Origin: Methylotenera sp. L2L1
Lineage (GTDB): Bacteria; Pseudomonadota; Gammaproteobacteria; Burkholderiales; Methylophilaceae
Assembly: GCF_000744605.1 (NCBI RefSeq)
Contig: NZ_JQMG01000001.1
Location: forward strand, 558,001 to 622,000
Direction of reading: 5' to 3'
Length of the DNA: 64,000 nt
Of this stretch, positions 1 through 64,000 are shown in pieces. Position 1 is the stretch's first letter; the number at the start of each line of letters is the position of its first letter. A program made the translations under genes and the position numbers. The notes under the pieces were generated by a model. The model was given only the letters and a program-made list of their open reading frames with translations, searched no databases and was not told the DNA's origin.

Positions 1-514
1 TCTTTTGCTCTCCCAATGCTTTTTCATCACTTAAGCTTTCTTGCTGCAGTTTTTTTAACACATCATTGACCGGCGGTTTGTTAGGCTTTTCTAAGGCATC
101 TTGCATCAGTTGTTTTTGCAACTTAGCCAAAGGGTCTTCTTTTTCAATTTTTTTAGGCGGCTCTTTAGGTGGATCTTTTTTAACAGGCTTCTTTGGTGCT
201 TCTTGCTTAATTGCGATTTCAGGCTCTGGTTTTGGCTCTGCTTTCAATTGGGGCTTAGGTTCAATTACCGGCTCTGGCTTGGGTTCAGGCTTTGGCGTTT
301 CTTTTACAACAGGTTCTGGTGTAACCACCGGTTCGGGCTGTTTAGGCACATTGACCACTGGCAGACTATCCCACAGCTCAACCTCTGCAATACTGACGGG
401 GTGCGTTGTTTTCCAATTAAACGAAATCAACAAGGCACCCAACAATATGGTGTGAACAGTAATCGATAAGATACCGGCTTTAAATGAGTCTGGATTTTCG
501 CGCTGACGTAACAT
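1..514 (-). CDS. tolA: TolA, periplasm-spanning Tol-Pal protein (partial, C-terminus outside window)
   Basis: TolA links the inner-membrane TolQR motor to TolB and Pal at the outer membrane during cell constriction. The start codon at 512-514 gives a short basic N-terminus (MLRQRENPDSFKAG), one transmembrane segment at about residues 15-32, then a long Pro/Lys/Glu-rich linker with repeated PEP and PKP motifs. The reading frame stays open to base 1, so 171 codons are visible and the C-terminal domain is missing. It lies 23 bp downstream of tolR in the same orientation. The linker repeats are typical of TolA/TonB proteins; position after tolQ-tolR favours TolA. Confidence 0.85.
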   Translation of the reverse strand, partial: MLRQRENPDSFKAGILSITVHTILLGALLISFNWKTTHPVSIAEVELWDSLPVVNVPKQPEPVVTPEPVVKETPKPEPKPEPVIEPKPQLKAEPKPEPEIAIKQEAPKKPVKKDPPKEPPKKIEKEDPLAKLQKQLMQDALEKPNKPPVNDVLKKLQQESLSDEKALGEQK

Positions 515-537
515 AGAGGTTAAATTAACTAAACACT

Positions 538-933
538 TTAGATTGGCTTAAGTAACAAGCCAACTTTGTCTACCTTATTGGTTTTGAGCAGATCCATCAC
601 ACCAATCACATCTTCATATTTAACGTTTTTATCAGCCGCGATCACCACTGTACGCTCAGGTGACTTTGTTAATGTGGTTTGTACCGCGACCAACATCTCA
701 TCACGTTGCATGGTTTTGCTATCCAGCTCTATGCTGCCGTTTTTCTTAACGGTAACAACGACTGGCGGCAACTTTGGCTGACTGAGGGCCTGACCAGCAC
801 CCGGTAACTCCACCACACCCGGGTTAGTCATGGGTGCTGTCACCATAAAAATAACCAACAAAACCAAGGTCACGTCGATATACGGCACAACATTGATTTG
901 ATTCATCATGCGGCGTTTACGAGTTCTGCTCAT
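538..933 (-). CDS. tolR: TolR, ExbD/TolR family proton-channel subunit
   Basis: A 131-residue ExbD/TolR protein with a basic cytosolic N-terminus (SRTRKRRMMNQINVVPYIDV), one membrane helix at about residues 20-40 and a periplasmic domain. The aspartate in the YIDVTLVLLVIF helix is the conserved proton-path residue of the family. It acts with TolQ to energise TolA. It sits between tolQ (54 bp upstream) and tolA, so tolQ-tolR-tolA form an operon here. A second ExbB/ExbD pair occurs at 39.3-40.5 kb next to tonB, so assignment of this copy to Tol rests on the adjacent tolA and ybgC. Confidence 0.93.
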   Translation of the reverse strand: MSRTRKRRMMNQINVVPYIDVTLVLLVIFMVTAPMTNPGVVELPGAGQALSQPKLPPVVVTVKKNGSIELDSKTMQRDEMLVAVQTTLTKSPERTVVIAADKNVKYEDVIGVMDLLKTNKVDKVGLLLKPI

Positions 934-987
934 CGCGCAACTCCTATTAAAAACCGTTTTAGCATAATAACTAAGTGACTCATCATG

Positions 988-1662
988 TTAAGACTTACGT
1001 TGTAGGATATTAGTAAACTCTTCCATGAAGCTTTCGTAACGCACTGAAAGTCTATCCACTGAGCTTGCAAATCTGTTGTATGCAATCACAGCCGGAATCG
1101 CCGCAAACAAACCAATTGCAGTTGCCACCAACGCTTCAGCAATCCCTGGTGCTACTTGGGTGAGTGTTGCTTGCGCGACATTAGACAAGCCTCTAAATGC
1201 GTTCATAATGCCCCATACGGTGCCGAACAAGCCAATATATGGACTGACTGAGCCAACGGAGGCTAGAAATGGTAAGTGTGCATCAAGCTCATCCATCTCT
1301 CGGTTAAAAGCTGCGCGCATCGCACGGCGTGAGCCTTCCATCACATCAGAAACATCCATACGCGTTTGCTGTTTATGACGCGCGTATTCTTTAAACCCAG
1401 CTTCAAAGATACTTGCCATACCTTGTGGCTTACGACGATTAGCAGTAATCACGTCGTACAATTTATTAAGGTCACCACCGCTCCAGAAAGTATCCTCGAA
1501 ATCTTCTGCGTCACGCTCTGCGCGCTTGACGGTAGCTACTTTAATAAAGATATACCACCATGAAAATAATGAGGTGATGATTAAAATCAGCATCACGAGC
1601 TGCACAGGCAAACTTGCGCCCGCGATCAAGCTAAAAAAGGACATATCACTACTTGCGTTCAT
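988..1662 (-). CDS. tolQ: TolQ, MotA/TolQ/ExbB family proton channel
   Basis: A 224-residue inner-membrane protein with three predicted membrane helices (about residues 17-38, 132-160 and 168-195). The family signature is visible in the stretch containing VGSVSPYIGLFGTVWGI and the following PGIAEALVATAIGL segment. It forms the stator-like channel with TolR that powers TolA. The gene is 120 bp downstream of ybgC, the usual companion of tol genes in proteobacteria. The length matches the family. Confidence 0.94.
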   Translation of the reverse strand: MNASSDMSFFSLIAGASLPVQLVMLILIITSLFSWWYIFIKVATVKRAERDAEDFEDTFWSGGDLNKLYDVITANRRKPQGMASIFEAGFKEYARHKQQTRMDVSDVMEGSRRAMRAAFNREMDELDAHLPFLASVGSVSPYIGLFGTVWGIMNAFRGLSNVAQATLTQVAPGIAEALVATAIGLFAAIPAVIAYNRFASSVDRLSVRYESFMEEFTNILQRKS

Positions 1663-1781
1663 AACTTCTCCACTTTTTATCTACTGCTTTTTTATGACGT
1701 ACTGCAATGATGAACTGCACTACTCATGATTTTGAATAATCCAAATACTGCCAAATTAAATATGGCTAAACTTTTTCAAGC

Positions 1782-2192
1782 CTAACTTTTTTCAAGCATG
1801 GCTTGTTTTATGTGCGCTGGAATCCCGACAGGCTTAAAGGTTGCGGCGTTTACAAAGGCAGCCTTCACATGAGCACTAATCAACAATGCACCATCACGCA
1901 TGATCGTTTGTGCCAGCTCAATACTGCCGTGACCGATTTTAACGATATCACAGTGGATTTCAAGCATGTCATTAAAATACGCTGGCTTTTTAAAGGTAAT
2001 AGACAGGCTGTGCACAACGATAATAATACCGAGACCATCTTTCAATGTTGTTTGTTCAAATCCCAATGCACGCAACCACTCGGTTCTGGCGCGCTCCATG
2101 AAGTTTAAATAATTAGAGTGATAAACGACACCGCCAGCATCAGTGTCTTCATAATACACACGCACAGGCCAACTAAACTTACTTAAAGACAT
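1782..2192 (-). CDS. ybgC: YbgC, acyl-CoA thioesterase of the Tol-Pal cluster
   Basis: A hot-dog fold thioesterase with the characteristic N-terminal sequence WPVRVYYEDTDAGGVVYHSNYL, in which the Asp of the DTDAGG motif is the family's active-site residue. I chose the ATG at 2192 (MSLSKFSW, 136 aa) because a GGAG ribosome-binding site lies five bases upstream and it fits the family length. An in-frame start at 2207 would overlap ruvB. YbgC hydrolyses short-chain acyl-CoA esters and is nearly always linked to tolQRA, as here. Confidence 0.92.
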   Translation of the reverse strand: MSLSKFSWPVRVYYEDTDAGGVVYHSNYLNFMERARTEWLRALGFEQTTLKDGLGIIIVVHSLSITFKKPAYFNDMLEIHCDIVKIGHGSIELAQTIMRDGALLISAHVKAAFVNAATFKPVGIPAHIKQAMLEKS

Positions 2193-2194
2193 TG

Positions 2195-3232
2195 CTACTC
2201 CTGCCAAGACTCACCATTAGCGATAACGCCCGGCACTGGCAAACCAAAATGTTGATACGACTGACTGGTTGCCACCCGACCACGCGGGGTGCGCATTAAG
2301 AAGCCTTGCTGAATCAAATACGGCTCCAGTACATCTTCAATTGTGTCGCGCTCTTCGCCAATCGCGGCAGCCAAGTTATCCAAACCTACAGGCCCGCCAC
2401 CAAATTTCTCCAGTACGGCTAGCAGTAATTTTCTATCCATTACATCAAAGCCAAGTTTATCGACATCCAGCATTTGAAGTGCAGCATCTGCAATACTGGC
2501 ACTGACTTTACCATCCGCTTTGACTTGAGCGTAATCGCGTACACGACGCAATAAGCGGTTAGCAATACGTGGCGTACCACGTGAGCGTCTCGCAATTTCC
2601 AGTGCGCCTGTATCAACCATTTCCACATCAAGCAAGCCTGCGGAACGCTGTACGATACGACCCAACTCTTCAGAAGTATAAAACTCTAATCTCGACACGA
2701 TGCCAAAGCGGTCACGCAGCGGATTGGTGAGCATACCGGCGCGTGTGGTTGCACCTACCAAGGTAAATGGTGGTAAATCTAATCTGACGCTACGTGCAGC
2801 AGGGCCTTCGCCTATCATGATATCAAGGCGGTAGTCTTCCATTGCCGGATATAAAATCTCCTCTACCACCGGGGATAGCCTGTGTATTTCATCAATGAAC
2901 AGCACATCGTTTGGCTCTAGGTTGGTAAGCAGCGCAGCCAAGTCACCCGCACGCTCCAGCACAGGGCCAGAGGTTTGACGCATATTAACGCCCATTTCTT
3001 TGGCAATAATATGTGCCAGTGTTGTTTTGCCTAAACCTGGAGGTCCGAACAGCAATACATGATCCAGCGCTTCGCTACGTCCACGTGCTGCATTGATAAA
3101 TATTTCTAGTTGCGCTCGCGCTTTTTCTTGCCCGATATACTCATCCAGCACCTTGGGGCGAAGTGCGCGCTCTAGCGCTTCCTCCTGCGGGCTGACAACA
3201 TCCGGGGCGATTAAACGATCAGTTTCTATCAT
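2195..3232 (-). CDS. ruvB: RuvB, Holliday junction branch-migration helicase
   Basis: A 345-residue AAA+ ATPase that forms the RuvB hexamer driving branch migration with RuvA. The Walker A motif GPPGLGKTT is at about residues 63-71 and Walker B ([10 protein letters not shown]) at about residues 109-118. A sensor-like GATTRAGML segment and a winged-helix C-terminus ([17 protein letters not shown]) follow. The start overlaps the end of the upstream permease gene by four bases (ATGA-type coupling). ruvA and ruvC lie further upstream on the same strand, separated by this permease. Confidence 0.97.
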
Positions 3233-4284
3233 ACTACTTCATCTGCTCTCTTATTTTGCAACGCTATCCAGTGTGAAACGAGTGTTAAACCAACCGCTAA
3301 TAATGTTGGCCCTAAAAAAATGCCGATAAAACCAAACATCAGCACTCCGCCCAATACGCCCAATACAACAAGCAGTAGTGGCAAACGTGATGTGTGACTA
3401 ATTAAAATTGGCTTAATAATATTATCCACGGTGCTAATCACAAGTAGGCCATAAATCAGTAAAAAGATTGCCCACCCTTGATCACCATGATTAAACAGCC
3501 ATAGTGAAGCACCACCCCATACTAACGGCGGCCCGACTGGAATCACTGATAAGAAAAAGGTAGCTAGTGCCAACAACATCGGCATCGGCGCACCCGCCAG
3601 CCAAAACCCAAATAATGCAACACTGGCTTGTGCCAGCGCCGTACCAAAAACCCCCAGCATCACGCCTTTTACTGTACTGCACGACAAAGCTAACATTTCT
3701 TGCCCGAAATCACCGCCCAGTCTACGTACAATCGCTGTGATGATATTGGCTAGATACGCACCATCTCTATAAAAAAAGAAAGCAATAAACACGACGAGTA
3801 TCAATTGCAAAAATCCGCCCATGAACAATTGCACTGCTTGCAATAAAAATGCTCGGATTGGTTCTGAATAGTGATCTAGCAAGCGCATGAGTTCTTCATG
3901 GCTAACAAGGGCACGTTGCCAAGATTGAGCCAATTGCTCTCCGATGATTGGCAGACTTTTTAGCCAATCTGGTGCCGTAGGTTGCAAACTCTGTAAAGCT
4001 GATTGTGCTTCATCAAGCAATACCGTGGCTGAGTCCGCCAAGTTTACGGCCAAATAAGCCATTGGCAAGATGAGTGCGAATAACAGTAACAATGTCATGG
4101 TGACAGCTGCAAGCGTATCTCGCTTACTTAATAAACGCCATATATGTTGGTATAACGGCCAAGTAAACACACAGATCACCGCAGCAAACAGCATCGCGGG
4201 CATAAACGGATAAAGCACGAAGGCACACCCTACGATGAGTAGCGATATCAACGTGATACGGGCTATTTGGTTTGTATTAATCAT
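3229..4284 (-). CDS. AI-2E family transporter (PerM/YdiK-like membrane protein)
   Basis: A 351-residue polytopic membrane protein with about seven to eight hydrophobic helices and the characteristic C-terminal segments [17 protein letters not shown] and [24 protein letters not shown]. The DNIIKP motif is a signature of the AI-2E transporter (DUF20) family. Family members export diverse solutes, and the name does not prove autoinducer transport. The gene lies between ruvA and ruvB and overlaps the ruvB start by four bases, so it is probably cotranscribed with them. Confidence 0.88.
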
Positions 4285-4377
4285 GTTGGATACTCAAAAA
4301 ATATAGTGGGCATTTTGGCAAGTATCCACTAGTCAATATTTGCACTTGAACAGCACGCCCCTGCATCATCACGCATA

Positions 4378-4956
4378 CTACTTTGAAAGTAACTTTAATG
4401 CTTGTTTAATCCCATCCGTCACACTCACTTCTTTATCCAACAATTTCACTGCAGCAACTGCCTCGCGCTCGTTATAGCCAAGTGCCAACAAAGCATTAAG
4501 CACATCGCTAGTAGCAGATTTCGGTTGATGCTCACTCATGGCGGCTACACCATCAATCGTAAACTTGTCTTTTAACTCTAACAACAAGCGCTCAGCTGTT
4601 TTTTTACCAACGCCCGGTACGCGTGTCAGCATACTTGGCTCTTGTAGCGCCACAGCTTGCACCAAGTCATCAATCGACAGCCCGCTTAAAATAGACAGTG
4701 CAGACTTAGCGCCAATTCCATTGACTTTGAGTAACTGCCTAAATGTGGCACGTTCTTGAGTGGTGCCAAAACCATATAATAACTGGGCATCTTCCCGCAC
4801 CACAAAGTGGGTAAGCATGACCACTTTTTCACCAATCGCTGGCAAATTGTAAAAAGTGCTCATGGGCACTTCGCACTCATACCCCACGCCATTGCAATCA
4901 ATTAAAACCAAAGGTGGTGTTTTTTCTAACAAGGTACCGCTTAATCGACCAATCAT
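4378..4956 (-). CDS. ruvA: RuvA, Holliday junction DNA-binding subunit
   Basis: A 192-residue protein starting [20 protein letters not shown], the usual RuvA N-terminal OB domain. Two helix-hairpin-helix repeats follow ([15 protein letters not shown] and [19 protein letters not shown]). The C-terminal domain III ([20 protein letters not shown]) contacts RuvB. It tetramerises on four-way DNA junctions. The next upstream gene, ruvC, is separated by about 255 bp with no gene. Confidence 0.97.
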
Positions 4957-5026
4957 AGGGCATTCCGTAACTAAATAATAACAAACAATAACGCATGGCT
5001 GAACATCTCAGCAAGTGCAGATTTAA

Positions 5027-5062
5027 TCTCTGGAAATGATGACTGACATTTTAATCCAGAGA
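5027..5062. repeat. Inverted repeat in the ruvC-ruvA spacer
   Basis: An 8-bp perfect inverted repeat (TCTCTGGA at 5027-5034, TCCAGAGA at 5055-5062) encloses a 20-base loop. It could form a hairpin in the ruvC-ruvA spacer (4957-5212), which otherwise shows no gene. There is no U-tract on either side, so it is not a convincing terminator. Confidence 0.4.
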
Positions 5063-5212
5063 CAAACCATATTAACGGCAAGCGACCATATCACTAAACA
5101 TGCTAAGCCAAAAAATTAAGCGGCTCGGGAGAAAGAGAAGTTGTTGTTTATCGAACAACAGAGAAAGGAGCGTTAGTAAATGTCGCTGAAAATGGCCGTA
5201 ATGCCAGTGTGC

Positions 5213-5779
5213 TCACCCAACCAACCGACCGCCTCGTACACGGAAACCGGCAGTAGCCATCAAACCCAAGCCCTGACCGCCATGCGCGTGGCAAATTGCA
5301 CAAGCAAGCGCATCAGCAGAGTCAGGCTTTGGTGCAGCGGGCAACTTGAGTAAGCGCTTCACCATCTCTTGCACTTGCTCTTTTTGCGCATGACCATTAC
5401 CAACAACCGCCTGCTTCACTTGTAGCGCAGTGTATTCGGCAACGCTTAAATTGCGAATCACCGCAGCACTAATGGCAGCACCACGTGCCTGCCCAAGCAA
5501 CAAAGTAGATTGCGGATTAACGTTCACAAACACTTTTTCAATCGCCACCTGATTAGGCTGATAAGTATCGATAACTTCGAACAATCCGTCTAAGATGATT
5601 TTAAGCCGTGCTGGCAACTCTTCACGTTCTGGGTCACCCTCTACCTTGCTTTTTTTAGCACTGGCGGTTTTGATGGTGCCGCTGGCAATGTAAGTGATTT
5701 TCTCACCTACTTTTTCAATCACGCCAAAGCCTGTCAGGCGCAAGCCTGGGTCGATACCGAGAATTCGGGTAACGCTCAA
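5213..5779 (-). CDS. ruvC: RuvC, crossover junction endodeoxyribonuclease
   Basis: A 188-residue RNase H-fold resolvase that cuts Holliday junctions. The first catalytic aspartate is in [15 protein letters not shown] near residue 10. The acidic residue in [13 protein letters not shown] and the C-terminal [14 protein letters not shown] segment supply the remaining active site. A Lys/Ser-rich insertion ([14 protein letters not shown]) near residues 38-52 is slightly longer than in E. coli RuvC. The gene follows yebC by 32 bp, the common yebC-ruvC order. Confidence 0.96.
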
Positions 5780-5811
5780 AGCCTGCCACCAGTTGTTTTA
5801 GTCATGCAGAT

Positions 5812-6537
5812 TTATTCTTCAATCACAGCAGATGTGTAAACATCTTGCACATCATCTAAGTCTTCCAGTGCATCCAGAATTTTCTGCATTTTTACCGCAT
5901 CGTCACCGGTAAAGACAACTTCAGCATCAGGTTTCATTGTCACTTCACCCATCACCGCCTTGAGACCCGCGGCCTCAAGTGCTTCTTTAATGGCCACAAA
6001 ATCAGCTGGTGGTGTAATCACCTCAATACTGCCATCATCGTTAGTTACCACATCTTCAGCGCCAGCTTCCAGTGCGACTTCCATCACCTTATCTTCGGAG
6101 GTGCCTGGCTCATACACCAAGCTGCCGCAGTGCTTAAACATAAAAGCAACAGAACCATCGGTACCTAAATTACCGCCGTGTTTGCTCAAAGCATGACGCA
6201 CATCCATCACCGCGCGTTGTTTATTATCAGTTAAGCAATCGATAATGATGGCGGCACCATTGATACCGTAACCTTCGTAGCGGATTTCTTCGTAGCTAAC
6301 GCCCTCTAACTCACCCGTCCCTTTTTTAATCGCACGTGTAATGTTATCCGATGGCATGTTTTCTTCTTTTGCCAAGGCAACGGCCGCACGTAGCCGTGGG
6401 TTCATATTAGGATCACCGCCACCTAGACGTGCTGATACCGTGATTTCTTTGATGATTTTAGTAAAAATCTTACCGCGTTTTGCGTCTTGGCGACCTTTGC
6501 GGTGTTGAATATTTGCCCACTTACTGTGACCTGCCAT
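5812..6537 (-). CDS. yebC: YebC/PmpR family protein
   Basis: A 241-residue YebC/PmpR family protein starting with the signature [20 protein letters not shown], followed by the conserved [11 protein letters not shown] and [19 protein letters not shown] segments. Members have been described as transcriptional regulators and more recently as factors that relieve ribosome stalling; which applies here cannot be told from sequence. It is the first gene of the run leading into ruvC. Confidence 0.95.
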
Positions 6538-6673
6538 GTTTAGATCCTAATTTCCAACTAAATAAGACAGATTTTATCACATGCGTTTACCCAAATTACA
6601 GGCTTTTAGATGAGGGAAAAGTGAAGGTCAACAGCTTGTATGTGCTAAACCCCTAGATTCTATTCACTCAACC

Positions 6674-7591
6674 CTACTCTTGCCCAATTGCGGGATCAAC
6701 AGGGGCGTGTTTTTTAATGCTGACAAAAGAAATAATCACTAACGATAATGCGATTAATACCATGCCAATCAACTCCATACGATTGGGCACTTCATTTAAC
6801 TGCACCCACGCCGCCAGCACACCAATCACTGGTGCCAGCATGGACGCCATGCTGGCCACACCAGCAGGTAATATCTGCAAGGCATACAGCCATAATAACC
6901 AAGCCAATGCACCACTCAAAAACACATTAAACAATACAGCGCCGATAAAGTAGCCTGTCCATTGAATGGGGGTAGCAGGTACGATAAACGCAACAACAAC
7001 CATCGGAATAGAACCTAGCAACATAGGCCAAGCCGTCAGATTTAATAAATCCAGATGCGGGCTACGTCGATGTAGTTTTTTAGAAATAATGGCAGACAGC
7101 GCCCAAGACACACCTGAGACGATTGCCAAGAACATACTGAAGCCATCTGCTTTGATATGCAAAGGGTCAAAGATCAGCAGCATGCCGAACACAGCAGAGA
7201 TCACTGCTAGCCACTGCCAGCCTTGCACTTTCTCGCCCAGCATCGGCCAAGCAAACAGCATCACCCAAAATGGCATAGTGTAAGTAAGTACGGCAGTTTT
7301 ACCCGCGCCACCCTCTACCAATGCCCAAACCAATAAGCCTGTAAAGCCAACCGTCTGCAACAAACCCAATACCAGCATGGTAGGAAACTCTTTAAGACCC
7401 AAGGGTCGTTTGGTGGCATAGATCACAACAAATAATACAATTGCACCTAAAAAGACGCGTAAGGCAGCAAATTGAAATGGGCCTGCATATTGCAGGGCAC
7501 TTTTCATCACTACCCAGTTGTAGCCCCAAATAATGGTGAGTACGATCAGCGCAACAAATGCACTAATGGTGTTTTTTGTACTATTTTCCAT
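6674..7591 (-). CDS. EamA/DMT family permease
   Basis: A 305-residue membrane protein with about ten hydrophobic helices in two EamA repeats. The first repeat opens with ALIVLTIIWGYNWVVMKSAL and the second contains ALSAIISKKLHRR followed by GALAWLLWLYALQILPAGVAS. These are typical of drug/metabolite exporters of the RhaT/EamA superfamily. The substrate is unknown. It follows the NTF2-like gene and the MarR gene on the same strand, so MarR control of its expression is plausible. Confidence 0.88.
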   Translation of the reverse strand: MENSTKNTISAFVALIVLTIIWGYNWVVMKSALQYAGPFQFAALRVFLGAIVLFVVIYATKRPLGLKEFPTMLVLGLLQTVGFTGLLVWALVEGGAGKTAVLTYTMPFWVMLFAWPMLGEKVQGWQWLAVISAVFGMLLIFDPLHIKADGFSMFLAIVSGVSWALSAIISKKLHRRSPHLDLLNLTAWPMLLGSIPMVVVAFIVPATPIQWTGYFIGAVLFNVFLSGALAWLLWLYALQILPAGVASMASMLAPVIGVLAAWVQLNEVPNRMELIGMVLIALSLVIISFVSIKKHAPVDPAIGQE

Positions 7592-7646
7592 ATATTTTCT
7601 ACGCCTTATATTTTCGATGGCTTAATCGTTTACTTCCGCGAACTGC

Positions 7647-8024
7647 TTAGTTCCAAATATGCGTGACTGCTTTCCAGCCACCCTCAGTTTGTTTGCGATA
7701 AACCAAATGCACGTTACCACCAAAGGTTTGTTTTTCGCCTTGCTCATTAAGCATCGCACCTGCCCACTTACCACGCTGGTAAGCGAGATTGCCATCTTCA
7801 ACGGCATCAAGCAAGGTTAGCTGATGCTCAATCACCCCAGCATCAATAAGCCCTTGGAAAAATGATTGAACTGCCGCAGCACCCACCACCGGCTCACCTG
7901 CTGGCGCTGGCATCACCACTGCACTTGCGTCGTATAAGGCACTAATAGCTGCTGAGTTTTTGGTATTAAATGCATGGTCGAAATTTTGATTGATTTCACT
8001 GATTTGTTGCTGAATATTGCTCAT
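7647..8024 (-). CDS. NTF2-like (SnoaL/DUF4440) small protein
   Basis: A 125-residue protein with the cystatin/NTF2-like pattern: an N-terminal helix (ISEINQNFDHAFNTKNSAAISALYDASAVVMPAPAGEPV, read in parts), then GAAAVQSFFQGLIDAG and a C-terminal sheet region ending in AVTHIWN. No signal peptide is visible, so it is probably cytoplasmic. Members include small-molecule-binding proteins and some enzymes, so no reaction is assigned. It lies 24 bp downstream of the marR gene and is likely in its operon. Confidence 0.75.
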   Translation of the reverse strand: MSNIQQQISEINQNFDHAFNTKNSAAISALYDASAVVMPAPAGEPVVGAAAVQSFFQGLIDAGVIEHQLTLLDAVEDGNLAYQRGKWAGAMLNEQGEKQTFGGNVHLVYRKQTEGGWKAVTHIWN

Positions 8025-8048
8025 GATGACTCCTGATTATCAAATAAA

Positions 8049-8561
8049 TTACTTTTGCTTGGTTAATTCTGGGATGCCTAGATTAATTAAATCTAACATC
8101 TGTTCTAATTGGATGCGTTGCGCTTCATTGAGACCTTTCATACACAGCCTCAATCTTTGGTAGTAATCTGGCATCACAGCATCCAGCTTGGCTTGTCCTG
8201 CGTCAGTGAGGTGAATCAACACACTGCGCCTATCACTTTTTGTAAATACACGCTCGACCAAACCGCCTTGCTCTAAACCATCGATTAAGCCCGTCATCGT
8301 GGCGCGCGTGACACCAGCTTTATTTGCAAGCACCGATGGTGTTGAGGTGTAAGAATCCTCACGCATCAGCAAAATAAGCACCCACCAGCGCCCCTGCAAC
8401 AAACCATGCTTACTTAAACAAGTATCCAATGCGATGGACAAGTCGGTTGCAACGCGCAGCAAATGCAAAAAGCTCGACACTGCTGTGATATCCGCATCGG
8501 GATATCGTTCAGCAAATTTATGGAGCACGCCTGTCGTGGGTAAATCTTTAAGTTCTAGCAT
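8049..8561 (-). CDS. MarR family transcriptional regulator
   Basis: A MarR winged-helix repressor of about 170 residues. The wHTH core is TPSVLANKAGVTRATMTGLIDGLEQGGLVERVFTKSDRRSVLIHLTDAG (read in parts), with the DRR wing motif at about residue 116. The ATG at 8561 (MLELKD) is preferred over 8573 because the -10 box covers the latter. Transcription would then begin within a few bases of the start codon, giving a nearly leaderless mRNA. It heads a probable operon with the NTF2-like protein and the EamA exporter and is probably autoregulated. Confidence 0.9.
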   Translation of the reverse strand: MLELKDLPTTGVLHKFAERYPDADITAVSSFLHLLRVATDLSIALDTCLSKHGLLQGRWWVLILLMREDSYTSTPSVLANKAGVTRATMTGLIDGLEQGGLVERVFTKSDRRSVLIHLTDAGQAKLDAVMPDYYQRLRLCMKGLNEAQRIQLEQMLDLINLGIPELTKQK

Positions 8562-8571
8562 AATTAGGAAC

Positions 8572-8599
8572 ATTATAATTAGCTGGCTAACTATGTCAA
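8572..8599 (-). promoter_or_regulatory. Consensus sigma-70 promoter with internal palindromic operator for marR
   Basis: Read on the minus strand, TTGACA (8594-8599) and TATAAT (8572-8577) are both perfect consensus hexamers with a 16-base spacer. The spacer contains the palindrome TTAGC-N2-GCTAA (8579-8590), placed where a bound MarR dimer would block RNA polymerase. The elements are seen directly; binding by the adjacent MarR protein is inferred. Confidence 0.75.
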
Positions 8600-8838
8600 G
8601 CCCCCTATTAAATAGATTTGTCTTAATGTAAGTGATGGATAGCTAGATTGGCGCTAACACCAACTCAGAAAAATCAAAATAAAATTCACAAAAATGTCAC
8701 ATTTAAGTCACATAAAGCCAATTTACGAACACATATCAATTAAACCCCTATTATTTATAGGATTTAGGTTGATTTGTTCTTTAGATTCATATTTGATAGG
8801 TGTAGTATGGCTAAAGAAGTAAAATAAAAAAACTCATC

Positions 8839-11625
8839 ATGTCCAGCCTTAGCATTCTTCACCTTCGCTCTATTAAGACTAGGGTCACATTATTTACCAT
8901 CACAATTTTTGTGATTGGCATATGGCTACTTTCGTTTCTAAATATACAAAAACTATATGAAGATTTGGAAAAAGAGCTGGGTTATCAGCAGTCGTCTGTT
9001 GCGTCTTTATTAGCAAGCCAGATTAACGAAGAATTGAGTAGTCGCGTAGCACTTTTAAATAAAATTGCTGAAATAGCCGCTCAAAAATCACTAAGCAACC
9101 AAACCGAACTTCAAACATTATTAGAAAACCAGGTAGCAATTGAAAGCAACTTCAATGCTGGCGCATTCATCCTTGATGCAAATGGTATCGCTATTGCCTC
9201 AGTCCCTTTGTCAGTTGATAGAATTGGCGTTAGCTACATTAAGAGAGCGTTTGTTGTAGCTGCTCTGAAAAGAGGAGAGTCCAGCATATCCAAACCTGTG
9301 ATTGGCACTGTAATCAAAGAGCCACTATTTAATGTCGTGGTCCCGATTAAAAACAAAGACGGTAAAACAATAGGCGCTATTCTTGGCGTGACCACACTAG
9401 GAAAGCCAAATTTCTTAGATAAGATTTTCCAAAACAATTATGGCAAATCTGGATACTTACTGCTGGAAGATGCTAAAAACAGATTGGTGATTACAGGTAC
9501 CGATAAGCGCCGTATTATGCAGCCACTACCCCAACATGGCGCTAATGCACTGACTGATCGACATGTAGCAGGCTTTGATGAAACCGATATCTCAATTAAC
9601 CCATTAGGTGTGGAAGTACTGATCACATCGAAAAGAGTACCCATCTCTGATTGGTTCATTGTTGCCGGATTACCTACGCATGAAGCTTTTTCTGCCATTA
9701 GAAAACTAAAAGTGCATATCTTTTTGATTGCAACTTTCATTACCTTTATTGCGGCAGGTTTAACTTGGTGGATGTTAAGGCGTGAACTTGCACCAATGTT
9801 CGCCACAGTGAAAAAATTAACTGCACTATCAAAATCAGGCGGCTCGCACAAACCATTACCGATTGAAACGCACAATGAAATTGGCGAACTGATTGAGAGC
9901 TTTAACAACCTATTGGAAGCTCTGGAGAAAAGAGAAGCTCACTTATCAATTTTATTAAAGACTATTCCAGACCTCATCTGGCTAAAAGATATAAACGGTG
10001 TGTATATTTCTTGCAACACCATGGTTGAGCGCTTTTTTGGTACGACAGAAGCCAATATTATCGGCAAAACTGATTATGACTTTGTTGATAAGGATCTCGC
10101 TGATTTTTTCCGAGATCATGACCGTAAAGCCATGATAGCTGGCAAAACTACCGTCAATGAAGAATGGCTTACCTTTGCTGACGGAGGTTACCATGGCCTG
10201 TTTGAAACAAAAAAAGCACCTTTGATTGATAGCAATGGTCACCTAATTGGCATCTTTGGAATTGCTCATGACATTACGGCGCGCAAGAATAATGAACTTA
10301 AACTACGCCTATTATCCACAGCCATTGAGCAAAGCCCTACCTCTGTTGCGATTACCAATCTTGAGTCTAAAATCGAATATGTAAACCCAACCTTTACAAA
10401 AGAGGCTGGTTACAACCCAGATGAAGTGATTGGGAAGAACCCTAGAATTTTACAATCAGGGCTCACCGATAAATCAGTTTATGATGACATGTGGTCTAAA
10501 CTGGCGCTAGGCCAAAACTGGACTGGTGAGTTTATTAACAAACGTAAAAATGGTGAAATTTATTACGAAGAAGCTTACATCTCACCAGTGCTTGATGATA
10601 GTGGCAAGACAACTCATTACGTCGCGCTAAAAGTAGACATTACAGAAAAGAAACAAGTACAGTCAGCACTTAAAAAATCAAATGAGCAGCTAAACAACCT
10701 ACTACAGTCAATGGCAGAAGGCGCCTACGGCGTTGATGTTGACGGAAATTGCACGTTTGTGAACAACTCGTTCCTGACAATCCTTGGCTTTCAGCATGCC
10801 GATGAAATTATCGGCAAGCACATACACACACTGATTCACCATTCGCACATTGATGGCAGTGACTACCCAGCTGATACGTGTAAGGTTTATTCTGCTTATA
10901 AAAATAATATAGAGATTCATTGTGCTGATGAAGTATTTTGGCGTAAGGATGGCCAAGCCATCAGCGTTGAATATTGGTCTCGTCCTATTTTTGAAGAAGG
11001 AGTGATGGTAGGTGCTATTGCCACGTTCATTGACATTACAGAACGTAAGAAAATGGAAGAAAAAATTCAACAGCTTGCGCTACATGACATGCTAACGGAC
11101 CTACCCAATCGCAGACTATTACTAGACCGTATGGACCAAATACTGATGGCAAGTAAGCGTAGCCATCTATACAGCGCATTGATTTACTTAGATTTAGATA
11201 ACTTTAAACCGCTGAATGATACGCTGGGACATGAAGCCGGCGACCAATTATTGATTGAAGTATCCAATCGTTTAAAAAATTGCGTGCGTGAAATGGACAC
11301 GGTGGCTCGCATGGGAGGCGATGAGTTTGTCGCGATTATTACAAAAATCAGTTCAAACCAAGTAAAAGCAAAATCTCAAGCAGCAATAGTTGCTGAAAAA
11401 ATTCGTTCAAGCTTATCTGAGCCTTATTACATCAAAGTAATCAATGATGAAAACAAGGAAACCATCGCAGTGCATCACTGCACAGCCAGCATAGGTGTTG
11501 TATTATTTTCAGGGGAAAACAATACGAGCAAAGAGGCACTCATTAAAATAGCTGACGGGGCCATGTATCAAGCTAAAGAGTCCTCTCGAAACAATGTAGT
11601 ATTTAGTGAAAATAATCAGTTATAG
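8839..11625 (+). CDS. CACHE-HAMP-PAS3-GGDEF diguanylate cyclase
   Basis: A 928-residue membrane-bound sensor. A first transmembrane helix (about residues 13-32) and a second (about residues 292-312) bracket a periplasmic dCACHE-like domain. HAMP (to about 365), three PAS regions (about 370-485, 490-610 and 615-750) and a C-terminal GGDEF domain follow. The catalytic motif is intact (MGGDEF at about residues 825-830). The inhibitory I-site RxxD (REMD) sits exactly five residues before it, so product-inhibited c-di-GMP synthesis is expected. There is no EAL domain. It opens a plus-strand cluster with another c-di-GMP protein at 13.5 kb. The ligand of the CACHE domain is unknown. Confidence 0.92.
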   Translation: MSSLSILHLRSIKTRVTLFTITIFVIGIWLLSFLNIQKLYEDLEKELGYQQSSVASLLASQINEELSSRVALLNKIAEIAAQKSLSNQTELQTLLENQVAIESNFNAGAFILDANGIAIASVPLSVDRIGVSYIKRAFVVAALKRGESSISKPVIGTVIKEPLFNVVVPIKNKDGKTIGAILGVTTLGKPNFLDKIFQNNYGKSGYLLLEDAKNRLVITGTDKRRIMQPLPQHGANALTDRHVAGFDETDISINPLGVEVLITSKRVPISDWFIVAGLPTHEAFSAIRKLKVHIFLIATFITFIAAGLTWWMLRRELAPMFATVKKLTALSKSGGSHKPLPIETHNEIGELIESFNNLLEALEKREAHLSILLKTIPDLIWLKDINGVYISCNTMVERFFGTTEANIIGKTDYDFVDKDLADFFRDHDRKAMIAGKTTVNEEWLTFADGGYHGLFETKKAPLIDSNGHLIGIFGIAHDITARKNNELKLRLLSTAIEQSPTSVAITNLESKIEYVNPTFTKEAGYNPDEVIGKNPRILQSGLTDKSVYDDMWSKLALGQNWTGEFINKRKNGEIYYEEAYISPVLDDSGKTTHYVALKVDITEKKQVQSALKKSNEQLNNLLQSMAEGAYGVDVDGNCTFVNNSFLTILGFQHADEIIGKHIHTLIHHSHIDGSDYPADTCKVYSAYKNNIEIHCADEVFWRKDGQAISVEYWSRPIFEEGVMVGAIATFIDITERKKMEEKIQQLALHDMLTDLPNRRLLLDRMDQILMASKRSHLYSALIYLDLDNFKPLNDTLGHEAGDQLLIEVSNRLKNCVREMDTVARMGGDEFVAIITKISSNQVKAKSQAAIVAEKIRSSLSEPYYIKVINDENKETIAVHHCTASIGVVLFSGENNTSKEALIKIADGAMYQAKESSRNNVVFSENNQL

Positions 11626-11861
11626 TGGACTGTGTTGCTATAGGTTTTTACTCATACTAATGATTAGATATCATCATTATCTCAATTTCCCGACATGAAT
11701 TGTCATGATATTGATAGACAAAATATATCAGTATCGGATATATTAAACTTATAGAAGACTTGCAAAATAATAACAAGGTTAATTTCGATTATGTTTATCA
11801 AAATCAAAACCCTAGTGTTAGTTAAGAGCTAGAAGCATCATATGCGCGCTTAAAATCAGCA

Positions 11862-12293
11862 ATGATCTTTAATAAAGCTCCTATCTTATCTATTTTGTTA
11901 TTGATTAACGGTAGCGTTGCGGCAAGTGACGAGGATATCGTTTTAGCTGTTAATCAGAATATTGCAGACAACCATATCTCACGCAGTTTTTCCCGTCAAA
12001 TATTCAGCATGAAAGCAAGACAATGGCCTGATGGCAGCCCAGTTGTTGTGTTTGTACTACCTGACAGAAGCGCACACCACCTCATTTTTGCAAAAGAAAT
12101 TTTAGAGACCTTTCCCTATAAACTCCGTTCTGCTTGGGACCGTCAGGTTTATTCCGGCACTGGACAAGCGCCTCGCGAAGTGGCCAATATAGATCAAATG
12201 ATGACCAATATTGCCAACACCCCAGGGGCGATTGGCTACCTACCAAAGGCTAAAATTGATGGTATCAAAATACGTATGGTTGAGGTGCGCTGA
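11862..12293 (+). CDS. Small exported PBP-like (PstS-type) protein
   Basis: A 143-residue protein with an N-terminal signal peptide (hydrophobic core ILSILLLINGSVAAS). The mature region resembles half of a phosphate-binding-type periplasmic protein (SFSRQIFSMKARQWPDGSPVVVFVLP, then TPGAIGYLPKAKIDG near the end; the latter is typical of PstS-like fold C-termini). It is much shorter than a complete PstS, so a ligand-binding role is uncertain. It ends two bases before the porin start and stands between two c-di-GMP genes, suggesting a sensory or uptake module. Confidence 0.65.
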   Translation: MIFNKAPILSILLLINGSVAASDEDIVLAVNQNIADNHISRSFSRQIFSMKARQWPDGSPVVVFVLPDRSAHHLIFAKEILETFPYKLRSAWDRQVYSGTGQAPREVANIDQMMTNIANTPGAIGYLPKAKIDGIKIRMVEVR

Positions 12294-12294
12294 T

Positions 12295-13482
12295 ATGTTA
12301 CGAATCTACGCTATTTGGATAGTGCTTATATTAGGCGCCATATGCTCAGCCCCTCTACGAGCCTTAGAGTTTGATAACGGCAAAGTACAAATTCACGGTT
12401 TTGCGACCCAAGGCATCGTGTCCACGACAGATAATAATTTTTATGGAGATAGCTCTAATAGCATCAGTTTCAACTTCCGTGAAATCGGCATCAACGCTTC
12501 ATATAGACCCAGACCCGATTTGCAGTTTTCTTCACAGGTCATTCAATTAGACGCAGGGAATGTCAACGAAAAAGGTTTATTACTGGATTACGCTTTAGTG
12601 GATTACACAGCATATGCGAGTGAAACCACTCAGTTCGGCGTCAGGTTAGGACGCGTCAAGAATCCGTTTGGTCTTTATACGCCTACGCGTGACGTTGCAT
12701 TTACACGCCCTAGCATTATATTGCCTCAATCTATTTACTTTGATAAAGCACGTAGCCTTGCACTTTCATCTGATGGGGTGGGCATCTATCTTAATCGCGA
12801 GGGCAGTTTAGGCGCCATCAATATTGATATGGTAGTAGGTAATGCCAACGTAGATAGAGGTAGTGAGGCGACATTTCTCAGAAAAGACGAACCGGGAAAG
12901 ATGGAGTCTGACAAACCTTCTCGCTTAATACGTATCATGTACATTACACCGGATGACCGCTTACGACTGGCCTTTAGTGCTGCGAATTTAGATCTTAAAT
13001 ATAACGCAAGGTCGCATGAGGCTGACCCAAATTTGTTTGAGCACTTAGATCCAAAAATTATTTCTGCACAGTACAGTAATGAAAAATGGGAGCTGACAGC
13101 AGAGTATTCACAAATGAAGTCATCCATTACAAGAAATTTTGCACCAAACTTTAGCAATGTGATTGAGGGGTATTATGTTCAGGGTAGTTATCAACTGACT
13201 CCTTCTTTGCAAGCAGTGGCCCGCTATGATGCTAGCTTTAATAACAAAAGTGATCGCGATGGTAAAAAGCTCTCGGCCGCAACAGGCTTGCCTGCACATA
13301 CGTTCTTTGCAAAAGACTGGATGCTTGGCCTACGTTATGATGTAACACCTACGTTTATGGTGAGGGGAGAGTGGCATCACATTGATGGAACGGGATGGCT
13401 ATCAACGCTGGACAACACAAATCCACGCGCCATGGAACGTAAGTGGGATATGCTGATGTTGATGGGTTCTTGGCGGTTTTGA
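12295..13482 (+). CDS. Outer-membrane porin-like beta-barrel protein
   Basis: The ATG at 12295, just after the previous stop, gives a 395-residue protein with a signal peptide ending near SAPLRALEF. The mature protein has alternating polar and hydrophobic strands, a conserved-looking GVRLGRVKNPFGLYTPTRD segment and a C-terminal strand ending in WRF, a terminal phenylalanine typical of outer-membrane barrels. The organisation resembles porins encoded beside PBP-like and GGDEF/EAL genes in other betaproteobacteria (from memory). Substrate unknown. A longer in-frame ORF from 12211 overlaps the upstream gene and lacks a signal peptide at its N-terminus, so it was rejected. Confidence 0.75.
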   Translation: MLRIYAIWIVLILGAICSAPLRALEFDNGKVQIHGFATQGIVSTTDNNFYGDSSNSISFNFREIGINASYRPRPDLQFSSQVIQLDAGNVNEKGLLLDYALVDYTAYASETTQFGVRLGRVKNPFGLYTPTRDVAFTRPSIILPQSIYFDKARSLALSSDGVGIYLNREGSLGAINIDMVVGNANVDRGSEATFLRKDEPGKMESDKPSRLIRIMYITPDDRLRLAFSAANLDLKYNARSHEADPNLFEHLDPKIISAQYSNEKWELTAEYSQMKSSITRNFAPNFSNVIEGYYVQGSYQLTPSLQAVARYDASFNNKSDRDGKKLSAATGLPAHTFFAKDWMLGLRYDVTPTFMVRGEWHHIDGTGWLSTLDNTNPRAMERKWDMLMLMGSWRF

Positions 13483-13512
13483 TATACTGTGCAGACTCAA
13501 GTGACTCATCAT

Positions 13513-16377
13513 ATGCGCTTTCTCAGTTTACGCTGGAAACTACTGCTTATTCTGTTTAGCGTTTCTGCAATCCTTAGTATTGCCAGCTCATATTACTTTC
13601 AACACCAACTCCTACTTCAATTTGAGCAGACTCGAAAAGAAGCGCAAATCAAGCATGCTAAGCAAATTAATGGCTTAATTAGCATGAATGTTGAGCGGGT
13701 TCGGCAGTTGGCTGCCACGCTACCAACTTTTATCAATATGAATCATGGGCTCATGAAATATGACAGCCCAGCTTTTTACCGTTATTTTGAAAGTTTCTGG
13801 TCAAGTTTCCAAATAGACATGGGCGTTGATAACGCCAAGCTCTATGCGCCTGATGGCCATGTGATAGCTACATGGGGTGACGAAGTACATAACAACTTAT
13901 CCTCGCATCAAGGATCATGGCAATCGGAATCATGGAAAAAAAACTGGGAAACCATTTTAAATAAAGAAGTTTCAAATGGATTAATTGAATGTGCCGATAC
14001 GTGCAGCATTTATGCATTTGCCCCAATATTGCAAAAAGGTGAAGTTGCCGGCGCATTTTCAATTGGGGCATCGCTGGCGGATGCTGTTTTATCATTTAAA
14101 AAAACATCTAATGCCGATTTGGCGATTGTTTTTGCATCGGACTCAAGCAACATTCAAAATCCCCTATGGGGAATGCGTGTTGCGGCAGCGTCCAGCCCAG
14201 AGCTTTTGATTCCACTCATTACACAGGTTGCAAACGTTTACTCATTCTCAGCGCTATCGAAAAAACCTGTACGTTACTCTGACGCAGACAATGTATATGA
14301 AATCAGTTTAGTTAAGCTTGATACTCCACATTGGACTGGCAACATGCAATTGATTGTAATCGAGAATATTGCAGATGATTTGGCGGTGGTAGAAAAGAAC
14401 AGCAAACAGGTGATGATATTCGCAATGGTTGCGGCGGTGCTGATACTCGCATTACTTTATGTGCTGCTGAGCATTCCACTAAAACGCTTGCGCAGAATTG
14501 CATCCTCCATTCCGCTCTTAGGGCAAGGAGCATTTCAAGCGTTACGCTCCAACATAAAACTACACCCTCACCGCTTAAAAGATGAAGTCGACATACTGGA
14601 TCAGTCTGCTATCGATTTATCTTATAAGCTCGAATCACTAGAACACGAAGTTATTGAAAAGAACCTTTCACTGAACAATCTTTTTAACGAAGTTTCAAAG
14701 GAAAAAGACTTTGCTACTAAGCTACTGAATCAAGCTGAAGCCATTATTGCCACAACCAGCATAGATGGACGTATTTTATCAATTAACCAGTTTGGAGTGA
14801 CGCTGACAGGGAAAAATACAGGCGACCTCATGTACAGTGATTTACCGAAAAGTGAGTTTTCAGCACTAAAAGGTAAATTAACCGAGGTTGCAAGCAGCAA
14901 GCTATATAGTTACGCCCATAAAACCGTATTAATTGCATCAGACCAAACATCGCGAAATATATCTTGGGGACATACCTGCCTTCAGGATGACATCAAAGGT
15001 GAAGCTATTCTTTTATCTGTGGGTATGGATATCACCGAACAAACAAAATCTCAGGAAGTGATTCATCATCTTGCAAACTATGATGTACTAACGAACCTAC
15101 CAAACAGACGCTTATTGATTGATAGACTGAAACATGCATTAAGTGCCAGCAACCGCAGCGGCCAGCATGGAGCGCTACTTTTTATTGACCTTGATAACTT
15201 CAAATCAATCAACGACACACTGGGGCATAAAGTAGGCGATGTATTGTTGCAAGAGGTGTCTAAAAGATTAATATCCTGCATCCGTGAAGGTGACACAGTA
15301 TCCCGTATTGGGAGCGATGAGTTTATTGTGGTGCTGGAAAATCTAAGCACTAAGGCTGTTGAATCCGCGGCACAGGTTGAGCGTATTGTTAGAAAAATTC
15401 AACAAAAGCTTAACCTGCCGTTTCAGCTACAAACACACTCGTACCAAAACTCGATAAGTGTGGGAATCTGCTTATTCAACGAGTTGGATAAAGATACGGA
15501 AGAGTTGCTAAAACAAGTAGATATCGCAATCAACCAAGCGAAGCGCAATGGTAACAACAGCATCTGCTTCTATGACCCGCAAATGCAGGAAAGGCTTACG
15601 GCTTATGTCACGCTTGAACGCGAACTTAATCAGGCGATCACCGCTAAGCAGTTCGTATTGTATTACCAGATTCAGGTTGATACTGCTGGCACACCCTTGG
15701 GTGCAGAGGTCTTAATCCGCTGGCAACACCCAAAGCGAGGCATGGTATCGCCTTATGAATTTATACCAATCGCAGAAGAAACTGGGCTGATCGTTCCTAT
15801 AGGAAAATGGGTGTTAGATAGCGCTTGTGCCCAGCTGAAAGTATGGAAGAAATCAGCGAAAACTAAGCATTTAACGCTATCAGTCAATGTCAGTGCCCAA
15901 CAGTTTCTGCAAGATAACTTTGTCGCGCAGGTAGCCTCGGCTGTGAAGAAAAATGCTATCGACCCTATGTTACTGAAATTAGAACTCACCGAAAGTATGC
16001 TGGTGAATGAGTTGGATAAAACGATTGCCACCATGCATGCTCTGCAAAAGATTGGTATCAAGTTTTCCTTAGATGACTTTGGAACTGGCTATTCATCTTT
16101 ACAATACTTGAAGCGCCTGCCGATTGATCAATTAAAAATTGACCAGTCTTTTGTGCATGAAATTACCAACAATATAAGCGACCAAGCGATTGTGCGCACC
16201 ATTATTGCAATGACGCATACCTTAAACCTGAATGTCATCGCCGAAGGGGTGGAGACAGAGGAGCAAAGGCAACTTCTATTGGATAATGGCTGCTATTGCT
16301 ATCAAGGCTACTTATTTGGTAGACCTCTGCCGATTGATGCGTTTGAGGCGCGACTGAAAGAATGCCTCACACGCTAA
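13513..16377 (+). CDS. Membrane sensor with degenerate GGDEF and EAL domains
   Basis: About 954 residues from the ATG at 13513 (MRFLSLRWKLLLILF); a GTG at 13489 is possible. Two membrane helices flank a periplasmic sensor region of about 280 residues, followed by a linker, a PAS-like domain, GGDEF and EAL. The GGDEF motif reads GSDEF (about residues 600-604), so cyclase activity is doubtful, yet the I-site REGD five residues before it is intact. The EAL motif reads EVL (about residue 732), and DDFGTGYSSL with the following catalytic Lys region (IDQLKIDQSFV) is present, so phosphodiesterase activity is likely. It probably opposes or senses the product of the upstream diguanylate cyclase. Confidence 0.9.
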   Translation: MRFLSLRWKLLLILFSVSAILSIASSYYFQHQLLLQFEQTRKEAQIKHAKQINGLISMNVERVRQLAATLPTFINMNHGLMKYDSPAFYRYFESFWSSFQIDMGVDNAKLYAPDGHVIATWGDEVHNNLSSHQGSWQSESWKKNWETILNKEVSNGLIECADTCSIYAFAPILQKGEVAGAFSIGASLADAVLSFKKTSNADLAIVFASDSSNIQNPLWGMRVAAASSPELLIPLITQVANVYSFSALSKKPVRYSDADNVYEISLVKLDTPHWTGNMQLIVIENIADDLAVVEKNSKQVMIFAMVAAVLILALLYVLLSIPLKRLRRIASSIPLLGQGAFQALRSNIKLHPHRLKDEVDILDQSAIDLSYKLESLEHEVIEKNLSLNNLFNEVSKEKDFATKLLNQAEAIIATTSIDGRILSINQFGVTLTGKNTGDLMYSDLPKSEFSALKGKLTEVASSKLYSYAHKTVLIASDQTSRNISWGHTCLQDDIKGEAILLSVGMDITEQTKSQEVIHHLANYDVLTNLPNRRLLIDRLKHALSASNRSGQHGALLFIDLDNFKSINDTLGHKVGDVLLQEVSKRLISCIREGDTVSRIGSDEFIVVLENLSTKAVESAAQVERIVRKIQQKLNLPFQLQTHSYQNSISVGICLFNELDKDTEELLKQVDIAINQAKRNGNNSICFYDPQMQERLTAYVTLERELNQAITAKQFVLYYQIQVDTAGTPLGAEVLIRWQHPKRGMVSPYEFIPIAEETGLIVPIGKWVLDSACAQLKVWKKSAKTKHLTLSVNVSAQQFLQDNFVAQVASAVKKNAIDPMLLKLELTESMLVNELDKTIATMHALQKIGIKFSLDDFGTGYSSLQYLKRLPIDQLKIDQSFVHEITNNISDQAIVRTIIAMTHTLNLNVIAEGVETEEQRQLLLDNGCYCYQGYLFGRPLPIDAFEARLKECLTR

Positions 16378-16581
16378 TACCCACTCGCCCTCATGGCAGC
16401 ACCTTCATGGCAATAACCTTTCCAAGCCATCGAAAAGTTGAACCGAAATTAATAGGTTGGTTGTGTCACCTTGCGCAAATACAATCAGATGATTGATAGG
16501 CACGCTGAACTAAGTAGTGATAAAGCTTTCTCAGTACTGTAAAACTTACTGATAGTAAAACTTGCTTATATAGGATATTAA

Positions 16582-17109
16582 ATGCGTCGTTGTTTATTTG
16601 TACTTAGTTTAACCTCTATGTCTTTTGCAGCCCATGTAAACGCCGCAGACATTTCAATCAAACCAGGGCTATGGGAAGTCACCACGACCTCTGACCTTTT
16701 AAATTTTGCGTCACAGATTCCAGCAGAGCAAATGAATAGCTTAAATGCGTTAGCCAAAGAGTATGGCTTCGATGTGCCGGAAATTAACAATGGTGCGGCA
16801 AAATCCACAACCTGCATTACTCAAGAGATGGCTCAACAAAAAATACTACCTGGCGCTGTTCAAAATCAGGCTGGATGCTCCGTTAAGAAAGTGACACAGA
16901 ATGGTAATTACTATCATATGGCATTTACATGTGCGAACACCGAACTAAATGGCAATGGCACTGCAGAAGGAAGTTTTACAAATGCCGAAACCTTTTCTGG
17001 CGTGACGCATTTTAGCGGGTCTATCCAGAACACCCCAGTGAATGAGCAAGCCAATGTGAATGGAAAATGGCTTGCTAACAGCTGTGAAAATACAAAAACA
17101 TCAAAATAA
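16582..17109 (+). CDS. DUF3617 family exported protein
   Basis: A 175-residue protein with a signal peptide (CLFVLSLTSMSFAAHVNAAD) followed directly by IKPGLWEVTTTSDL, the characteristic DUF3617 opening. The family pattern of two cysteine pairs is visible (TTCITQEM, AGCSVKK, FTCANTEL, ANSCENTK). It is likely periplasmic and disulfide-bonded. No function is established for the family. It stands alone between the c-di-GMP cluster and the chromate operon. Confidence 0.8.
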   Translation: MRRCLFVLSLTSMSFAAHVNAADISIKPGLWEVTTTSDLLNFASQIPAEQMNSLNALAKEYGFDVPEINNGAAKSTTCITQEMAQQKILPGAVQNQAGCSVKKVTQNGNYYHMAFTCANTELNGNGTAEGSFTNAETFSGVTHFSGSIQNTPVNEQANVNGKWLANSCENTKTSK

Positions 17110-17156
17110 TCGGGTTATCCAACAAAACAATCAGTCACGCTGATAGACAGTGACCG

Positions 17157-17252
17157 CTAAGCAAAAATGCCAGTGATATAGAACCCTATCAATATAGCCA
17201 CTAAGCCCCAGTTTAAGCACTCAATCAGCATATTCCACAACAGTCTACTCAT
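17157..17252 (-). CDS. Possible 31-residue single-pass membrane peptide
   Basis: A short frame starting ATG at 17250-17252 encodes MSRLLWNMLIECLNWGLVAI and a further 11 residues ending in GIFA before a TAG. A single hydrophobic helix spans about residues 12-29. A GAGGTG ribosome-binding sequence lies about six bases upstream of the start. It follows the broken DUF3147 gene on the same strand. I do not recognise it. Small membrane peptides of this size occur as regulators or type I toxins, but nothing here decides between these and chance. Confidence 0.4.
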   Translation of the reverse strand: MSRLLWNMLIECLNWGLVAILIGFYITGIFA

Positions 17253-17321
17253 GACACACCTCGCTTTACTTAATACATTTAACTTGTCATCAGTTTAGTT
17301 TCAAAATATTAAAGTGATATG

Positions 17322-17590
17322 TTAGAAATATGAAAGAAATGTGTCATTTGTGCTTAAGCAAACGTTTATTGTAGTTGGCAGGTGATGTTTTTTATGTAAA
17401 TTCTGATACCAAGCATGATTAGCAATCTTTTCCTGCGGCTGTTGCTCAACAAACAACCAGATGAGCGTTAGAGTCGTGACTAGTGGCAGCGCTGCTACAA
17501 ATCCTCCAAGCTTGTCACTACGTTTTGCTACCTCTGACACGAGAACAACGACACCAGCCGTTAGTAAGTATTAGTAACAATCCAAGACAT
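17322..17590 (-). pseudogene. DUF3147 family membrane protein, frameshifted and truncated
   Basis: In the minus frame to 17540 and upstream, the protein reads YLLTAGVVVLVSEVAKRSDK, then LGGFVAALPLVTTLTLIWLF and ends its recognisable part at EKIANHAWY, a strong DUF3147 N-terminal half as I remember the family. The expected start (MSWIVT, ATG at 17590) is in another frame and needs one extra base near 17571-17573 to join. After NHAWY the sequence loses resemblance to the family and stops at 17322. It therefore carries both a frameshift and loss of the C-terminal half. It follows chrB by about 34 bp and was probably the last gene of that operon. Confidence 0.7.
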
Positions 17591-17623
17591 ACATAGCCTA
17601 CCTTGCAATGATAATAATCAAGT

Positions 17624-18079
17624 CTAACTGGTCGGTGGCCAATTGTGAGACTCTTGTTGACAATCTTTACACCACGCATACAAAGCATCATACATAACCA
17701 TCCCATACTTAAGCATCTCATGGTCATCCGAGTAGCTTTTCGATAAACCTAGAGAAATTGCATACAACCCTGCTGATTGAGGTGTAAGGTCAAGATTAGA
17801 AGTGTCAGCCCCTCGTACAATCGCTGCAAGTTGTAGCAATGCAGGGTCATTCAGATTGTACTTCTTGAGGAAGGCATCAAAGCTGCAAAGTTCACCAACA
17901 TGGGAAAACTCAACATTGGGGATGTCATAAGGAGTCGCTCCTGTTACTTCTGCAACTTTAAGCACATCGCTGCTAGGTACATATAAAAACTCAGGTGCTT
18001 TGTCTATGAACTTTGCTATCAGCCAAGGGCAAGCAATACGGTCAATTTTTGGACGTTCACGTGTAACCCATTTCATCAC
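17624..18079 (-). CDS. ChrB C-terminal domain protein (chromate resistance)
   Basis: A 151-residue protein matching the C-terminal (chromate-sensing type) domain of ChrB: VTRERPKIDRIACPWLIAKF followed by IDKAPEFLYVP and a conserved cysteine and histidine region (EFSHVGELCSFDAFL). Full ChrB is about twice as long and has an N-terminal DNA-associated domain that is absent here. Stand-alone versions are known in chromate operons. It lies 7 bp downstream of the superoxide dismutase gene and is part of chrA-sod-chrB. A start one codon later is possible (MM). Confidence 0.82.
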   Translation of the reverse strand: MMKWVTRERPKIDRIACPWLIAKFIDKAPEFLYVPSSDVLKVAEVTGATPYDIPNVEFSHVGELCSFDAFLKKYNLNDPALLQLAAIVRGADTSNLDLTPQSAGLYAISLGLSKSYSDDHEMLKYGMVMYDALYAWCKDCQQESHNWPPTS

Positions 18080-18086
18080 TTAACTC

Positions 18087-18812
18087 CTAACGTATGGCTG
18101 CATCAAATCTGGCTGTAACATTTCCCCAATTAATAATGCTGAATAAGCTGTTTATATATTCAGCCCGACGATTCTGATACTTGAGGTAATAGGCATGCTC
18201 CCATACATCCAGTACTAAAATGGGGACTACGCCCCAAGCAGTCAGTTTTTGGTGGTTTTCGCATTGCAATATCATCAACTTTCCGCTTGCTGGCAGGTAG
18301 CCCAATATACCCCAACCAGCGCCTTCAACACTGATCGTTGCGGCTGACATCTGCGCCTTGAACTTATCAAAAGACTTGAAGTTATCTTCGATAGCCTTCA
18401 GTAGTTCACCTGTTGGGCTACCGCCCTTAGCGGATAGATTGGTCCAGTAAATCGTATGTAAAATGTGGCTAGACAGAGCAAATGCCAACTCTTTCTCATA
18501 ATGTTTTACCAAAGAAAAATCACCACTCTCACGGGCTAATGCTAATCCATCTTCTGCCTTGTTCGCAGTTGCAACTGCTGGCTTGTGATGAAAGTGATAA
18601 TGCAACTCCACCGTACGGGCATCAATCACAGGCTCTAACGCATCATAAGCATAGGGTAAAGGTGATAACACATATTTACCTGAGCTATCTGTAAGCTTGT
18701 CTTGATAAGGCGCAACTCGGATGTTATCTCGGGCTTGTGCAACATTGCTCGCCAATGCTAGACCACCAACAATAGCGGCACTATTTTGTAAAAATTCTCT
18801 ACGTGTGGACAC
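18087..18812 (-). CDS. Fe/Mn-type superoxide dismutase with Tat-like signal (ChrC-like)
   Basis: A 241-residue protein beginning STRREFLQNSAAIVGGLALA, a twin-arginine signal that suggests folded export to the periplasm. The mature part has the Fe/Mn-SOD ligands: His in LHYHFHHK, His in LSSHILHTIYW, and Asp plus His in LDVWEHAYYLKY. It converts superoxide to peroxide and oxygen; chromate reduction makes superoxide, which explains its place between chrA and chrB (as in ChrC of known chr operons). The metal (Fe or Mn) cannot be decided from reading alone. Confidence 0.88.
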   Translation of the reverse strand: MSTRREFLQNSAAIVGGLALASNVAQARDNIRVAPYQDKLTDSSGKYVLSPLPYAYDALEPVIDARTVELHYHFHHKPAVATANKAEDGLALARESGDFSLVKHYEKELAFALSSHILHTIYWTNLSAKGGSPTGELLKAIEDNFKSFDKFKAQMSAATISVEGAGWGILGYLPASGKLMILQCENHQKLTAWGVVPILVLDVWEHAYYLKYQNRRAEYINSLFSIINWGNVTARFDAAIR

Positions 18813-18830
18813 TGTTTTTCCTTCATATAT

Positions 18831-20189
18831 TTAGACAAATAATTTAAATAACATCCCCAAAGCGCCGCATGCCAATATCACGGAAATAACATTCATTTTT
18901 AAGCGGAATACAGCAAGCATCGCCAACCCAGTCAGCACAATAGAAAACCAATCGATTGTGCCGGCTAACCCAGTGGACCAAAATACATGATATGCAAAGA
19001 ACAATGCTAAATTTAGAATCACCCCTACCACTGCTGCCGTAATCGCGCTCAATGGTGCAGTGAACTTTAAATTGCCATGCGTAGTTTCAATAAATGGTGC
19101 GCCCATGAAAATAAAGATAAAACTTGGCAGGAATGTAAAAAACGTGACGATAGATGCTGCCACAACAGCGGATGCAGAAATGGCATCAGGCCCAAACACC
19201 TGAGAAACCCAGCCCCCAACAAAGCCCACAAAAGTCACCACCATAATCAGCGGTCCAGGTGTTGTTTCACCCAATGCAAGCCCATCAATCATTTGAGTTG
19301 GGGTAAGCCAGTGATAGTGCTCCACAGCGCCCTGATACACATATGGCAACACCGCATAAGCCCCGCCAAATGTCAGCAATGCTGCTTTAGTAAAAAACCA
19401 AGCCATTTGGGTAAACGCAGCATCCCACCCATAAAGCCCAATCAATACCGACATGACCATCAGCCAAATGCCAATGCCAACACCTGCAATACGTGCCATT
19501 TTTGCTAAGCTGAATTTTGCATGCTCTGGTGTTGGCGTATCGTCGTCAATGAGGGCTGCGCCATAATCTTTTTTAGATGCGCCATGCCCACCACCGACTT
19601 TGAAGTATTGCGGAATCATGCGTCCACCAACATGGCCTATCAAAGCAGCGACCGCCACAATAAGTGGGAATGGCAGGTTTAATACAAAAATAGCAATAAA
19701 GGCTAATGCAGCAATCGCCCACATCACCTGATTTTTTAATGCTCTTGACCCGATACGATAGGCGGCAAGTAGAACGATGGCAACAACGGCAGGTTTAATT
19801 CCATACAGTGCACCCGCGACCGCCGGTAACGACCCATAAGCCATATATATCCATGCGAGCGCAGTCAGGATAAAGAATGAGGGCAACACAAACAATACGC
19901 CAGCAACAATACCACCCCAAGTGCGGTGCATTAACCAGCCAATATAGGTTGCCAACTGTTGCGCCTCTGGGCCTGGCAACACCATACAATAGTTTAGTGC
20001 GTGTAAGAATCGCGTCTCGGATATCCAGCGCTTCTTTTCGACCAAGTCGTGATGCATGATAGAGATTTGACCAGCAGGGCCGCCAAAGCTAATAAAACCT
20101 AACTTTAGCCAGTATGCAAATGCTTGAGCGAAAGAAACTGGTGCCGGGGTTGTGGAAATTGATGGTGAATTTTTATTGGTAACGTCCAT
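18831..20189 (-). CDS. chrA: ChrA, chromate efflux transporter
   Basis: A 452-residue two-domain CHR-family antiporter with about ten to twelve membrane helices. Signature elements of the first domain are FISFGGPAGQISIMH and YCMVLPGPEAQQLATYIGW. The second domain repeats the pattern (ALLTFGGAYAVLPYVYQGAVE and LGETTPGPLIMVVTFVGF). It exports chromate from the cytoplasm. It is the first gene of a minus-strand operon with sod and the ChrB domain protein (spacings of 18 and 7 bp). Confidence 0.93.
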   Translation of the reverse strand: MDVTNKNSPSISTTPAPVSFAQAFAYWLKLGFISFGGPAGQISIMHHDLVEKKRWISETRFLHALNYCMVLPGPEAQQLATYIGWLMHRTWGGIVAGVLFVLPSFFILTALAWIYMAYGSLPAVAGALYGIKPAVVAIVLLAAYRIGSRALKNQVMWAIAALAFIAIFVLNLPFPLIVAVAALIGHVGGRMIPQYFKVGGGHGASKKDYGAALIDDDTPTPEHAKFSLAKMARIAGVGIGIWLMVMSVLIGLYGWDAAFTQMAWFFTKAALLTFGGAYAVLPYVYQGAVEHYHWLTPTQMIDGLALGETTPGPLIMVVTFVGFVGGWVSQVFGPDAISASAVVAASIVTFFTFLPSFIFIFMGAPFIETTHGNLKFTAPLSAITAAVVGVILNLALFFAYHVFWSTGLAGTIDWFSIVLTGLAMLAVFRLKMNVISVILACGALGMLFKLFV

Positions 20190-20633
20190 AAGCTCTCTTT
20201 TATCGTTGGCACAAAGCCAAGATTATAGAGCAGACCTTGGACGCTTTGCGTCTTGAAGCGGGGAGGCTGCTAAATCCCCATTACCTGAATATTAACTTAA
20301 CCTCACGCTTCTTGCAAGGCAGGCATCAACAAGAAAAGAGTCGTTACAACGAGTCTTTGCAACCCATTTTCTTTTCGGCACCTTGTTTCAGCACCTTGGC
20401 CGACTCACTCTCTACGCCACGCTCTTAGTACAGACTCGTACATTAAGTAAGCTTTAATCAATGCATACCATTTAGCTTAAAGATTAAAACTGTACACAAT
20501 CAATCAAACAGAAATATCATGCAATTCTAAATATAACTATTAGTTATTAAAATATAAATATTAATTATTTTTAATTATTTCAAAAGCACGATAGAGTTTG
20601 TGACATTGCAATTACTTATCGTAAAGAGAAATC
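20190..20633. other. Intergenic region between chrA and yezD
   Basis: About 440 bp between divergent genes. No protein frame looks real. The last 110 bases before yezD are extremely A/T-rich (20525-20580) and probably hold its promoter; a GAGA ribosome-binding sequence lies about 8 bases before the yezD ATG. I see no tRNA, repeat or riboswitch that I can name. Confidence 0.5.
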
Positions 20634-20828
20634 ATGTCACTCAATCAAGCTTCATATAAAACTAGCAGCATCTATACACGCAAAAGTAACGATTTATCAG
20701 AAAATATCCTGCGTGTTGTTGAGGAACTGAAGCAAGGCTCTGGCTATGGTTCAGTAGAAATTATCTTACATGAGGGACGTGTGACACAGATTGAAAAAAG
20801 AGAAAAAATCAGACTTCCACAAGACTAA
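20634..20828 (+). CDS. YezD family small protein (DUF2292)
   Basis: A 64-residue protein whose C-terminal half, YGSVEIILHEGRVTQIEKRE followed by KIRL, matches the YezD/DUF2292 pattern. The N-terminal part is a short helix region (SENILRVVEELKQG). Family members are commonly encoded beside sulfate assimilation genes, which fits the cysE, cysteine desulfurase and sulfate-binding genes nearby. Its molecular function is not established. Confidence 0.82.
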   Translation: MSLNQASYKTSSIYTRKSNDLSENILRVVEELKQGSGYGSVEIILHEGRVTQIEKREKIRLPQD

Positions 20829-20919
20829 ATCAGGCCAATAGTCACTAATAAACACTTTAACTACCCAATAGCATCACTAAACAAAATTTAGTGTGGCTAT
20901 CAAACAGGAGGCTCTTATC

Positions 20920-21261
20920 ATGAGTTCAGTATTAATTGTAGGCGGCGACCAAGTCGATGGCATTAAAGAGGTACTTGGTAATTATGGGGTTAGCAATATT
21001 CACCATTGGTCAGGTAGAAATGGCGGTGACGGCAATAAAGTGATTCCACAAAGTACCAAAGTGATTGTATTGGTGACAAAGTGGGTGAATCATTCGATTA
21101 CATATAAAGTCAAAAAACATGCCACTAAACATGGAATTAAAGTGCTATATACCCCGAATGCTTCTAGAGAAAGAATGTTCGATATCATTAAGAAGGATGA
21201 ACTAAAGCCTATTATTGAGTCTGCTTTTAATCAAAAAGGCTGGTGGCCGTTTAATGCTTAG
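20920..21261 (+). CDS. DUF2325 family protein
   Basis: A 113-residue protein starting MSSVLIVGGDQVDGIKEVLG at the ATG 20920, chosen for a perfect AGGAGG ribosome-binding site at 20906-20911. A longer in-frame start at 20893 overlaps that site. The pattern of an N-terminal Rossmann-like VGGD strand and then VIVLVTKWVNHSITYKVKKH is typical of DUF2325 proteins, for which no function is established. It is cotranscribed with, or just downstream of, yezD and faces the encapsulin operon. Confidence 0.8.
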   Translation: MSSVLIVGGDQVDGIKEVLGNYGVSNIHHWSGRNGGDGNKVIPQSTKVIVLVTKWVNHSITYKVKKHATKHGIKVLYTPNASRERMFDIIKKDELKPIIESAFNQKGWWPFNA

Positions 21262-21323
21262 TAGACACTAGACAACGTAAAGCCAAGCATCACACAAACA
21301 TGACTCAATAGCCCTAAAAGAAA

Positions 21324-21359
21324 TTAACCCTGCATGTGATCAACCATATGCAGGGTTAA
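21324..21359. terminator. Strong hairpin between convergent DUF2325 and desulfurase genes
   Basis: A perfect 12-bp stem (TTAACCCTGCAT at 21324-21335 with ATGCAGGGTTAA at 21348-21359) encloses a 12-base loop. It sits between two converging genes and can act in both directions. The U-tract is weak in each direction, so termination strength is uncertain. Confidence 0.65.
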
Positions 21360-21415
21360 TTGTTATTAAAACGACTTAACGATTAAGCCAACTAAATTAC
21401 AAATTACTGGCTTAA

Positions 21416-23293
21416 TTACAATCCACTTGGCGTGCGATGTGACGTCAACTGAAATAAAGCATTGACCATCACGTCTACTTCAGCTGGCGTATTATAAAAA
21501 GCAAAAGCAAGTGATGGTCGCACCGTGGTTTCCACGCCAAAGCGACGTAAAATCGGTTGCGCGCAATGGTGTCCTGAACGCACCGCAATGCCTTCCTGAT
21601 TTAATGCAGCACCCACTTCTTCACTCTTGAACCCATCCAATTTAAAAGACAAGACACTGGCTTTCTCTTTGGCTGTGCCAATAAAATGCAAGCCTGGCAC
21701 TTTTTGCATCGCAGCGGTGGCATACACTAATAAGTCATGCTCATAGCGTGCGATATTATCAATACCAATACGCTCAACATACTCTAATGCAGCACCTAAG
21801 CCTACCGCATCCGCAATATTGCCAGTGCCGGCCTCAAACTTGGCAGGAGCTTCATGATAGACAGTTTTATCAATGGTCACATCTTGAATCATATTACCGC
21901 CGCCTTGCCATGCCGGCATATCATTCAACACTTCTGGCTTGCCATACAATGCACCAATCCCAGTAGGCCCAAATACTTTATGTCCTGAGAATACAAAAAA
22001 GTCAGGGTCTAGCGCTTGTACATCCGTGCGCATGTGTGACACAGACTGCGCGCCATCCAGCAACACTTTGGCACCGACACGATGCGCCATCTTTATCATC
22101 TCAGCGGCTGGTGTCACCGTACCCAATGCGTTCGACACTTGGGTGAATGACACTAACTTAACCCGTGAAGTTAGCAGGTTTTGGTATTCATTCAACAATA
22201 CTTGTCCACTGTCATCGACGGGTGCGACCTTCAGCTTCGCGCCGGTTTCTTGGCACAATTGCTGCCAAGGTACGATATTAGCGTGATGCTCAAGTTGTGA
22301 AATGAGGATTTCGTCACCTTCGCCAATATGTTTTTTGCCCCAAGTTTTGGCTACTAAGTTAATTGCTTCAGTCGTCCCGCGCACGAAAACGATGTTATCC
22401 ACTGACGGCGCATTGATGAATCGTCTCACGGTCTCACGCGCACCTTCATACGCATCCGTTGCACGCGCTGCCAACTCATGTGCCGCACGGTGAATATTTG
22501 AATTTTCATGTGTATAGAAATATGAAATTCTATCAATCACCGCCTGTGGTTTTTGCGTAGTAGCCGCGTTATCAAACCAAATCAAAGGACGCCCATTCAC
22601 CAACTCACGCAAAATAGGAAAGTCTTTACGTACCAAATGCGCATCAAATGGAGGATGCGCACTACGCGCCGGAGTTGCCACCACAGCACCCTGTGGGTGA
22701 GACGCTCCCTGCAAGAAGTAATAAGGCAATGCAGTGGCTTGGCTAGTATTTGTTTGACTAGCGCCTGCGCTATTGATATCGGCCTTACCTCCCAGATCAC
22801 CTAACAGCTGATTGAGTTCTGCCTGATAAGGGTCATCAATCCCACCTATTAAATGGCTGATATCCACAACCCCACTAACAGGCAGCTGATTAGCATAGCC
22901 AGTATTCACCACATCTGTGGGGTTAGCATTTTGCACACCAGAGGCAACACTGGGGATGGCAGACAAACCTGATGGCGATGCCTGTGCAGGGTCAGTCGCA
23001 ACATTAGCACTAGGCACCACAGCATTCACGGCTAGTGGGTTGAGTGAAGCATTAGAGGGAAAGCTTTCTTTACCATCCAAAGGCGAGCCCGCAGGAAAGC
23101 CCTCTGCATACAGCTCATTCACAATCCGGCTCAACTCAGCCACATCAAAGTGCCCAGTCTCACTTGCCTGTCTACCCAAAGCTAGGCTGGCAGCCATACG
23201 TGGATGCTCACCGGGCACAGAGGCCAGAATAGCTTCTGGCTCAAACGATGATAAGTCACCTATTCCTGATGAATATCCATTACTTGTAGTCAT
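21416..23293 (-). CDS. Family 2A encapsulin cargo: cysteine desulfurase with N-terminal loading domain
   Basis: A 625-residue SufS-type cysteine desulfurase. The PLP enzyme begins near residue 215 (VRKDFPILRELVNGRPLIWF, then DNAATTQKP). The Schiff-base lysine is K439 in FSGHKVFGPTG and the catalytic cysteine is C577 in RSGHHCAQP. The first ~210 residues are low-complexity and rich in Ser, Ala, Pro and Asn, with a few conserved-looking patches (GVVDISHLIGGIDDPYQAEL); in this family that extension targets the enzyme into the encapsulin shell. The enzyme removes sulfur from L-cysteine, and family 2A compartments are reported to accumulate elemental sulfur. Its start overlaps the shell gene's end by 14 bases, suggesting coupled translation. 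Confidence 0.95.
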   Translation of the reverse strand: MTTSNGYSSGIGDLSSFEPEAILASVPGEHPRMAASLALGRQASETGHFDVAELSRIVNELYAEGFPAGSPLDGKESFPSNASLNPLAVNAVVPSANVATDPAQASPSGLSAIPSVASGVQNANPTDVVNTGYANQLPVSGVVDISHLIGGIDDPYQAELNQLLGDLGGKADINSAGASQTNTSQATALPYYFLQGASHPQGAVVATPARSAHPPFDAHLVRKDFPILRELVNGRPLIWFDNAATTQKPQAVIDRISYFYTHENSNIHRAAHELAARATDAYEGARETVRRFINAPSVDNIVFVRGTTEAINLVAKTWGKKHIGEGDEILISQLEHHANIVPWQQLCQETGAKLKVAPVDDSGQVLLNEYQNLLTSRVKLVSFTQVSNALGTVTPAAEMIKMAHRVGAKVLLDGAQSVSHMRTDVQALDPDFFVFSGHKVFGPTGIGALYGKPEVLNDMPAWQGGGNMIQDVTIDKTVYHEAPAKFEAGTGNIADAVGLGAALEYVERIGIDNIARYEHDLLVYATAAMQKVPGLHFIGTAKEKASVLSFKLDGFKSEEVGAALNQEGIAVRSGHHCAQPILRRFGVETTVRPSLAFAFYNTPAEVDVMVNALFQLTSHRTPSGL

Positions 23294-24197
23294 AGTAGTT
23301 GCCTACGTCAACATTTTCCAATACGGCAATTGCATCATCTGTCAGCACTGCTAGTGAGCAATAAAGTGAAACCAAGTATGAAGCAATCGCTTTGTGGTTA
23401 ATGCCCATAAAGCGTACAGATAAGCCCATGCTTTGTTGGCCTGGTAGGTTTGGTTGATACAAACCAACCACACCTTGACGGCTTTCACCTGTGCGTAATA
23501 ATAAAATGTTGGTTTTACCATTCGTCACTTTCAATTTATCGCAAGGGATAATCGGTACGCCGCGCCATGTGATAAATTGTGAGCCAAACAATGCTACGGT
23601 TGGTGGAGGCACGCCACGACGTGTGCACTCACGGCCAAATCCAGCAATCGCCTGTGGGTGCGCTAAGAAGAATGCTGGTTCTTTCCAAACTTTTGAGAGC
23701 AATTCATCAAAGTCATCTGGTGTAGGGAAACCAGTACGCGACTTTACTTTTTGTGTGTCGGCAACGTTATTTAACAAACCATACTCTTTGTTGTTAATGA
23801 GCTCGCTTTCTTGACGCTCTTTCACCGTTTCAATGGTTAAGCGTAATTGCTCTTTAATTTGATTGTGCGGGCTGCTGTATAAATCGGAAACACGGGTATG
23901 CACGTCAACTGCTGTGTTCACAGCATTCAACACATACTCACGGCCCCACTCTTCATAGTCTACAAAAGTCGCTGGAATATCACGCTCATCTTTTGCTGAA
24001 CAATCCACTTCAATCGCGCTTGGATCTTTTACCTTATTCACACGATAAATACCGGCTTCTACTGGCACCCATTGCATTAAGTGCACTAACCAGCGTGGCG
24101 TGATGGTGCCCATCATTGGAACAGTTTTGGTTGCGTTCGATAGTGTACGTGCGGCAACATCACCTAATGCGGTATGTGCTTGATGAATATCAGTCAT
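23280..24197 (-). CDS. Family 2A encapsulin nanocompartment shell protein (SrpI-like)
   Basis: A 305-residue HK97-fold shell protein. It matches, as I recall the family, SrpI-type sequences: the N-arm ALGDVAARTLSNATKTVP, TITPRWLVHLMQWVPVEAGIY, then DVHTRVSDLYSSPHNQIKEQ, FLAHPQAIAGFGRECTRRGV and the C-terminal LYCSLAVLTDDAIAVLENV. It self-assembles into a protein cage that encloses the downstream cysteine desulfurase. The gene lies 33 bp after cysE and before the cargo gene, the standard order. Sulfur starvation induces related operons. Confidence 0.96.
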   Translation of the reverse strand: MTDIHQAHTALGDVAARTLSNATKTVPMMGTITPRWLVHLMQWVPVEAGIYRVNKVKDPSAIEVDCSAKDERDIPATFVDYEEWGREYVLNAVNTAVDVHTRVSDLYSSPHNQIKEQLRLTIETVKERQESELINNKEYGLLNNVADTQKVKSRTGFPTPDDFDELLSKVWKEPAFFLAHPQAIAGFGRECTRRGVPPPTVALFGSQFITWRGVPIIPCDKLKVTNGKTNILLLRTGESRQGVVGLYQPNLPGQQSMGLSVRFMGINHKAIASYLVSLYCSLAVLTDDAIAVLENVDVGNYYDYK

Positions 24198-24230
24198 TTA
24201 TTTCTCCTGGTTAAAATTCAAAATTGATCA

Positions 24231-25166
24231 TTACTGTGCAACGTCTACGGTCGCACCTTCTTGTGTTTTGGCTTGCGTGATCTGGCTATTGGGCGGCACG
24301 CTGCGTGTGAGCCAGACATTGCCGCCAATGACGGACCCAGCACCGATGGTGATACGCCCTAAAATAGTGGCGCCTGCGTAAATCACCACATTATCTTCAA
24401 GCACTGGGTGCCGTTCACTACCTTTAATCAGTTGCCCATGTTCATCGGTAGGAAAGCGTTTGGCACCCAAGGTGACTGCCTGATAAAGCCGCACATGGCG
24501 ACCAATCACGGCTGTTTCGCCAATCACGACACCCGTGCCATGATCAATAAAAAATCCTTCGCCGATAGCCGCACCAGGATGGATATCGATGCCAGTGGCA
24601 GAGTGTGCCAGTTCAGAAATAATTCTAGCGATAAGCGGCAAGCCCAGCTTGTGTAGCACATGGGCTAGACGGTAGTGAATAATCGCTGAAATACCGGGGT
24701 AGCAAACTAACACCTCATCTAAGCTACGGGCGGCAGGATCACCTTCAAAAGCGGCGTGAAGATCCGTGTCTAATAAGCGACGTATATTGGGTAGAAATTG
24801 CGCAAACGAACGTGTTTTATTTAGGGCAGCCTCTACACTCGGCGTCTTATCATGCTCAGTATCTGCGGAATAGCGCAGCTCGAGCTGAACCTGCGTATTC
24901 AATTCGCGCAAGGCAGTGTCTAAGGTAAAGCCAACAAAATAGTCGACACCTTCTTCTTTTAATCCTGGGGCGCCTAAACGATTTGGGAATAATGCAGCAC
25001 TTAATCCATCCACCACGTTTTGCAATGACTTTCTTGAAGGCAGTTTTGGTGGCTTATTGCGTCTATGTCTATGCTCAAGCGATGTAAGCCTTGCGTCACG
25101 CAAGGCCTGCACGATACTTGGAATATCAAAACTTTCATTGAGCAATGCGGTAGTTAAGTCAGACAT
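24231..25166 (-). CDS. Serine O-acetyltransferase (EpsC/CysE type)
   Basis: A 311-residue protein from the ATG at 25166 (MSDLTTALLNESFD). A longer frame beginning GTG at 25241 runs through a terminator hairpin and was rejected. The C-terminal left-handed parallel beta-helix has the hexapeptide repeats and catalytic region IHPGAAIGEGFFIDHGTGVV followed by IGETAVIGRHVRLYQAVTLG. It makes O-acetylserine, the carbon skeleton for cysteine that the desulfurase then uses. It leads the operon cysE-shell-desulfurase, and the leader described below sits directly upstream. Confidence 0.94.
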   Translation of the reverse strand: MSDLTTALLNESFDIPSIVQALRDARLTSLEHRHRRNKPPKLPSRKSLQNVVDGLSAALFPNRLGAPGLKEEGVDYFVGFTLDTALRELNTQVQLELRYSADTEHDKTPSVEAALNKTRSFAQFLPNIRRLLDTDLHAAFEGDPAARSLDEVLVCYPGISAIIHYRLAHVLHKLGLPLIARIISELAHSATGIDIHPGAAIGEGFFIDHGTGVVIGETAVIGRHVRLYQAVTLGAKRFPTDEHGQLIKGSERHPVLEDNVVIYAGATILGRITIGAGSVIGGNVWLTRSVPPNSQITQAKTQEGATVDVAQ

Positions 25167-25188
25167 ATCAACACCTGCGATAGAAAAT

Positions 25189-25285
25189 AAAAAAAGCCAG
25201 TGGTCTCTCGACACACTGGCTTCCGGTTGTCCGGTCAGCACTCGCTAACTAAAAATAAGGTGCAAGATGCATGTTGTCATCTTGC
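25189..25285 (-). promoter_or_regulatory. Structured 5' leader with intrinsic terminator upstream of cysE-encapsulin operon
   Basis: On the minus strand, in order toward cysE: an 8-bp hairpin (GCAAGATG/CATCTTGC, 25262-25285), a possible seven-codon frame MHLAPYF then TAG (25249-25272), a small CCGG-ACAA-CCGG hairpin (25223-25234), and a 7-bp terminator stem GCCAGTG/CACTGGC (25196-25220) followed by seven U (25189-25195). The terminator lies 23 bp before the cysE start. This layout suggests transcription attenuation or a riboswitch-like leader. The structures are seen in the sequence; the sensing mechanism is unknown and I cannot match it to a named RNA family. Confidence 0.65.
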
Positions 25286-25357
25286 TGATGTGAGAAATAT
25301 ACACCACTCTTACTATTAAAAAAAGTAGCCACAAAGGATTCTGCTAATTATTTTTAC

Positions 25358-25381
25358 ATATGCATTCATGGTTATATGCAT
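25358..25381. promoter_or_regulatory. Spaced ATATGCAT direct repeat in the cysE/sbp divergent spacer
   Basis: The palindromic octamer ATATGCAT occurs twice (25358-25365 and 25374-25381), start-to-start 16 bases apart, within an A/T-rich tract about 80 bp upstream of sbp. It could be an activator or repressor site for the sulfate-binding gene or for the divergent cysE operon. No regulator was identified. Confidence 0.35.
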
Positions 25382-25458
25382 ATATATTTTTATTCTTTTA
25401 CATTATTTACATTAATGATTACCGTAAGCAATCTTCAATATCTATCTAGAGTAACCTT

Positions 25459-26457
25459 ATGTACAAAAAATCCATTATTGCAGGCTTATTTACGTTAAGC
25501 AGTCTCCTGTTCACCGCGCATGCGGCTGCTGACGCATCGCTACTTAACGTCTCATACGATGTAACAAGAGAGTTCTATAAAGACTTCAACCCCTCTTTTA
25601 TCAATTATTGGAAACAAAAAACTGGCGAAACCGTCAGCATCAACCAATCTCATGGTGGGTCAAGCAAACAGGCAAGATCGGTAGCGGATGGCCTAGAGGC
25701 GGACATCATTACCATGAACCAAGCCCCAGATATTGATATCCTGTATGACAGATCAAAACTAATTCCAAAAGATTGGCAAAAACGCTTACCTAATGCCAGC
25801 TCACCTACAACATCCACTACCGTGTTTTTAGTACGCAAAGGAAATCCAAAAAATATTAAGGATTGGGATGACTTAGTAAAACCAGGCATTAGTGTTGTGA
25901 TTCCTAACCCAAAAACTTCAGGTAACGGTAAATACAGCTATTTAGCTGCGTGGGGATACGTGATTAAAAAAGGTGGCGATGATACTCAGGCAAAAAGCTT
26001 TGTGACTAAACTATTTAAAAACGTACCAGTTTTAGATACTGGCGGGCGTGGGGCAACGACTACATTTGCTCAGCGTGAGATTGGCGATGCATTACTTACA
26101 TTTGAAAATGAAGTTAACTTAATTAAAAAGGAACTTGGTGACAAATTTGATGTTGTCTATCCGTCATCCAGCATTTTGGCTGAGAACCCAATTACTGTCG
26201 TTGATAAATTTGCAATAAAGCATAAAAACCAGGCACTTGCTCAGGCTTATGTCGAATATCACTTCTCTGAAGCTGGCCAAGAAATTGCCGCACACCACTA
26301 CCTAAGGCCAAGCCTAGCATCTGTGGCAAGTAAGTATAAAGCGCGCTTTAAAGCGATAGACTTATTCAGTGTCAATGAGGTATTTGGCGGATGGTCGAAA
26401 GCACAAAAAGTACATTTTGCTGATGGCGCAATATTTGACCAAATTTACCAACATTAA
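25459..26457 (+). CDS. Sulfate ABC transporter substrate-binding protein
   Basis: A 332-residue periplasmic binding protein with a signal peptide cleaved near AHAAADAS. The mature part has the Sbp/CysP pattern: LLNVSYDVTREFYKDFNPSF, QSHGGSSKQARSVADGLEAD, then GNGKYSYLAAWGY and GRGATTTFAQREIGD. It binds sulfate (or thiosulfate) for uptake. No cysT, cysW or cysA follows, so it must serve a permease elsewhere. It is divergent from the cysE-encapsulin operon. Confidence 0.92.
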   Translation: MYKKSIIAGLFTLSSLLFTAHAAADASLLNVSYDVTREFYKDFNPSFINYWKQKTGETVSINQSHGGSSKQARSVADGLEADIITMNQAPDIDILYDRSKLIPKDWQKRLPNASSPTTSTTVFLVRKGNPKNIKDWDDLVKPGISVVIPNPKTSGNGKYSYLAAWGYVIKKGGDDTQAKSFVTKLFKNVPVLDTGGRGATTTFAQREIGDALLTFENEVNLIKKELGDKFDVVYPSSSILAENPITVVDKFAIKHKNQALAQAYVEYHFSEAGQEIAAHHYLRPSLASVASKYKARFKAIDLFSVNEVFGGWSKAQKVHFADGAIFDQIYQH

Positions 26458-26633
26458 CCCACTAAGTATTAAGCATAGTTGAATGATAATCGACGGTGTA
26501 ACGATAGGCCCAACTGAGTAACAGAAGAGCATTAACATGCTTTCTAACATGACGCTAGGTTGGACCTGTAGCAAAATACGTGCATAGTCTGGCAAATAAT
26601 TAAAAGCATATTTAAGCTTGATAACCATTTAAT

Positions 26634-26688
26634 CCTGATAATTATTAGTGCCATTGCACATGACACTAATAATTATCAGGATTTTTTT
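26634..26688 (+). terminator. Intrinsic terminator downstream of the sulfate-binding gene
   Basis: A perfect 17-bp stem (26634-26650 with 26664-26680) and a 13-base loop are followed by an A and then TTTTTTT (26682-26688). It lies 177 bp after the sbp stop. The rest of the 475-bp gap before the CBS gene shows no convincing frame; the last 100 bases are A/T-rich and end in a GAGGAG ribosome-binding sequence. Confidence 0.85.
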
Positions 26689-26932
26689 ATGAATACTCAG
26701 GCGCAACCATGACTGAGCTTAACGCACGGTTTATCAGCACGCATCCTGTTAGATCAATCTAAATACATCATACTATTTAAACTAATGGGCTGACCAATCA
26801 ATGGCGGCAGTCGCCATATAGTTAATTACCCTTATTGGTAAAAAAAATTATTGGTGTATATTTACTCTTTTACTGTAGTTTTTTGCAACACTTTTTAGAC
26901 GACACTTTTGCGCATCACAAGAGGAGATCAGC

Positions 26933-27364
26933 ATGAAAACGCTACAACAATTACTAGATGGTAAAAAATATAAAGAAGTAATTTCAATCGCACCTCATCG
27001 CCCTGTATTTGATGCGTTAGTGATATTAGCTGAATACAAGATTGGCGCTTTAATCGTACTTGATGGACAAAACTTGGTGGGTATTTTCTCTGAGCGGGAC
27101 TACGCCCGAGAAGTGATTCTTAAAGGTAAATCATCAAAAACCACGGCGATTAACGAGGTAATGACCAGTAAGGTTTTGTCTGCTAAACCCGACGATACAG
27201 TAGAACATGCGATGTCGCTGATGACAGAACATCGCATTCGGCACTTACCTGTTATTGAGAACGATAAAGTGATTGGCGTACTTTCAATTGGCGACTTGGT
27301 AAAAGAAACGATTGCTTACCAAAAAGAATTGATTAAACAGCTACAAAGTTACATCAATCACTAA
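26933..27364 (+). CDS. Tandem CBS domain protein
   Basis: A 143-residue protein formed almost entirely by two CBS domains (VFDALVILAEYKIGALIVLD and VEHAMSLMTEHRIRHLPVIEN with the following VIGVLSIGDLVKETI). Such stand-alone CBS pairs bind adenine nucleotides and act as sensors. A GAGGAG site precedes the ATG. It is transcribed toward the PepSY gene and is alone in its unit. The target is unknown. Confidence 0.9.
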   Translation: MKTLQQLLDGKKYKEVISIAPHRPVFDALVILAEYKIGALIVLDGQNLVGIFSERDYAREVILKGKSSKTTAINEVMTSKVLSAKPDDTVEHAMSLMTEHRIRHLPVIENDKVIGVLSIGDLVKETIAYQKELIKQLQSYINH

Positions 27365-27378
27365 TCATTCAGACATAA

Positions 27379-27397
27379 GGCATGATTGCGTCATGCC
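27379..27397. terminator. Short hairpin between convergent CBS and PepSY genes
   Basis: GGCATGA (27379-27385) and TCATGCC (27391-27397) form a 7-bp stem with a 5-base loop between two converging genes. There is no clear U-tract, so its role as a terminator is tentative. Confidence 0.4.
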
Positions 27398-27399
27398 AC

Positions 27400-28182
27400 T
27401 TACATCATGGACATGGTAATCCATACTGTAAGCAATGTAGAACCACCAATGAGACCAAGCATAGCTAATCGTGACCCACGCATTTTGGTCCATAATAAAA
27501 CGCCAGTGATAGAGAGTATTAACATAGCGCCGGCAATTGAGTCTGCAAGCAATACCCAAGCCGTGTTAGCGCCCACGCCCTTATGCATACGTGAGATAAA
27601 AGCCCAAACATTGGCGTCCTCACGTTTCACTGTGGCAAACCGGTTACCAGCAACATACTCCGCCTGAATGGAAGCATTAGGCAGCTGAAAACCAACCTTA
27701 AACGTTTCGGGCTGTTTAATGGATTTATCCATAAACCTAGCTTCACGTTCTGGATTACCGCCGCGGTCTGCTTTAGCTTCCCGGTCTTGGCCACCTTCGC
27801 GCTCAGGACCACCCTCACGTCCCGAATTGCCTTCACGCATTTGCTTTCCGCCACGCTCTTGTTTACCCGCACCCTCAGCATTACCACCTCTATTAGGCCT
27901 AGGCTTAACAGGGTCTTGTTTAATGTCTAATGCCGTCTGAATTGCTTTTACAAACGCTTTTTGGTTATCTGGCAACGGCATGGCCATCGCTAACTGAATT
28001 TCAGTTTCTTCCATTTTTGCTGCAGGAATTTTCATCACAGATCGGTGGTTAAGCAGAAACCCACTGATACCAAATAAAAGACCAAGCAAAGCCCCCCATA
28101 GGCCTAACCAACCATGAATCTTCCGTAAAAGTCTAAGTGTTTTACCGCGCTGACTATTTTTGTGTGCTAATGTTTTTTCCAT
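27400..28182 (-). CDS. PepSY-associated membrane protein with Gly/Arg/Glu repeat insert
   Basis: A 260-residue protein with an N-terminal membrane helix preceded by RLLRKIHGWLGLWGALLGLL (the PepSY-TM HGWLGL motif). A periplasmic region and two C-terminal helices (VLLADSIAGAMLILSITGVL and a final LGLIGGSTLLTVWITMSMM) follow. Between about residues 97 and 152 lies a hydrophilic low-complexity tract of repeated RGG, REGG and ERE units. PepSY-TM proteins are often found with siderophore receptors and some reduce ferric complexes. It is the last gene of the iron-linked operon, 101 bp after the oxidase gene. Confidence 0.8.
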   Translation of the reverse strand: MEKTLAHKNSQRGKTLRLLRKIHGWLGLWGALLGLLFGISGFLLNHRSVMKIPAAKMEETEIQLAMAMPLPDNQKAFVKAIQTALDIKQDPVKPRPNRGGNAEGAGKQERGGKQMREGNSGREGGPEREGGQDREAKADRGGNPEREARFMDKSIKQPETFKVGFQLPNASIQAEYVAGNRFATVKREDANVWAFISRMHKGVGANTAWVLLADSIAGAMLILSITGVLLWTKMRGSRLAMLGLIGGSTLLTVWITMSMM

Positions 28183-28283
28183 GTTCGAATCATTCTCTAA
28201 TACAAAATATTGTTAAAAATTTTACAAAACTGCTAATTTACAAAGTTGCTAAATAATATTGAGATACAAAACGTAGTCAGACG

Positions 28284-29393
28284 TCATGCACCATTAAAAT
28301 TAGCAGCTGTGTGTAAGTACTCGCTACTAATACACTCCAACGTTTTACAGCCAGTGAGTGCCATGGCGACCTCCAGCTCTTCTCTTAGCAGCCGGATAAG
28401 ATGTGCCACTCCCAGCGCGCCAGCTGTTGCTAGTGCGTGTACATAAGGGCGACCTATCATGACGGCAGAAGCTCCTAACGCAATCGCTTTCACAATGTCT
28501 GTACCACGCCTGATACCGCCATCTACCAAGACAGGAATTGCACCATCCACGGCTAATACAACACCCGCCAAAGCATCTAGCGTTGGCAGTGCACTATCTA
28601 ATACGCGACCGCCATGATTAGACACTACAATACCGGCAGCACCAGCCTCTATCGCCAATCTAGCATCCTTAGGATGCAGCACGCCTTTGAGGATAATCGG
28701 CAGATGAGTTTGTTTAGCAAGCCACTCGACATCATGCCATTGCGGTGCTAATGGCATCAGCCCATCAAACACTGTACTCATGCCCTGCTGCAATACCGGC
28801 AAGGTGAGCATTTTAACATTCACCTGTGCAGCACTGCTTGGCACGCTAAAGCCAGCACGTTGCTCACGATTACGCACCCCAGAAACCGGCGCATCCACAG
28901 TCAATACCAGCGCTCTGTATCCTGCCGCCTCAGCCCTTTTTACTAGTGCAAGTGTAGCGTCGCGTCCGCCCTGCCAATACAATTGAAACCATAATGGACC
29001 GTGGGCTTGTTTTGTCACTTCTTCTAATGTGACTGATGCCTGTGTAGAAACAACCGCAGCGCCTCCCATCACACCAGCAGCAAGCACACTGGCAAGCTCA
29101 CCCTCTGGATGAAACAATCTCTGGGTGGCTACGGGGGCAAGAATAATCGGATGTGCAAGCTCATCCCCAAATAAATTACAACGTGTATGCCCATGCGCAA
29201 CATCCGCTAACATTCGTGGCCAAAGCTTGAGGCTCGCCCACGCGTCACAGTTAGTCGCCAGTGTCATCTCGTCAGCGGCACCACCTTGCAAATATGCCCA
29301 TGCAGATGCTTCGATATAACGCTGCGCGTACCGCTCATAATCGGCCGCACAAACGATATCTGGCGGAATCACGGTGAGTGGTGACTGTGCCAT
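28284..29393 (-). CDS. FMN-dependent alpha-hydroxy-acid oxidizing protein
   Basis: A TIM-barrel flavoenzyme of about 369 residues in the glycolate/lactate oxidase (LldD) family. Visible features are YLQGGAADEMTL near residue 37, WFQLYWQGGRD, LTVDAPVSGVRNREQRAGF, the catalytic region IVVSNHGGRVLDSALPTLDAL and the FMN-binding VDGGIRRGTDIVKAIALGA. The ATG at 29393 is preferred: a GGAG site lies six bases upstream and it overlaps the PiuC stop as TAATG. It oxidises a 2-hydroxy acid. Its place in an iron-uptake operon suggests a 2-hydroxy-acid siderophore or ligand as substrate, which is inference. Confidence 0.87.
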   Translation of the reverse strand: MAQSPLTVIPPDIVCAADYERYAQRYIEASAWAYLQGGAADEMTLATNCDAWASLKLWPRMLADVAHGHTRCNLFGDELAHPIILAPVATQRLFHPEGELASVLAAGVMGGAAVVSTQASVTLEEVTKQAHGPLWFQLYWQGGRDATLALVKRAEAAGYRALVLTVDAPVSGVRNREQRAGFSVPSSAAQVNVKMLTLPVLQQGMSTVFDGLMPLAPQWHDVEWLAKQTHLPIILKGVLHPKDARLAIEAGAAGIVVSNHGGRVLDSALPTLDALAGVVLAVDGAIPVLVDGGIRRGTDIVKAIALGASAVMIGRPYVHALATAGALGVAHLIRLLREELEVAMALTGCKTLECISSEYLHTAANFNGA

Positions 29394-30070
29394 TATTTGC
29401 TCCATTGCCTTAACAGATTATGGTAATGACCAGTTAACGTCACAATTTCTGCGGTATTTCCAACCTGAGCACGTAGCTTAAGCAAAGCCATATCTAAATC
29501 AAATAGCATATTGCGCTGCCATGCATCGCTGACTAAACTCTGCACCCATAGAAATGAAGCAACGCGCGCGCCGGATGTAACAGGCTCAACACGATGCAAA
29601 CTTGATGATGGATAGACAATCGCATCGCCCGCTGGCAACTTAACCTCGTGGCTACCGTACGTATCTTCTACGATTAACTCACCACCTTCATAATCGTCCG
29701 GCTCCGATAAAAACACCGTAACCGACACATCCGTACGCAAGCGCTCACCAGTTAGCCGATCACGCTGAATCGCATTATCAATATGGTTACCATAAGTACC
29801 ACCGCCAGCATAACGATTAAACATCGGCGGCAATATACGACTAGGTAATGCGGCTGATACAAATAAAGGGTGTCGCTCCAGTGCCGATGCAATTGACTGG
29901 GATAAATCAAGATATTGAGCAGACTCTGTCGAGAACTGCGCGTTACACTTTACCTCTGCCGCTAAAGGGCCTGCCGTAGCCGAGCCATCAACCCATGCAC
30001 CTGCATCAAGCGCGCTGCGCAGGGCAAGGACATCCGCTTTAGATAACACTTCGGGAATGTGTAACATCAT
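29393..30070 (-). CDS. PKHD-type Fe(II)/2-oxoglutarate hydroxylase (PiuC-like)
   Basis: A 225-residue dioxygenase. The iron ligands are His and Asp in NHIDNAI (about residues 86-92) and the distal His in [23 protein letters not shown], where the arginine binds 2-oxoglutarate. The N-terminal [21 protein letters not shown] is also typical. PiuC genes usually accompany TonB-dependent siderophore receptors, as here, where the receptor is just upstream. The substrate is not known. Confidence 0.9.
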
Positions 30071-30088
30071 GATTTAAACTCACCAAAA

Positions 30089-30121
30089 TAAAAAATGCCC
30101 ACCAGCGTTTAGCTGGCGGGC
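30089..30121 (-). terminator. Terminator-like hairpin between receptor and piuC
   Basis: On the minus strand GCCCGCCAGC and GCTGGTGGGC pair (10 bp, one G-U) around a five-base loop (30097-30121), followed by A and then TTTTTT. It lies 18 bp after the receptor stop and before piuC, so it could reduce transcription of the downstream genes in this operon. Confidence 0.75.
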
Positions 30122-30138
30122 TTGTGCTGCTAATCCGA

Positions 30139-32481
30139 TTAGAACATGAACTCAGCTGTCAGCATTCCAGAACGTGGCAGACCTAAGCGTACACGCGAAC
30201 CACCGTTGTTTAATGTTTCAACATATTCTTTGTCAAAAATGTTGTACACATTCAGGCGCAAATTAAGATTCTTATTAACAGCATAAGCAACCATCGCATC
30301 TGCTACAACATAAGATTCAATGCTAGGCGTGTTGGTTATTGCGGGGTCTGTAACAGTCACTAGACGTTTTTGTTCACCCATATAACGTGCACCACCACCA
30401 AACGTAAAGCCATTGAACTGATATTGCGACCACAGTGTTGCACTGTAATCAGGCGTCCAACGCACACCATTGGTTACAGTAGTAATACCAGTCGTTGCGC
30501 TGTAGCTTTGTTGATCTAAAGCTTTAGCATTTAATTTAGTCACACCTGCTGATAATTGCCAGTGTTCAGTTAACTGACCAATTGCCAACAATTCTAGACC
30601 AGTGACGCGGGTACGGCCGATTTGCTCAGGTTGAAGCAGGTCATTAAATGAAGTCTGCTTATCATTCTCTGTACGGAAAATTGCTGCAGAAACGTTTAAT
30701 TGATTATTTAATAAGTCCCACTTAGTACCAAGCTCGATGTTATCTGTTTTTTGTGGATCAAGTGCGCCGTTGTTTTGGTTATTTGCTGTAGAAGTTAAAG
30801 CAAAGTTTGCACTGCCCGGTGGAGTATATGACGTAGCATACGATGCGTAGATACTACCGTTCGTTGCAGGCTTAAATAACACACCTGTTTTCCAGCTTAA
30901 CAAGTTATCAGAAGCACTACCACCTGATGGCGCGATTGAACCTGTTGCATAACCTGGGAATGAAGCTTGGTTAGTGCTAGTCACAATAGTGCCAGCTGTC
31001 GTTCTGGTGTTGTAATGCTCGTAACGTAAACCAGCATTCACCTGCCATTTGTCAGTTAAATCTACTGTATCAAATGCGTAAATTGCCGCAGTGGTGGTTC
31101 TGCCGTCTGTCTCAGTACCCGGAATTGCATAAGGGATGCCTAATACGTCATTCGAATTTGGGTTGTATAGATTTGCATTTGGGTTGCTAATTGCAGTGTA
31201 AGTTACACCATTAACAGTTTGTCCAGTCGTACCGAAGCCCTTACTTTTTTGGCTTTCGTACATAAACTCAAGACCGCCGGCAAATGAGTTTTTGAACCCG
31301 GCGACATCAAAAATAGTATTTAAACTGGTTTGGTTAACCAGAATTTCATCATCACGATCAATACGTTGACGTGAACGGCTCAGTGTCCAAGTGTTTGCAT
31401 CCGCACTTGATGCGGAAATTGCATTCACACCTGTTACAACACGATCCACATTAGTTTTACCATAGCGCGAAATATTGCGTATCGTTGTAGTTGGCGTTAA
31501 ATCATGTTCAAACTTAGCAGTAATCATATCTGCTTCGACTTTTTCATAATCGTTATCGCTACCGTAGTAATTCTCACGGTCAACTTTTCCACCAGCATTA
31601 ATGCGCTCTGCCTCTAATGTTTGCGCTGCTGTTGGAGTGGTTGCTGGCGAGGTTACGCTTGGTGTTCGATAAAAACCTTTTCTACCTACTGTAGGAATAC
31701 CACCATCAGGCGTATTGTCCTGACGCACATGTTGTGAGTACAGGTATAAGCGTGTAGGACCGCCTAAGCCAAAAGCAATCGACGGTGCAACTGAGAAGTT
31801 TTGATTATCAACTTTATCACGCTTATCTACATTACCATCAAAAGCTAAGGCGTTTAAACGTACGGCCGTAGTTTCACCAATCACTTGGTTCAAATCAACT
31901 GTAGCGCGTTTTTTATCCGCAGTGCCATAACCCACTGTTGCATAATTTTTGCCGTTTAAGCTAGGCAATTTACTGATCAAGTTAATATAACCAGATGCCG
32001 CACCACGGCCAATGTCGGCACCGGCTGGACCTTTTACCACTTCAACTTGCTCTAGGTTAAATACATCGCGAGAAACTGCACCCAAATCACGAATACCATC
32101 TACAAACAATTGGTTAGAAGCGTTAAAACCACGCATAGAGAATGTATCGCCTGCTGAGGTATTGCCGTTTTCACCCAACTGAATCGTAATGCCGGGTGTA
32201 TTACGTAGTGCATCTGTTAATGAAAACACACCTTGCTCACGCAGTAGTTCTTTTTTAATGACCTGCACTGTTTGTGTGGTGTCTAGCAATGGCTTAGTAA
32301 ACTTATTATTGGCTGACTCATCTGCCTTAAATGGCACCTCAGGAGCAGCCGTGACATTCACTTCTGGAAGCTGAGCAGCCTCATTAGACTCAGTTGCGGC
32401 ATTCGCGCCAAAGGATAATGTGGCTGCCACTAGCGCTGCGATGCGCGCCGGGTTGTGTTTACGACTACGGATATAACTCAT
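30139..32481 (-). CDS. TonB-dependent siderophore receptor
   Basis: About 780 residues from the ATG at 32481 (MSYIRSRK), chosen for a GAGGA ribosome-binding sequence seven bases upstream; a start at 32502 is also in frame. A signal peptide ends near ANAATES. The plug domain has TKPLLDTTQTVQVIKKELLR, LTDALRNTPGITIQLGENGN and VEVVKGPAGADIGRGAASGY. The C-terminal barrel ends in the aromatic MLTAEFMF. It takes up ferric siderophores across the outer membrane with TonB-ExbBD energy. Neighbouring piuC and the upstream Fur-like box support iron uptake. The ligand is unknown. Confidence 0.93.
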   Translation of the reverse strand: MSYIRSRKHNPARIAALVAATLSFGANAATESNEAAQLPEVNVTAAPEVPFKADESANNKFTKPLLDTTQTVQVIKKELLREQGVFSLTDALRNTPGITIQLGENGNTSAGDTFSMRGFNASNQLFVDGIRDLGAVSRDVFNLEQVEVVKGPAGADIGRGAASGYINLISKLPSLNGKNYATVGYGTADKKRATVDLNQVIGETTAVRLNALAFDGNVDKRDKVDNQNFSVAPSIAFGLGGPTRLYLYSQHVRQDNTPDGGIPTVGRKGFYRTPSVTSPATTPTAAQTLEAERINAGGKVDRENYYGSDNDYEKVEADMITAKFEHDLTPTTTIRNISRYGKTNVDRVVTGVNAISASSADANTWTLSRSRQRIDRDDEILVNQTSLNTIFDVAGFKNSFAGGLEFMYESQKSKGFGTTGQTVNGVTYTAISNPNANLYNPNSNDVLGIPYAIPGTETDGRTTTAAIYAFDTVDLTDKWQVNAGLRYEHYNTRTTAGTIVTSTNQASFPGYATGSIAPSGGSASDNLLSWKTGVLFKPATNGSIYASYATSYTPPGSANFALTSTANNQNNGALDPQKTDNIELGTKWDLLNNQLNVSAAIFRTENDKQTSFNDLLQPEQIGRTRVTGLELLAIGQLTEHWQLSAGVTKLNAKALDQQSYSATTGITTVTNGVRWTPDYSATLWSQYQFNGFTFGGGARYMGEQKRLVTVTDPAITNTPSIESYVVADAMVAYAVNKNLNLRLNVYNIFDKEYVETLNNGGSRVRLGLPRSGMLTAEFMF

Positions 32482-32508
32482 GGTACTTTCCTCTTTATTC
32501 AAAATATC

Positions 32509-32541
32509 TGGCTGGCTAGAGGGAAATACCGTTGGCTGGCT
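32509..32541 (-). promoter_or_regulatory. Direct-repeat leader motif, copy 1 (before TonB receptor)
   Basis: On the minus strand AGCCAGCCA occurs twice with 15 bases between, with a shared ACGGTA after the first unit. The motif ends about 14 bases before the receptor's ribosome-binding site. The same arrangement occurs before the DUF4198 gene (33290-33321). The position suggests control at the mRNA or translation level. Confidence 0.6.
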
Positions 32542-32582
32542 TGATGTGCTAGTTAAATTATTTTTTTACATGTTTCACTTAT

Positions 32583-33269
32583 TTATTTTTTAATACTCAA
32601 ACTAATGGTATGTCGAATGGCATCATATTGATCCCCTTCAAATTGACCTTTGACAGCTTCTAAATGGGCAGTTTCAATCACGTACAAACCATTCCATGGC
32701 TGTTCGAAACTAATTTCGCCAGCATCATTCGTTTTAAATTCACGCTGCCACTGATTTGGCGCAGTGACCACTAAGGCTACTTTTGCTAGCGGCTTACCGT
32801 GAAAATTTAAGCGGTAGGTATTTTTACCCACCGGCTGAATGTCCAGTGCAAGCTTAGATGCAGGCTCTGCATCCGCCAGTGCAAATCGCGCATATTGCAT
32901 AGGCTTTAACATGCCAATTTTAGGATCTTTTGAATCCCGTACTTTAAATGCCAGCGCTTGCACAACAACTGCCTGACGATCAGTCATCGGTTGGTTTTCT
33001 TGCGTCAACTGCAAATAATCCGCTTGGCGAGTAAAGCCAAGCTTATCGCCACTTTTTTCTGTCAAAGCTGAGACCTCTAATGCAGTGACTTTATCTAAAG
33101 TACCACCTGTTTTTTCACGCAGATTATCGCCGTATTCACCAAAACAAACGTGCGATGCACCCGCGACCGGTTCAATCCAAATAGCGTGCGCACCTGCATT
33201 GGCAGATGCTAGTGTTAATACAACAGCCGCGACTAATTGCCGTAAACTTAATGCCTTTATGCCCATCAT
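32583..33269 (-). CDS. DUF4198 family periplasmic protein
   Basis: A 228-residue protein with a signal peptide ending in ANAGAHA and a first mature segment IWIEPVAGASHVCFGEYGDN. The C-terminal region (GEISFEQPWNGLYVIETAHLEAVKG) matches DUF4198, an Ig-like family that often accompanies metal or siderophore uptake genes. It is the first gene after the Fur-like box and precedes the TonB receptor by about 100 bp. Function is not established. Confidence 0.8.
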   Translation of the reverse strand: MMGIKALSLRQLVAAVVLTLASANAGAHAIWIEPVAGASHVCFGEYGDNLREKTGGTLDKVTALEVSALTEKSGDKLGFTRQADYLQLTQENQPMTDRQAVVVQALAFKVRDSKDPKIGMLKPMQYARFALADAEPASKLALDIQPVGKNTYRLNFHGKPLAKVALVVTAPNQWQREFKTNDAGEISFEQPWNGLYVIETAHLEAVKGQFEGDQYDAIRHTISLSIKK

Positions 33270-33289
33270 AAATCCCCTTAAATATTGTG

Positions 33290-33321
33290 TGGCTGGCTAG
33301 AGGATTTACCGTTGGCTGGCT
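33290..33321 (-). promoter_or_regulatory. Direct-repeat leader motif, copy 2 (before DUF4198 gene)
   Basis: AGCCAGCCA twice on the minus strand with 14 bases between, again with ACGGTA after the first unit. It ends about 6 bases before the AAGGGGA ribosome-binding site of the DUF4198 gene. It is nearly identical to the motif at 32509-32541. Confidence 0.6.
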
Positions 33322-33393
33322 AAAAATATGAAATATGCGATTCGAATGTAAAACTATGTAAAAGTCCTTGCATTCGGCCCCAATTCATTTGCT

Positions 33394-33412
33394 AATGATA
33401 ACCGTTCTCATT
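33394..33412. promoter_or_regulatory. Fur-like box upstream of the receptor operon
   Basis: AATGATAACCGTTCTCATT is a 19-bp imperfect match to the Fur consensus (GATAAT-type repeats). It lies about 125 bp upstream of the DUF4198 gene on one side and about 155 bp upstream of the TolC gene on the other. Iron control of the receptor operon is the simplest reading. Confidence 0.65.
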
Positions 33413-33567
33413 TACAATTGCAACCCTTATGCAATACGAACTTTTCAATGACTGGGCTACCCTAAATAGTGCTAGTCTCTTAAAGTGTGTAATTTAAAGC
33501 TTCGATTGCGGATATTAACGTCTTTAAAATTCAGTCTATATAAATAAAAATTGTGCCTAAACATCAA

Positions 33568-35031
33568 ATGAAAAAACGCTTTTTTGTGGCTAGCTTAATG
33601 CTAGTCACGCACCATGCATTCGCCGAAGGTGGCGTTTGGTATACCGATAAAAACTCTTCACGCAACGACCCTTTGCACACCAATCTATTCTCGCTGCCGC
33701 AATTGGCTGATGAATACCAAGGCTCGCCTTGTGATGGCTTGATGAGTGGGGAAAACCTTGAAAAACCACTGACCTTGGCAGAGGTTGCTGATGCAAGCTT
33801 ATGCAACAATCCACAAACACGCGAGGTGTGGGCAAGCACTCGTGTACAGGCGGCTCAACTTGGGATTGCAAAGTCTGCATATTTGCCATCGCTCACCGAT
33901 AACATTTCAGTGAACAATAGTGTGCTCCGCCCAGAATCAAGCACCCGCAGTAATCCCAACTTAAACTTGAGCAACAGCTTGGTGGCGAGTTACCTGCTAT
34001 ATGATTTTGGCAACCGTAATGCAAACCTCGAAAATGCGCGCCAATTGCTATTATCGGCAAGTGCCAGCCAAAGCAGCACAGTGCAGAGTGTGTTGCTGTC
34101 TGCCACGGTAGCGTTTTATCAAGTACAAGCGAGCATGGCAGCAGTGGATGCTGCATTAGAAGCGGAACGTGCAAGCAGTGAGAGTTTCAAAGCAGCCGAG
34201 GCACGCTATAAATCAGGTGTATCCACACCGGCTGATAAGCTACAGGCACAAACTGCCTATGCACAACTCACATTGACGCGCATCACCAGTGAGGGCAACT
34301 TACAAACCGCCTATGGTAATTTAGCCAATGTGATGGGCTTACCCGCTAATCAGAAAGTATTATTGGTCAGCAATACTGCAAAACCATCAACTAATATACT
34401 AAATGACGTTAACTCACTCATTGAGCAAGCCAGTACCCGTCGCCCAGACCTGATTGCTAGCGAAGCACAGCTTAAGGCAGCACAAGCCAGCATTGATGCC
34501 AGCAAAGCGGCGGCGAAGCCAACCATTTCAATTTCCATGTCTAACAGCCTGCAGGATGGCTCTCAGTTAGACACCAGCAACAACTCAACCTTAGGTTTTA
34601 CTGTCGCAATTCCACTCTTTAATGGTTATGCGCCTACCTACAGAATACGTGCCGCTGAAGCTACTGCAGATTTACGCGCAGCGCAGCGTGACCGTTTGCG
34701 TTTGCAAATTTCACTTGATGTGTGGAGCGCTTATCAGAATTTACGTACAGCCACGGAGTCTGTCACAGCAACCGAGATATTAGTTGCCAGTGCAGAGGAA
34801 TCATACCGCGTGGCACTAGGACGTTACAAAGCAGGGGTCGGCAATATTATCGATACGCTTAATGCACAAAGCGCGCTCGCCAGCGCTAGGCAACAGAAAA
34901 TCCAGGCGGTGCTAAACGCCAACATTACCCGTGCAACACTGGCACAAGCGATGGGCTCACTAGACCATGCCATGATTCAGTCATTACCGAGTGCTACACT
35001 TAACTCAGCGTCTACCACCAATACTAACTAA
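33568..35031 (+). CDS. TolC family outer-membrane efflux protein
   Basis: About 487 residues from the ATG at 33568 (MKKRFFVASLMLV), with a GTG at 33553 as alternative. A signal peptide ends near HHAFAEG. Two outer-membrane-factor repeats are visible: the helical first (NPQTREVWASTRVQAAQLGIAK) and the second (RRPDLIASEAQLKAAQASIDASKAAAKPTIS, read in parts). GRYKAGVGNIIDTLNAQSAL is a typical TolC C-terminal element. It forms the outer channel for the MacAB-type pump encoded directly downstream. Confidence 0.93.
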   Translation: MKKRFFVASLMLVTHHAFAEGGVWYTDKNSSRNDPLHTNLFSLPQLADEYQGSPCDGLMSGENLEKPLTLAEVADASLCNNPQTREVWASTRVQAAQLGIAKSAYLPSLTDNISVNNSVLRPESSTRSNPNLNLSNSLVASYLLYDFGNRNANLENARQLLLSASASQSSTVQSVLLSATVAFYQVQASMAAVDAALEAERASSESFKAAEARYKSGVSTPADKLQAQTAYAQLTLTRITSEGNLQTAYGNLANVMGLPANQKVLLVSNTAKPSTNILNDVNSLIEQASTRRPDLIASEAQLKAAQASIDASKAAAKPTISISMSNSLQDGSQLDTSNNSTLGFTVAIPLFNGYAPTYRIRAAEATADLRAAQRDRLRLQISLDVWSAYQNLRTATESVTATEILVASAEESYRVALGRYKAGVGNIIDTLNAQSALASARQQKIQAVLNANITRATLAQAMGSLDHAMIQSLPSATLNSASTTNTN

Positions 35032-35042
35032 CGATATTAGCC

Positions 35043-36260
35043 ATGAAATCACTCAATAAAATAATCTTCATCATTGTGTTACTCGCCTTGACGGCGGGGG
35101 CATACTATTACTACCAACGCACCAACAAAACAAACCCAGCAGATGTATACAGATTAGCTGAAATCACTCAAGGTGACATCGAACAAACGGTATCGGCTAA
35201 CGGCACATTGAACCCTGTGACTCTTGTGAGTGTAGGTACACAAATTTCCGGCATCGTTAAAAAGCTATACGTAGACTTTAACGACGAAGTTAAAAAAGAC
35301 CAGGTATTGCTAGAGCTAGATAACTCATTATCGATGGCACAAATCAGCCAGTCACAAGCAAGCGTGCGCAACAATCAGGCATCGGTTGAGTTAGCACAAG
35401 CGAATGAAAAGCGTATCCGCGAGCTGTATGCCCAAGAGTTCGTCTCTAAGCAAGAGCTTGATACTGCCGTGCAAGTTTTGCGCTCTGCAAAAGCGCAATT
35501 AGATAGCGCACGTGGCGTGTTAGCTCGCGACCAAACCAACTTAAACTTCACCATCATCCGCTCACCGGTTTCTGGCGTAGTAGTAGACCGTGTAGTGGAT
35601 GTAGGCCAGACGGTTGCGGCAAGCTTTCAAACACCTACTTTGATTAAAATCGCGCAAGATCTATCAAAAATGCAGATTAACTCCAGCTTTGCTGAGGCTG
35701 ATATCGGCAACATTAAAGTTGGGCAAATGACCAAATTCAATGTGGATGCTTTTCCGAATAGAAACTTTGAAGGTATCGTTAAACAAGTACGCTTAAACCC
35801 AGTCAACACTTCAAACGTGGTCACTTACGACGTAGTGGTTTCTGTCGACAATAAAGACCAACTATTGCTTCCCGGGATGACAGCCTATGTCAATATTGGT
35901 GTGAGCAAGCGTGAGCAAGCCTTGCTAGTGCCAAACGCAGCACTACGTTATAAACCTAAGTTAGATGAAAACAACGCAGATAGTCCCAAAGGCGAGATGC
36001 GTAAAAATGGGGAAGCACGTAAGAAGAAAAACAAAGGTGACGACCTAAACACCGGTACCATTTATATCTTGAAAGATGATAAGCCATCAGCAATCAAAGT
36101 GCGTTTAGGTATTACAGATGGCCGCTTTACAGAGATTACTGGCAGAGATTTACAGGCTAAAGGAGTAGATGTCGGCACTCAACTGATTGTGGCTGAATTA
36201 CAAAACAATGGATCAGCTCAAGCAGGTGGTAACAACATGCGCGGCCCAAGAATGTTCTAG
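35043..36260 (+). CDS. MacA-like periplasmic adaptor (HlyD/RND-MFP family)
   Basis: A 405-residue membrane-anchored adaptor. An N-terminal helix (IIFIIVLLALTAGAYYYY) is followed by the lipoyl half-motifs (VSVGTQISGIVKKLYVDFND and IIRSPVSGVVVDRVVDVGQTV), a coiled-coil hairpin (about residues 90-160) and beta-barrel domains. A Lys-rich insert (GEMRKNGEARKKKNKGDD) occurs near residue 325. It bridges the MacB permease to TolC. It starts 11 bp after the TolC gene and ends just before the ATPase gene. Confidence 0.92.
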   Translation: MKSLNKIIFIIVLLALTAGAYYYYQRTNKTNPADVYRLAEITQGDIEQTVSANGTLNPVTLVSVGTQISGIVKKLYVDFNDEVKKDQVLLELDNSLSMAQISQSQASVRNNQASVELAQANEKRIRELYAQEFVSKQELDTAVQVLRSAKAQLDSARGVLARDQTNLNFTIIRSPVSGVVVDRVVDVGQTVAASFQTPTLIKIAQDLSKMQINSSFAEADIGNIKVGQMTKFNVDAFPNRNFEGIVKQVRLNPVNTSNVVTYDVVVSVDNKDQLLLPGMTAYVNIGVSKREQALLVPNAALRYKPKLDENNADSPKGEMRKNGEARKKKNKGDDLNTGTIYILKDDKPSAIKVRLGITDGRFTEITGRDLQAKGVDVGTQLIVAELQNNGSAQAGGNNMRGPRMF

Positions 36261-36275
36261 ATGGGAGTTGAAGCC

Positions 36276-37025
36276 ATGCAAAATAGTGTCATAGAAGTCA
36301 GTAGCTTATATAAAGATTACCAAACCGCCGCTGGGCCATTTCCTGTGCTAAAAGATGTAAACCTACGCATCGAAAATGGTGACTATGTCGCCATCATGGG
36401 CCCATCTGGCTCTGGCAAGTCTACCTTTATGAACATTCTAGGCTGCCTAGACAAACCAAGCAAAGGTCAGTACGTGTTAGATGGCCATCCTGTTGCCAAT
36501 ATGGAGCAAAACGCAGTGGCGCAGGTGCGCAACAAAACCATAGGCTTTGTGTTTCAGGGCTTTAATTTGTTGGCACGCTCTAGCCTATTAGATAATGTTG
36601 CGTTACCACTGGTATATGCAGGTATTGATAAGCCGCAACGCCATGCCCGTGCAAAACTGATGCTAGAAAAAGTAGGCCTAGCAAAGTACCTGCATTCACG
36701 CCCTAATCAAATTTCTGGCGGTCAACAACAGCGGGTTGCCATTGCACGCGCCTTGGTGAACAAACCAAGCCTGATCTTAGCGGATGAACCAACAGGCAAT
36801 CTTGATAGCGTCACTAGTGAAGAAATCATGACGCTATTTTCTGAGCTCAATCAAGAAGGTATTACCATTGTGTTAGTCACCCACGAAAACGACATTGCCG
36901 AACACGCCAGCCGCCAAGTGCGCTTTTTGGATGGAAAGATTGTGCAGGACACCCGCACAAAACAGATTGGCATGACCAGCGCATCAACAGCAACCATTAC
37001 AACACCAACAAGCGAGGCCATTTAA
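36276..37025 (+). CDS. MacB-type ABC transporter ATP-binding protein
   Basis: About 249 residues from the ATG at 36276, preferred over 36261 because a GGGAG site precedes it by eight bases. Walker A is GPSGSGKST, the Q-loop region [22 protein letters not shown], the ABC signature [15 protein letters not shown] and Walker [13 protein letters not shown]. It resembles LolD/MacB N-terminal ATPases. The ATPase and permease are separate genes here, whereas E. coli MacB is fused. Confidence 0.95.
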
Positions 37026-38248
37026 TGTTTACCGCAATGCTAGGGGAAGCATGGCACGCCATGGGTGCCAACCGTTTACGTACATTTCTGACCATGCTCG
37101 GCATGGTGATAGGCGTTAGTGCTGTTGTGTTGATGATGGCGATTGGGCAAGGTGCTGAAGCAGCGGTCAAACGCTCGATCAGCGCCATGGGTAGCAATTT
37201 ATTTGTCGTACTATCTGGTCCACCCACAGCAGGCGGTGCAAGATCAGCCACTGGCAATGCACCATCTCTTAATGTTAAAGATGCGAATGCAATTTCTGAC
37301 CTGGATGGCGTAACCGGTGTTGCGCCTGTGACGATGGGTAAAGCGCAAATCGTTTTTGGTAGCAACAACTGGAATACCGATATCATCGGTACCACGCCAA
37401 GCTATCTGGATATACGTGGATGGAACCTCAGTGACGGCTATGCGTTTTCTGAATCAGACATCCGCTCAGCCACCCGCGTCGCCTTGGTGGGAAAAACCAT
37501 CGTGCAAAATATCTTTGGTGACAATATAGACCCTGTCGGAAAAACCATTCGCATCAAGCAAAGCCCTTTTGTAGTGTTAGGCGTGCTTGAGAGTAAAGGC
37601 CAAACACTTGACGGTCGCGATCAGGATGACACCATTATTGTGCCGCTCACCACCGCTCAGCGTAAACTGTTTGGTAACCAGTTGCCAGGCAGTGTGCGAC
37701 AAATTATGGTGCAGGCAGAGTCTGACAACACCATGCCGATGGTAGAACAAGGCTTAAACAGCCTGCTCAACCAGCGTCATAATATTAGAGAAGGTTCAGA
37801 CAGTGATTTTTCTGTGCGTAACCTTACGGCAATTGCCAACTCAGCGGCTGAAACCACACGCACCATGTCTCTGCTGTTAGGTGCAATTGCCTCTGTGTCT
37901 TTGCTGGTAGGCGGCATCGGCATCATGAACATCATGCTGGTGTCAGTCACCGAGCGCACACGTGAAATTGGCATTCGCATGGCGATTGGCGCACGTCAGC
38001 GCGACATTCTATTGCAATTCTTATTGGAAGCGATCGTTATCTCTATTGTAGGCTGCCTAATCGGCATTGCGATTGGTGTTGGCGCCGCCGTCATGGTGAA
38101 CATCATCACCAAAGCAGAAATCATTATTTCGGCAAACTCAGTCGCGATTGCCTTTGGTGTAGCTGCAAGCATTGGTGTGTTCTTTGGCTTTTACCCTGCG
38201 CGCAAAGCGGCAATGCTCAACCCGATTGAAGCATTACGCTATCAATAA
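37025..38248 (+). CDS. MacB-type ABC transporter permease (FtsX family)
   Basis: A 407-residue protein with an N-terminal helix (RLRTFLTMLGMVIGVSAVVLM), a large periplasmic domain of about 250 residues and three C-terminal helices with GGIGIMNIMLVSVTERTREI and GFYPARKAAMLNPIEALRYQ, the FtsX/MacB signatures. The start shares a base with the ATPase stop (TAATG). It uses ATPase power to drive substrate through MacA and TolC. The substrate (macrolide, peptide or siderophore) is unknown. Confidence 0.94.
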   Translation: MFTAMLGEAWHAMGANRLRTFLTMLGMVIGVSAVVLMMAIGQGAEAAVKRSISAMGSNLFVVLSGPPTAGGARSATGNAPSLNVKDANAISDLDGVTGVAPVTMGKAQIVFGSNNWNTDIIGTTPSYLDIRGWNLSDGYAFSESDIRSATRVALVGKTIVQNIFGDNIDPVGKTIRIKQSPFVVLGVLESKGQTLDGRDQDDTIIVPLTTAQRKLFGNQLPGSVRQIMVQAESDNTMPMVEQGLNSLLNQRHNIREGSDSDFSVRNLTAIANSAAETTRTMSLLLGAIASVSLLVGGIGIMNIMLVSVTERTREIGIRMAIGARQRDILLQFLLEAIVISIVGCLIGIAIGVGAAVMVNIITKAEIIISANSVAIAFGVAASIGVFFGFYPARKAAMLNPIEALRYQ

Positions 38249-38298
38249 CACACTACAAGATAGTGCTATTTAGCTATCTGTTCTAATTAATTAGCAAC

Positions 38299-38339
38299 TT
38301 AATCTATTGGCTGTTTAATACTTGCAGTCAGTAGATTAA
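38299..38339 (+). terminator. Hairpin downstream of macB permease
   Basis: A 15-bp stem with two G-U pairs (38299-38313 with 38325-38339) and an 11-base loop lies 50 bp after the permease stop. It is followed by AATCTTG, so the U-tract is weak. Probably ends the efflux operon. Confidence 0.5.
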
Positions 38340-38497
38340 ATCTTGCTGACCCTCCCCTGCCTACTCTTCAATACGCTCGATGACTCAAGCCGTCATTTTA
38401 GAACATACTGACAACCGACTTTATTACAGTTACGATAAGTACATGTAACGCTCAAATGCTATCTCCGCACAAAGCAAACAAATGCTAAGGAAAAAGT

Positions 38498-39118
38498 ATG
38501 GCTAAAGATTGTTGTCATGACGGGTGCAGTAACCCCACGCTACTAACGCCTAAATATAAGAAAATACTTTGGGTTGCGTTAGTCATCAATGCCACAATGT
38601 TCTTCGTTGAAATTTCAAGTGGGCTTCATGCGCAATCCGTATCACTGATGGCGGACGCAATCGACTTCTTTGGTGATGCCATGAACTATGGGATATCTCT
38701 AGCCGTGCTATCCATGAGCTTTGCGTGGCGCGCTCGTGCCGCGCTGTTTAAAGGACTATGTATGGGCAGTTTTGGCTTATTGATACTTGCCACCACCGTA
38801 TGATCTACCATGCATGGTGAAGTACCAGAAGCCTACACGATGGGGTTGGTAGGTTTTATTGCGCTACTGGCGAATGTAAGCGTTGCTATGATGCTCTATG
38901 CCTACCGTGATGGAGACGCCAACATGCAGTCGGTATGGCTATGCAGCAGAAATGATGCGATCGGAAATATTGCCGTCATGATGGCAGCATTAGGCGTATG
39001 GGGAAGCAAAAGTGCATGGCCTGATCTGATTGTGGCGGTTATTATGGCAAGCCTAGGTGTTTCTGCGGCGATGCAAGTAATAAAAAGAGCGAGATCAGAA
39101 TTAAATCATCACCAATAA
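38498..39118 (+). pseudogene. Cation diffusion facilitator-like transporter interrupted by an in-frame TGA
   Basis: A single reading frame of 206 codons is broken by TGA at 38801-38803. The first part starts MAKDCCHDGCSNPTLLTP, followed by FFVEISSGLHAQSVSLMADAIDF typical of CDF zinc/cadmium exporters. The second continues with MHGEVPEAYTMGLVGFIALL and NDAIGNIAVMMAALGVWG. Both flanks are in the same frame with no other damage. The stop falls where a tryptophan (TGG) is plausible, so a single point mutation, a sequencing error or readthrough are all possible. If real, the protein is cut at residue 101 of about 206. Confidence 0.8.
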
Positions 39119-39145
39119 AATATCAACATCGGTTTCAATCTAGGT

Positions 39146-39190
39146 AAAGCCACAATCGCCAAAGCCTCAATCACCAGAGCCCCAATCATA
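39146..39190. repeat. Three imperfect 15-bp tandem repeats
   Basis: Units at 39146-39160, 39161-39175 and 39176-39190 follow the pattern (A/G)AAGCC-N-CAATC-N3 or close to it. They lie in the gap after the interrupted transporter and before the exbD terminator. No role is apparent. Confidence 0.5.
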
Positions 39191-39270
39191 GGTGCCGTCA
39201 GAAAATTTTCAAGCTAAGAAAAGTAGCTGATTACAAGAGCAGCCAACTAACTAACATACAATCATGACGC

Positions 39271-39302
39271 AAAAAAAATGGCACAGTTCACACTGCGCCA
39301 TT
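39271..39302 (-). terminator. Intrinsic terminator of the tonB-exbB-exbD operon
   Basis: On the minus strand AATGGCGCAGT and ACTGTGCCATT pair (11 bp, one mismatch) around a four-base loop, followed by at least six U in the A-run 39271-39278. It lies 24 bp after the exbD stop. Confidence 0.85.
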
Positions 39303-39326
39303 GCTCACTATCCAACCAATAAGTAA

Positions 39327-39746
39327 TTACTTACTTTCGCTTACAAAACCCATTTTACTCACGCCTGAATTTTGCGCATCAGCCATTACCTCAGCTAAAA
39401 CTTGATAGCGCGTTTCTTTATCGGCACGTATATTTAACTCTGGCTGTGGTTTTTTCTGGGCAATTTCTTTTAATTTCAATTTCAGCTCACCTTGCACCAG
39501 CGGCATATCATTCCAGTACATTTTGCCAGACGCATCAATCGATACTGAAATCACTTCCGGCTTTTCAGGGATAGGCTGACTGCTTGTTTGTGGTAAATCA
39601 ATTTTTACAGCATGCGTCAGTAATGGTGCCGTAATGATAAATATCACCAATAACACTAACATCACATCCACTAGCGGTGTGGTGTTAATCTCGGACATCG
39701 GTGCAGAGTGTGATGCACCGCCTACATTACTTCCTGACCCTATCAT
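39327..39746 (-). CDS. exbD: ExbD, TonB energy-transducing subunit
   Basis: A 139-residue ExbD/TolR protein. The N-terminal cytosolic part ends in SEINTTPLVDVMLVLLVIFI, with the conserved membrane Asp in LVDVML, followed by a periplasmic domain. It overlaps the exbB stop by four bases. Position behind exbB and tonB assigns it to the TonB system and not to Tol. Confidence 0.93.
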   Translation of the reverse strand: MIGSGSNVGGASHSAPMSEINTTPLVDVMLVLLVIFIITAPLLTHAVKIDLPQTSSQPIPEKPEVISVSIDASGKMYWNDMPLVQGELKLKLKEIAQKKPQPELNIRADKETRYQVLAEVMADAQNSGVSKMGFVSESK

Positions 39747-40492
39747 GCTGCAGCACCTGCAACATGCATCGCCTGCCCAGCAACATCTTGTTTATATGCA
39801 CGTCTAGCACCCATCACGGCACCTGTCGTAATCAAGGTATGCAATTCGTAACCGAATTTCTCAAGCTCGGCAGATAAAGTTCGATTACTACGTACAATCG
39901 CGTTATAAGCTAGCACTGCCGGAATAGCCACAGCCAAACCTAAGGCAGTCATAATCAACGCCTCACCGACTGGCCCAGCTACTTTATCTAAAGTGGCCTG
40001 ACCACTTAAGCTGATGCTAGCAAGTGCATGGTAAATACCCCACACAGTACCAAACAGACCAACAAACGGTGATACGCTACCCACAGAAGCTAATACGGTT
40101 AAACCGCCTTCCATATTTGCATTTTCCTCTGCAATGCTGCGGTTCATGGCACGTGCTACAAATTCATCTTGCGCAACCATCTCTGTCCCTTTTGCAACAG
40201 ACAACTTATGATGCTCAGCCGCTAAAATCGCTTTTTCTGCCAACCTAGCTAATCCTGTATTTGCATACGCTTGGCTTTGTTTAATCGCCACAGCCAAACT
40301 TGGTGCTTGTGAGAAGGCCTGTAAAAATGACTGATAAGCACTACGCATACGCCATGCAGTCACACTTCTGCTAACGATCAAATACCAGCTCGCCACAGAC
40401 ATTGTTAACAATATCAAAGCAACCAACATAGAAACTGGTCCACCTGCCGTGATAAATTCCCAACTATTAAACTCATAACCGTTTTGCATCAT
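39743..40492 (-). CDS. exbB: ExbB, MotA/TolQ/ExbB proton channel
   Basis: A 249-residue protein with three membrane helices (about residues 17-40, 130-155 and 170-195). The signature region VLASVGSVSPFVGLFGTVWGIYHAL and VGEALIMTALGLAVAIPAVLAYN is present. It couples the proton gradient to TonB. It follows tonB by 114 bp on the same strand. Confidence 0.94.
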   Translation of the reverse strand: MMQNGYEFNSWEFITAGGPVSMLVALILLTMSVASWYLIVSRSVTAWRMRSAYQSFLQAFSQAPSLAVAIKQSQAYANTGLARLAEKAILAAEHHKLSVAKGTEMVAQDEFVARAMNRSIAEENANMEGGLTVLASVGSVSPFVGLFGTVWGIYHALASISLSGQATLDKVAGPVGEALIMTALGLAVAIPAVLAYNAIVRSNRTLSAELEKFGYELHTLITTGAVMGARRAYKQDVAGQAMHVAGAAA

Positions 40493-40606
40493 TACCCTCG
40501 CTTCATTCTTAATCTATTGATGACCTATATTCATAACTATATGGGTTCATTAACTTATGGTTCATTAATCTATGCGTGCATAAATAATGTCATCGACCTT
40601 GGCTAC

Positions 40607-41440
40607 TTAGCCATTTAGCGTGAAATTCACTGGCACCAGCACGTAAGCACTAATTGGCTGATTACTACGTTTTGCTGGTACAAAACTCCACTTTTTAACA
40701 GCATCAATCGCTGCCTGATCTAACTTTTGATGACCACTACTGGTGTCTACTTTGACAGCCTCAGCTTTACCATCTTGTGACACTAACACTTTAAGTAACA
40801 CCTTGCCTTGTTCACCCATTCTTCTTGCTTGCATTGGGTAAGCCGGTGCAGGGTTATTTAAATACGCTGCGCCAAAACTAGGTGGTTCAACCACAGGCTC
40901 TGCTGCCACTTTCTCATTAGCAGGCTTGTCGGTTGTTTCTGTTGCTTTTGCTGATTGTTGCGGCTCGACAGGCTTACTCTCTGCTACAACCGCTGCTTCG
41001 TTTTTCTCTGCAACCACAGGTTCGACTGGCTCAATTTTCCTGGCCGCATCTTCATTCACGACTACTTTTTTCTCTACGACTTTTTGCTTTTGTACGACAG
41101 GCTTCTTAACAGGCTGTACTTGCTCTACGGGCGGCTTAGGCGCTTCCTCTGGGGCATCTGCAACTTGGCTCACCAAGCTAACCATCATTGGCGTTTCCAG
41201 CTTATTCAGCACAACGGTTTCTGGTTGGGCATTCAACACACCGGCTACAGCCCCCATATGCACCAGAGTCACAAACGCTAACATTCGGTAAGAGATTTTT
41301 TTCTTGTCTACGCGCGCCGCACCAATGTGCGTATTAATCGGCAGATGTTTCACATTAGATTGACTAACAGTCTCTGCCCTCATGGCAACAGGCTCCAAAA
41401 AGAAGTGAGTATTCACTGCAAGCTCTGAATTTGTCATCAT
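40607..41440 (-). CDS. tonB: TonB energy transducer
   Basis: A 277-residue protein with a long cytosolic N-terminus (about 50 residues), one membrane helix (MLAFVTLVHMGAVAGVL), a Pro/Lys/Glu/Val-rich periplasmic linker and the TonB C-terminal domain (PAPAYPMQARRMGEQGKVLL, then AAIDAVKKWSFVPAKR). It energises TonB-dependent receptors such as the one at 30.1-32.5 kb. It lies 49 bp downstream of hemP. A Fur-like box upstream of hemP indicates iron control. Confidence 0.95.
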   Translation of the reverse strand: MMTNSELAVNTHFFLEPVAMRAETVSQSNVKHLPINTHIGAARVDKKKISYRMLAFVTLVHMGAVAGVLNAQPETVVLNKLETPMMVSLVSQVADAPEEAPKPPVEQVQPVKKPVVQKQKVVEKKVVVNEDAARKIEPVEPVVAEKNEAAVVAESKPVEPQQSAKATETTDKPANEKVAAEPVVEPPSFGAAYLNNPAPAYPMQARRMGEQGKVLLKVLVSQDGKAEAVKVDTSSGHQKLDQAAIDAVKKWSFVPAKRSNQPISAYVLVPVNFTLNG

Positions 41441-41489
41441 ACCTCCTCCTATTCTATCGCGTAAAAACTGTAGCCCAACTTAGGAAATA

Positions 41490-41660
41490 CTACTTTGTAA
41501 GAATCAACTTACCCTGATTGGTAAGTCTTAAGCGGTAATCCTCACCAACGTGTTTAATCACCAGCTCGCGCGCACCTGAAAATAACAACTCACTGGTTGT
41601 CACCCTAGCCACAGAGGACTCTGCAACCTTGGTTTCATGTTTTTTTTCATCAAGCATCAT
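41490..41660 (-). CDS. hemP: HemP family small protein, copy 1
   Basis: A 56-residue protein, MMLDEKKHETKVAESS at the start, with the HemP core SELLFSGARELVIKHVGEDY followed by RLRLTNQGKLILTK. The LxxxGK LILTK ending is the family signature. HemP genes sit beside haem or iron uptake genes and, in some species, their product activates a haem receptor. It is the first gene after the perfect Fur palindrome at 41722-41740 and precedes tonB. Confidence 0.88.
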   Translation of the reverse strand: MMLDEKKHETKVAESSVARVTTSELLFSGARELVIKHVGEDYRLRLTNQGKLILTK

Positions 41661-41721
41661 TCGTCTGGCTCATTCTTAAGTTTTGATTTCTAGCATTAAA
41701 TCATTTCAATGCAGAAAGGCT

Positions 41722-41740
41722 AATGATAATTGTTATCATT
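41722..41740. promoter_or_regulatory. Fur box upstream of hemP-tonB-exbB-exbD
   Basis: AATGATAATTGTTATCATT is a perfect inverted repeat (AATGATAA and TTATCATT around TTG), matching the Fur consensus closely. It lies 62 bp before the hemP start, between hemP and the 90-residue gene. Confidence 0.85.
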
Positions 41741-41806
41741 TAGATTTGTCAATGATTTTATGCTTTAGTTGATATCTATGTGTTTGATTTTATTTAATTG
41801 CGCTGA

Positions 41807-42079
41807 CTAATGGATGCTGCAATTAATGGCGGACTGCTGCGCATAACTAGCTTTTTCTTGTTGATACAACGCCAACCTAGTATCCGCATCTGCTAATAAA
41901 GCTTTTAAGGTATGCAATGTGCCAGCATCGATTCTTAAACTAATGGCACCTAGCTCCAGCTCGGCCACATTACAATTTTCGCAAAACACGATCTGGCCAC
42001 TTTCATTTTTAGACAACAAAATACGTAAGCACGATGCTTGATTGCTTGGAGCGTTATCTAGCACTTTGTTAATTTTCAT
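41807..42079 (-). CDS. Small protein of the HemP cluster (copy A of a paralogous pair)
   Basis: A 90-residue protein with a good AGGTG ribosome-binding site before its ATG. Residues about 36-75 (NVAELELGAISLRIDAGTLH and following) align with the 69-residue protein at 43456-43665 (DIVELEIGDTSLRLEVRNFF), so the two are paralogs. It begins 7 bp after hemP copy 2. I do not recognise a named family. Two cysteines (VFCENCNV) could bind a metal, but the paralog lacks them. Confidence 0.7.
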   Translation of the reverse strand: MKINKVLDNAPSNQASCLRILLSKNESGQIVFCENCNVAELELGAISLRIDAGTLHTLKALLADADTRLALYQQEKASYAQQSAINCSIH

Positions 42080-42086
42080 GTCACAC

Positions 42087-42308
42087 CTATTTAGTGAGTA
42101 TCAGTTTATTTTGTTTAGTAATGCGTAAAAAATAAGTTTCATCCTCGTGATCAATCATCACTTCCTTCACATTCGTAAACAGCTTGTCGCTATTCAATCT
42201 TTTTATTCTAGAAATCTTAATGTCATCCTGCGTGCGCGTACTGTCTGTCACAATTGCTATATCAAAACTCATATGTTCTTTAGAGGTTAAATTAGTAATA
42301 ATTTTCAT
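42087..42308 (-). CDS. HemP family small protein, copy 2
   Basis: A 73-residue protein whose C-terminal 40 residues, SDKLFTNVKEVMIDHEDETY then FLRITKQNKLILTK, match the HemP core of copy 1. The N-terminal extension is longer. A start at residue 13 (42272, MSFDIAIV) is possible, since no strong ribosome-binding site favours either. It lies between the S4 paralog and the 90-residue gene. Confidence 0.82.
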   Translation of the reverse strand: MKIITNLTSKEHMSFDIAIVTDSTRTQDDIKISRIKRLNSDKLFTNVKEVMIDHEDETYFLRITKQNKLILTK

Positions 42309-42475
42309 GATGGCAGCCCAATTGAGTCACTAAAATTAAAAAGATGGCCGACTTACATAAGCGATTAACTTAATGCAACCATAAAATGATCGGTTAAGAT
42401 CAAGGAGACGCATGTTGCCATGCAGTACTACATTTGAGCCGCTGTTAGGAGCAACTCAAATTCTGTTGCCAACCG

Positions 42476-43093
42476 CTACACGCGGTTAGCGTAATATTCA
42501 ACCACCAATTGCACATCCACAGGGAACGGCACATCGCTGACCGCTGGCAAGTGCGCCACTTTCACCACTTGCGTGGCCGTATCCCAAGCCAACCATTCTG
42601 GTCGCTCTAAAGATGGCTGCTTAACAGTTTCTACCACCATTGGAATATTTTTACTTTTGGCCTTAACCGTGATTTCATCACCCACATTCAATCTGATCGA
42701 CGGAATGTTAGCTGGCTTGCCGTTTAACATGAGATGTCCATGACTGACTAACTGCCTTGCAGCAATCACCGTAGGTGCAAATCCCGCACGGAAAACCACG
42801 TTATCCATTCTGCGCTCTAGTAACTGTAGTAACCGCTCGCCTGTAGGTTCCTTACCTTTACGTGCGTCCAGTATCAATCTACGCATCTGCGTCTCGGTTA
42901 ACCCGTAATTGAAGCGAATCTTTTGTTTTTCCTGTAACTTCACACCAAAATCAGAGCGGCGCTTGCGCGATGCCTTATTACCGTGCTGGCCTGGCGGCGT
43001 TGGGCGTGCTTCAATGGTTTTACGTGACAATCCAGGTAAATCCACCCCTAATGCACGCATCACTTTTAATCTAGGACCAATAAATCGAGACAT
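42476..43093 (-). CDS. Cysteine-free paralog of ribosomal protein S4
   Basis: A 205-residue S4 protein: MSRFIGPRLKVMRALGVDLP, the TPPGQHGNKASRKRRSDFGVKL motif and the S4 RNA-binding domain (RLDNVVFRAGF-type RRMDNVVFRAGF, then ARQLVSHGHLMLNGKPANI) are all present. No cysteine occurs anywhere, whereas zinc-type S4 proteins have a cysteine cluster in the N-terminal 30-40 residues. It lies outside the rpsM-rpsK-rpsD-rpoA operon, within a Fur-box cluster. It is probably an alternative S4 made under metal limitation. Confidence 0.92.
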   Translation of the reverse strand: MSRFIGPRLKVMRALGVDLPGLSRKTIEARPTPPGQHGNKASRKRRSDFGVKLQEKQKIRFNYGLTETQMRRLILDARKGKEPTGERLLQLLERRMDNVVFRAGFAPTVIAARQLVSHGHLMLNGKPANIPSIRLNVGDEITVKAKSKNIPMVVETVKQPSLERPEWLAWDTATQVVKVAHLPAVSDVPFPVDVQLVVEYYANRV

Positions 43094-43126
43094 CTTGTTT
43101 CCTTATCTATTTACTATGTAATTAAC

Positions 43127-43438
43127 TTATTGCAATGTGTTATGTGTTGCCATCAACCAATTGTCGTCAGTGCCATATTCACTGACGATTACTTGCCATT
43201 GCTTCACCAAGCGCTCAGCAATATCTTCAATGAGCTTTGTATCGGCGTACTCAGGCGCAGTTAACTTATGAGCCAGCTCACTCGCCAGCACTGCCAACTC
43301 GTGTGATGGCTTCAGTGCATACTGTGTCGCTACACAACAAATGGCAGCCATCAACTCTCTAGACGTTGGCAACTCTGGGTCAAATAGTTCGCTTGGTGCT
43401 TTTAATGCCGATACTTGTTTTTGCATGTTTATACTCAC
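43127..43438 (-). CDS. Unrecognised small protein of the iron cluster
   Basis: A 103-residue mostly helical soluble protein (SRELMAAICCVATQYALKPS, then LAVLASELAHKLTAPEYADT). No signal peptide or membrane helix is visible. I do not recognise its family. It lies 33 bp upstream of the S4 paralog and 17 bp after the paralogous small protein, so it is cotranscribed with them and probably shares iron control. Confidence 0.65.
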   Translation of the reverse strand: MSINMQKQVSALKAPSELFDPELPTSRELMAAICCVATQYALKPSHELAVLASELAHKLTAPEYADTKLIEDIAERLVKQWQVIVSEYGTDDNWLMATHNTLQ

Positions 43439-43455
43439 TTGGTTTATTCGCTTGA

Positions 43456-43665
43456 TTACTGCACTTGATGCAATTCAGTTTGCATCACCAACCTTGCCAC
43501 TGCTTTACGCATCATTTCATTCATCATGAAAAAGTTACGCACTTCTAGCCGTAATGAAGTGTCTCCAATTTCAAGCTCAACAATGTCTTTCGCTTTGTTA
43601 TAAAGCACTTTGCAATCTTCATTACCTGTCAGTTTCGCTTGGCTAATAATTAACTGCTTACTCAT
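43456..43665 (-). CDS. Small protein of the HemP cluster (copy B of a paralogous pair)
   Basis: A 69-residue protein from the ATG at 43665 (MSKQLIISQ). A GGAG site lies seven bases upstream and the longer TTG start at 43677 overlaps that site. The central DIVELEIGDTSLRLEVRNFF matches copy A at 41807-42079. It is the first gene after the Fur-like box at 43694-43712. Function unknown. Confidence 0.72.
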   Translation of the reverse strand: MSKQLIISQAKLTGNEDCKVLYNKAKDIVELEIGDTSLRLEVRNFFMMNEMMRKAVARLVMQTELHQVQ

Positions 43666-43693
43666 GACGTACTCCAATCTAGGAATTTAAATA

Positions 43694-43712
43694 AATGATA
43701 ATCATTCTCATT
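43694..43712. promoter_or_regulatory. Fur-like box heading the S4-paralog operon
   Basis: AATGATAATCATTCTCATT contains the perfect palindrome ATGATAATCAT and matches the Fur consensus well. It lies about 29 bp upstream of the first gene of the cluster (start 43665), where binding would block transcription. The rest of the gap to pqqA (43713-44003) shows no other gene. Confidence 0.8.
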
Positions 43713-44003
43713 TGATATGTCAACACATAATTGGCGACTAAATTAGTAAAGTATTATCAACCCCGCTAATTAAGGCATACGACATGCTAGATAGCTTAAA
43801 AATAGAAAATTCAAACAGATGAGTATCACTATCCTATCTACGCTAAATGACAGGCGTCCATCTCATGATTTCACTTAAGTAGCATTCATGAATACAAATA
43901 GCATGTAAATATGCATACAAGCGCACAATGTTTTCAACGAACTAGCAACATCGAAAACCCAATGAAATGCTAGTTCTAAAATTAATTTATACGGAGAATG
44001 ATC

Positions 44004-44075
44004 ATGTGGACATCACCATCAGCAACTGAAATGCGTTTTGGTTTTGAAGTAACCATGTACGTAATGAATAAGTAA
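44004..44075 (+). CDS. pqqA: PqqA, precursor peptide of pyrroloquinoline quinone
   Basis: A 23-residue peptide, MWTSPSATEMRFGFEVTMYV and a final MNK, with a GGAGA ribosome-binding sequence about nine bases upstream. The E15-x3-Y19 pair (EVTMY) is the motif whose Glu and Tyr are cross-linked and become PQQ. No pqqBCDE genes are in the window, so this copy is an orphan. PQQ is the cofactor of methanol dehydrogenases, which supports a methylotroph. Confidence 0.92.
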   Translation: MWTSPSATEMRFGFEVTMYVMNK

Positions 44076-44090
44076 TACGTTTTTTCAGCA

Positions 44091-44122
44091 ATAAAAAAGG
44101 GAGCAATTGCTCCCTTTTTTAT
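44091..44122 (+). terminator. Intrinsic terminator after pqqA
   Basis: A perfect inverted repeat (AAAAAAGGGAGCAA and TTGCTCCCTTTTTT) lies 16 bp after the pqqA stop, with T-runs on both strands. It can also terminate the convergent trhP gene. Confidence 0.88.
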
Positions 44123-44164
44123 TAAATACGTAAAGCCATCACAGCTAAATTTTACTCAACAACT

Positions 44165-45517
44165 TTATAGATACTTAACGACCATCGCATTATTCAAATC
44201 GCCCGCAGTAATCGGCAGCTTAACGTAGTAACCACTACCTGAAGCCTCCTGTATCGGCTCACCTTTTTTATTAAACATGGCTTCAACGACAATATCTTGA
44301 TTGCCTGTAGGATGTATCACCTGCAAACGATCACCCACGGCAAACTTGTTGCGTGCTTCAATATCAGCCAAGCCTTTTTCAGCATCATAGGCCACAACAT
44401 CTCCTACATATAAACTGCGGTTAGAACTTGAATAACCTTGCTTATAATTTTGATGCTCGGCGGTGTGATGACGTTGATAAAAACCATCGGTGTAACCACG
44501 ATTAGCCAAGTTCTCTAAATCACCCAGCAAGTTCCAATCAAATGGACGGCCAGCTAATGCATCATCAATCGCTTGACGATAATTTTGGCAAGTACGTGCT
44601 ACGTAGTAACGTGATTTAGTCCGCCCTTCAATCTTAAGCGAATCCACCCCCATCTTAATCAAGCGCTCTATGTGTTCAATGGCTCGTAAGTCCTTACTGT
44701 TCATAATGTAAGTGCCGTGCTCATCTTCCTCGATTGGCAGCAACTCTCCTGGACGGCCTTTTTCTTCAATCAGATAAACCTTGTCCGCTAATGGATGGCG
44801 CGGCAGGCTGCCACAACCAGACAAACTTGATTTTTCCATTTCAGCTTTAAAGTCAAACTCATCCAGACGTATCACACCCGCCGCATCTTCTGCCGCGTCA
44901 TGCACTTTATAATCCCAACGACAGCTATTGGTACAAGTGCCTTGATTCGGGTCACGCTGGTTAAAATACCCAGAAAGCAAGCAACGCCCAGAGTAAGCAA
45001 TACATAAAGCGCCATGCACAAAAACTTCTAATTCCATCTCTGGGCAACGCTGGCGAATATCCTCAATTTCGTCTAAAGACAACTCACGCGATAAAATCAC
45101 ACGCGACAATCCTAAACTTTGCCAGAACTTCACCGTCGCAAAGTTCACCGTGTTCGCCTGTACAGAAAGATGCACTGGCACTTCAGGCCACTTCTCACGC
45201 ACCATCATAATCAAACCAGGATCAGACATAATCAAAGCATCTGGACGCATTGCAATCACAGGCTCCATATCCGCCATATAGGTTTTAACCTTGGCGTTAT
45301 GTGGCGCAATATTGCTGGCAACAAAAAACTTTTTACCACGCGCATGCGCCTCTTTAATGCCAATCTCAAGGTTCGCCATCGTAAAATCATTATTACGCGC
45401 ACGTAAGCTATAACGTGGCTGTCCTGCATAGATCGCATCTGCCCCATAATCAAATGCCGTACGCATGCGGTCTAAATCGCCCGCTGGGGCTAAAAGTTCA
45501 GGTATTTTCATCATCAT
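44165..45517 (-). CDS. trhP: TrhP (YegQ), U32 family tRNA hydroxylation protein
   Basis: A 450-residue U32 peptidase family protein starting MMMKIPELLAPAGDLDRMRT. The cysteine motif HGALCIAYSGRCLLSGYF and GTCTNSCRWDY supply iron-sulfur-type ligands. SLKIEGRTKSRYYVA is also conserved. TrhP acts with prephenate in forming 5-hydroxyuridine at tRNA position 34. The length equals E. coli YegQ. The start could be either of the first methionines. Confidence 0.92.
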   Translation of the reverse strand: MMMKIPELLAPAGDLDRMRTAFDYGADAIYAGQPRYSLRARNNDFTMANLEIGIKEAHARGKKFFVASNIAPHNAKVKTYMADMEPVIAMRPDALIMSDPGLIMMVREKWPEVPVHLSVQANTVNFATVKFWQSLGLSRVILSRELSLDEIEDIRQRCPEMELEVFVHGALCIAYSGRCLLSGYFNQRDPNQGTCTNSCRWDYKVHDAAEDAAGVIRLDEFDFKAEMEKSSLSGCGSLPRHPLADKVYLIEEKGRPGELLPIEEDEHGTYIMNSKDLRAIEHIERLIKMGVDSLKIEGRTKSRYYVARTCQNYRQAIDDALAGRPFDWNLLGDLENLANRGYTDGFYQRHHTAEHQNYKQGYSSSNRSLYVGDVVAYDAEKGLADIEARNKFAVGDRLQVIHPTGNQDIVVEAMFNKKGEPIQEASGSGYYVKLPITAGDLNNAMVVKYL

Positions 45518-45728
45518 TACTTTAATAATTTACATTTCATATAAAACCGTTCGCCCTTCAGACTTTTCTAGTCACTTTACTGGCTTATCGCACCAATCTT
45601 GTCGCTTTAGCTACTTACGATTGGTGGTAATACCAAGAACTGGTAGAAAATTGGGGAAGACTTCACACTTTGCTTGCCAGTTTACTTGCTTACAGTCAGA
45701 GCCTGCCAAAGGGGGAACAACTTCAAAA

Positions 45729-46010
45729 CTACATTCTTTTACTTTTAGCTAGGTCTGATACTTTTTTCCAATCACCTTGCATCATTGCTTCCTTTTTAGC
45801 GCGACTCCACCCCTTGATTTTCTGTTCAGCATTTAGCGCCTCTTCTCTAGTCGGCTTAGATTGACTAAATACTAGCTTTACTGGCAAACGCGTAGACGTA
45901 TAACCTAATAATTCACCAAATTGATGGCTTGCCAAACGTTTTCCAAGGTTATCAGTATGCCCTGTGTAATAAGAACCATCTGAACATCGTAGGATATAAA
46001 TCCAAAACAT
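45729..46010 (-). CDS. GIY-YIG nuclease family protein
   Basis: A 93-residue single GIY-YIG domain (MFWIYILRCSDGSYYTGHTD; the second motif half reads YYTG). RLASHQFGELLGYTSTRLPV and EEALNAEQKIKGWSR are typical of the UPF0213/YhbQ-like family. Probably a small DNA-processing protein; substrate unknown. Between 45518 and 45728 nothing gene-like is seen. Confidence 0.85.
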   Translation of the reverse strand: MFWIYILRCSDGSYYTGHTDNLGKRLASHQFGELLGYTSTRLPVKLVFSQSKPTREEALNAEQKIKGWSRAKKEAMMQGDWKKVSDLAKSKRM

Positions 46011-46029
46011 TTTATTTAATTGTGCCGCT

Positions 46030-46164
46030 CATCCTTCGACAAGCTCAGGACGAACGGGGGTAAATTGATTGAACTTGAACTGATAGGTATTCATAAAAAA
46101 TGTATCTTATTGGTCATTTTTACTAACTGTAAGCTTCCGTTCGTCCTGAGCTTGTCGAAGGATG
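46030..46164. repeat. 28-bp perfect inverted repeat (REP-like)
   Basis: The 28-base arms at 46030-46057 and 46137-46164 are perfect reverse complements, with 79 bases between. The core TTCGACAAGCTCAGGACGAA resembles a short repeat that I recall from many bacterial genomes, often in pairs. The element sits between the GIY-YIG and yjbQ genes and could be a mobile REP-like pair. A partly decayed copy (AAAGGATGAAC) follows near 46200. Confidence 0.75.
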
Positions 46165-46219
46165 ACCGTCGAAAGACCGATTATCCAAGGACCGTTTATC
46201 AAAGGATGAACACAACAAT

Positions 46220-46639
46220 TTACTCACCGATAATTTTCACCAACACACGCTTCTTACGTCTACCATCAAACTCACCGTAGAAAATCTGTTCCCAAGGGCC
46301 AAAATCTAAATCGCCATTCGTAACAGCCACCACTACCTCACGCCCCATGATTTGACGCTTCATATGCGCGTCTGCATTATCCTCGCCGGTATCATTATGG
46401 CGATAGCTGCTCACGGGCTCGTGTGGCGCAAGCTTCTCCAACCACTGCGTATAGTCATGATGCAAGCCGCGCTCATCATCATTAATAAACACACTGGCAG
46501 TAATATGCATGGCATTGACTAACACCAGACCTTCACGCACACCACTCTCACGTAAACATTCGCGGATTTGTTCAGTAATACGAATAAACGCAACACGGGT
46601 AGGTGGATTGAACCAAAGTTCTTTACGATAACTTTTCAT
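46220..46639 (-). CDS. YjbQ family protein (UPF0047)
   Basis: A 139-residue protein from the ATG at 46639 ([10 protein letters not shown]). Features are [21 protein letters not shown], the [20 protein letters not shown] motif and the [20 protein letters not shown]-terminus, which identify the YjbQ/UPF0047 family. Members have been linked to thiamine phosphate synthase activity. A longer start at 46660 adds seven residues and is less likely. Confidence 0.88.
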
Positions 46640-46724
46640 CAAATAGTCCTTAATTTTCAATAGCCTAATTTTAACATTGCATTATCTATTTCAGATAAAT
46701 AATTTCCACATTTTAATCATGGTC

Positions 46725-46754
46725 AAAAAAAATGGCCTCACATTGGAGGCCATT
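46725..46754 (-). terminator. Intrinsic terminator after the SoxYZ-like gene
   Basis: On the minus strand a 9-bp perfect stem (AATGGCCTC with GAGGCCATT) encloses a six-base loop, followed by a run of at least six U. It lies 25 bp downstream of the SoxYZ-like stop codon (46780). Confidence 0.88.
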
Positions 46755-46779
46755 TCATTACTCAATATCAGTTTTAGCG

Positions 46780-47589
46780 TTATATTTTCACATCATATTG
46801 CTGGCTAAATGTCTTACCTTCATTATCCGTCGCAACCGCCTCTAACTTGCCGGCTGAAGCTGGAATAAAACTAAATTTGAAATATGGATCTTCTGCAGTA
46901 CCTACACCCACATCCACAGTCATTAATGGCTTACCGCCATAAACAAAATCAACTTTATTGATGTAAAAAGCTGGCACATAACCTTGAGAAACCAAGTCGC
47001 GTTGTAAACCTGTACGCATAATGTGCTTAATATTAAAAGTTGCCATCGTTGGCGCACCAACCTTGGCTGAAGCATCCACATTCATCTTAATCCGTCCTGC
47101 TGCCGCACGAATCTCAGCTTCATTATTCTCTACCATACCACCACAGCCACCCGCCGCACGAATCACGCGTGAAGCTAAATACAATTGTCCATCCGCAGTT
47201 TCACCTACTAAACGCACATAAGCATCTGTCTCAAACCGAATACGCGTTGATAGCTGAAAGTTACCCAATGCATCTGTTAAATGATAAGTTGCCGTGAGTG
47301 GAATCGGGTTAGCATCAACAAAGGCATACAGCTTTTTAATCACCACGCCATTTGCCGCTGCGTTATCAACACTATAAGACACTGGCACTTGCGCACCACT
47401 TTCCGCGCGTTTTGGTGCATCAATCTTAATGAAATCAACTTCTTTCATTTCTCGCTTTGCAAAGAAAGCCTCTTTCATTACCGCCCATAACTTCGGATCA
47501 GCCTCAGCATACGTATTCGCCATAAACGCAACAAACAATCCAGCAGCGACTGCCAGCTTACCGACCCATCTTTGAAATTGCATAGTCAT
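46780..47589 (-). CDS. Quinoprotein dehydrogenase-associated SoxYZ-like carrier
   Basis: A 269-residue exported protein with signal peptide cleaved near ANTYAEA. A SoxY-like first half ends in the swinging-arm motif AAGGCGGMVEN with Cys about residue 149. A SoxZ-like half follows (MATFNIKHIMRTGLQRDLVS and LMTVDVGVGTAEDPYFKFSF). In SoxY the motif is C-terminal; here the two are fused and the Cys lies in the middle, as in SoxYZ-like carriers near PQQ dehydrogenases. It probably carries substrate intermediates or reducing sulfur. The nearby pqqA fits. Confidence 0.82.
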   Translation of the reverse strand: MTMQFQRWVGKLAVAAGLFVAFMANTYAEADPKLWAVMKEAFFAKREMKEVDFIKIDAPKRAESGAQVPVSYSVDNAAANGVVIKKLYAFVDANPIPLTATYHLTDALGNFQLSTRIRFETDAYVRLVGETADGQLYLASRVIRAAGGCGGMVENNEAEIRAAAGRIKMNVDASAKVGAPTMATFNIKHIMRTGLQRDLVSQGYVPAFYINKVDFVYGGKPLMTVDVGVGTAEDPYFKFSFIPASAGKLEAVATDNEGKTFSQQYDVKI

Positions 47590-47702
47590 ACGATACGCTC
47601 CAAAATAGTTTTTATAATTTCTTGTTTTAATACGCCTATGACAAACTATTTTACTAGATAGTTCTCACAGTTTAGTGCTTAGCTACTATGAAAACTCAAG
47701 GT

Positions 47703-48098
47703 TTAAACACCTTCGTTTTCCATATAGAAAAATAGCTCTATGCCATTACCCACAGGGTCTTTAAAATTAATCTGCTTCACACCCAACACAGGCAAATCGC
47801 GCGTTGTATAGTGAATATTGTGATGCTTCAAATGTGCTTCCATTGCCGGCATATCGGTACAGGTAAACGAGACATGATCAATCGTCGTCAGCACATTGGT
47901 TAATGGCTCACCCTCACCGCGATACTCAGCAAGATGCAACACATGCGTATCGCCAATATAAAGCCAAAACCCTCTGCTGGTAAAGCCCTCACGTGGGCCG
48001 ACCGTCAAACCCAGCACATCACAGTAAAAGTCTTTAAGTTTTAGCATCGTCTCGTAAGGCGTGCGTAGATTGTAATGATTAAGCTGGGTAACTGGCAT
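47703..48098 (-). CDS. VOC family protein (glyoxalase/dioxygenase fold)
   Basis: A 131-residue VOC protein with repeated babbb units: MLKLKDFYCDVLGLTVGPRE, then TTIDHVSFTCTDMPAMEAHL and a C-terminal DPVGNGIELFFY. The metal ligands are probably the early His (NHYNLR) and later His and Glu (DHVSFT, GIELFF). The substrate is unknown. Confidence 0.82.
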   Translation of the reverse strand: MPVTQLNHYNLRTPYETMLKLKDFYCDVLGLTVGPREGFTSRGFWLYIGDTHVLHLAEYRGEGEPLTNVLTTIDHVSFTCTDMPAMEAHLKHHNIHYTTRDLPVLGVKQINFKDPVGNGIELFFYMENEGV

Positions 48099-48214
48099 AG
48101 TATGATTTCAGTAAATTGGTATAGTAAGTCCGATAAGCATTCGGCAACATTAATTAATACACTTTAACATCTTTGGTGCATCGCGTAACTAGTGCAAACA
48201 GATGGAATGTAGGA

Positions 48215-48742
48215 TCAATCGCCTTCAAACTCGCAAAGTGAAAAAGGCGTAAGGCCACTGTCAGCTAGGCGCTTTGAGCCACCTAAGTCTGGCAAGTTAA
48301 TCACAAAAGCACAGCCCGCCACTACGCCACCCAACTTCTGTATCAAAGCCGCAGCAGCTTCCGCCGTGCCACCTGTCGCAATCAGGTCATCCACTAACAG
48401 CACCCGTTCGCCTTGGGAAATTGCGTCAGTATGAATCTCCACACGATCAGCACCGTATTCTAAAGCGTAATCATGCCCAATCGTTTCCGCAGGCAATTTG
48501 CCAGATTTTCGAATAGGCACAAAGCCTATACCAAGCTTATACGCTAGTGCTGCGCCAACAATAAAGCCGCGCGCTTCTATGCCTGCGATTTTATCTATAG
48601 ATTGGGTAGCATAATGCTGTGCAAACGCATCAATCACCATGCGAAAACCTATCGGGTCTTTCAGCAAAGTGGTGATATCACGGAACTGGATACCCTGTTT
48701 TGGGTAGTGTGGGATAGTGCGGATTAGGGATTTTAAAGGCAT
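48215..48742 (-). CDS. apt: Adenine phosphoribosyltransferase
   Basis: A 175-residue type I phosphoribosyltransferase. Features are IPHYPKQGIQFRDITTLLKD, IAGIEARGFIVGAALAYKLG and the PRPP-binding loop ERVLLVDDLIATGGTAEAAA. It salvages adenine to AMP. The length equals E. coli Apt. Confidence 0.96.
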   Translation of the reverse strand: MPLKSLIRTIPHYPKQGIQFRDITTLLKDPIGFRMVIDAFAQHYATQSIDKIAGIEARGFIVGAALAYKLGIGFVPIRKSGKLPAETIGHDYALEYGADRVEIHTDAISQGERVLLVDDLIATGGTAEAAAALIQKLGGVVAGCAFVINLPDLGGSKRLADSGLTPFSLCEFEGD

Positions 48743-48745
48743 AAA

Positions 48746-49312
48746 TTAGAGCTTAGTAGATTTATGACGTCTCTTTTCATCTCGAACAAGCTTCCCTTCG
48801 CGCAAAAGTAACCCGAGAATACTCCAAGTTAAATAATCTTTCGAGCCACCAGAATAGCTACTTTGCAAACCTAACGCCTTAGCTGCTTCAGCGTTGATTA
48901 TTCCGTTCTGATTTGCAATCGCTAATTCATATATAGCGTCTTTTAATAGAGCCAAACCTATCTGAGCCCTTTCTATGGCCCCATCTGGAACAATTACTGA
49001 TCGTCCTCTAGAGCTAACACCAGTAGGAATAACACTATTTACCAGCAAACCGCCAGTATCGACCGTACCAAAGGCAGAAATTAATTCCGCTTCTAATTTT
49101 AAGGCTTGTGATTCCGTCAAATCATCAGCAAGAATCGTCGTCACAACATCTTGACCTGCTGACATTATTTCGGAAATCAACTTACCTTTTCGTGTGTTAT
49201 CTACATTAAGTGTCTGATCCCAAGCTCTCTCACCTGTACCCTTACCTACATAGAAAGGCTTGGCGGGAGATCTCCTCGGATCTTTCAACGCATAGATATA
49301 GAAAGGATTCAT
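48746..49312 (-). CDS. LEM-3-like GIY-YIG domain protein
   Basis: A 188-residue protein from the ATG at 49312 (MNPFYIYALKDPRRSPAKPF), with YVGKGTGERAWDQT as the second half of the motif. The central TESQALKLEAELISAFGTVD helps define the LEM-3-like GIY-YIG class. The C-terminus is helical and ends in a basic tail (VRDEKRRHKSTKL). Its stop is three bases before apt. Function is not known in bacteria; a nuclease is likely. Confidence 0.78.
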   Translation of the reverse strand: MNPFYIYALKDPRRSPAKPFYVGKGTGERAWDQTLNVDNTRKGKLISEIMSAGQDVVTTILADDLTESQALKLEAELISAFGTVDTGGLLVNSVIPTGVSSRGRSVIVPDGAIERAQIGLALLKDAIYELAIANQNGIINAEAAKALGLQSSYSGGSKDYLTWSILGLLLREGKLVRDEKRRHKSTKL

Positions 49313-49416
49313 TCTATAAAATGGAATTCGCGATACGAGAACTAGGCACATCCGCGTAGACAGTACGAATAGTACGGCAAGCGGATGTAACGACGTTATC
49401 GTGAAGCGAGTGCATT

Positions 49417-51204
49417 TTAAGCCGCTGGCGTTTGTGAGCGAACGCGTATATGTAGCTCTCTAAGTTGCTTCTCGTCCACCTCGTTTGGCGCATTGGTCAT
49501 CAAGCACTGAGCACGTTGTGTTTTAGGGAATGCAATCACATCACGGATAGATTCAGCACCCGCCATTAATGTCACCAGACGATCTAAACCGAATGCCAAA
49601 CCTCCGTGTGGAGGTGCACCGTATTGCAGCGCATCTAGCAAGAAGCCAAACTTCTCTTGGGCTTCTTCACGGCTGATTTTCAGTGCATCAAACACTTTAG
49701 ACTGTACTTCTTGCTGATGGATACGCACAGAACCGCCGCCTACTTCCCAGCCGTTTAACACCATGTCGTAAGCTTTTGATAGTGCAGCACCCGGATTAGT
49801 AGTCAACAAATCTTCGTGACCATCTTTTGGTGCAGTGAACGGATGGTGTAATGCTACCCAGCGGTCTGCATCTTCATCATGCTCAAACATTGGGAAGTCC
49901 ACCACCCACAATGGCGCCCATGCACGGCCATCCACATGGCCTTTATCGTGGCCAACTTTAAGGCGCAACGCACCTAAAGCTTCGTTCACTACTTTAGTTT
50001 TATCTGCACCGAAGAACACGATGTCGCCATTTTGTGCGCCAGTGCGCTCAATAATCGCCTGTAGTGCTGTCACGTGAATGTTTTTAACAATCGGGCTTTG
50101 CAGGCCTTCTTCGTTCAATTTAGTAATGTCGTTAATCTTGATGTAAGCCAAACCTTTAGCACCGTAGATTTTTACAAACTCTGTGTAGGCGTCAATTTCA
50201 GAACGGCTGATTGCCGCACCATTTGGCACGCGTAAAGCAGCTACGCGGCCACCTGCCATATTGGCAGCACCGGCAAACACTTTAAAGTCCACGTCTTTCA
50301 TTACATCAGAAAGCTCGGTGATTTCTAAAGTCACGCGCATATCTGGTTTATCTGAACCGTAGCGGCTCATGGCTTCAGCAAATGGCATGCGTGGGAATTT
50401 AGCTGGCAAGTCTACGTTTTGAACCGCTTTAAGCATTTGGCGAATCATTTCTTCCACCAAATCCATAATGTCGTTTTCTTCCATAAACGATGTTTCAATA
50501 TCCACTTGCGTAAATTCCGGCTGACGGTCAGCGCGCAAGTCTTCATCACGGAAACATTTAGTAATTTGGAAGTAACGGTCAAAGCCTGACACCATTAACA
50601 ATTGTTTAAACAATTGTGGCGATTGTGGCAATGCAAAGAACTGACCATGATGCACACGGCTAGGCACTAGGTAGTCACGCGCGCCTTCTGGTGTGCTACG
50701 TGTAAGCATTGGTGTTTCAACTTCAATAAAGCCATTCACATCCAAATAATCACGCAAGGTTTTAGCAACGCGGTAACGCAACATCATGTTTTTTTGCATC
50801 GCAGGGCGGCGCAAATCAATGTAACGGTGCTCTAAACGCACGGTTTCAGTCAGATTTTCATCATCCAACATAAACGGTGGTGTGAGTGATGGGTTTAATA
50901 CTTCAATCTCAGTCGCCAACATTTCCACTTCACCCGTAGGTAAGTTAGGGTTAACTGTACCTTCTGGACGCGCGCGCACTTTACACACCACTTTTAGCAC
51001 AAACTCACTGCGTACAGTTTCCGCAATCGCAAATGCATTTTTAGTATCTGGGTCAATCACAATCTGCGCCAAGCCTTCACGGTCACGCAAGTCGATAAAA
51101 ATAACACCGCCGTGGTCACGGCGACGATGCGCCCAACCACATAATGTGACAGTTTGACCAATATGTTCGCGGTTTAAATGGCCGCAGTAATGTGTACGCA
51201 TCAT
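49417..51204 (-). CDS. aspS: Aspartyl-tRNA synthetase
   Basis: A 595-residue class II synthetase with the bacterial GAD insertion. Features are the OB domain ([20 protein letters not shown]), motif 1 [13 protein letters not shown], motif 2 [20 protein letters not shown] and motif 3 [20 protein letters not shown]. The [15 protein letters not shown] aspartate-binding stretch is present. It charges tRNA-Asp (possibly also tRNA-Asn). It is linked to DUF502 and fmdB upstream, with a 3-bp gap. Confidence 0.97.
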
Positions 51205-51207
51205 AAT

Positions 51208-51834
51208 TTAATTATTTGAATATTGAGTTAAAAGTTTTGGAATCTTAGGTACGGGTGCAACCACGCCCATAGAAATAATATATTTGAGTGCTTCGTCTAC
51301 CGTCATTTCAAGTTCTATCACATCAGCTTTTGGCATCATGAGAAAGTAACCACCAGTTGGGTTTGGCGTAGTTGGCACAAAAACGCTGACGTAATCACCT
51401 TGCAGATGATTCGCAACATCGCCACCTGGTGTGCCAGTTAAAAATGCTATTGTCCAAGTACCCTCTCGCGGAAACTGCACCAGCACAGCCTTGCGAAACG
51501 CATTACCAGAATCTGAAAATAATGTATCAGACACTTGCTTGACGCTAGAGTAAATCGACTTCACCACTGGTAGATGATTAAGTAGTTTTTCCCATAGGAT
51601 GATGAGCTGCATGCCAAAGAAGTTGGTAGCAATCAACCCTGTAGTAAACACAATCAGCACCGTTAAAATCGCACCAATGCCCGGAATATCTCGACCCAAA
51701 AAGGTATGTGGATGCCAAGCTTCTGGTAAAAGCAACAGGCTTTGATCCATCACACCGATGAATGACTTTAGCACCCAGATGGTAATCACCAATGGCACTA
51801 GTACTAACAAGCCTGTAATAAAGTATTTTTTCAT
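51208..51834 (-). CDS. DUF502 family inner-membrane protein
   Basis: A 208-residue protein with two membrane helices (about residues 5-25 and 55-85) followed by a cytosolic domain. KKYFITGLLVLVPLVITIWV and VVKSIYSSVKQVSDTLF with VFVPTTPNPTGGYFLMMPKA are DUF502 signatures. Function unknown. It stands between fmdB and aspS, a common arrangement. Confidence 0.9.
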   Translation of the reverse strand: MKKYFITGLLVLVPLVITIWVLKSFIGVMDQSLLLLPEAWHPHTFLGRDIPGIGAILTVLIVFTTGLIATNFFGMQLIILWEKLLNHLPVVKSIYSSVKQVSDTLFSDSGNAFRKAVLVQFPREGTWTIAFLTGTPGGDVANHLQGDYVSVFVPTTPNPTGGYFLMMPKADVIELEMTVDEALKYIISMGVVAPVPKIPKLLTQYSNN

Positions 51835-51858
51835 TAACGTTGAGTCATTCCGTCGTGC

Positions 51859-52143
51859 CTAGTGGCACGCACAACCCGTAGCACAAGCCGCCAGTGCAGC
51901 ACTTGACTCAGCGGCAGCCTCTGGCGCTACTGAACTATTCGGCTTAGCTGAGCTAGTCGCACCACCTTTAAAGTCAGTCGCATACCAACCACTGCCAGTT
52001 AACTGAAAACTTGGTGCAGACACTTGCTTAGCAAAAGTCTCTTTAGCGCACTGTGGGCAAGCCTCTACGCTTGCAGCACTCACTTTGCGCATCACCTCTG
52101 CTTTATGTCCGCAGCTACTACATTGATAATCGTAAATAGGCAT
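51859..52143 (-). CDS. FmdB family zinc-ribbon protein
   Basis: A 94-residue protein starting MPIYDYQCSSCGHKAEVMRK, with CPQC making the second knuckle of a CxxC-x(n)-CxxC ribbon. GWYATDFKGG follows. The C-terminus is Ala/Ser-rich with a final CATGCACH. FmdB-family proteins are putative regulators (named from methylotroph formamidase/amide genes). First gene of the fmdB-DUF502-aspS operon. Confidence 0.9.
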   Translation of the reverse strand: MPIYDYQCSSCGHKAEVMRKVSAASVEACPQCAKETFAKQVSAPSFQLTGSGWYATDFKGGATSSAKPNSSVAPEAAAESSAALAACATGCACH

Positions 52144-52229
52144 ATAAAATCACCTTTCTCAATACGTTAAATAACCCGCGATTATACCTGAATCCAATAG
52201 AATTTTATTGAGACCACGACCGCCCACAA

Positions 52230-52249
52230 TTTAGCCTCTAAAGGCTAAA
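52230..52249. terminator. Hairpin after aroG
   Basis: An 8-bp perfect stem (TTTAGCCT and AGGCTAAA, four-base loop) lies 5 bp downstream of the aroG stop on the minus strand. No T-run follows, so it is a weak candidate. Confidence 0.4.
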
Positions 52250-52254
52250 AGACT

Positions 52255-53349
52255 TCACTCATCAGCATCGTCATCTTGCTGATTTTTAAGGCGGCGCGCC
52301 TTAACACTTTCAGCCAGCATATCTAACAACGGCAAGGTCTCTTCCCAGCCCAAACAAGCATCGGTAATTGACTGACCATAGGTCAACTCACACCCAGGGA
52401 CATGGTCCTGACGTCCTGCATGTAAGTGCGACTCTATCATCAAGCCCATAATGCGATCATCGCCAGCATGCAATTGCTCAGCTACATTTTCTGCCACTTG
52501 CGCTTGTAACTGGTACTGACGCTGACTATTGGCATGTGAACAATCAATCATCACCTTGGCATTTAAACCTGACTGCGCCAACTCAACTGCAGCAGCATCC
52601 ACGCTTGCCGCATCGTAGTTAGGTGTTTTACCGCCGCGCAAAATCACATGGCAATCTTCATTACCTGTCGTCGAAATAATGGCCGAACGACCTTCTTTGG
52701 TGACAGACAAAAAGTGGTGCGGGCTTGCCGCAGCTTTAATCGCATCAACAGCGATACGAATATTGCCATCAGTGCCATTTTTAAACCCAACTGGACAAGA
52801 TAAGCCTGACGACAACTCACGATGAATCTGCGACTCGGTCGTGCGCGCACCAATGGCGCCCCAACTGACCAGGTCAGCCGTATATTGCGGCGTAATCGTG
52901 TCTAAAAATTCGGTTGCTGCTGGCAGACCAAGCTCGTTTACTTCCAGCAAAAAGCGTCTAGCCAGTTCTAAACCGGCATTGATATTGAAGCTGCCATCCA
53001 AATGCGGGTCGTTAATCAAGCCCTTCCACCCAACGGTGGTGCGTGGCTTTTCAAAATACACGCGCATCACAATCAACAGTTCGTTAATGTGCTTGTGGTA
53101 TTGCACTAGCAGGCGCTTTGCATACTCGATACCTGCATCATAATCATGGATAGAACACGGCCCGATGACCACTAACAGTCGATCGTTCGCACTGTGCAGG
53201 ATACGATGGATATCCGCACGCGTCTTAACAATTCTCTCGGTAGTGGCTGCACTAGGCTCAAGTTTACCCAACAGCTCAGATGGTAGCGTCAGCTCTTTGA
53301 TTTCAATGATGCGCACATCATCAGTAATATTTTTTTGGACAGGGCTCAT
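52255..53349 (-). CDS. aroG: 3-deoxy-7-phosphoheptulonate synthase (class I DAHP synthase)
   Basis: A 364-residue DAHP synthase of the AroG/AroF/AroH type: RLLVVIGPCSIHDYDAGIEY, MRVYFEKPRTTVGWKGLIND, FLDTITPQYTADLVSWGAIG and GLSCPVGFKNGTDG are all signature segments. It condenses phosphoenolpyruvate and erythrose 4-phosphate in the shikimate pathway. Which aromatic amino acid inhibits it cannot be read. The upstream leader has a GC-rich hairpin. Confidence 0.95.
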   Translation of the reverse strand: MSPVQKNITDDVRIIEIKELTLPSELLGKLEPSAATTERIVKTRADIHRILHSANDRLLVVIGPCSIHDYDAGIEYAKRLLVQYHKHINELLIVMRVYFEKPRTTVGWKGLINDPHLDGSFNINAGLELARRFLLEVNELGLPAATEFLDTITPQYTADLVSWGAIGARTTESQIHRELSSGLSCPVGFKNGTDGNIRIAVDAIKAAASPHHFLSVTKEGRSAIISTTGNEDCHVILRGGKTPNYDAASVDAAAVELAQSGLNAKVMIDCSHANSQRQYQLQAQVAENVAEQLHAGDDRIMGLMIESHLHAGRQDHVPGCELTYGQSITDACLGWEETLPLLDMLAESVKARRLKNQQDDDADE

Positions 53350-53894
53350 TTAGATAACTCATTTGCTACAACCATGCTAGGCGCAACAAAAACAAAAATC
53401 AAAAACAACAAAGCCCGTATAGCGGGGGCTTATCAACAGTAAAACGATTAAAACAACAGCACTCGCAGAATAATACAACCATTTAGCACAAGCATTTAGC
53501 GAGGCGGATCACCTTATCAAACACAATCCATCTGGAATAAAAAGCGACATTTCTTACATATCTCACGACAAACCACTGCGTCAACTTAAGACTAAACGAA
53601 AAAATTGGTATTTTTCATCTTTTTGCCTTTAAAACCAATCGTCTCATACAATTTTAACACTTTAAAGCGCAGTTGATACAACTTAGTCGTATTTGCGGTA
53701 TTTTTCCAAATAAAAGCCTACGACATTCAGGTTTAAAGTATGTGCCATGGAAAAATGGTACGCACAATCGACTGATCACCACCCTTGCCCGCAATACCCC
53801 GAGCAAACGAACGGCCTATCTTCAACTGAGCAAGCGGCAGGAGCCTGAGGTATTAAGTGATGAATAGCCTGCACCGAAGTCATCTAGTGAGCAT
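53350..53894. other. Intergenic region between aroG and the saccharopine dehydrogenase gene
   Basis: About 545 bp without a convincing gene. On the minus strand an AGCCC-type GC-rich hairpin (about 53411-53431) followed by interrupted T-runs stands some 60 bp before aroG, a possible attenuator. Two short frames upstream (13 and 15 codons) hold few aromatic residues, so a classical leader peptide is not supported. A plus-strand frame at 53673-53867 was not accepted. Confidence 0.4.
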
Positions 53895-55001
53895 CTAACT
53901 TTCCTGCCAACTTATATCAAAGCTCTTTAATTCACCCAAATATTCGTCACGGCTAATAAATCCGATACATGGGAAAGCGCCACACTGATCAATTTCATTC
54001 TTCGCCAATTTTTTAGCAATGATGATGGCGGGTATGCAAGGTATGTTAGGGCCATCTCCTGATCTAGCAAGCAGCTCAAAAGTGATGGTTTTATTAGCAC
54101 CCCCGTTGACATCCCTACCTGATAAGGACATGTGAAAGGCACTATTAGAAGAGCCCACCCAATCAAACATGAATGACAGACGTAGCATTAAAGGCGCGAA
54201 TTTTTCTAAATGCTTAATAACGCCTAAACGCACCAACCATGATAAACCCCAAAGAACCACATGAATGAAAGGAAGCTCAAGACCTGCATAAAAGCGAATA
54301 TTTTTTAACGAAGGATAGCGCTTTGGAAATAAGGCTAAATCAGGCACATCACAATAACCTAATAGCCTCCATCCAAGATTCTTGTATCTTCTTACTGTAA
54401 GGCCCTGCCACCCATAAACTTTTGTTTGGACGCCGTTGATAATTGTTTGAAAGCTCTTGCCTGTGTACCCTAAGATGGCAGCAGTGGTGGCTAAACCGCG
54501 CGTGGTTTTTTGAGCTGTCGTAATTCCATAATCAAGACTATCTAGCGCCTCAAACTCATCATAATAGTGATCTATTAATGCAGAAGTTAAACAGGGGACT
54601 GAACTTGCACCACTGATCAACAAAACGTTCGCCTCCTTTGCAAGCGAGTTAAGACTACCAATACCCTCAACAAAGTTGCGTCCATCCGCTAAATCTATGT
54701 AGTTAATACCGGCTTGGATACAGGCTTTTGCAACATCATAACTTTGGCCTTGAAATGGTCCTGAAGTATGAATCAAGATATTAGGTTTGATGTTGCTTAG
54801 AACTGTCGCAATGTTTTGATTGATATCGATGAAGATCGCTTCTGCTATGTTTTTAGCATCTAATGCTTGTGTAAAGGTTTCGGCTTTTTGCAAAGACCGC
54901 CCTGCGACAATAATTTGAATATCAGACTCTTTGGCTAATGTTCTTGAGATCACACTACCAAAGTTTCCATAGCCACCAATAATCAAAACACGTTGAATCA
55001 A
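53895..55001 (-). CDS. Saccharopine dehydrogenase-like NAD(P)-binding protein
   Basis: A 368-residue protein opening with a Rossmann motif IGGYGNFGSVISRTLAKES and IIVAGRSLQKAETFTQAL, then HTSGPFQGQSYDVAKACIQA and YIDLADGRNFVEGI. These are typical of trans-acting enoyl reductase / saccharopine dehydrogenase family proteins. Its start overlaps the DCC-DUF4166 gene by four bases, so it is the third gene of a three-gene operon. The reaction is unknown. Confidence 0.85.
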   Translation of the reverse strand: MIQRVLIIGGYGNFGSVISRTLAKESDIQIIVAGRSLQKAETFTQALDAKNIAEAIFIDINQNIATVLSNIKPNILIHTSGPFQGQSYDVAKACIQAGINYIDLADGRNFVEGIGSLNSLAKEANVLLISGASSVPCLTSALIDHYYDEFEALDSLDYGITTAQKTTRGLATTAAILGYTGKSFQTIINGVQTKVYGWQGLTVRRYKNLGWRLLGYCDVPDLALFPKRYPSLKNIRFYAGLELPFIHVVLWGLSWLVRLGVIKHLEKFAPLMLRLSFMFDWVGSSNSAFHMSLSGRDVNGGANKTITFELLARSGDGPNIPCIPAIIIAKKLAKNEIDQCGAFPCIGFISRDEYLGELKSFDISWQES

Positions 55002-56005
55002 TCTTCACCCTTTAGGTAAAAGCGTCCTTTATATCCGTATACTTTCCCCCACCATGGATGGGTTATATCAACCTGCATGTCAAAAGTATAATCATCCACA
55101 GGTTTTTCCAAGGCATTGCCCTCACCAATCAGCAGAGTAAGTGGAATAGGGATGTAATGACCAAAAAGTTTTAAAATATAACCTCGATGCTTTAATTTAA
55201 CGCAACCGTCCTCCCAATGGAAACTGGTTTTCCAGCCGATTCCAAATTTCATTAACTCCACAACTTCATTTCCGCCTAGTTGTAACATACGAGATTGAAA
55301 GCGGTAAGGTTTTCTATTTGCAAAGTGAAAAATGCGGTTGAACGTAAAAGCTTTAGAGTTTCTATGACTTTCAAAATGTACCGTGATAGGAACATTCTGT
55401 GCATTCAACGGCGGTATTCCACCCGTCATCCAAAATAAGGGGGCTAGAAGCTTAACTGGACCCGCACACATTAAGTCTAAATGCCCATTAACAACATTAA
55501 TGTCATCGCTATAAGGTCGATTTAAATAGTGCTTTTTCATGACAGGCGGTAGCTCATCCCAGCTATCACCAAAAACATCCTTAAATATCGGTTCTGACTT
55601 GAGATTTAGATTGTCAATCTGCGGTATGTGAAGTCGACAAAGTAATAGATTTCTTAAGCCACGCATCCAAGGATAGGTGATACTTGCAAGGCCTTCAGAC
55701 CAAAATAAAGCTTTATTAAACAGATTAAAAAAACCTTGATTCTCACCGCACTTGGCCATGAAAGACAAAGCAGTTTTTCCATGGTAAAACTGCCTACCAT
55801 CATAAATAATCATGCCTTCGTCTAGGCCCAATTTACGTTTGTTAATTTCTTCTAGAACAAAGTGAGTCTTTTCCTCACGTGCATTTACAAGATGCAGACT
55901 CCCATACTTTTTCTGAATCCTTAGGGCTAGCGCTGCGTTTGTACATAATGGACACTCTCCGTCATATACAAACCAGATAGTATGATTAACAGCTTCTTTA
56001 TTCAT
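54998..56005 (-). CDS. DCC thiol-disulfide oxidoreductase fused to DUF4166
   Basis: About 335 residues from the ATG at 56005 (MNKEAVNHTIWFVYDG), which overlaps the DUF2269 stop by four bases; the longer frame from 56077 is rejected. The N-terminal DCC domain has WFVYDGECPLCTNAALALRI with the CxxC motif, about residues 10-115. The C-terminal DUF4166 region (YLNRPYSDDINVVNGHLDLM, then HFANRKPYRFQSRMLQLG) follows to the end. DCC proteins are thought to be redox-active. The fusion unites genes that elsewhere are adjacent. Confidence 0.85.
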   Translation of the reverse strand: MNKEAVNHTIWFVYDGECPLCTNAALALRIQKKYGSLHLVNAREEKTHFVLEEINKRKLGLDEGMIIYDGRQFYHGKTALSFMAKCGENQGFFNLFNKALFWSEGLASITYPWMRGLRNLLLCRLHIPQIDNLNLKSEPIFKDVFGDSWDELPPVMKKHYLNRPYSDDINVVNGHLDLMCAGPVKLLAPLFWMTGGIPPLNAQNVPITVHFESHRNSKAFTFNRIFHFANRKPYRFQSRMLQLGGNEVVELMKFGIGWKTSFHWEDGCVKLKHRGYILKLFGHYIPIPLTLLIGEGNALEKPVDDYTFDMQVDITHPWWGKVYGYKGRFYLKGED

Positions 56006-56469
56006 ATTGGCTTCATAACCATCATAAAAAATACTACGATTAAACCTATAAATGCAGGCCAACCAAGTAAAAACCATAGCCTAAAAAGCTTTACGTATTG
56101 CTCAGGAATAATTGTTTGATTTTCTACACATTCAAGCAAAATATTTCTTAGTCTAACTTGTATCCAAATTACGGGTAGCCAGCAAAATCCGGCTAAAATG
56201 AAAATTGCATAAGTGGCCGTTAGCCAAAACTCTGCCCAATGATACCCACTTTTCCAAACCAACCATACGCCAGTGGTAAATTGCGTGATGACCGCTGGTA
56301 AAGTAAATATATAGTCCGCAATGACTGTGCCTTTTGCGGCATATAGCTTTTCTTGAAGATTATCAGTGAAATGGCTACGAAACATAAAAAAAGCGATGCC
56401 AACACCAGTTCCAAATAGCATTGTAGAACTAATAATATGAACGGTTTTAACGATAAGATATATATTCAT
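56002..56469 (-). CDS. DUF2269 family membrane protein
   Basis: About 155 residues from the ATG at 56469 (MNIYLIVKTVHIISSTMLFG). It has four membrane helices (near residues 3-28, 45-70, 75-100 and 125-150). The opening and a C-terminal FRLWFLLGWPAFIGLIVVFF are typical of DUF2269. It leads the three-gene operon with the fusion protein and the saccharopine dehydrogenase-like protein. Function unknown. Confidence 0.8.
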   Translation of the reverse strand: MNIYLIVKTVHIISSTMLFGTGVGIAFFMFRSHFTDNLQEKLYAAKGTVIADYIFTLPAVITQFTTGVWLVWKSGYHWAEFWLTATYAIFILAGFCWLPVIWIQVRLRNILLECVENQTIIPEQYVKLFRLWFLLGWPAFIGLIVVFFMMVMKPI

Positions 56470-56655
56470 TGAAACGCTATTATCATGTAAAAGTGACGTA
56501 GGGTGTATATCCATCGTCTACTATATGAATTTGGTGATAAGTCAACAAAACCAGTTTTGATAGGCATGCTCATTATTGCTACACTTCAGCTGGTTCCGCC
56601 AACGCCAAAGTATCATCCACCTCAATTCCAAGATAAAATATCTATGTAAATAAAC

Positions 56656-56690
56656 AAAAACCCCATTAACTCATTAAGTTAATGGGGTTT
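56656..56690 (-). terminator. Intrinsic terminator after ssb
   Basis: On the minus strand AAACCCCATTAACTT and AAGTTAATGGGGTTT-type arms pair around a short loop, followed by TTTGTTT. It lies 27 bp beyond the ssb stop at 56717. Confidence 0.82.
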
Positions 56691-56716
56691 GTTTACACTT
56701 TCACCTCAGGTAGACC

Positions 56717-57214
56717 TCAAAACGGAATATCGTCCTCAAAATCATCAAAACCTGAGCCAGTTGACGCTGGTTTTGCGGCTGGCGCTTGTCTTGCCTGACC
56801 TTGGCTAGGAGGCGCTTGGTTGTAATCACTATCCCCGCCCTGATCCATACCACCGTCATAACTAGCATTTGAACCGCCACCATCACGGCCGCCTAGCATT
56901 TGCATTTGATCTGCAATAATTTCAGTGGTGTATCGGTCTTGACCTTCTTTAGTTTGCCATTTACGCGTTTGCAAACGGCCTTCAACATATACAGGACGAC
57001 CTTTTTTAAGGTATTCACCTGCAATTTCAGCCAATTTGCGATACATGACAATATTGTGCCATTCAGTACGCTCTTGTTTAGCGCCTGATTTATCTTTCCA
57101 ATTATCTGTTGTTGCGATACTGAAGTTACATACGGCCTCGCCGTTTGGCATATAGCGCACTTCTGGGTCGCGACCAAGATTTCCAACCAATATCACTTTA
57201 TTTACTGATGCCAT
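56717..57214 (-). CDS. ssb: Single-stranded DNA-binding protein
   Basis: A 165-residue SSB. The OB fold opens [20 protein letters not shown], followed by [20 protein letters not shown] and [12 protein letters not shown]. The Gly/Gln-rich tail ends in the acidic tip FEDDIPF that binds partner proteins. It follows the MFS gene by two bases. ssb-MFS with uvrA divergent is a recurrent arrangement. Confidence 0.96.
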
Positions 57215-57216
57215 GC

Positions 57217-58620
57217 TTACCCCCTCAACAATTGATACACTTGGGAGTCATCCCAATCATACGATTTATCTATTTTCAATATTACAGTACGCTCTTGTGG
57301 CAGCACTGCAGCTTCGATTACGCCAGCCAGCTTGGTGAGCTTGCTTTTCACATTCGCCACCATCTCTGCAGTCATCTGCTCCGCTGAGTCTTCCATGGTG
57401 TACATTTTGGTTCTCACTGCGAGTGGCGCTTGCATTGAAAATGCTAATAATAGCCATAAAAACATCATCACGCCACAAAATACGAACACGCTTGCAAAGC
57501 CGTAAACATGGGAGAGATATCCACCCAATGCACCACCAACAAAAATCCCTAAAGACTGCGCCGTATTATAAACACCCATAGCCGTTCCTTTTGCGGCAGC
57601 TGGTGCAATTTTACTGATCAATGATGGCAGCGATGCCTCCAGCACATTGAAAGCCACAAAATAAACGGTGAGTGAAGCAACAATACCCCAGAAGTAATTA
57701 ATGGACACTGAGAACATCAATTGCGCCACCAACATCATCAGCACAGCAGCAACAAACACCCGTTTCATTTGCGATTGCTTTTCAGCATAGATAATGGCTG
57801 GCACCATCAATACAAAAGACGCTAACACGATAGGTAAGTAGATTTGCCAATGTTGGTTTTCATGCAACCCGCTTGAACTCACAATCGCAAATGGCACCAC
57901 AACAAACATGGCCATTTGTGCCGCATGCAGGGCAAAAATGCCATAATTTAATCGTAACAACTGCTTATTCTTCAGCACATCTTTTAATCTAGCTGGTGTG
58001 GCGCTGGCATCAGAATGATAATGACTATGCGCAGGGTTCGGCACAACGAAACGCACCACTGCAATTGCGGCCAAGGTCAGCACGCCTGTCAGTGCAAAAA
58101 TGCCAGGCACGCCTATCCATTGATTAAGAATTGGGCCGCCAACCAAAGATAACGAAAAAGCAATGCCGATGGTTACCCCAATCGTAGCCATCGCTTTAGT
58201 GCGGTGTTCATCGCGCGTTAAATCAGCCACTAACGCCGTCACGACAGCAGAAACAGCACCAGCGCCCTGTAACGCACGGCCAATAATAATGCCTTCAATA
58301 CTTGTGGCCAGTGCGGCAACTAGGCTACCAACCGCGAAAATAGCCAAACCCAAATAAATCATTGGTTTGCGACCATATTTATCAGAGGCCATGCCGAATG
58401 GTAACTGCAACAAGGCTTGAGTTAACCCATAAGCACCTAACGCCAAACCCACCATAAAGCTACTAGGCTTATCTGGCAAGGTAGACGCGTAAATAGCAAA
58501 AATCGGTAAAATCAAAAACATACCAAACATGCGCAGGCCATAAATAGACGCCAAACTTAGCGTTGCGCGCCTTTCTGCTGGGGTCATGTTGTCTGATGAG
58601 GGGTATTGCGATGAAGACAT
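57217..58620 (-). CDS. MFS transporter, YajR-like with C-terminal domain
   Basis: A 467-residue major facilitator with about 12 membrane helices. The loop 2-3 motif [20 protein letters not shown] and motif C-like [20 protein letters not shown] are visible. The C-terminal 60 residues ([20 protein letters not shown] and [20 protein letters not shown]) resemble the ferredoxin-like YAM domain of YajR. The substrate is unknown; YajR is a proton-coupled exporter. It is transcribed away from uvrA. Confidence 0.87.
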
Positions 58621-58866
58621 GAAAAATAATTAAGCTAAATGCGTAAAAGTAGGTATATTAGCAGGTTGCCTTCATGTTAACCCGAATGTTTCATAAAATT
58701 GCATATGATCAATCGTCTTTTTTGTGACATACAGCATTGCTGTCATGGAGCCATGAACCACAGCAGACCTCTTTCACAAACATTACCTGCCACATAAAAA
58801 CTGCATCATCATGACGTGGTTTTATCAAAAGCTCAGGTAAGTACAAAGTACAATGGATTTAGCTAT

Positions 58867-61680
58867 ATGGATTTAATTCGTATTCGCGGTGCGCGCACGC
58901 ACAATTTAAAGAATATTTCACTAGATATTCCACGTAATCAACTGGTTGTGATTACCGGCTTATCTGGCTCGGGCAAATCTTCGCTGGCTTTTGATACTTT
59001 GTATGCAGAAGGCCAGCGCCGTTATGTTGAATCACTTTCTGCTTACGCGCGCCAATTTCTGGCGCGCATGGATAAACCCGATGTCGACTTGATTGAAGGC
59101 TTATCACCCGCCATTTCTATTGAACAAAAATCAACCTCACACAACCCGCGCTCCACGGTTGGCACTGTGACTGAAATCCATGATTACCTGCGCCTTTTAT
59201 ACGCACGTGCTGGTGACCCAGAATGCCCAGAACATGGCAACAAGCTAGAAGCACAAACCGTCAGCCAAATGGTAGATAGCGTGCTTGCACTGCCTGAAGA
59301 CACCAAGCTAATGATATTGGCGCCAGTGGTTTCTAACCGCAAAGGTGAGCAAATTGACTTATTTGAAGAACTGAAAGCACAAGGCTTTGTAAGATTACGT
59401 GTAGATGGAAAAATCTACGAAGTGGACGCGCTGCCGCAATTAGCCAAAACCACTAAACATAATGTCGATGTCGTGGTTGACCGTATCAAAGTCAAAGCGG
59501 ATATGAAGCAACGAATTGCAGAGTCTTTTGAAACGGCATTGCGTTTAGCCGAAGGCAAAGCGATTGCTGTGGAAATGGACACCGATAAAGAACACCTGTT
59601 CTCTGCCAAGTTTTCATGCCCGCTATGTGATTACTCACTTGCAGAATTAGAGCCGCGCCTATTCTCTTTCAACAATCCAATGGGCGCATGTCCAACTTGT
59701 GATGGCTTAGGCAATATCAATTTCTTTGACCCTAAGCGTGTGGTTGCTTTCCCGCATTTATCGTTAGCGGCAGGCGCAATCAAAGGCTGGGACAAACGCA
59801 ACCAATTCTATTTCCAGATGCTGGCAAGTTTGGCGGCTCATTATCAATTTGATTTAGACACGACTTTTGAGCAACTGCCTGAGCCCATTCAAAAGATATT
59901 GCTTAACGGTAGTGGTAAAGAAGAAATTGCGTTTAAATACTTAAACGAACGCGGTGTGTTTTATCAAAAAAACCATACGTTTGAGGGCATTTTAAATAAC
60001 TTACAACGTCGCTATCACGAAACTGACTCACAAACCGTGCGTGAAGAGCTAGCCAAATACCTCAACTCACAAAGCTGCCCAGACTGCACTGGTACACGCT
60101 TGCGCAAAGAAGCGCGCCACGTAAAAGTTGGTAACAAAAATATCCACGAAGTATGCCAAGTGCCACTAAAGTTAGCACTCTCCTTCTTCGATACGCTTGA
60201 GTTAACAGGTGCAAAACTAGCAATTGCAGACAAAATTGTTAAAGAAATCAGCAACCGCCTAAAATTTCTCACTAACGTTGGGCTTGAGTATCTATCACTG
60301 TCACGCTCAGCGGAAACCCTCTCTGGCGGTGAAGCACAACGTATTAGACTCGCATCACAAATTGGCAGTGGATTAACCGGCGTCATGTATGTGCTAGATG
60401 AACCGTCAATTGGCTTGCACCAACGTGATAACGACCGCTTACTCGACACGCTCAAACGTCTACGTGACATTGGCAACAGCGTCATCGTAGTAGAGCACGA
60501 CCAAGACGCGATTATGGCGGCAGACTATGTCGTTGATATCGGCCCTGGCGCTGGTGAGCATGGCGGGCGCATTGTGGCCGAAGGTACACCTACAGAAATT
60601 AAAGAGAATGTAAATTCGCTTACTGGTGAGTATTTAAGCGGCAAACGCCAAATCACCTATAACAAAAAACGTACAGCACCAGACCCAGAACGCTGGCTCA
60701 AAATGAGCAACGCAACTGGCAACAACTTGAAGGACGTAACCCTAAAACTACCTGTTGGCTTACTAAGCTGCATTACAGGTGTTTCTGGTAGCGGAAAATC
60801 CACGCTAATTAACGACACGCTATATCGCATCGTTGCACAGCACTTATACGGCAGCAGCACAGAGCCAGCACCTTACGGCGAAATTGACGGCTTAGCATTT
60901 TTTGATAAAGTGGTCGATGTAGACCAAAGCCCGATTGGTCGCACGCCACGCTCTAACCCTGCCACCTACACTGGGTTATTTACACCTATACGCGACTTAT
61001 TTGCAGGCGTACCAGAAAGCCGTGCGCGCGGCTACGGCCCTGGTCGTTACTCATTTAACGTGAAAGGCGGCCGCTGCGAAGCGTGCCAAGGCGATGGCGT
61101 GCTTCGTGTTGAAATGCACTTCTTACCTGACGTTTACGTGCCATGTGACGTATGTAAAGGCCAACGTTATAACCGTGAAACACTGGAAATTCAGTTCAAA
61201 GGTAAAAACATCCATGAAATTTTAGGGATGACCGTAGAGCAGGCACACGCTTTCTTCAGTGCGCAGCCTGTGATCTCAAGAAAACTGCAAACCTTGCTAG
61301 ACGTAGGCTTAGGCTACATTACGCTGGGCCAAAGTGCGACAACGCTATCTGGCGGCGAGGCACAACGCGTTAAGCTTGCGCTCGAGCTAAGCAAACGCGA
61401 TACGGGCCGTACGCTTTATATACTGGATGAACCAACGACAGGGTTACACTTTGCTGACATTCAACTATTACTAGATGTTATCCACCGCTTGCGCGACGCA
61501 GGGAACACCATTGTGATTATTGAACATAATCTGGACGTGATTAAAACTGCAGACTGGATTGTAGACATGGGACCAGAAGGCGGTGATGGCGGTGGCATGG
61601 TGATTGCCGAAGGTACACCCGAAGAAGTCGCAAAAAATAACGTCAGCTATACGGCTAAATACCTAAAGTTAATGCTTTAG
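58867..61680 (+). CDS. uvrA: UvrA, excinuclease ABC subunit A
   Basis: A 937-residue protein from the ATG at 58867 ([20 protein letters not shown]); the longer frame from 58816 adds 17 residues that do not match. Two ABC ATPase halves are seen: Walker [15 protein letters not shown] and [14 protein letters not shown], signatures [16 protein letters not shown] and [16 protein letters not shown]. Zinc-binding CPLC/CPTC and CEAC/CDVC pairs are present. UvrA finds bulky DNA damage for nucleotide excision repair. The gene lies divergently to MFS-ssb. Confidence 0.97.
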
Positions 61681-61687
61681 TACACGA

Positions 61688-61745
61688 AAATACTGATTAG
61701 CATGCCTGCTAGTGCATGCTAAATAGTGCAGGCTAATCAGTATTT
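61688..61745 (+). terminator. Hairpin downstream of uvrA
   Basis: A 14-bp perfect stem (AAATACTGATTAGC at 61688-61701 with GCTAATCAGTATTT at 61732-61745) starts 8 bp after the uvrA stop. Inner TAGCATGC and GCATGCTA can form a second, alternative pairing. It is the likely uvrA terminator. Confidence 0.7.
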
Positions 61746-61819
61746 ATACTTAAGAACTGAATGACCTCTAATGGTTAAAAGCACCCAAGATCTAGCAATA
61801 CCTGCTTAGCCTAAAACCA

Positions 61820-62647
61820 CTAAATCATCGCGTTTGCCTCTGCTAGAAAACTACGATAACGCTCAATTGAGACAAGCCACTCTTCTCCACTGACATTCAA
61901 GCGCGACATAATGTCGGCATCAAGGCTATCAGCAATGCTGCCCGCAGCATTTCCCCGCTCTAACCCTTGTGCAATATGTACTGCCGCATAAACTACCGGC
62001 GATATCTCACATGCACTTTTGTCCATAGGTGTTGCATAATAGCGTAGCGCACGAGCAATTTCCTGCGGAAAGCTCCACCGAATCGCAAGCTCCTCACCGA
62101 TCTGACAATGATCCAAGCCTATCACCTCACGCTCTACGGCCTGCCGCGCCTCTGCACTTACATCAGCACACAAAGCATCCACTTCAGCCGAGGTCACTGG
62201 AAACACCAAGTGAATCAATAAATCACCAATGTTATGCAACAACCCTGCTAGATATGAAACCTCAGCATCTTTACCTAATTGCTTCGCGATTTCACGACTA
62301 ATACTCGCAGCAACCAAACTATGACACCAGAATCTTTTTAAATCCAAGCCAAGCACATTAGCAATAACGCCCGTAACACCGCACGCAACGACCAAAGAGC
62401 GGATTTTAGCCAACCCAAGAATCGCAACTGCATCGTCTATATTTTTAACCGCGCGCGTGACGCCATAAAAAGACGAATTCGCCATTTTCAGCACTTTGGC
62501 AGCAATTACCGCGTCTTGCTCAATCGTGCTGGCCAGCATATGAATATCAACATCATCGCTGTTGAGCATACGCATCACATCTTGCACCACCTTAGGCAAG
62601 CTAGGTAAGCTAACAATCGAATTAAAAAAATCCTCTATTGGCTTCAT
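61820..62647 (-). CDS. HDOD domain protein
   Basis: A 275-residue protein from the ATG at 62647 (MKPIEDFFNS), which has a GAGAGGA ribosome-binding sequence six bases upstream; the frame from 62704 adds 19 residues without match. The HDOD domain covers most of it (LPSLPKVVQDVMRMLNSDDV, VLKMANSSFYG, then YLAGLLHNIGDLLIHLVFPV and GLDHCQIGEELAIRW). HDOD proteins act in signalling. No output domain is visible. Confidence 0.88.
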   Translation of the reverse strand: MKPIEDFFNSIVSLPSLPKVVQDVMRMLNSDDVDIHMLASTIEQDAVIAAKVLKMANSSFYGVTRAVKNIDDAVAILGLAKIRSLVVACGVTGVIANVLGLDLKRFWCHSLVAASISREIAKQLGKDAEVSYLAGLLHNIGDLLIHLVFPVTSAEVDALCADVSAEARQAVEREVIGLDHCQIGEELAIRWSFPQEIARALRYYATPMDKSACEISPVVYAAVHIAQGLERGNAAGSIADSLDADIMSRLNVSGEEWLVSIERYRSFLAEANAMI

Positions 62648-62708
62648 ACATCCTCTCTCACCATTAACGACTGACTCAACTGAATCAAGACCGTGATCAA
62701 ACAATTAT

Positions 62709-63443
62709 CTATGGAACTGGCACCATATGCATTCTTGCCTGTATCGTGCCTGTGCGCCTACTAAGGTAACGCGTGTACTGGTGCTTATCATAAAAGCGTG
62801 GATTAGGAATCATCGCTGCCAGCCTTGCCGCTTGCCCCTTACTTAAGCGCGCTGCACTGGTTTTGTAATAATGCCTTGCCGCGGCCTCTGCCCCAAACAC
62901 ACCATTCCCCCACTCAATCACATTCAGGTAAATTTCTAGAATACGGCGCTTAGACATGGTCTTTTCTAGCATGATTGTAATAATCGCCTCTTGCCCTTTA
63001 CGCCAAGGTGTTCTCTTCGTCGATAAAAACAAGTTCTTTGCTAACTGCTGGCTAATGGTCGAACCACCCGCCACAATCTTGCCTTTTTTCAGGTTTTTCT
63101 CATATGCTTTTTGGATACCATCCCAATCAAAGCCCTCATGATCCAGAAACTTTGCATCCTCTGAAGCAATCACCGCACGCTTAAGATTATTCGATATTCT
63201 TTCATAATCTACCCACTTATGTTTGAGCTCAGCTTCAGGCCGCTTCTCTTGAATAATCTCCAAGCGGTCTTCCATAAAAGCACTAGAAGAAGGGTTGAAT
63301 TTAATCCACCAGCAAATATGCAAAAATATCCACACCTGATACAACAGCACAAAAGCAACAAAAAGCACCGCAGCGCGCTCTAAATACCCACCTACACTCA
63401 GAGCCGATGCATTAGGTTTACTATTCATCAACCAATCAATCAT
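62709..63443 (-). CDS. mtgA: Monofunctional peptidoglycan glycosyltransferase
   Basis: A 244-residue membrane-anchored transglycosylase. A membrane helix near residues 25-50 precedes the GT51 domain with RAVIASEDAKFLDHEGFDWD (catalytic Glu in ASEDA), GGSTISQQLAKNLFLSTKRT and ILEIYLNVIEWGNGVFGAEA. It elongates glycan strands from lipid II. It overlaps aroE by four bases. Confidence 0.95.
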   Translation of the reverse strand: MIDWLMNSKPNASALSVGGYLERAAVLFVAFVLLYQVWIFLHICWWIKFNPSSSAFMEDRLEIIQEKRPEAELKHKWVDYERISNNLKRAVIASEDAKFLDHEGFDWDGIQKAYEKNLKKGKIVAGGSTISQQLAKNLFLSTKRTPWRKGQEAIITIMLEKTMSKRRILEIYLNVIEWGNGVFGAEAAARHYYKTSAARLSKGQAARLAAMIPNPRFYDKHQYTRYLSRRTGTIQARMHMVPVP

Positions 63444-64000
63444 ATTGCAATCGCCCTAATCTTATCCATCACAGGTTGAGTGTCAGGATGCACACCGCGC
63501 CACAAATAAAACGCCTCAGCAGCTTGCTCAACCAACATACCTAAACCATCCGCCACCTGCGCACCATTACGTCGCGCTTGTGCCATAAAAGGCGTTTCTC
63601 GACCATACATCATGTCATATGCCAATGTATTTTTTGAGAATATTGCATCTGAAATTGGCAACGCGCTATCAGTCAAACCAGCAGATGTAGCATTGATGAT
63701 TAAGTCATACGGCCTTTCTAGAGACTCAAACGGGCAAGCACTTCCATTCGAAATAGACGTTGCCAATTGTAATGCCTTATCTAAATTACGATTAGCAATC
63801 GTAATCTGCTTGGCACCTACTAGCGAGTTTAAAACACCATGCGCAGCGCCACCTGCACCTAAAATAAGAATGTCTTTATTCTCAATCGAGAATCCTAAGT
63901 TTTGCTCAATATCCCGTCGCAGTCCAGCACCATCCGTATTATCACCATGGACTTTCCCATTGGTATTGATGAGCGTATTCACGGCACCGGCACCAGAGCT
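63440..64000 (-). CDS. aroE: Shikimate dehydrogenase (partial, N-terminus outside window)
   Basis: The frame is open to base 64000 and lacks the N-terminal substrate domain. Visible are SGAGAVNTLINTNGKVHGDN followed by TDGAGLRRDIEQNLGF, then the NADP domain ILILGAGGAAHGVLNSLV and NRNLDKALQLA, and the C-terminal DGLGMLVEQAAEAFYLWRGV. AroE reduces 3-dehydroshikimate with NADPH. mtgA follows by overlap. A start at an internal GTG (63982) would make a protein too short. Confidence 0.95.
   Translation of the reverse strand, partial: SSGAGAVNTLINTNGKVHGDNTDGAGLRRDIEQNLGFSIENKDILILGAGGAAHGVLNSLVGAKQITIANRNLDKALQLATSISNGSACPFESLERPYDLIINATSAGLTDSALPISDAIFSKNTLAYDMMYGRETPFMAQARRNGAQVADGLGMLVEQAAEAFYLWRGVHPDTQPVMDKIRAIAI

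What the first reader, a model, noticed from the sequence alone, without database searches (positions are those of the whole stretch)
42476..43093. Cysteine-free S4 ribosomal protein in an iron-regulated cluster
S4 is normally in the alpha operon. This extra copy has no cysteine and sits in an operon behind a Fur-like box with hemP genes. Cysteine-free ribosomal paralogs are known for zinc starvation under Zur; linkage to iron genes and S4 would be unusual. The cell may swap S4 to release a metal, or remodel ribosomes when iron is low.
Basis: partly seen in the sequence, partly recalled or inferred. Interest (0 to 1): 0.68.

Follow-up and report, generated by a model that had tools for sequence, protein, structure and literature searches.

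The report
Iron-starvation spare for ribosomal protein S4
These methylotrophic bacteria carry a second, cysteine-free copy of ribosomal protein S4 in an iron-uptake operon behind an iron-repressor site, apparently to replace the normal S4, which carries four iron-sulfur-type cysteines, when iron runs out, so that ribosomes need no iron there.

Summary
Window 42476-43093 (-) encodes a full-length S4 with no cysteine (S4C-). The genome has a second rpsD in the alpha operon with the four-cysteine motif C9-x2-C12-x13-C26-x4-C31 (S4C+); in Thermus that motif holds a [4Fe-4S] cluster. S4C- lies in an operon with hemP genes and tonB-exbB-exbD, and its predicted promoter is overlapped by a Fur box.

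45 Methylophilaceae genomes hold both forms. A Fur box precedes S4C- at all 44 relatives' loci with the usual layout. In 8 genomes the alpha-operon S4 is deleted and S4C- is the only S4; there the upstream Fur box and neighbouring orf103 are gone, while 7 of 8 keep a Fur box downstream, before tonB. So S4C- works alone, and Fur control goes with having both forms (probably one event). Nannocystis repeats the pattern beside a heme importer. A different knuckle-free S4 sits behind a Fur box with pseudoazurin in another genus of the family.

Best reading: a Fur-controlled, iron-sparing S4 swap, the iron counterpart of Zur-controlled zinc-free paralogs. C+/C- S4 pairs were known; I found no published Fur link. 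Iron response, ribosome incorporation and the cluster in this S4C+ are inferred, not shown.

The parts
42476..43093 (-). S4C-: cysteine-free ribosomal protein S4 paralog (205 aa)
   Evidence: TIGR01017 221.9 bits, PF00163, PF01479; 0 Cys; 64-98% identical copies at 54 further loci in the family; dN 0.03-0.10 against near-saturated dS
43693..43713 (.). Fur box (AAATGATAATCATTCTCATTT)
   Evidence: inverted repeat; one mismatch to 7-1-7 consensus; best of its pattern in the genome; counterpart box at 44 of 44 relatives' loci with the same operon
43695..43723 (-). Predicted sigma-70 promoter TTGACA-17-TATCAT; the Fur box covers its spacer and -10
   Evidence: 11 of 12 consensus matches; a consensus match, not proof of a start site
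43456..43665 (-). orf73: small protein, first gene of the operon; related to orf90
   Evidence: present only in some relatives
43127..43426 (-). orf103: small helical protein directly upstream of S4C-; present at all 44 operon loci, absent at all 9 sole-S4C- loci
   Evidence: AlphaFold model pLDDT 73; no Pfam family or PDB fold match
42087..42308 (-). hemP (hemin uptake protein family), downstream of S4C- with no terminator-like site between
   Evidence: PF10636 63 bits
41807..42079 (-). orf90: DUF6686-like small protein
   Evidence: PF20391 25.4 bits, cut-off 23.9
41722..41740 (.). Second Fur box, on a TTGACA-18-TATCAT promoter (41752-41723, -) ahead of the second hemP
41490..41660 (-). second hemP
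   Evidence: PF10636 61.1 bits
40607..41440 (-). TonB
   Evidence: PF03544
39743..40492 (-). ExbB-type proton channel
   Evidence: PF01618
39327..39746 (-). ExbD-type protein
   Evidence: PF02472
39277..39302 (-). Terminator-like hairpin at the end of the cluster
   Evidence: a pattern match only

Best explanation
S4C- is an iron-starvation replacement for the normal S4. With enough iron, Fe-Fur sits on the box over the promoter and S4C- is off; ribosomes use the alpha-operon S4C+, whose four N-terminal cysteines hold a [4Fe-4S] cluster. When iron runs low, Fur lets go, and S4C- is made together with HemP and perhaps TonB-ExbBD. New 30S subunits are then built with a metal-free S4, so no iron or cluster-assembly capacity is spent on ribosomes. 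Because S4 represses its own operon in E. coli (established knowledge), S4C- may also shut off S4C+ synthesis. Shown here by sequence: the two genes, the Cys motif, the box and promoter overlap, the conserved operon, and lineages that live on S4C- alone. Inferred: Fur binding, iron response, Fe-S occupancy of this S4C+, incorporation into ribosomes.
For: (1) S4C+ has C9, C12, C26 and C31, which align with Thermus S4; the motif was strict in 41 of 41 C+ loci checked (35 Methylophilaceae loci, two of them the same own-genome gene, and 6 Nannocystis). The Thermus site holds Fe4S4, confirmed by long-wavelength X-ray data (PMC6555806; PMC10450194). (2) Fur box at 20-33 bits upstream of S4C- at 44 of 44 relatives' loci with the usual operon; with the fixed literature consensus all 44 reach 11/14, against 77 of 1180 shuffles. 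(3) Conserved orf103-S4C- with hemP/tonB/exbBD in most genera. (4) Eight genomes lack S4C+; in all eight alpha operons rpsK runs directly to rpoA. There the upstream box and orf103 are gone, and 7 of 8 keep a box at +731 to +805, before tonB. (5) Nannocystis, 6 of 6 genomes: S4C+ and S4C-; in the locus annotated, S4C- is divergent from a heme importer (HmuY, heme-type ABC), with Fur-like AT-rich sites in GC-rich DNA. (6) g15: an unrelated knuckle-free S4 behind a Fur-type box with pseudoazurin. (7) A Fur equivalog is encoded in the genome.
Against: No expression, binding or metal data. [4Fe-4S] in S4 is known only from Thermus structures; the same cysteines could hold zinc here, as the older literature assumed. 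The 8 sole-S4C- genomes form one clade in the tree, so the box loss is probably a single event. The 44 loci are related, so they are not 44 independent tests, and the 20-33 bit scores come from a matrix built on these same sites. 86 of the 140 family genomes with an S4 hit show no S4C-, so the swap is dispensable. One sole genome (G001) has neither box. The Nannocystis sites score poorly with the Methylophilaceae matrix (-5 to +5 bits) and are only Fur-like.
Confidence: 0.7

Rival explanations
1. Zinc-sparing swap: S4C+ binds zinc and S4C- replaces it in zinc starvation, under Zur, like L31, L36 or S14 paralogs elsewhere.
For: C+/C- S4 pairs have been read as zinc/non-zinc forms (PMC3087516); a second Fur-family protein sits beside a COG0523-type GTPase in this genome.
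Against: The box is the classic Fur palindrome and also precedes the second hemP and a FecI-like sigma gene. The neighbours are heme/iron uptake genes in Methylophilaceae, in G011 and in Nannocystis. A published search for Zur sites near S4 paralogs found none (PMC3087516). The only L31 in this genome is already the zinc-free form. I did not build a Zur motif for this family.
Confidence: 0.1
2. Ribosome remodelling: S4C- changes ribosome behaviour (accuracy, assembly, antitermination) at low iron, and metal saving is incidental.
For: S4 is a 30S assembly and accuracy protein (established knowledge); S4C- is only about 42% identical to S4C+.
Against: Three lineages recruited a form lacking the Cys knuckle, from two different S4 clades, and each time the resident S4 has the knuckle; Methylobacillus-type genomes use S4C- for all translation. 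In g15 it is paired with a copper protein, which fits metal saving.
Confidence: 0.1
3. Feedback regulator: S4C- mainly acts as a Fur-induced repressor of the alpha operon, lowering S4C+ and ribosome synthesis when iron is short.
For: S4 represses its own operon in E. coli (established knowledge); an L31 paralog acting as repressor is the subject of PMC9825181 (title and abstract start only).
Against: S4C- is the sole S4 in 8 genomes, so it must build ribosomes there. No leader-RNA test was made.
Confidence: 0.05
4. Passenger: a horizontally acquired S4 that happens to sit in an iron operon, with no role in the iron response.
For: The gene is mobile over evolution (PMC3087516).
Against: Strong purifying selection, a conserved place directly behind a Fur box across many genera, and recurrence beside iron genes at unrelated sites.
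Confidence: 0.05

Closest known systems
C+ / C- forms of ribosomal protein S4 (Chen, Roberts and Luthey-Schulten 2009, PMC3087516)
   Same: C+ in the alpha operon with a Cys-free second copy outside it; the sole-C- state of Methylobacillus flagellatus is described there.
   Different: They read the pair as zinc/non-zinc, looked for Zur sites near the S4 paralogs and found none; iron and Fur are not mentioned. The Fur box, the hemP-tonB operon and the loss of the box in sole-C- genomes are added here.
Zur-controlled zinc-free ribosomal paralogs (L31, L33, L36, S14 and others)
   Same: A paralog without metal ligands, controlled by a metal-sensing repressor of the Fur superfamily.
   Different: The regulator is apparently Fur, the neighbours are iron genes, the protein is S4, and the metal to be saved is probably an Fe-S cluster.
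[4Fe-4S] cluster of Thermus thermophilus uS4 (PMC6555806, PMC10450194)
   Same: S4C+ has the same four Cys at the same positions.
   Different: The cluster is known only structurally there; here a metal-free partner under an apparent Fur box suggests the cluster matters in mesophiles.
Iron-sparing responses (for example Fur/RyhB-type; cupredoxin or flavodoxin in place of iron proteins)
   Same: Iron proteins are replaced by iron-free ones when Fur is inactive.
   Different: The spared protein would be a ribosomal protein, replaced by direct Fur derepression of a paralog.

Membership tests
Bacterial ribosomal protein uS4 | Passes the curated bacterial S4 equivalog model; N-terminal S4 plus S4 RNA-binding domain over the full length | tested here: met
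   TIGR01017 221.9 bits (cut-off 177.2), PF00163 and PF01479
Bacterial ribosomal protein uS4 | Can serve as the cell's S4 | tested here: met
   Orthologs are the only S4 found in 8 genomes, with S4 deleted from the alpha operon; not shown for the window's own protein
C- S4 paralog (Chen 2009) | Lacks CXXC...CXXXXC and lies outside the alpha operon, while a C+ form lies inside it | tested here: met
Fur regulon | Fur box overlapping the promoter | tested here: met
Fur regulon | A Fur protein is encoded in the genome | tested here: met
   L226: PRK09462 191.4 bits, cut-off 146
Fur regulon | Fur binding and iron-dependent expression | not testable with these tools
   no expression or binding data on hand
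Zur-type zinc-free ribosomal paralog system | Control by Zur at a Zur box | tested here: inconclusive
   The box found is Fur-type; no Zur motif was built for this family; a published search found no Zur sites near S4 paralogs
Metal-sparing ribosomal paralog swap (kind) | Resident copy with metal ligands, paralog without them, in the same genome | tested here: met
   45 Methylophilaceae genomes; 6 Nannocystis genomes
Metal-sparing ribosomal paralog swap (kind) | Paralog enters ribosomes under metal starvation | not testable with these tools
   needs ribosome proteomics
[4Fe-4S] uS4 | Four Cys at positions 9, 12, 26, 31 in the resident S4 | tested here: met
[4Fe-4S] uS4 | Fe-S cluster actually bound in this organism | not testable with these tools
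   needs spectroscopy, anomalous data or ICP-MS

The most novel reading that the evidence does not exclude
Bacteria run an iron-sparing ribosome: Fur directly controls replacement of an Fe-S ribosomal protein by a metal-free one. The trait arose separately in Methylophilaceae (S4 of the myxobacterial-type C- clade), in Nannocystis, and in genus g15 (an alphaproteobacterial-type S4 in one operon with the copper protein pseudoazurin, a joint iron-saving set). This would mean that the Fe4S4 seen in Thermus uS4 is physiological in mesophiles and that ribosomes are a regulated iron pool.
Probability: 0.62. Interest if true: 0.9.

Novelty: new variant of a known kind. Interest (0 to 1): 0.82.

Why it matters
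Ribosomal metal swapping is known for zinc. If S4 is swapped for iron, each ribosome would carry four iron atoms that the cell can choose not to spend; at ten thousand or more ribosomes per cell (my own rough estimate) that is tens of thousands of iron atoms or more. It would give an in vivo role to the Fe-S cluster seen in Thermus S4, answer what regulates at least some C- S4 paralogs (open since 2009, when no Zur sites were found), and offer simple tests in culturable methylotrophs, including a natural experiment between Methylotenera (both forms) and Methylobacillus-type genomes (S4C- only).

Tried and rejected
Contamination or phage origin: rejected. S4C- is on the single-contig own genome and in many complete relatives; for g15, a SelO gene on the same contig is closest to g15 orthologs. 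L198 (G094) was set aside as a likely contaminant alpha operon of another betaproteobacterial type. Extra S4 genes in 9 other Pseudomonadota genomes were not confirmed: one PF00163 hit each. G125 looked like a sole-S4C- genome, but its rpsK is missing too, so it was left undetermined. Function of orf103 and of g15 orf160: no Pfam family, no PDB fold match, not related to each other. The Methylophilaceae Fur matrix does not transfer to Nannocystis. Zinc paralog check: L31 is single and zinc-free, so there is no internal Zur comparison. Plasmid search with S4C- gave no match of 60% identity or more. A literature search for a Fur link to S4 paralogs found none in the held open-access library; subscription papers are not covered. 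The papers on Nitrosomonas europaea Fur and on Myxococcus Fe-S control have no hit for the ribosomal terms searched.

Full report
WHAT IS THERE. Window 42476-43093 (-) encodes a complete S4 of 205 aa without cysteine. It passes the bacterial S4 equivalog model and has both S4 domains. The genome is one contig of 2.64 Mb, 100% complete. It holds a second S4 in the alpha operon between rpsK and rpoA, starting [31 protein letters not shown]. The closest named relatives are Methylotenera. I call the two forms S4C- and S4C+.

LOCAL ANATOMY. On the minus strand the order is: Fur box and promoter (43693-43723), orf73, orf103, S4C-, hemP, orf90, a second Fur box and promoter (41722-41752), second hemP, tonB, exbB, exbD, terminator-like hairpin. 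The first box is a 10-nt inverted repeat lying over the spacer and -10 of a TTGACA-17-TATCAT promoter. The two strongest promoter-like sites of the region, 11 of 12 matches each, are the two under Fur boxes. No terminator-like site lies between S4C- and the first hemP. The box is the only zero-mismatch hit of the Fur-type 22-mer in the genome; other hits lie at the second hemP, at a FecI-like sigma gene and upstream of a gene pair with a TonB receptor. A Fur equivalog is encoded elsewhere.

THE RESIDENT S4. S4C+ has Cys at 9, 12, 26 and 31, matching Thermus S4 position by position. The same strict motif was found in 41 of 41 C+ loci checked: 35 of Methylophilaceae (two of them the same own-genome gene) and 6 of Nannocystis. 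In Thermus this site is called a Zn-finger, but it holds Fe4S4, confirmed by long-wavelength X-ray data (PMC6555806; see also PMC10450194). That this S4C+ binds Fe-S is therefore an inference from homology.

COMPARATIVE TEST WITHIN THE FAMILY. Among 150 relatives plus the own genome, 45 genomes have both forms, 8 have only S4C-, and one (G125) cannot be judged because its rpsK is also missing. By subtraction, the other 86 genomes with an S4 hit show no S4C-. At the 44 relatives' loci with the usual operon (43 two-form genomes plus G125), orf103 is always present and a Fur box of 20-33 bits lies upstream. The matrix was built on these loci, so I also used the fixed literature consensus: all 44 reach 11 or more of 14, against 77 of 1180 shuffled upstream regions. 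The remaining two-form genome, G011, has S4C- in another place, downstream of a TonB siderophore receptor and a PepSY protein, with a Fur-like site before the receptor.

NATURAL EXPERIMENT. In the 8 S4C--only genomes rpsK is followed directly by rpoA. One of them, G062, carries two copies 143 kb apart, which fits the Methylobacillus flagellatus case of PMC3087516. In all eight the upstream Fur box and orf103 are gone, and in seven a Fur box remains at +731 to +805, between S4C- and tonB. Some two-form relatives have both boxes. So Fur control over S4 was lost where S4C- became essential, while control over tonB stayed. This shows that S4C- can serve as the only S4. The eight genomes form one clade (one search holds one member of each of the three genera), so this is probably one event.

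RECURRENCE ELSEWHERE. Nannocystis, 6 of 6 genomes, has S4C+ and an S4C- about 53% identical to ours. In the locus annotated in detail (L084), S4C- is divergent from a heme-uptake cluster: periplasmic binding protein, FecCD permease, heme-type ATPase and HmuY. Its upstream region is about 50-55% AT in DNA of 26-27% AT, with Fur-like sites such as TGAAAATTGATATCA; these are among the best-scoring sites of each 10.6-kb locus, although the absolute scores are low. In nine draft genomes of family genus g15 there is a different extra S4, grouped with Alphaproteobacteria (100/99), also without the knuckle. Eight of the nine have a Fur-type box (12-14 of 14) upstream, and most show the order orf160, S4, pseudoazurin-type cupredoxin. 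Copper for iron and metal-free S4 for Fe-S S4 in one operon fits iron saving. The tree separates S4C- of Methylophilaceae (100/98, near Myxococcota forms) from the C+ clade (100/98), so S4C- is not a recent duplicate of S4C+. Cyanobacterial S4, the donor suggested in 2009, was not in the tree.

FUNCTIONAL CONSTRAINT. Between S4C- orthologs synonymous sites are near saturation while dN is 0.03-0.10. In 396 Pseudomonadota genomes no two-S4 genome outside the own family was confirmed, so the trait is uncommon.

MECHANISM. Most likely: Fe-Fur represses the operon when iron is plentiful; at low iron S4C- is made with the iron-uptake genes and enters new 30S subunits in place of S4C+. Shown by sequence: genes, motif, box, promoter overlap, synteny, sole-S4C- lineages. 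Not shown: Fur binding, iron response, cluster occupancy, incorporation. Rivals are a zinc response, ribosome remodelling, feedback control of the alpha operon, and a passenger gene; each is weighed in its field.

RELATION TO KNOWN WORK. C+/C- S4 pairs and the M. flagellatus case were described in 2009 (PMC3087516). That paper treats the pair as zinc/non-zinc, found no Zur site near S4 paralogs, and contains neither 'iron' nor 'Fur' as a word. No paper found in the held library links S4 paralogs to Fur, but subscription journals are largely missing. I class the finding as a new variant of the known metal-sparing ribosomal paralog swap.

LIMITS. Relatives are not independent samples. The Fur matrix is partly circular, which the fixed-consensus test offsets only in part. 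g15 genomes are drafts; contamination is made unlikely by a SelO gene on the same contig. The Fe-S step rests on one other organism.

Noticed in passing
window 44004-44075 (+): A solitary pqqA (PQQ precursor peptide MWTSPSATEMRFGFEVTMYVMNK, PF08042) lies just upstream of the operon on the other strand.
   Followed up: partly
window 38498-39118 (+): A cation-efflux (PF01545) reading frame is cut by one in-frame TGA at 38801-38803; pseudogene, sequencing error or short split protein.
   Followed up: partly
window 43127-43426 (-): orf103, a conserved helical protein of unknown function, is present at all 44 operon loci and absent at all 9 sole-S4C- loci; it may take part in the swap.
   Followed up: partly
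window 43456-43665 and 41807-42079 (-): orf73 and orf90 are related small proteins flanking S4C-; orf90 is DUF6686-like and many homologs carry a CxxC.
   Followed up: no
L199 6643-7122 (-) and orthologs: orf160, upstream of the alternative S4 in genus g15, has invariant C52, H56, C87, H89, H91 and E94, a possible metal site; no family or fold match.
   Followed up: partly
L265 1501-1743 (+), own genome: The only ribosomal protein L31 is the zinc-free form, downstream of rho.
   Followed up: no
L160 (G029), about +1283 to +2072 from S4C-: An inverted set orf90, orf103, orf73 with its own Fur box lies beside S4C-.
   Followed up: no
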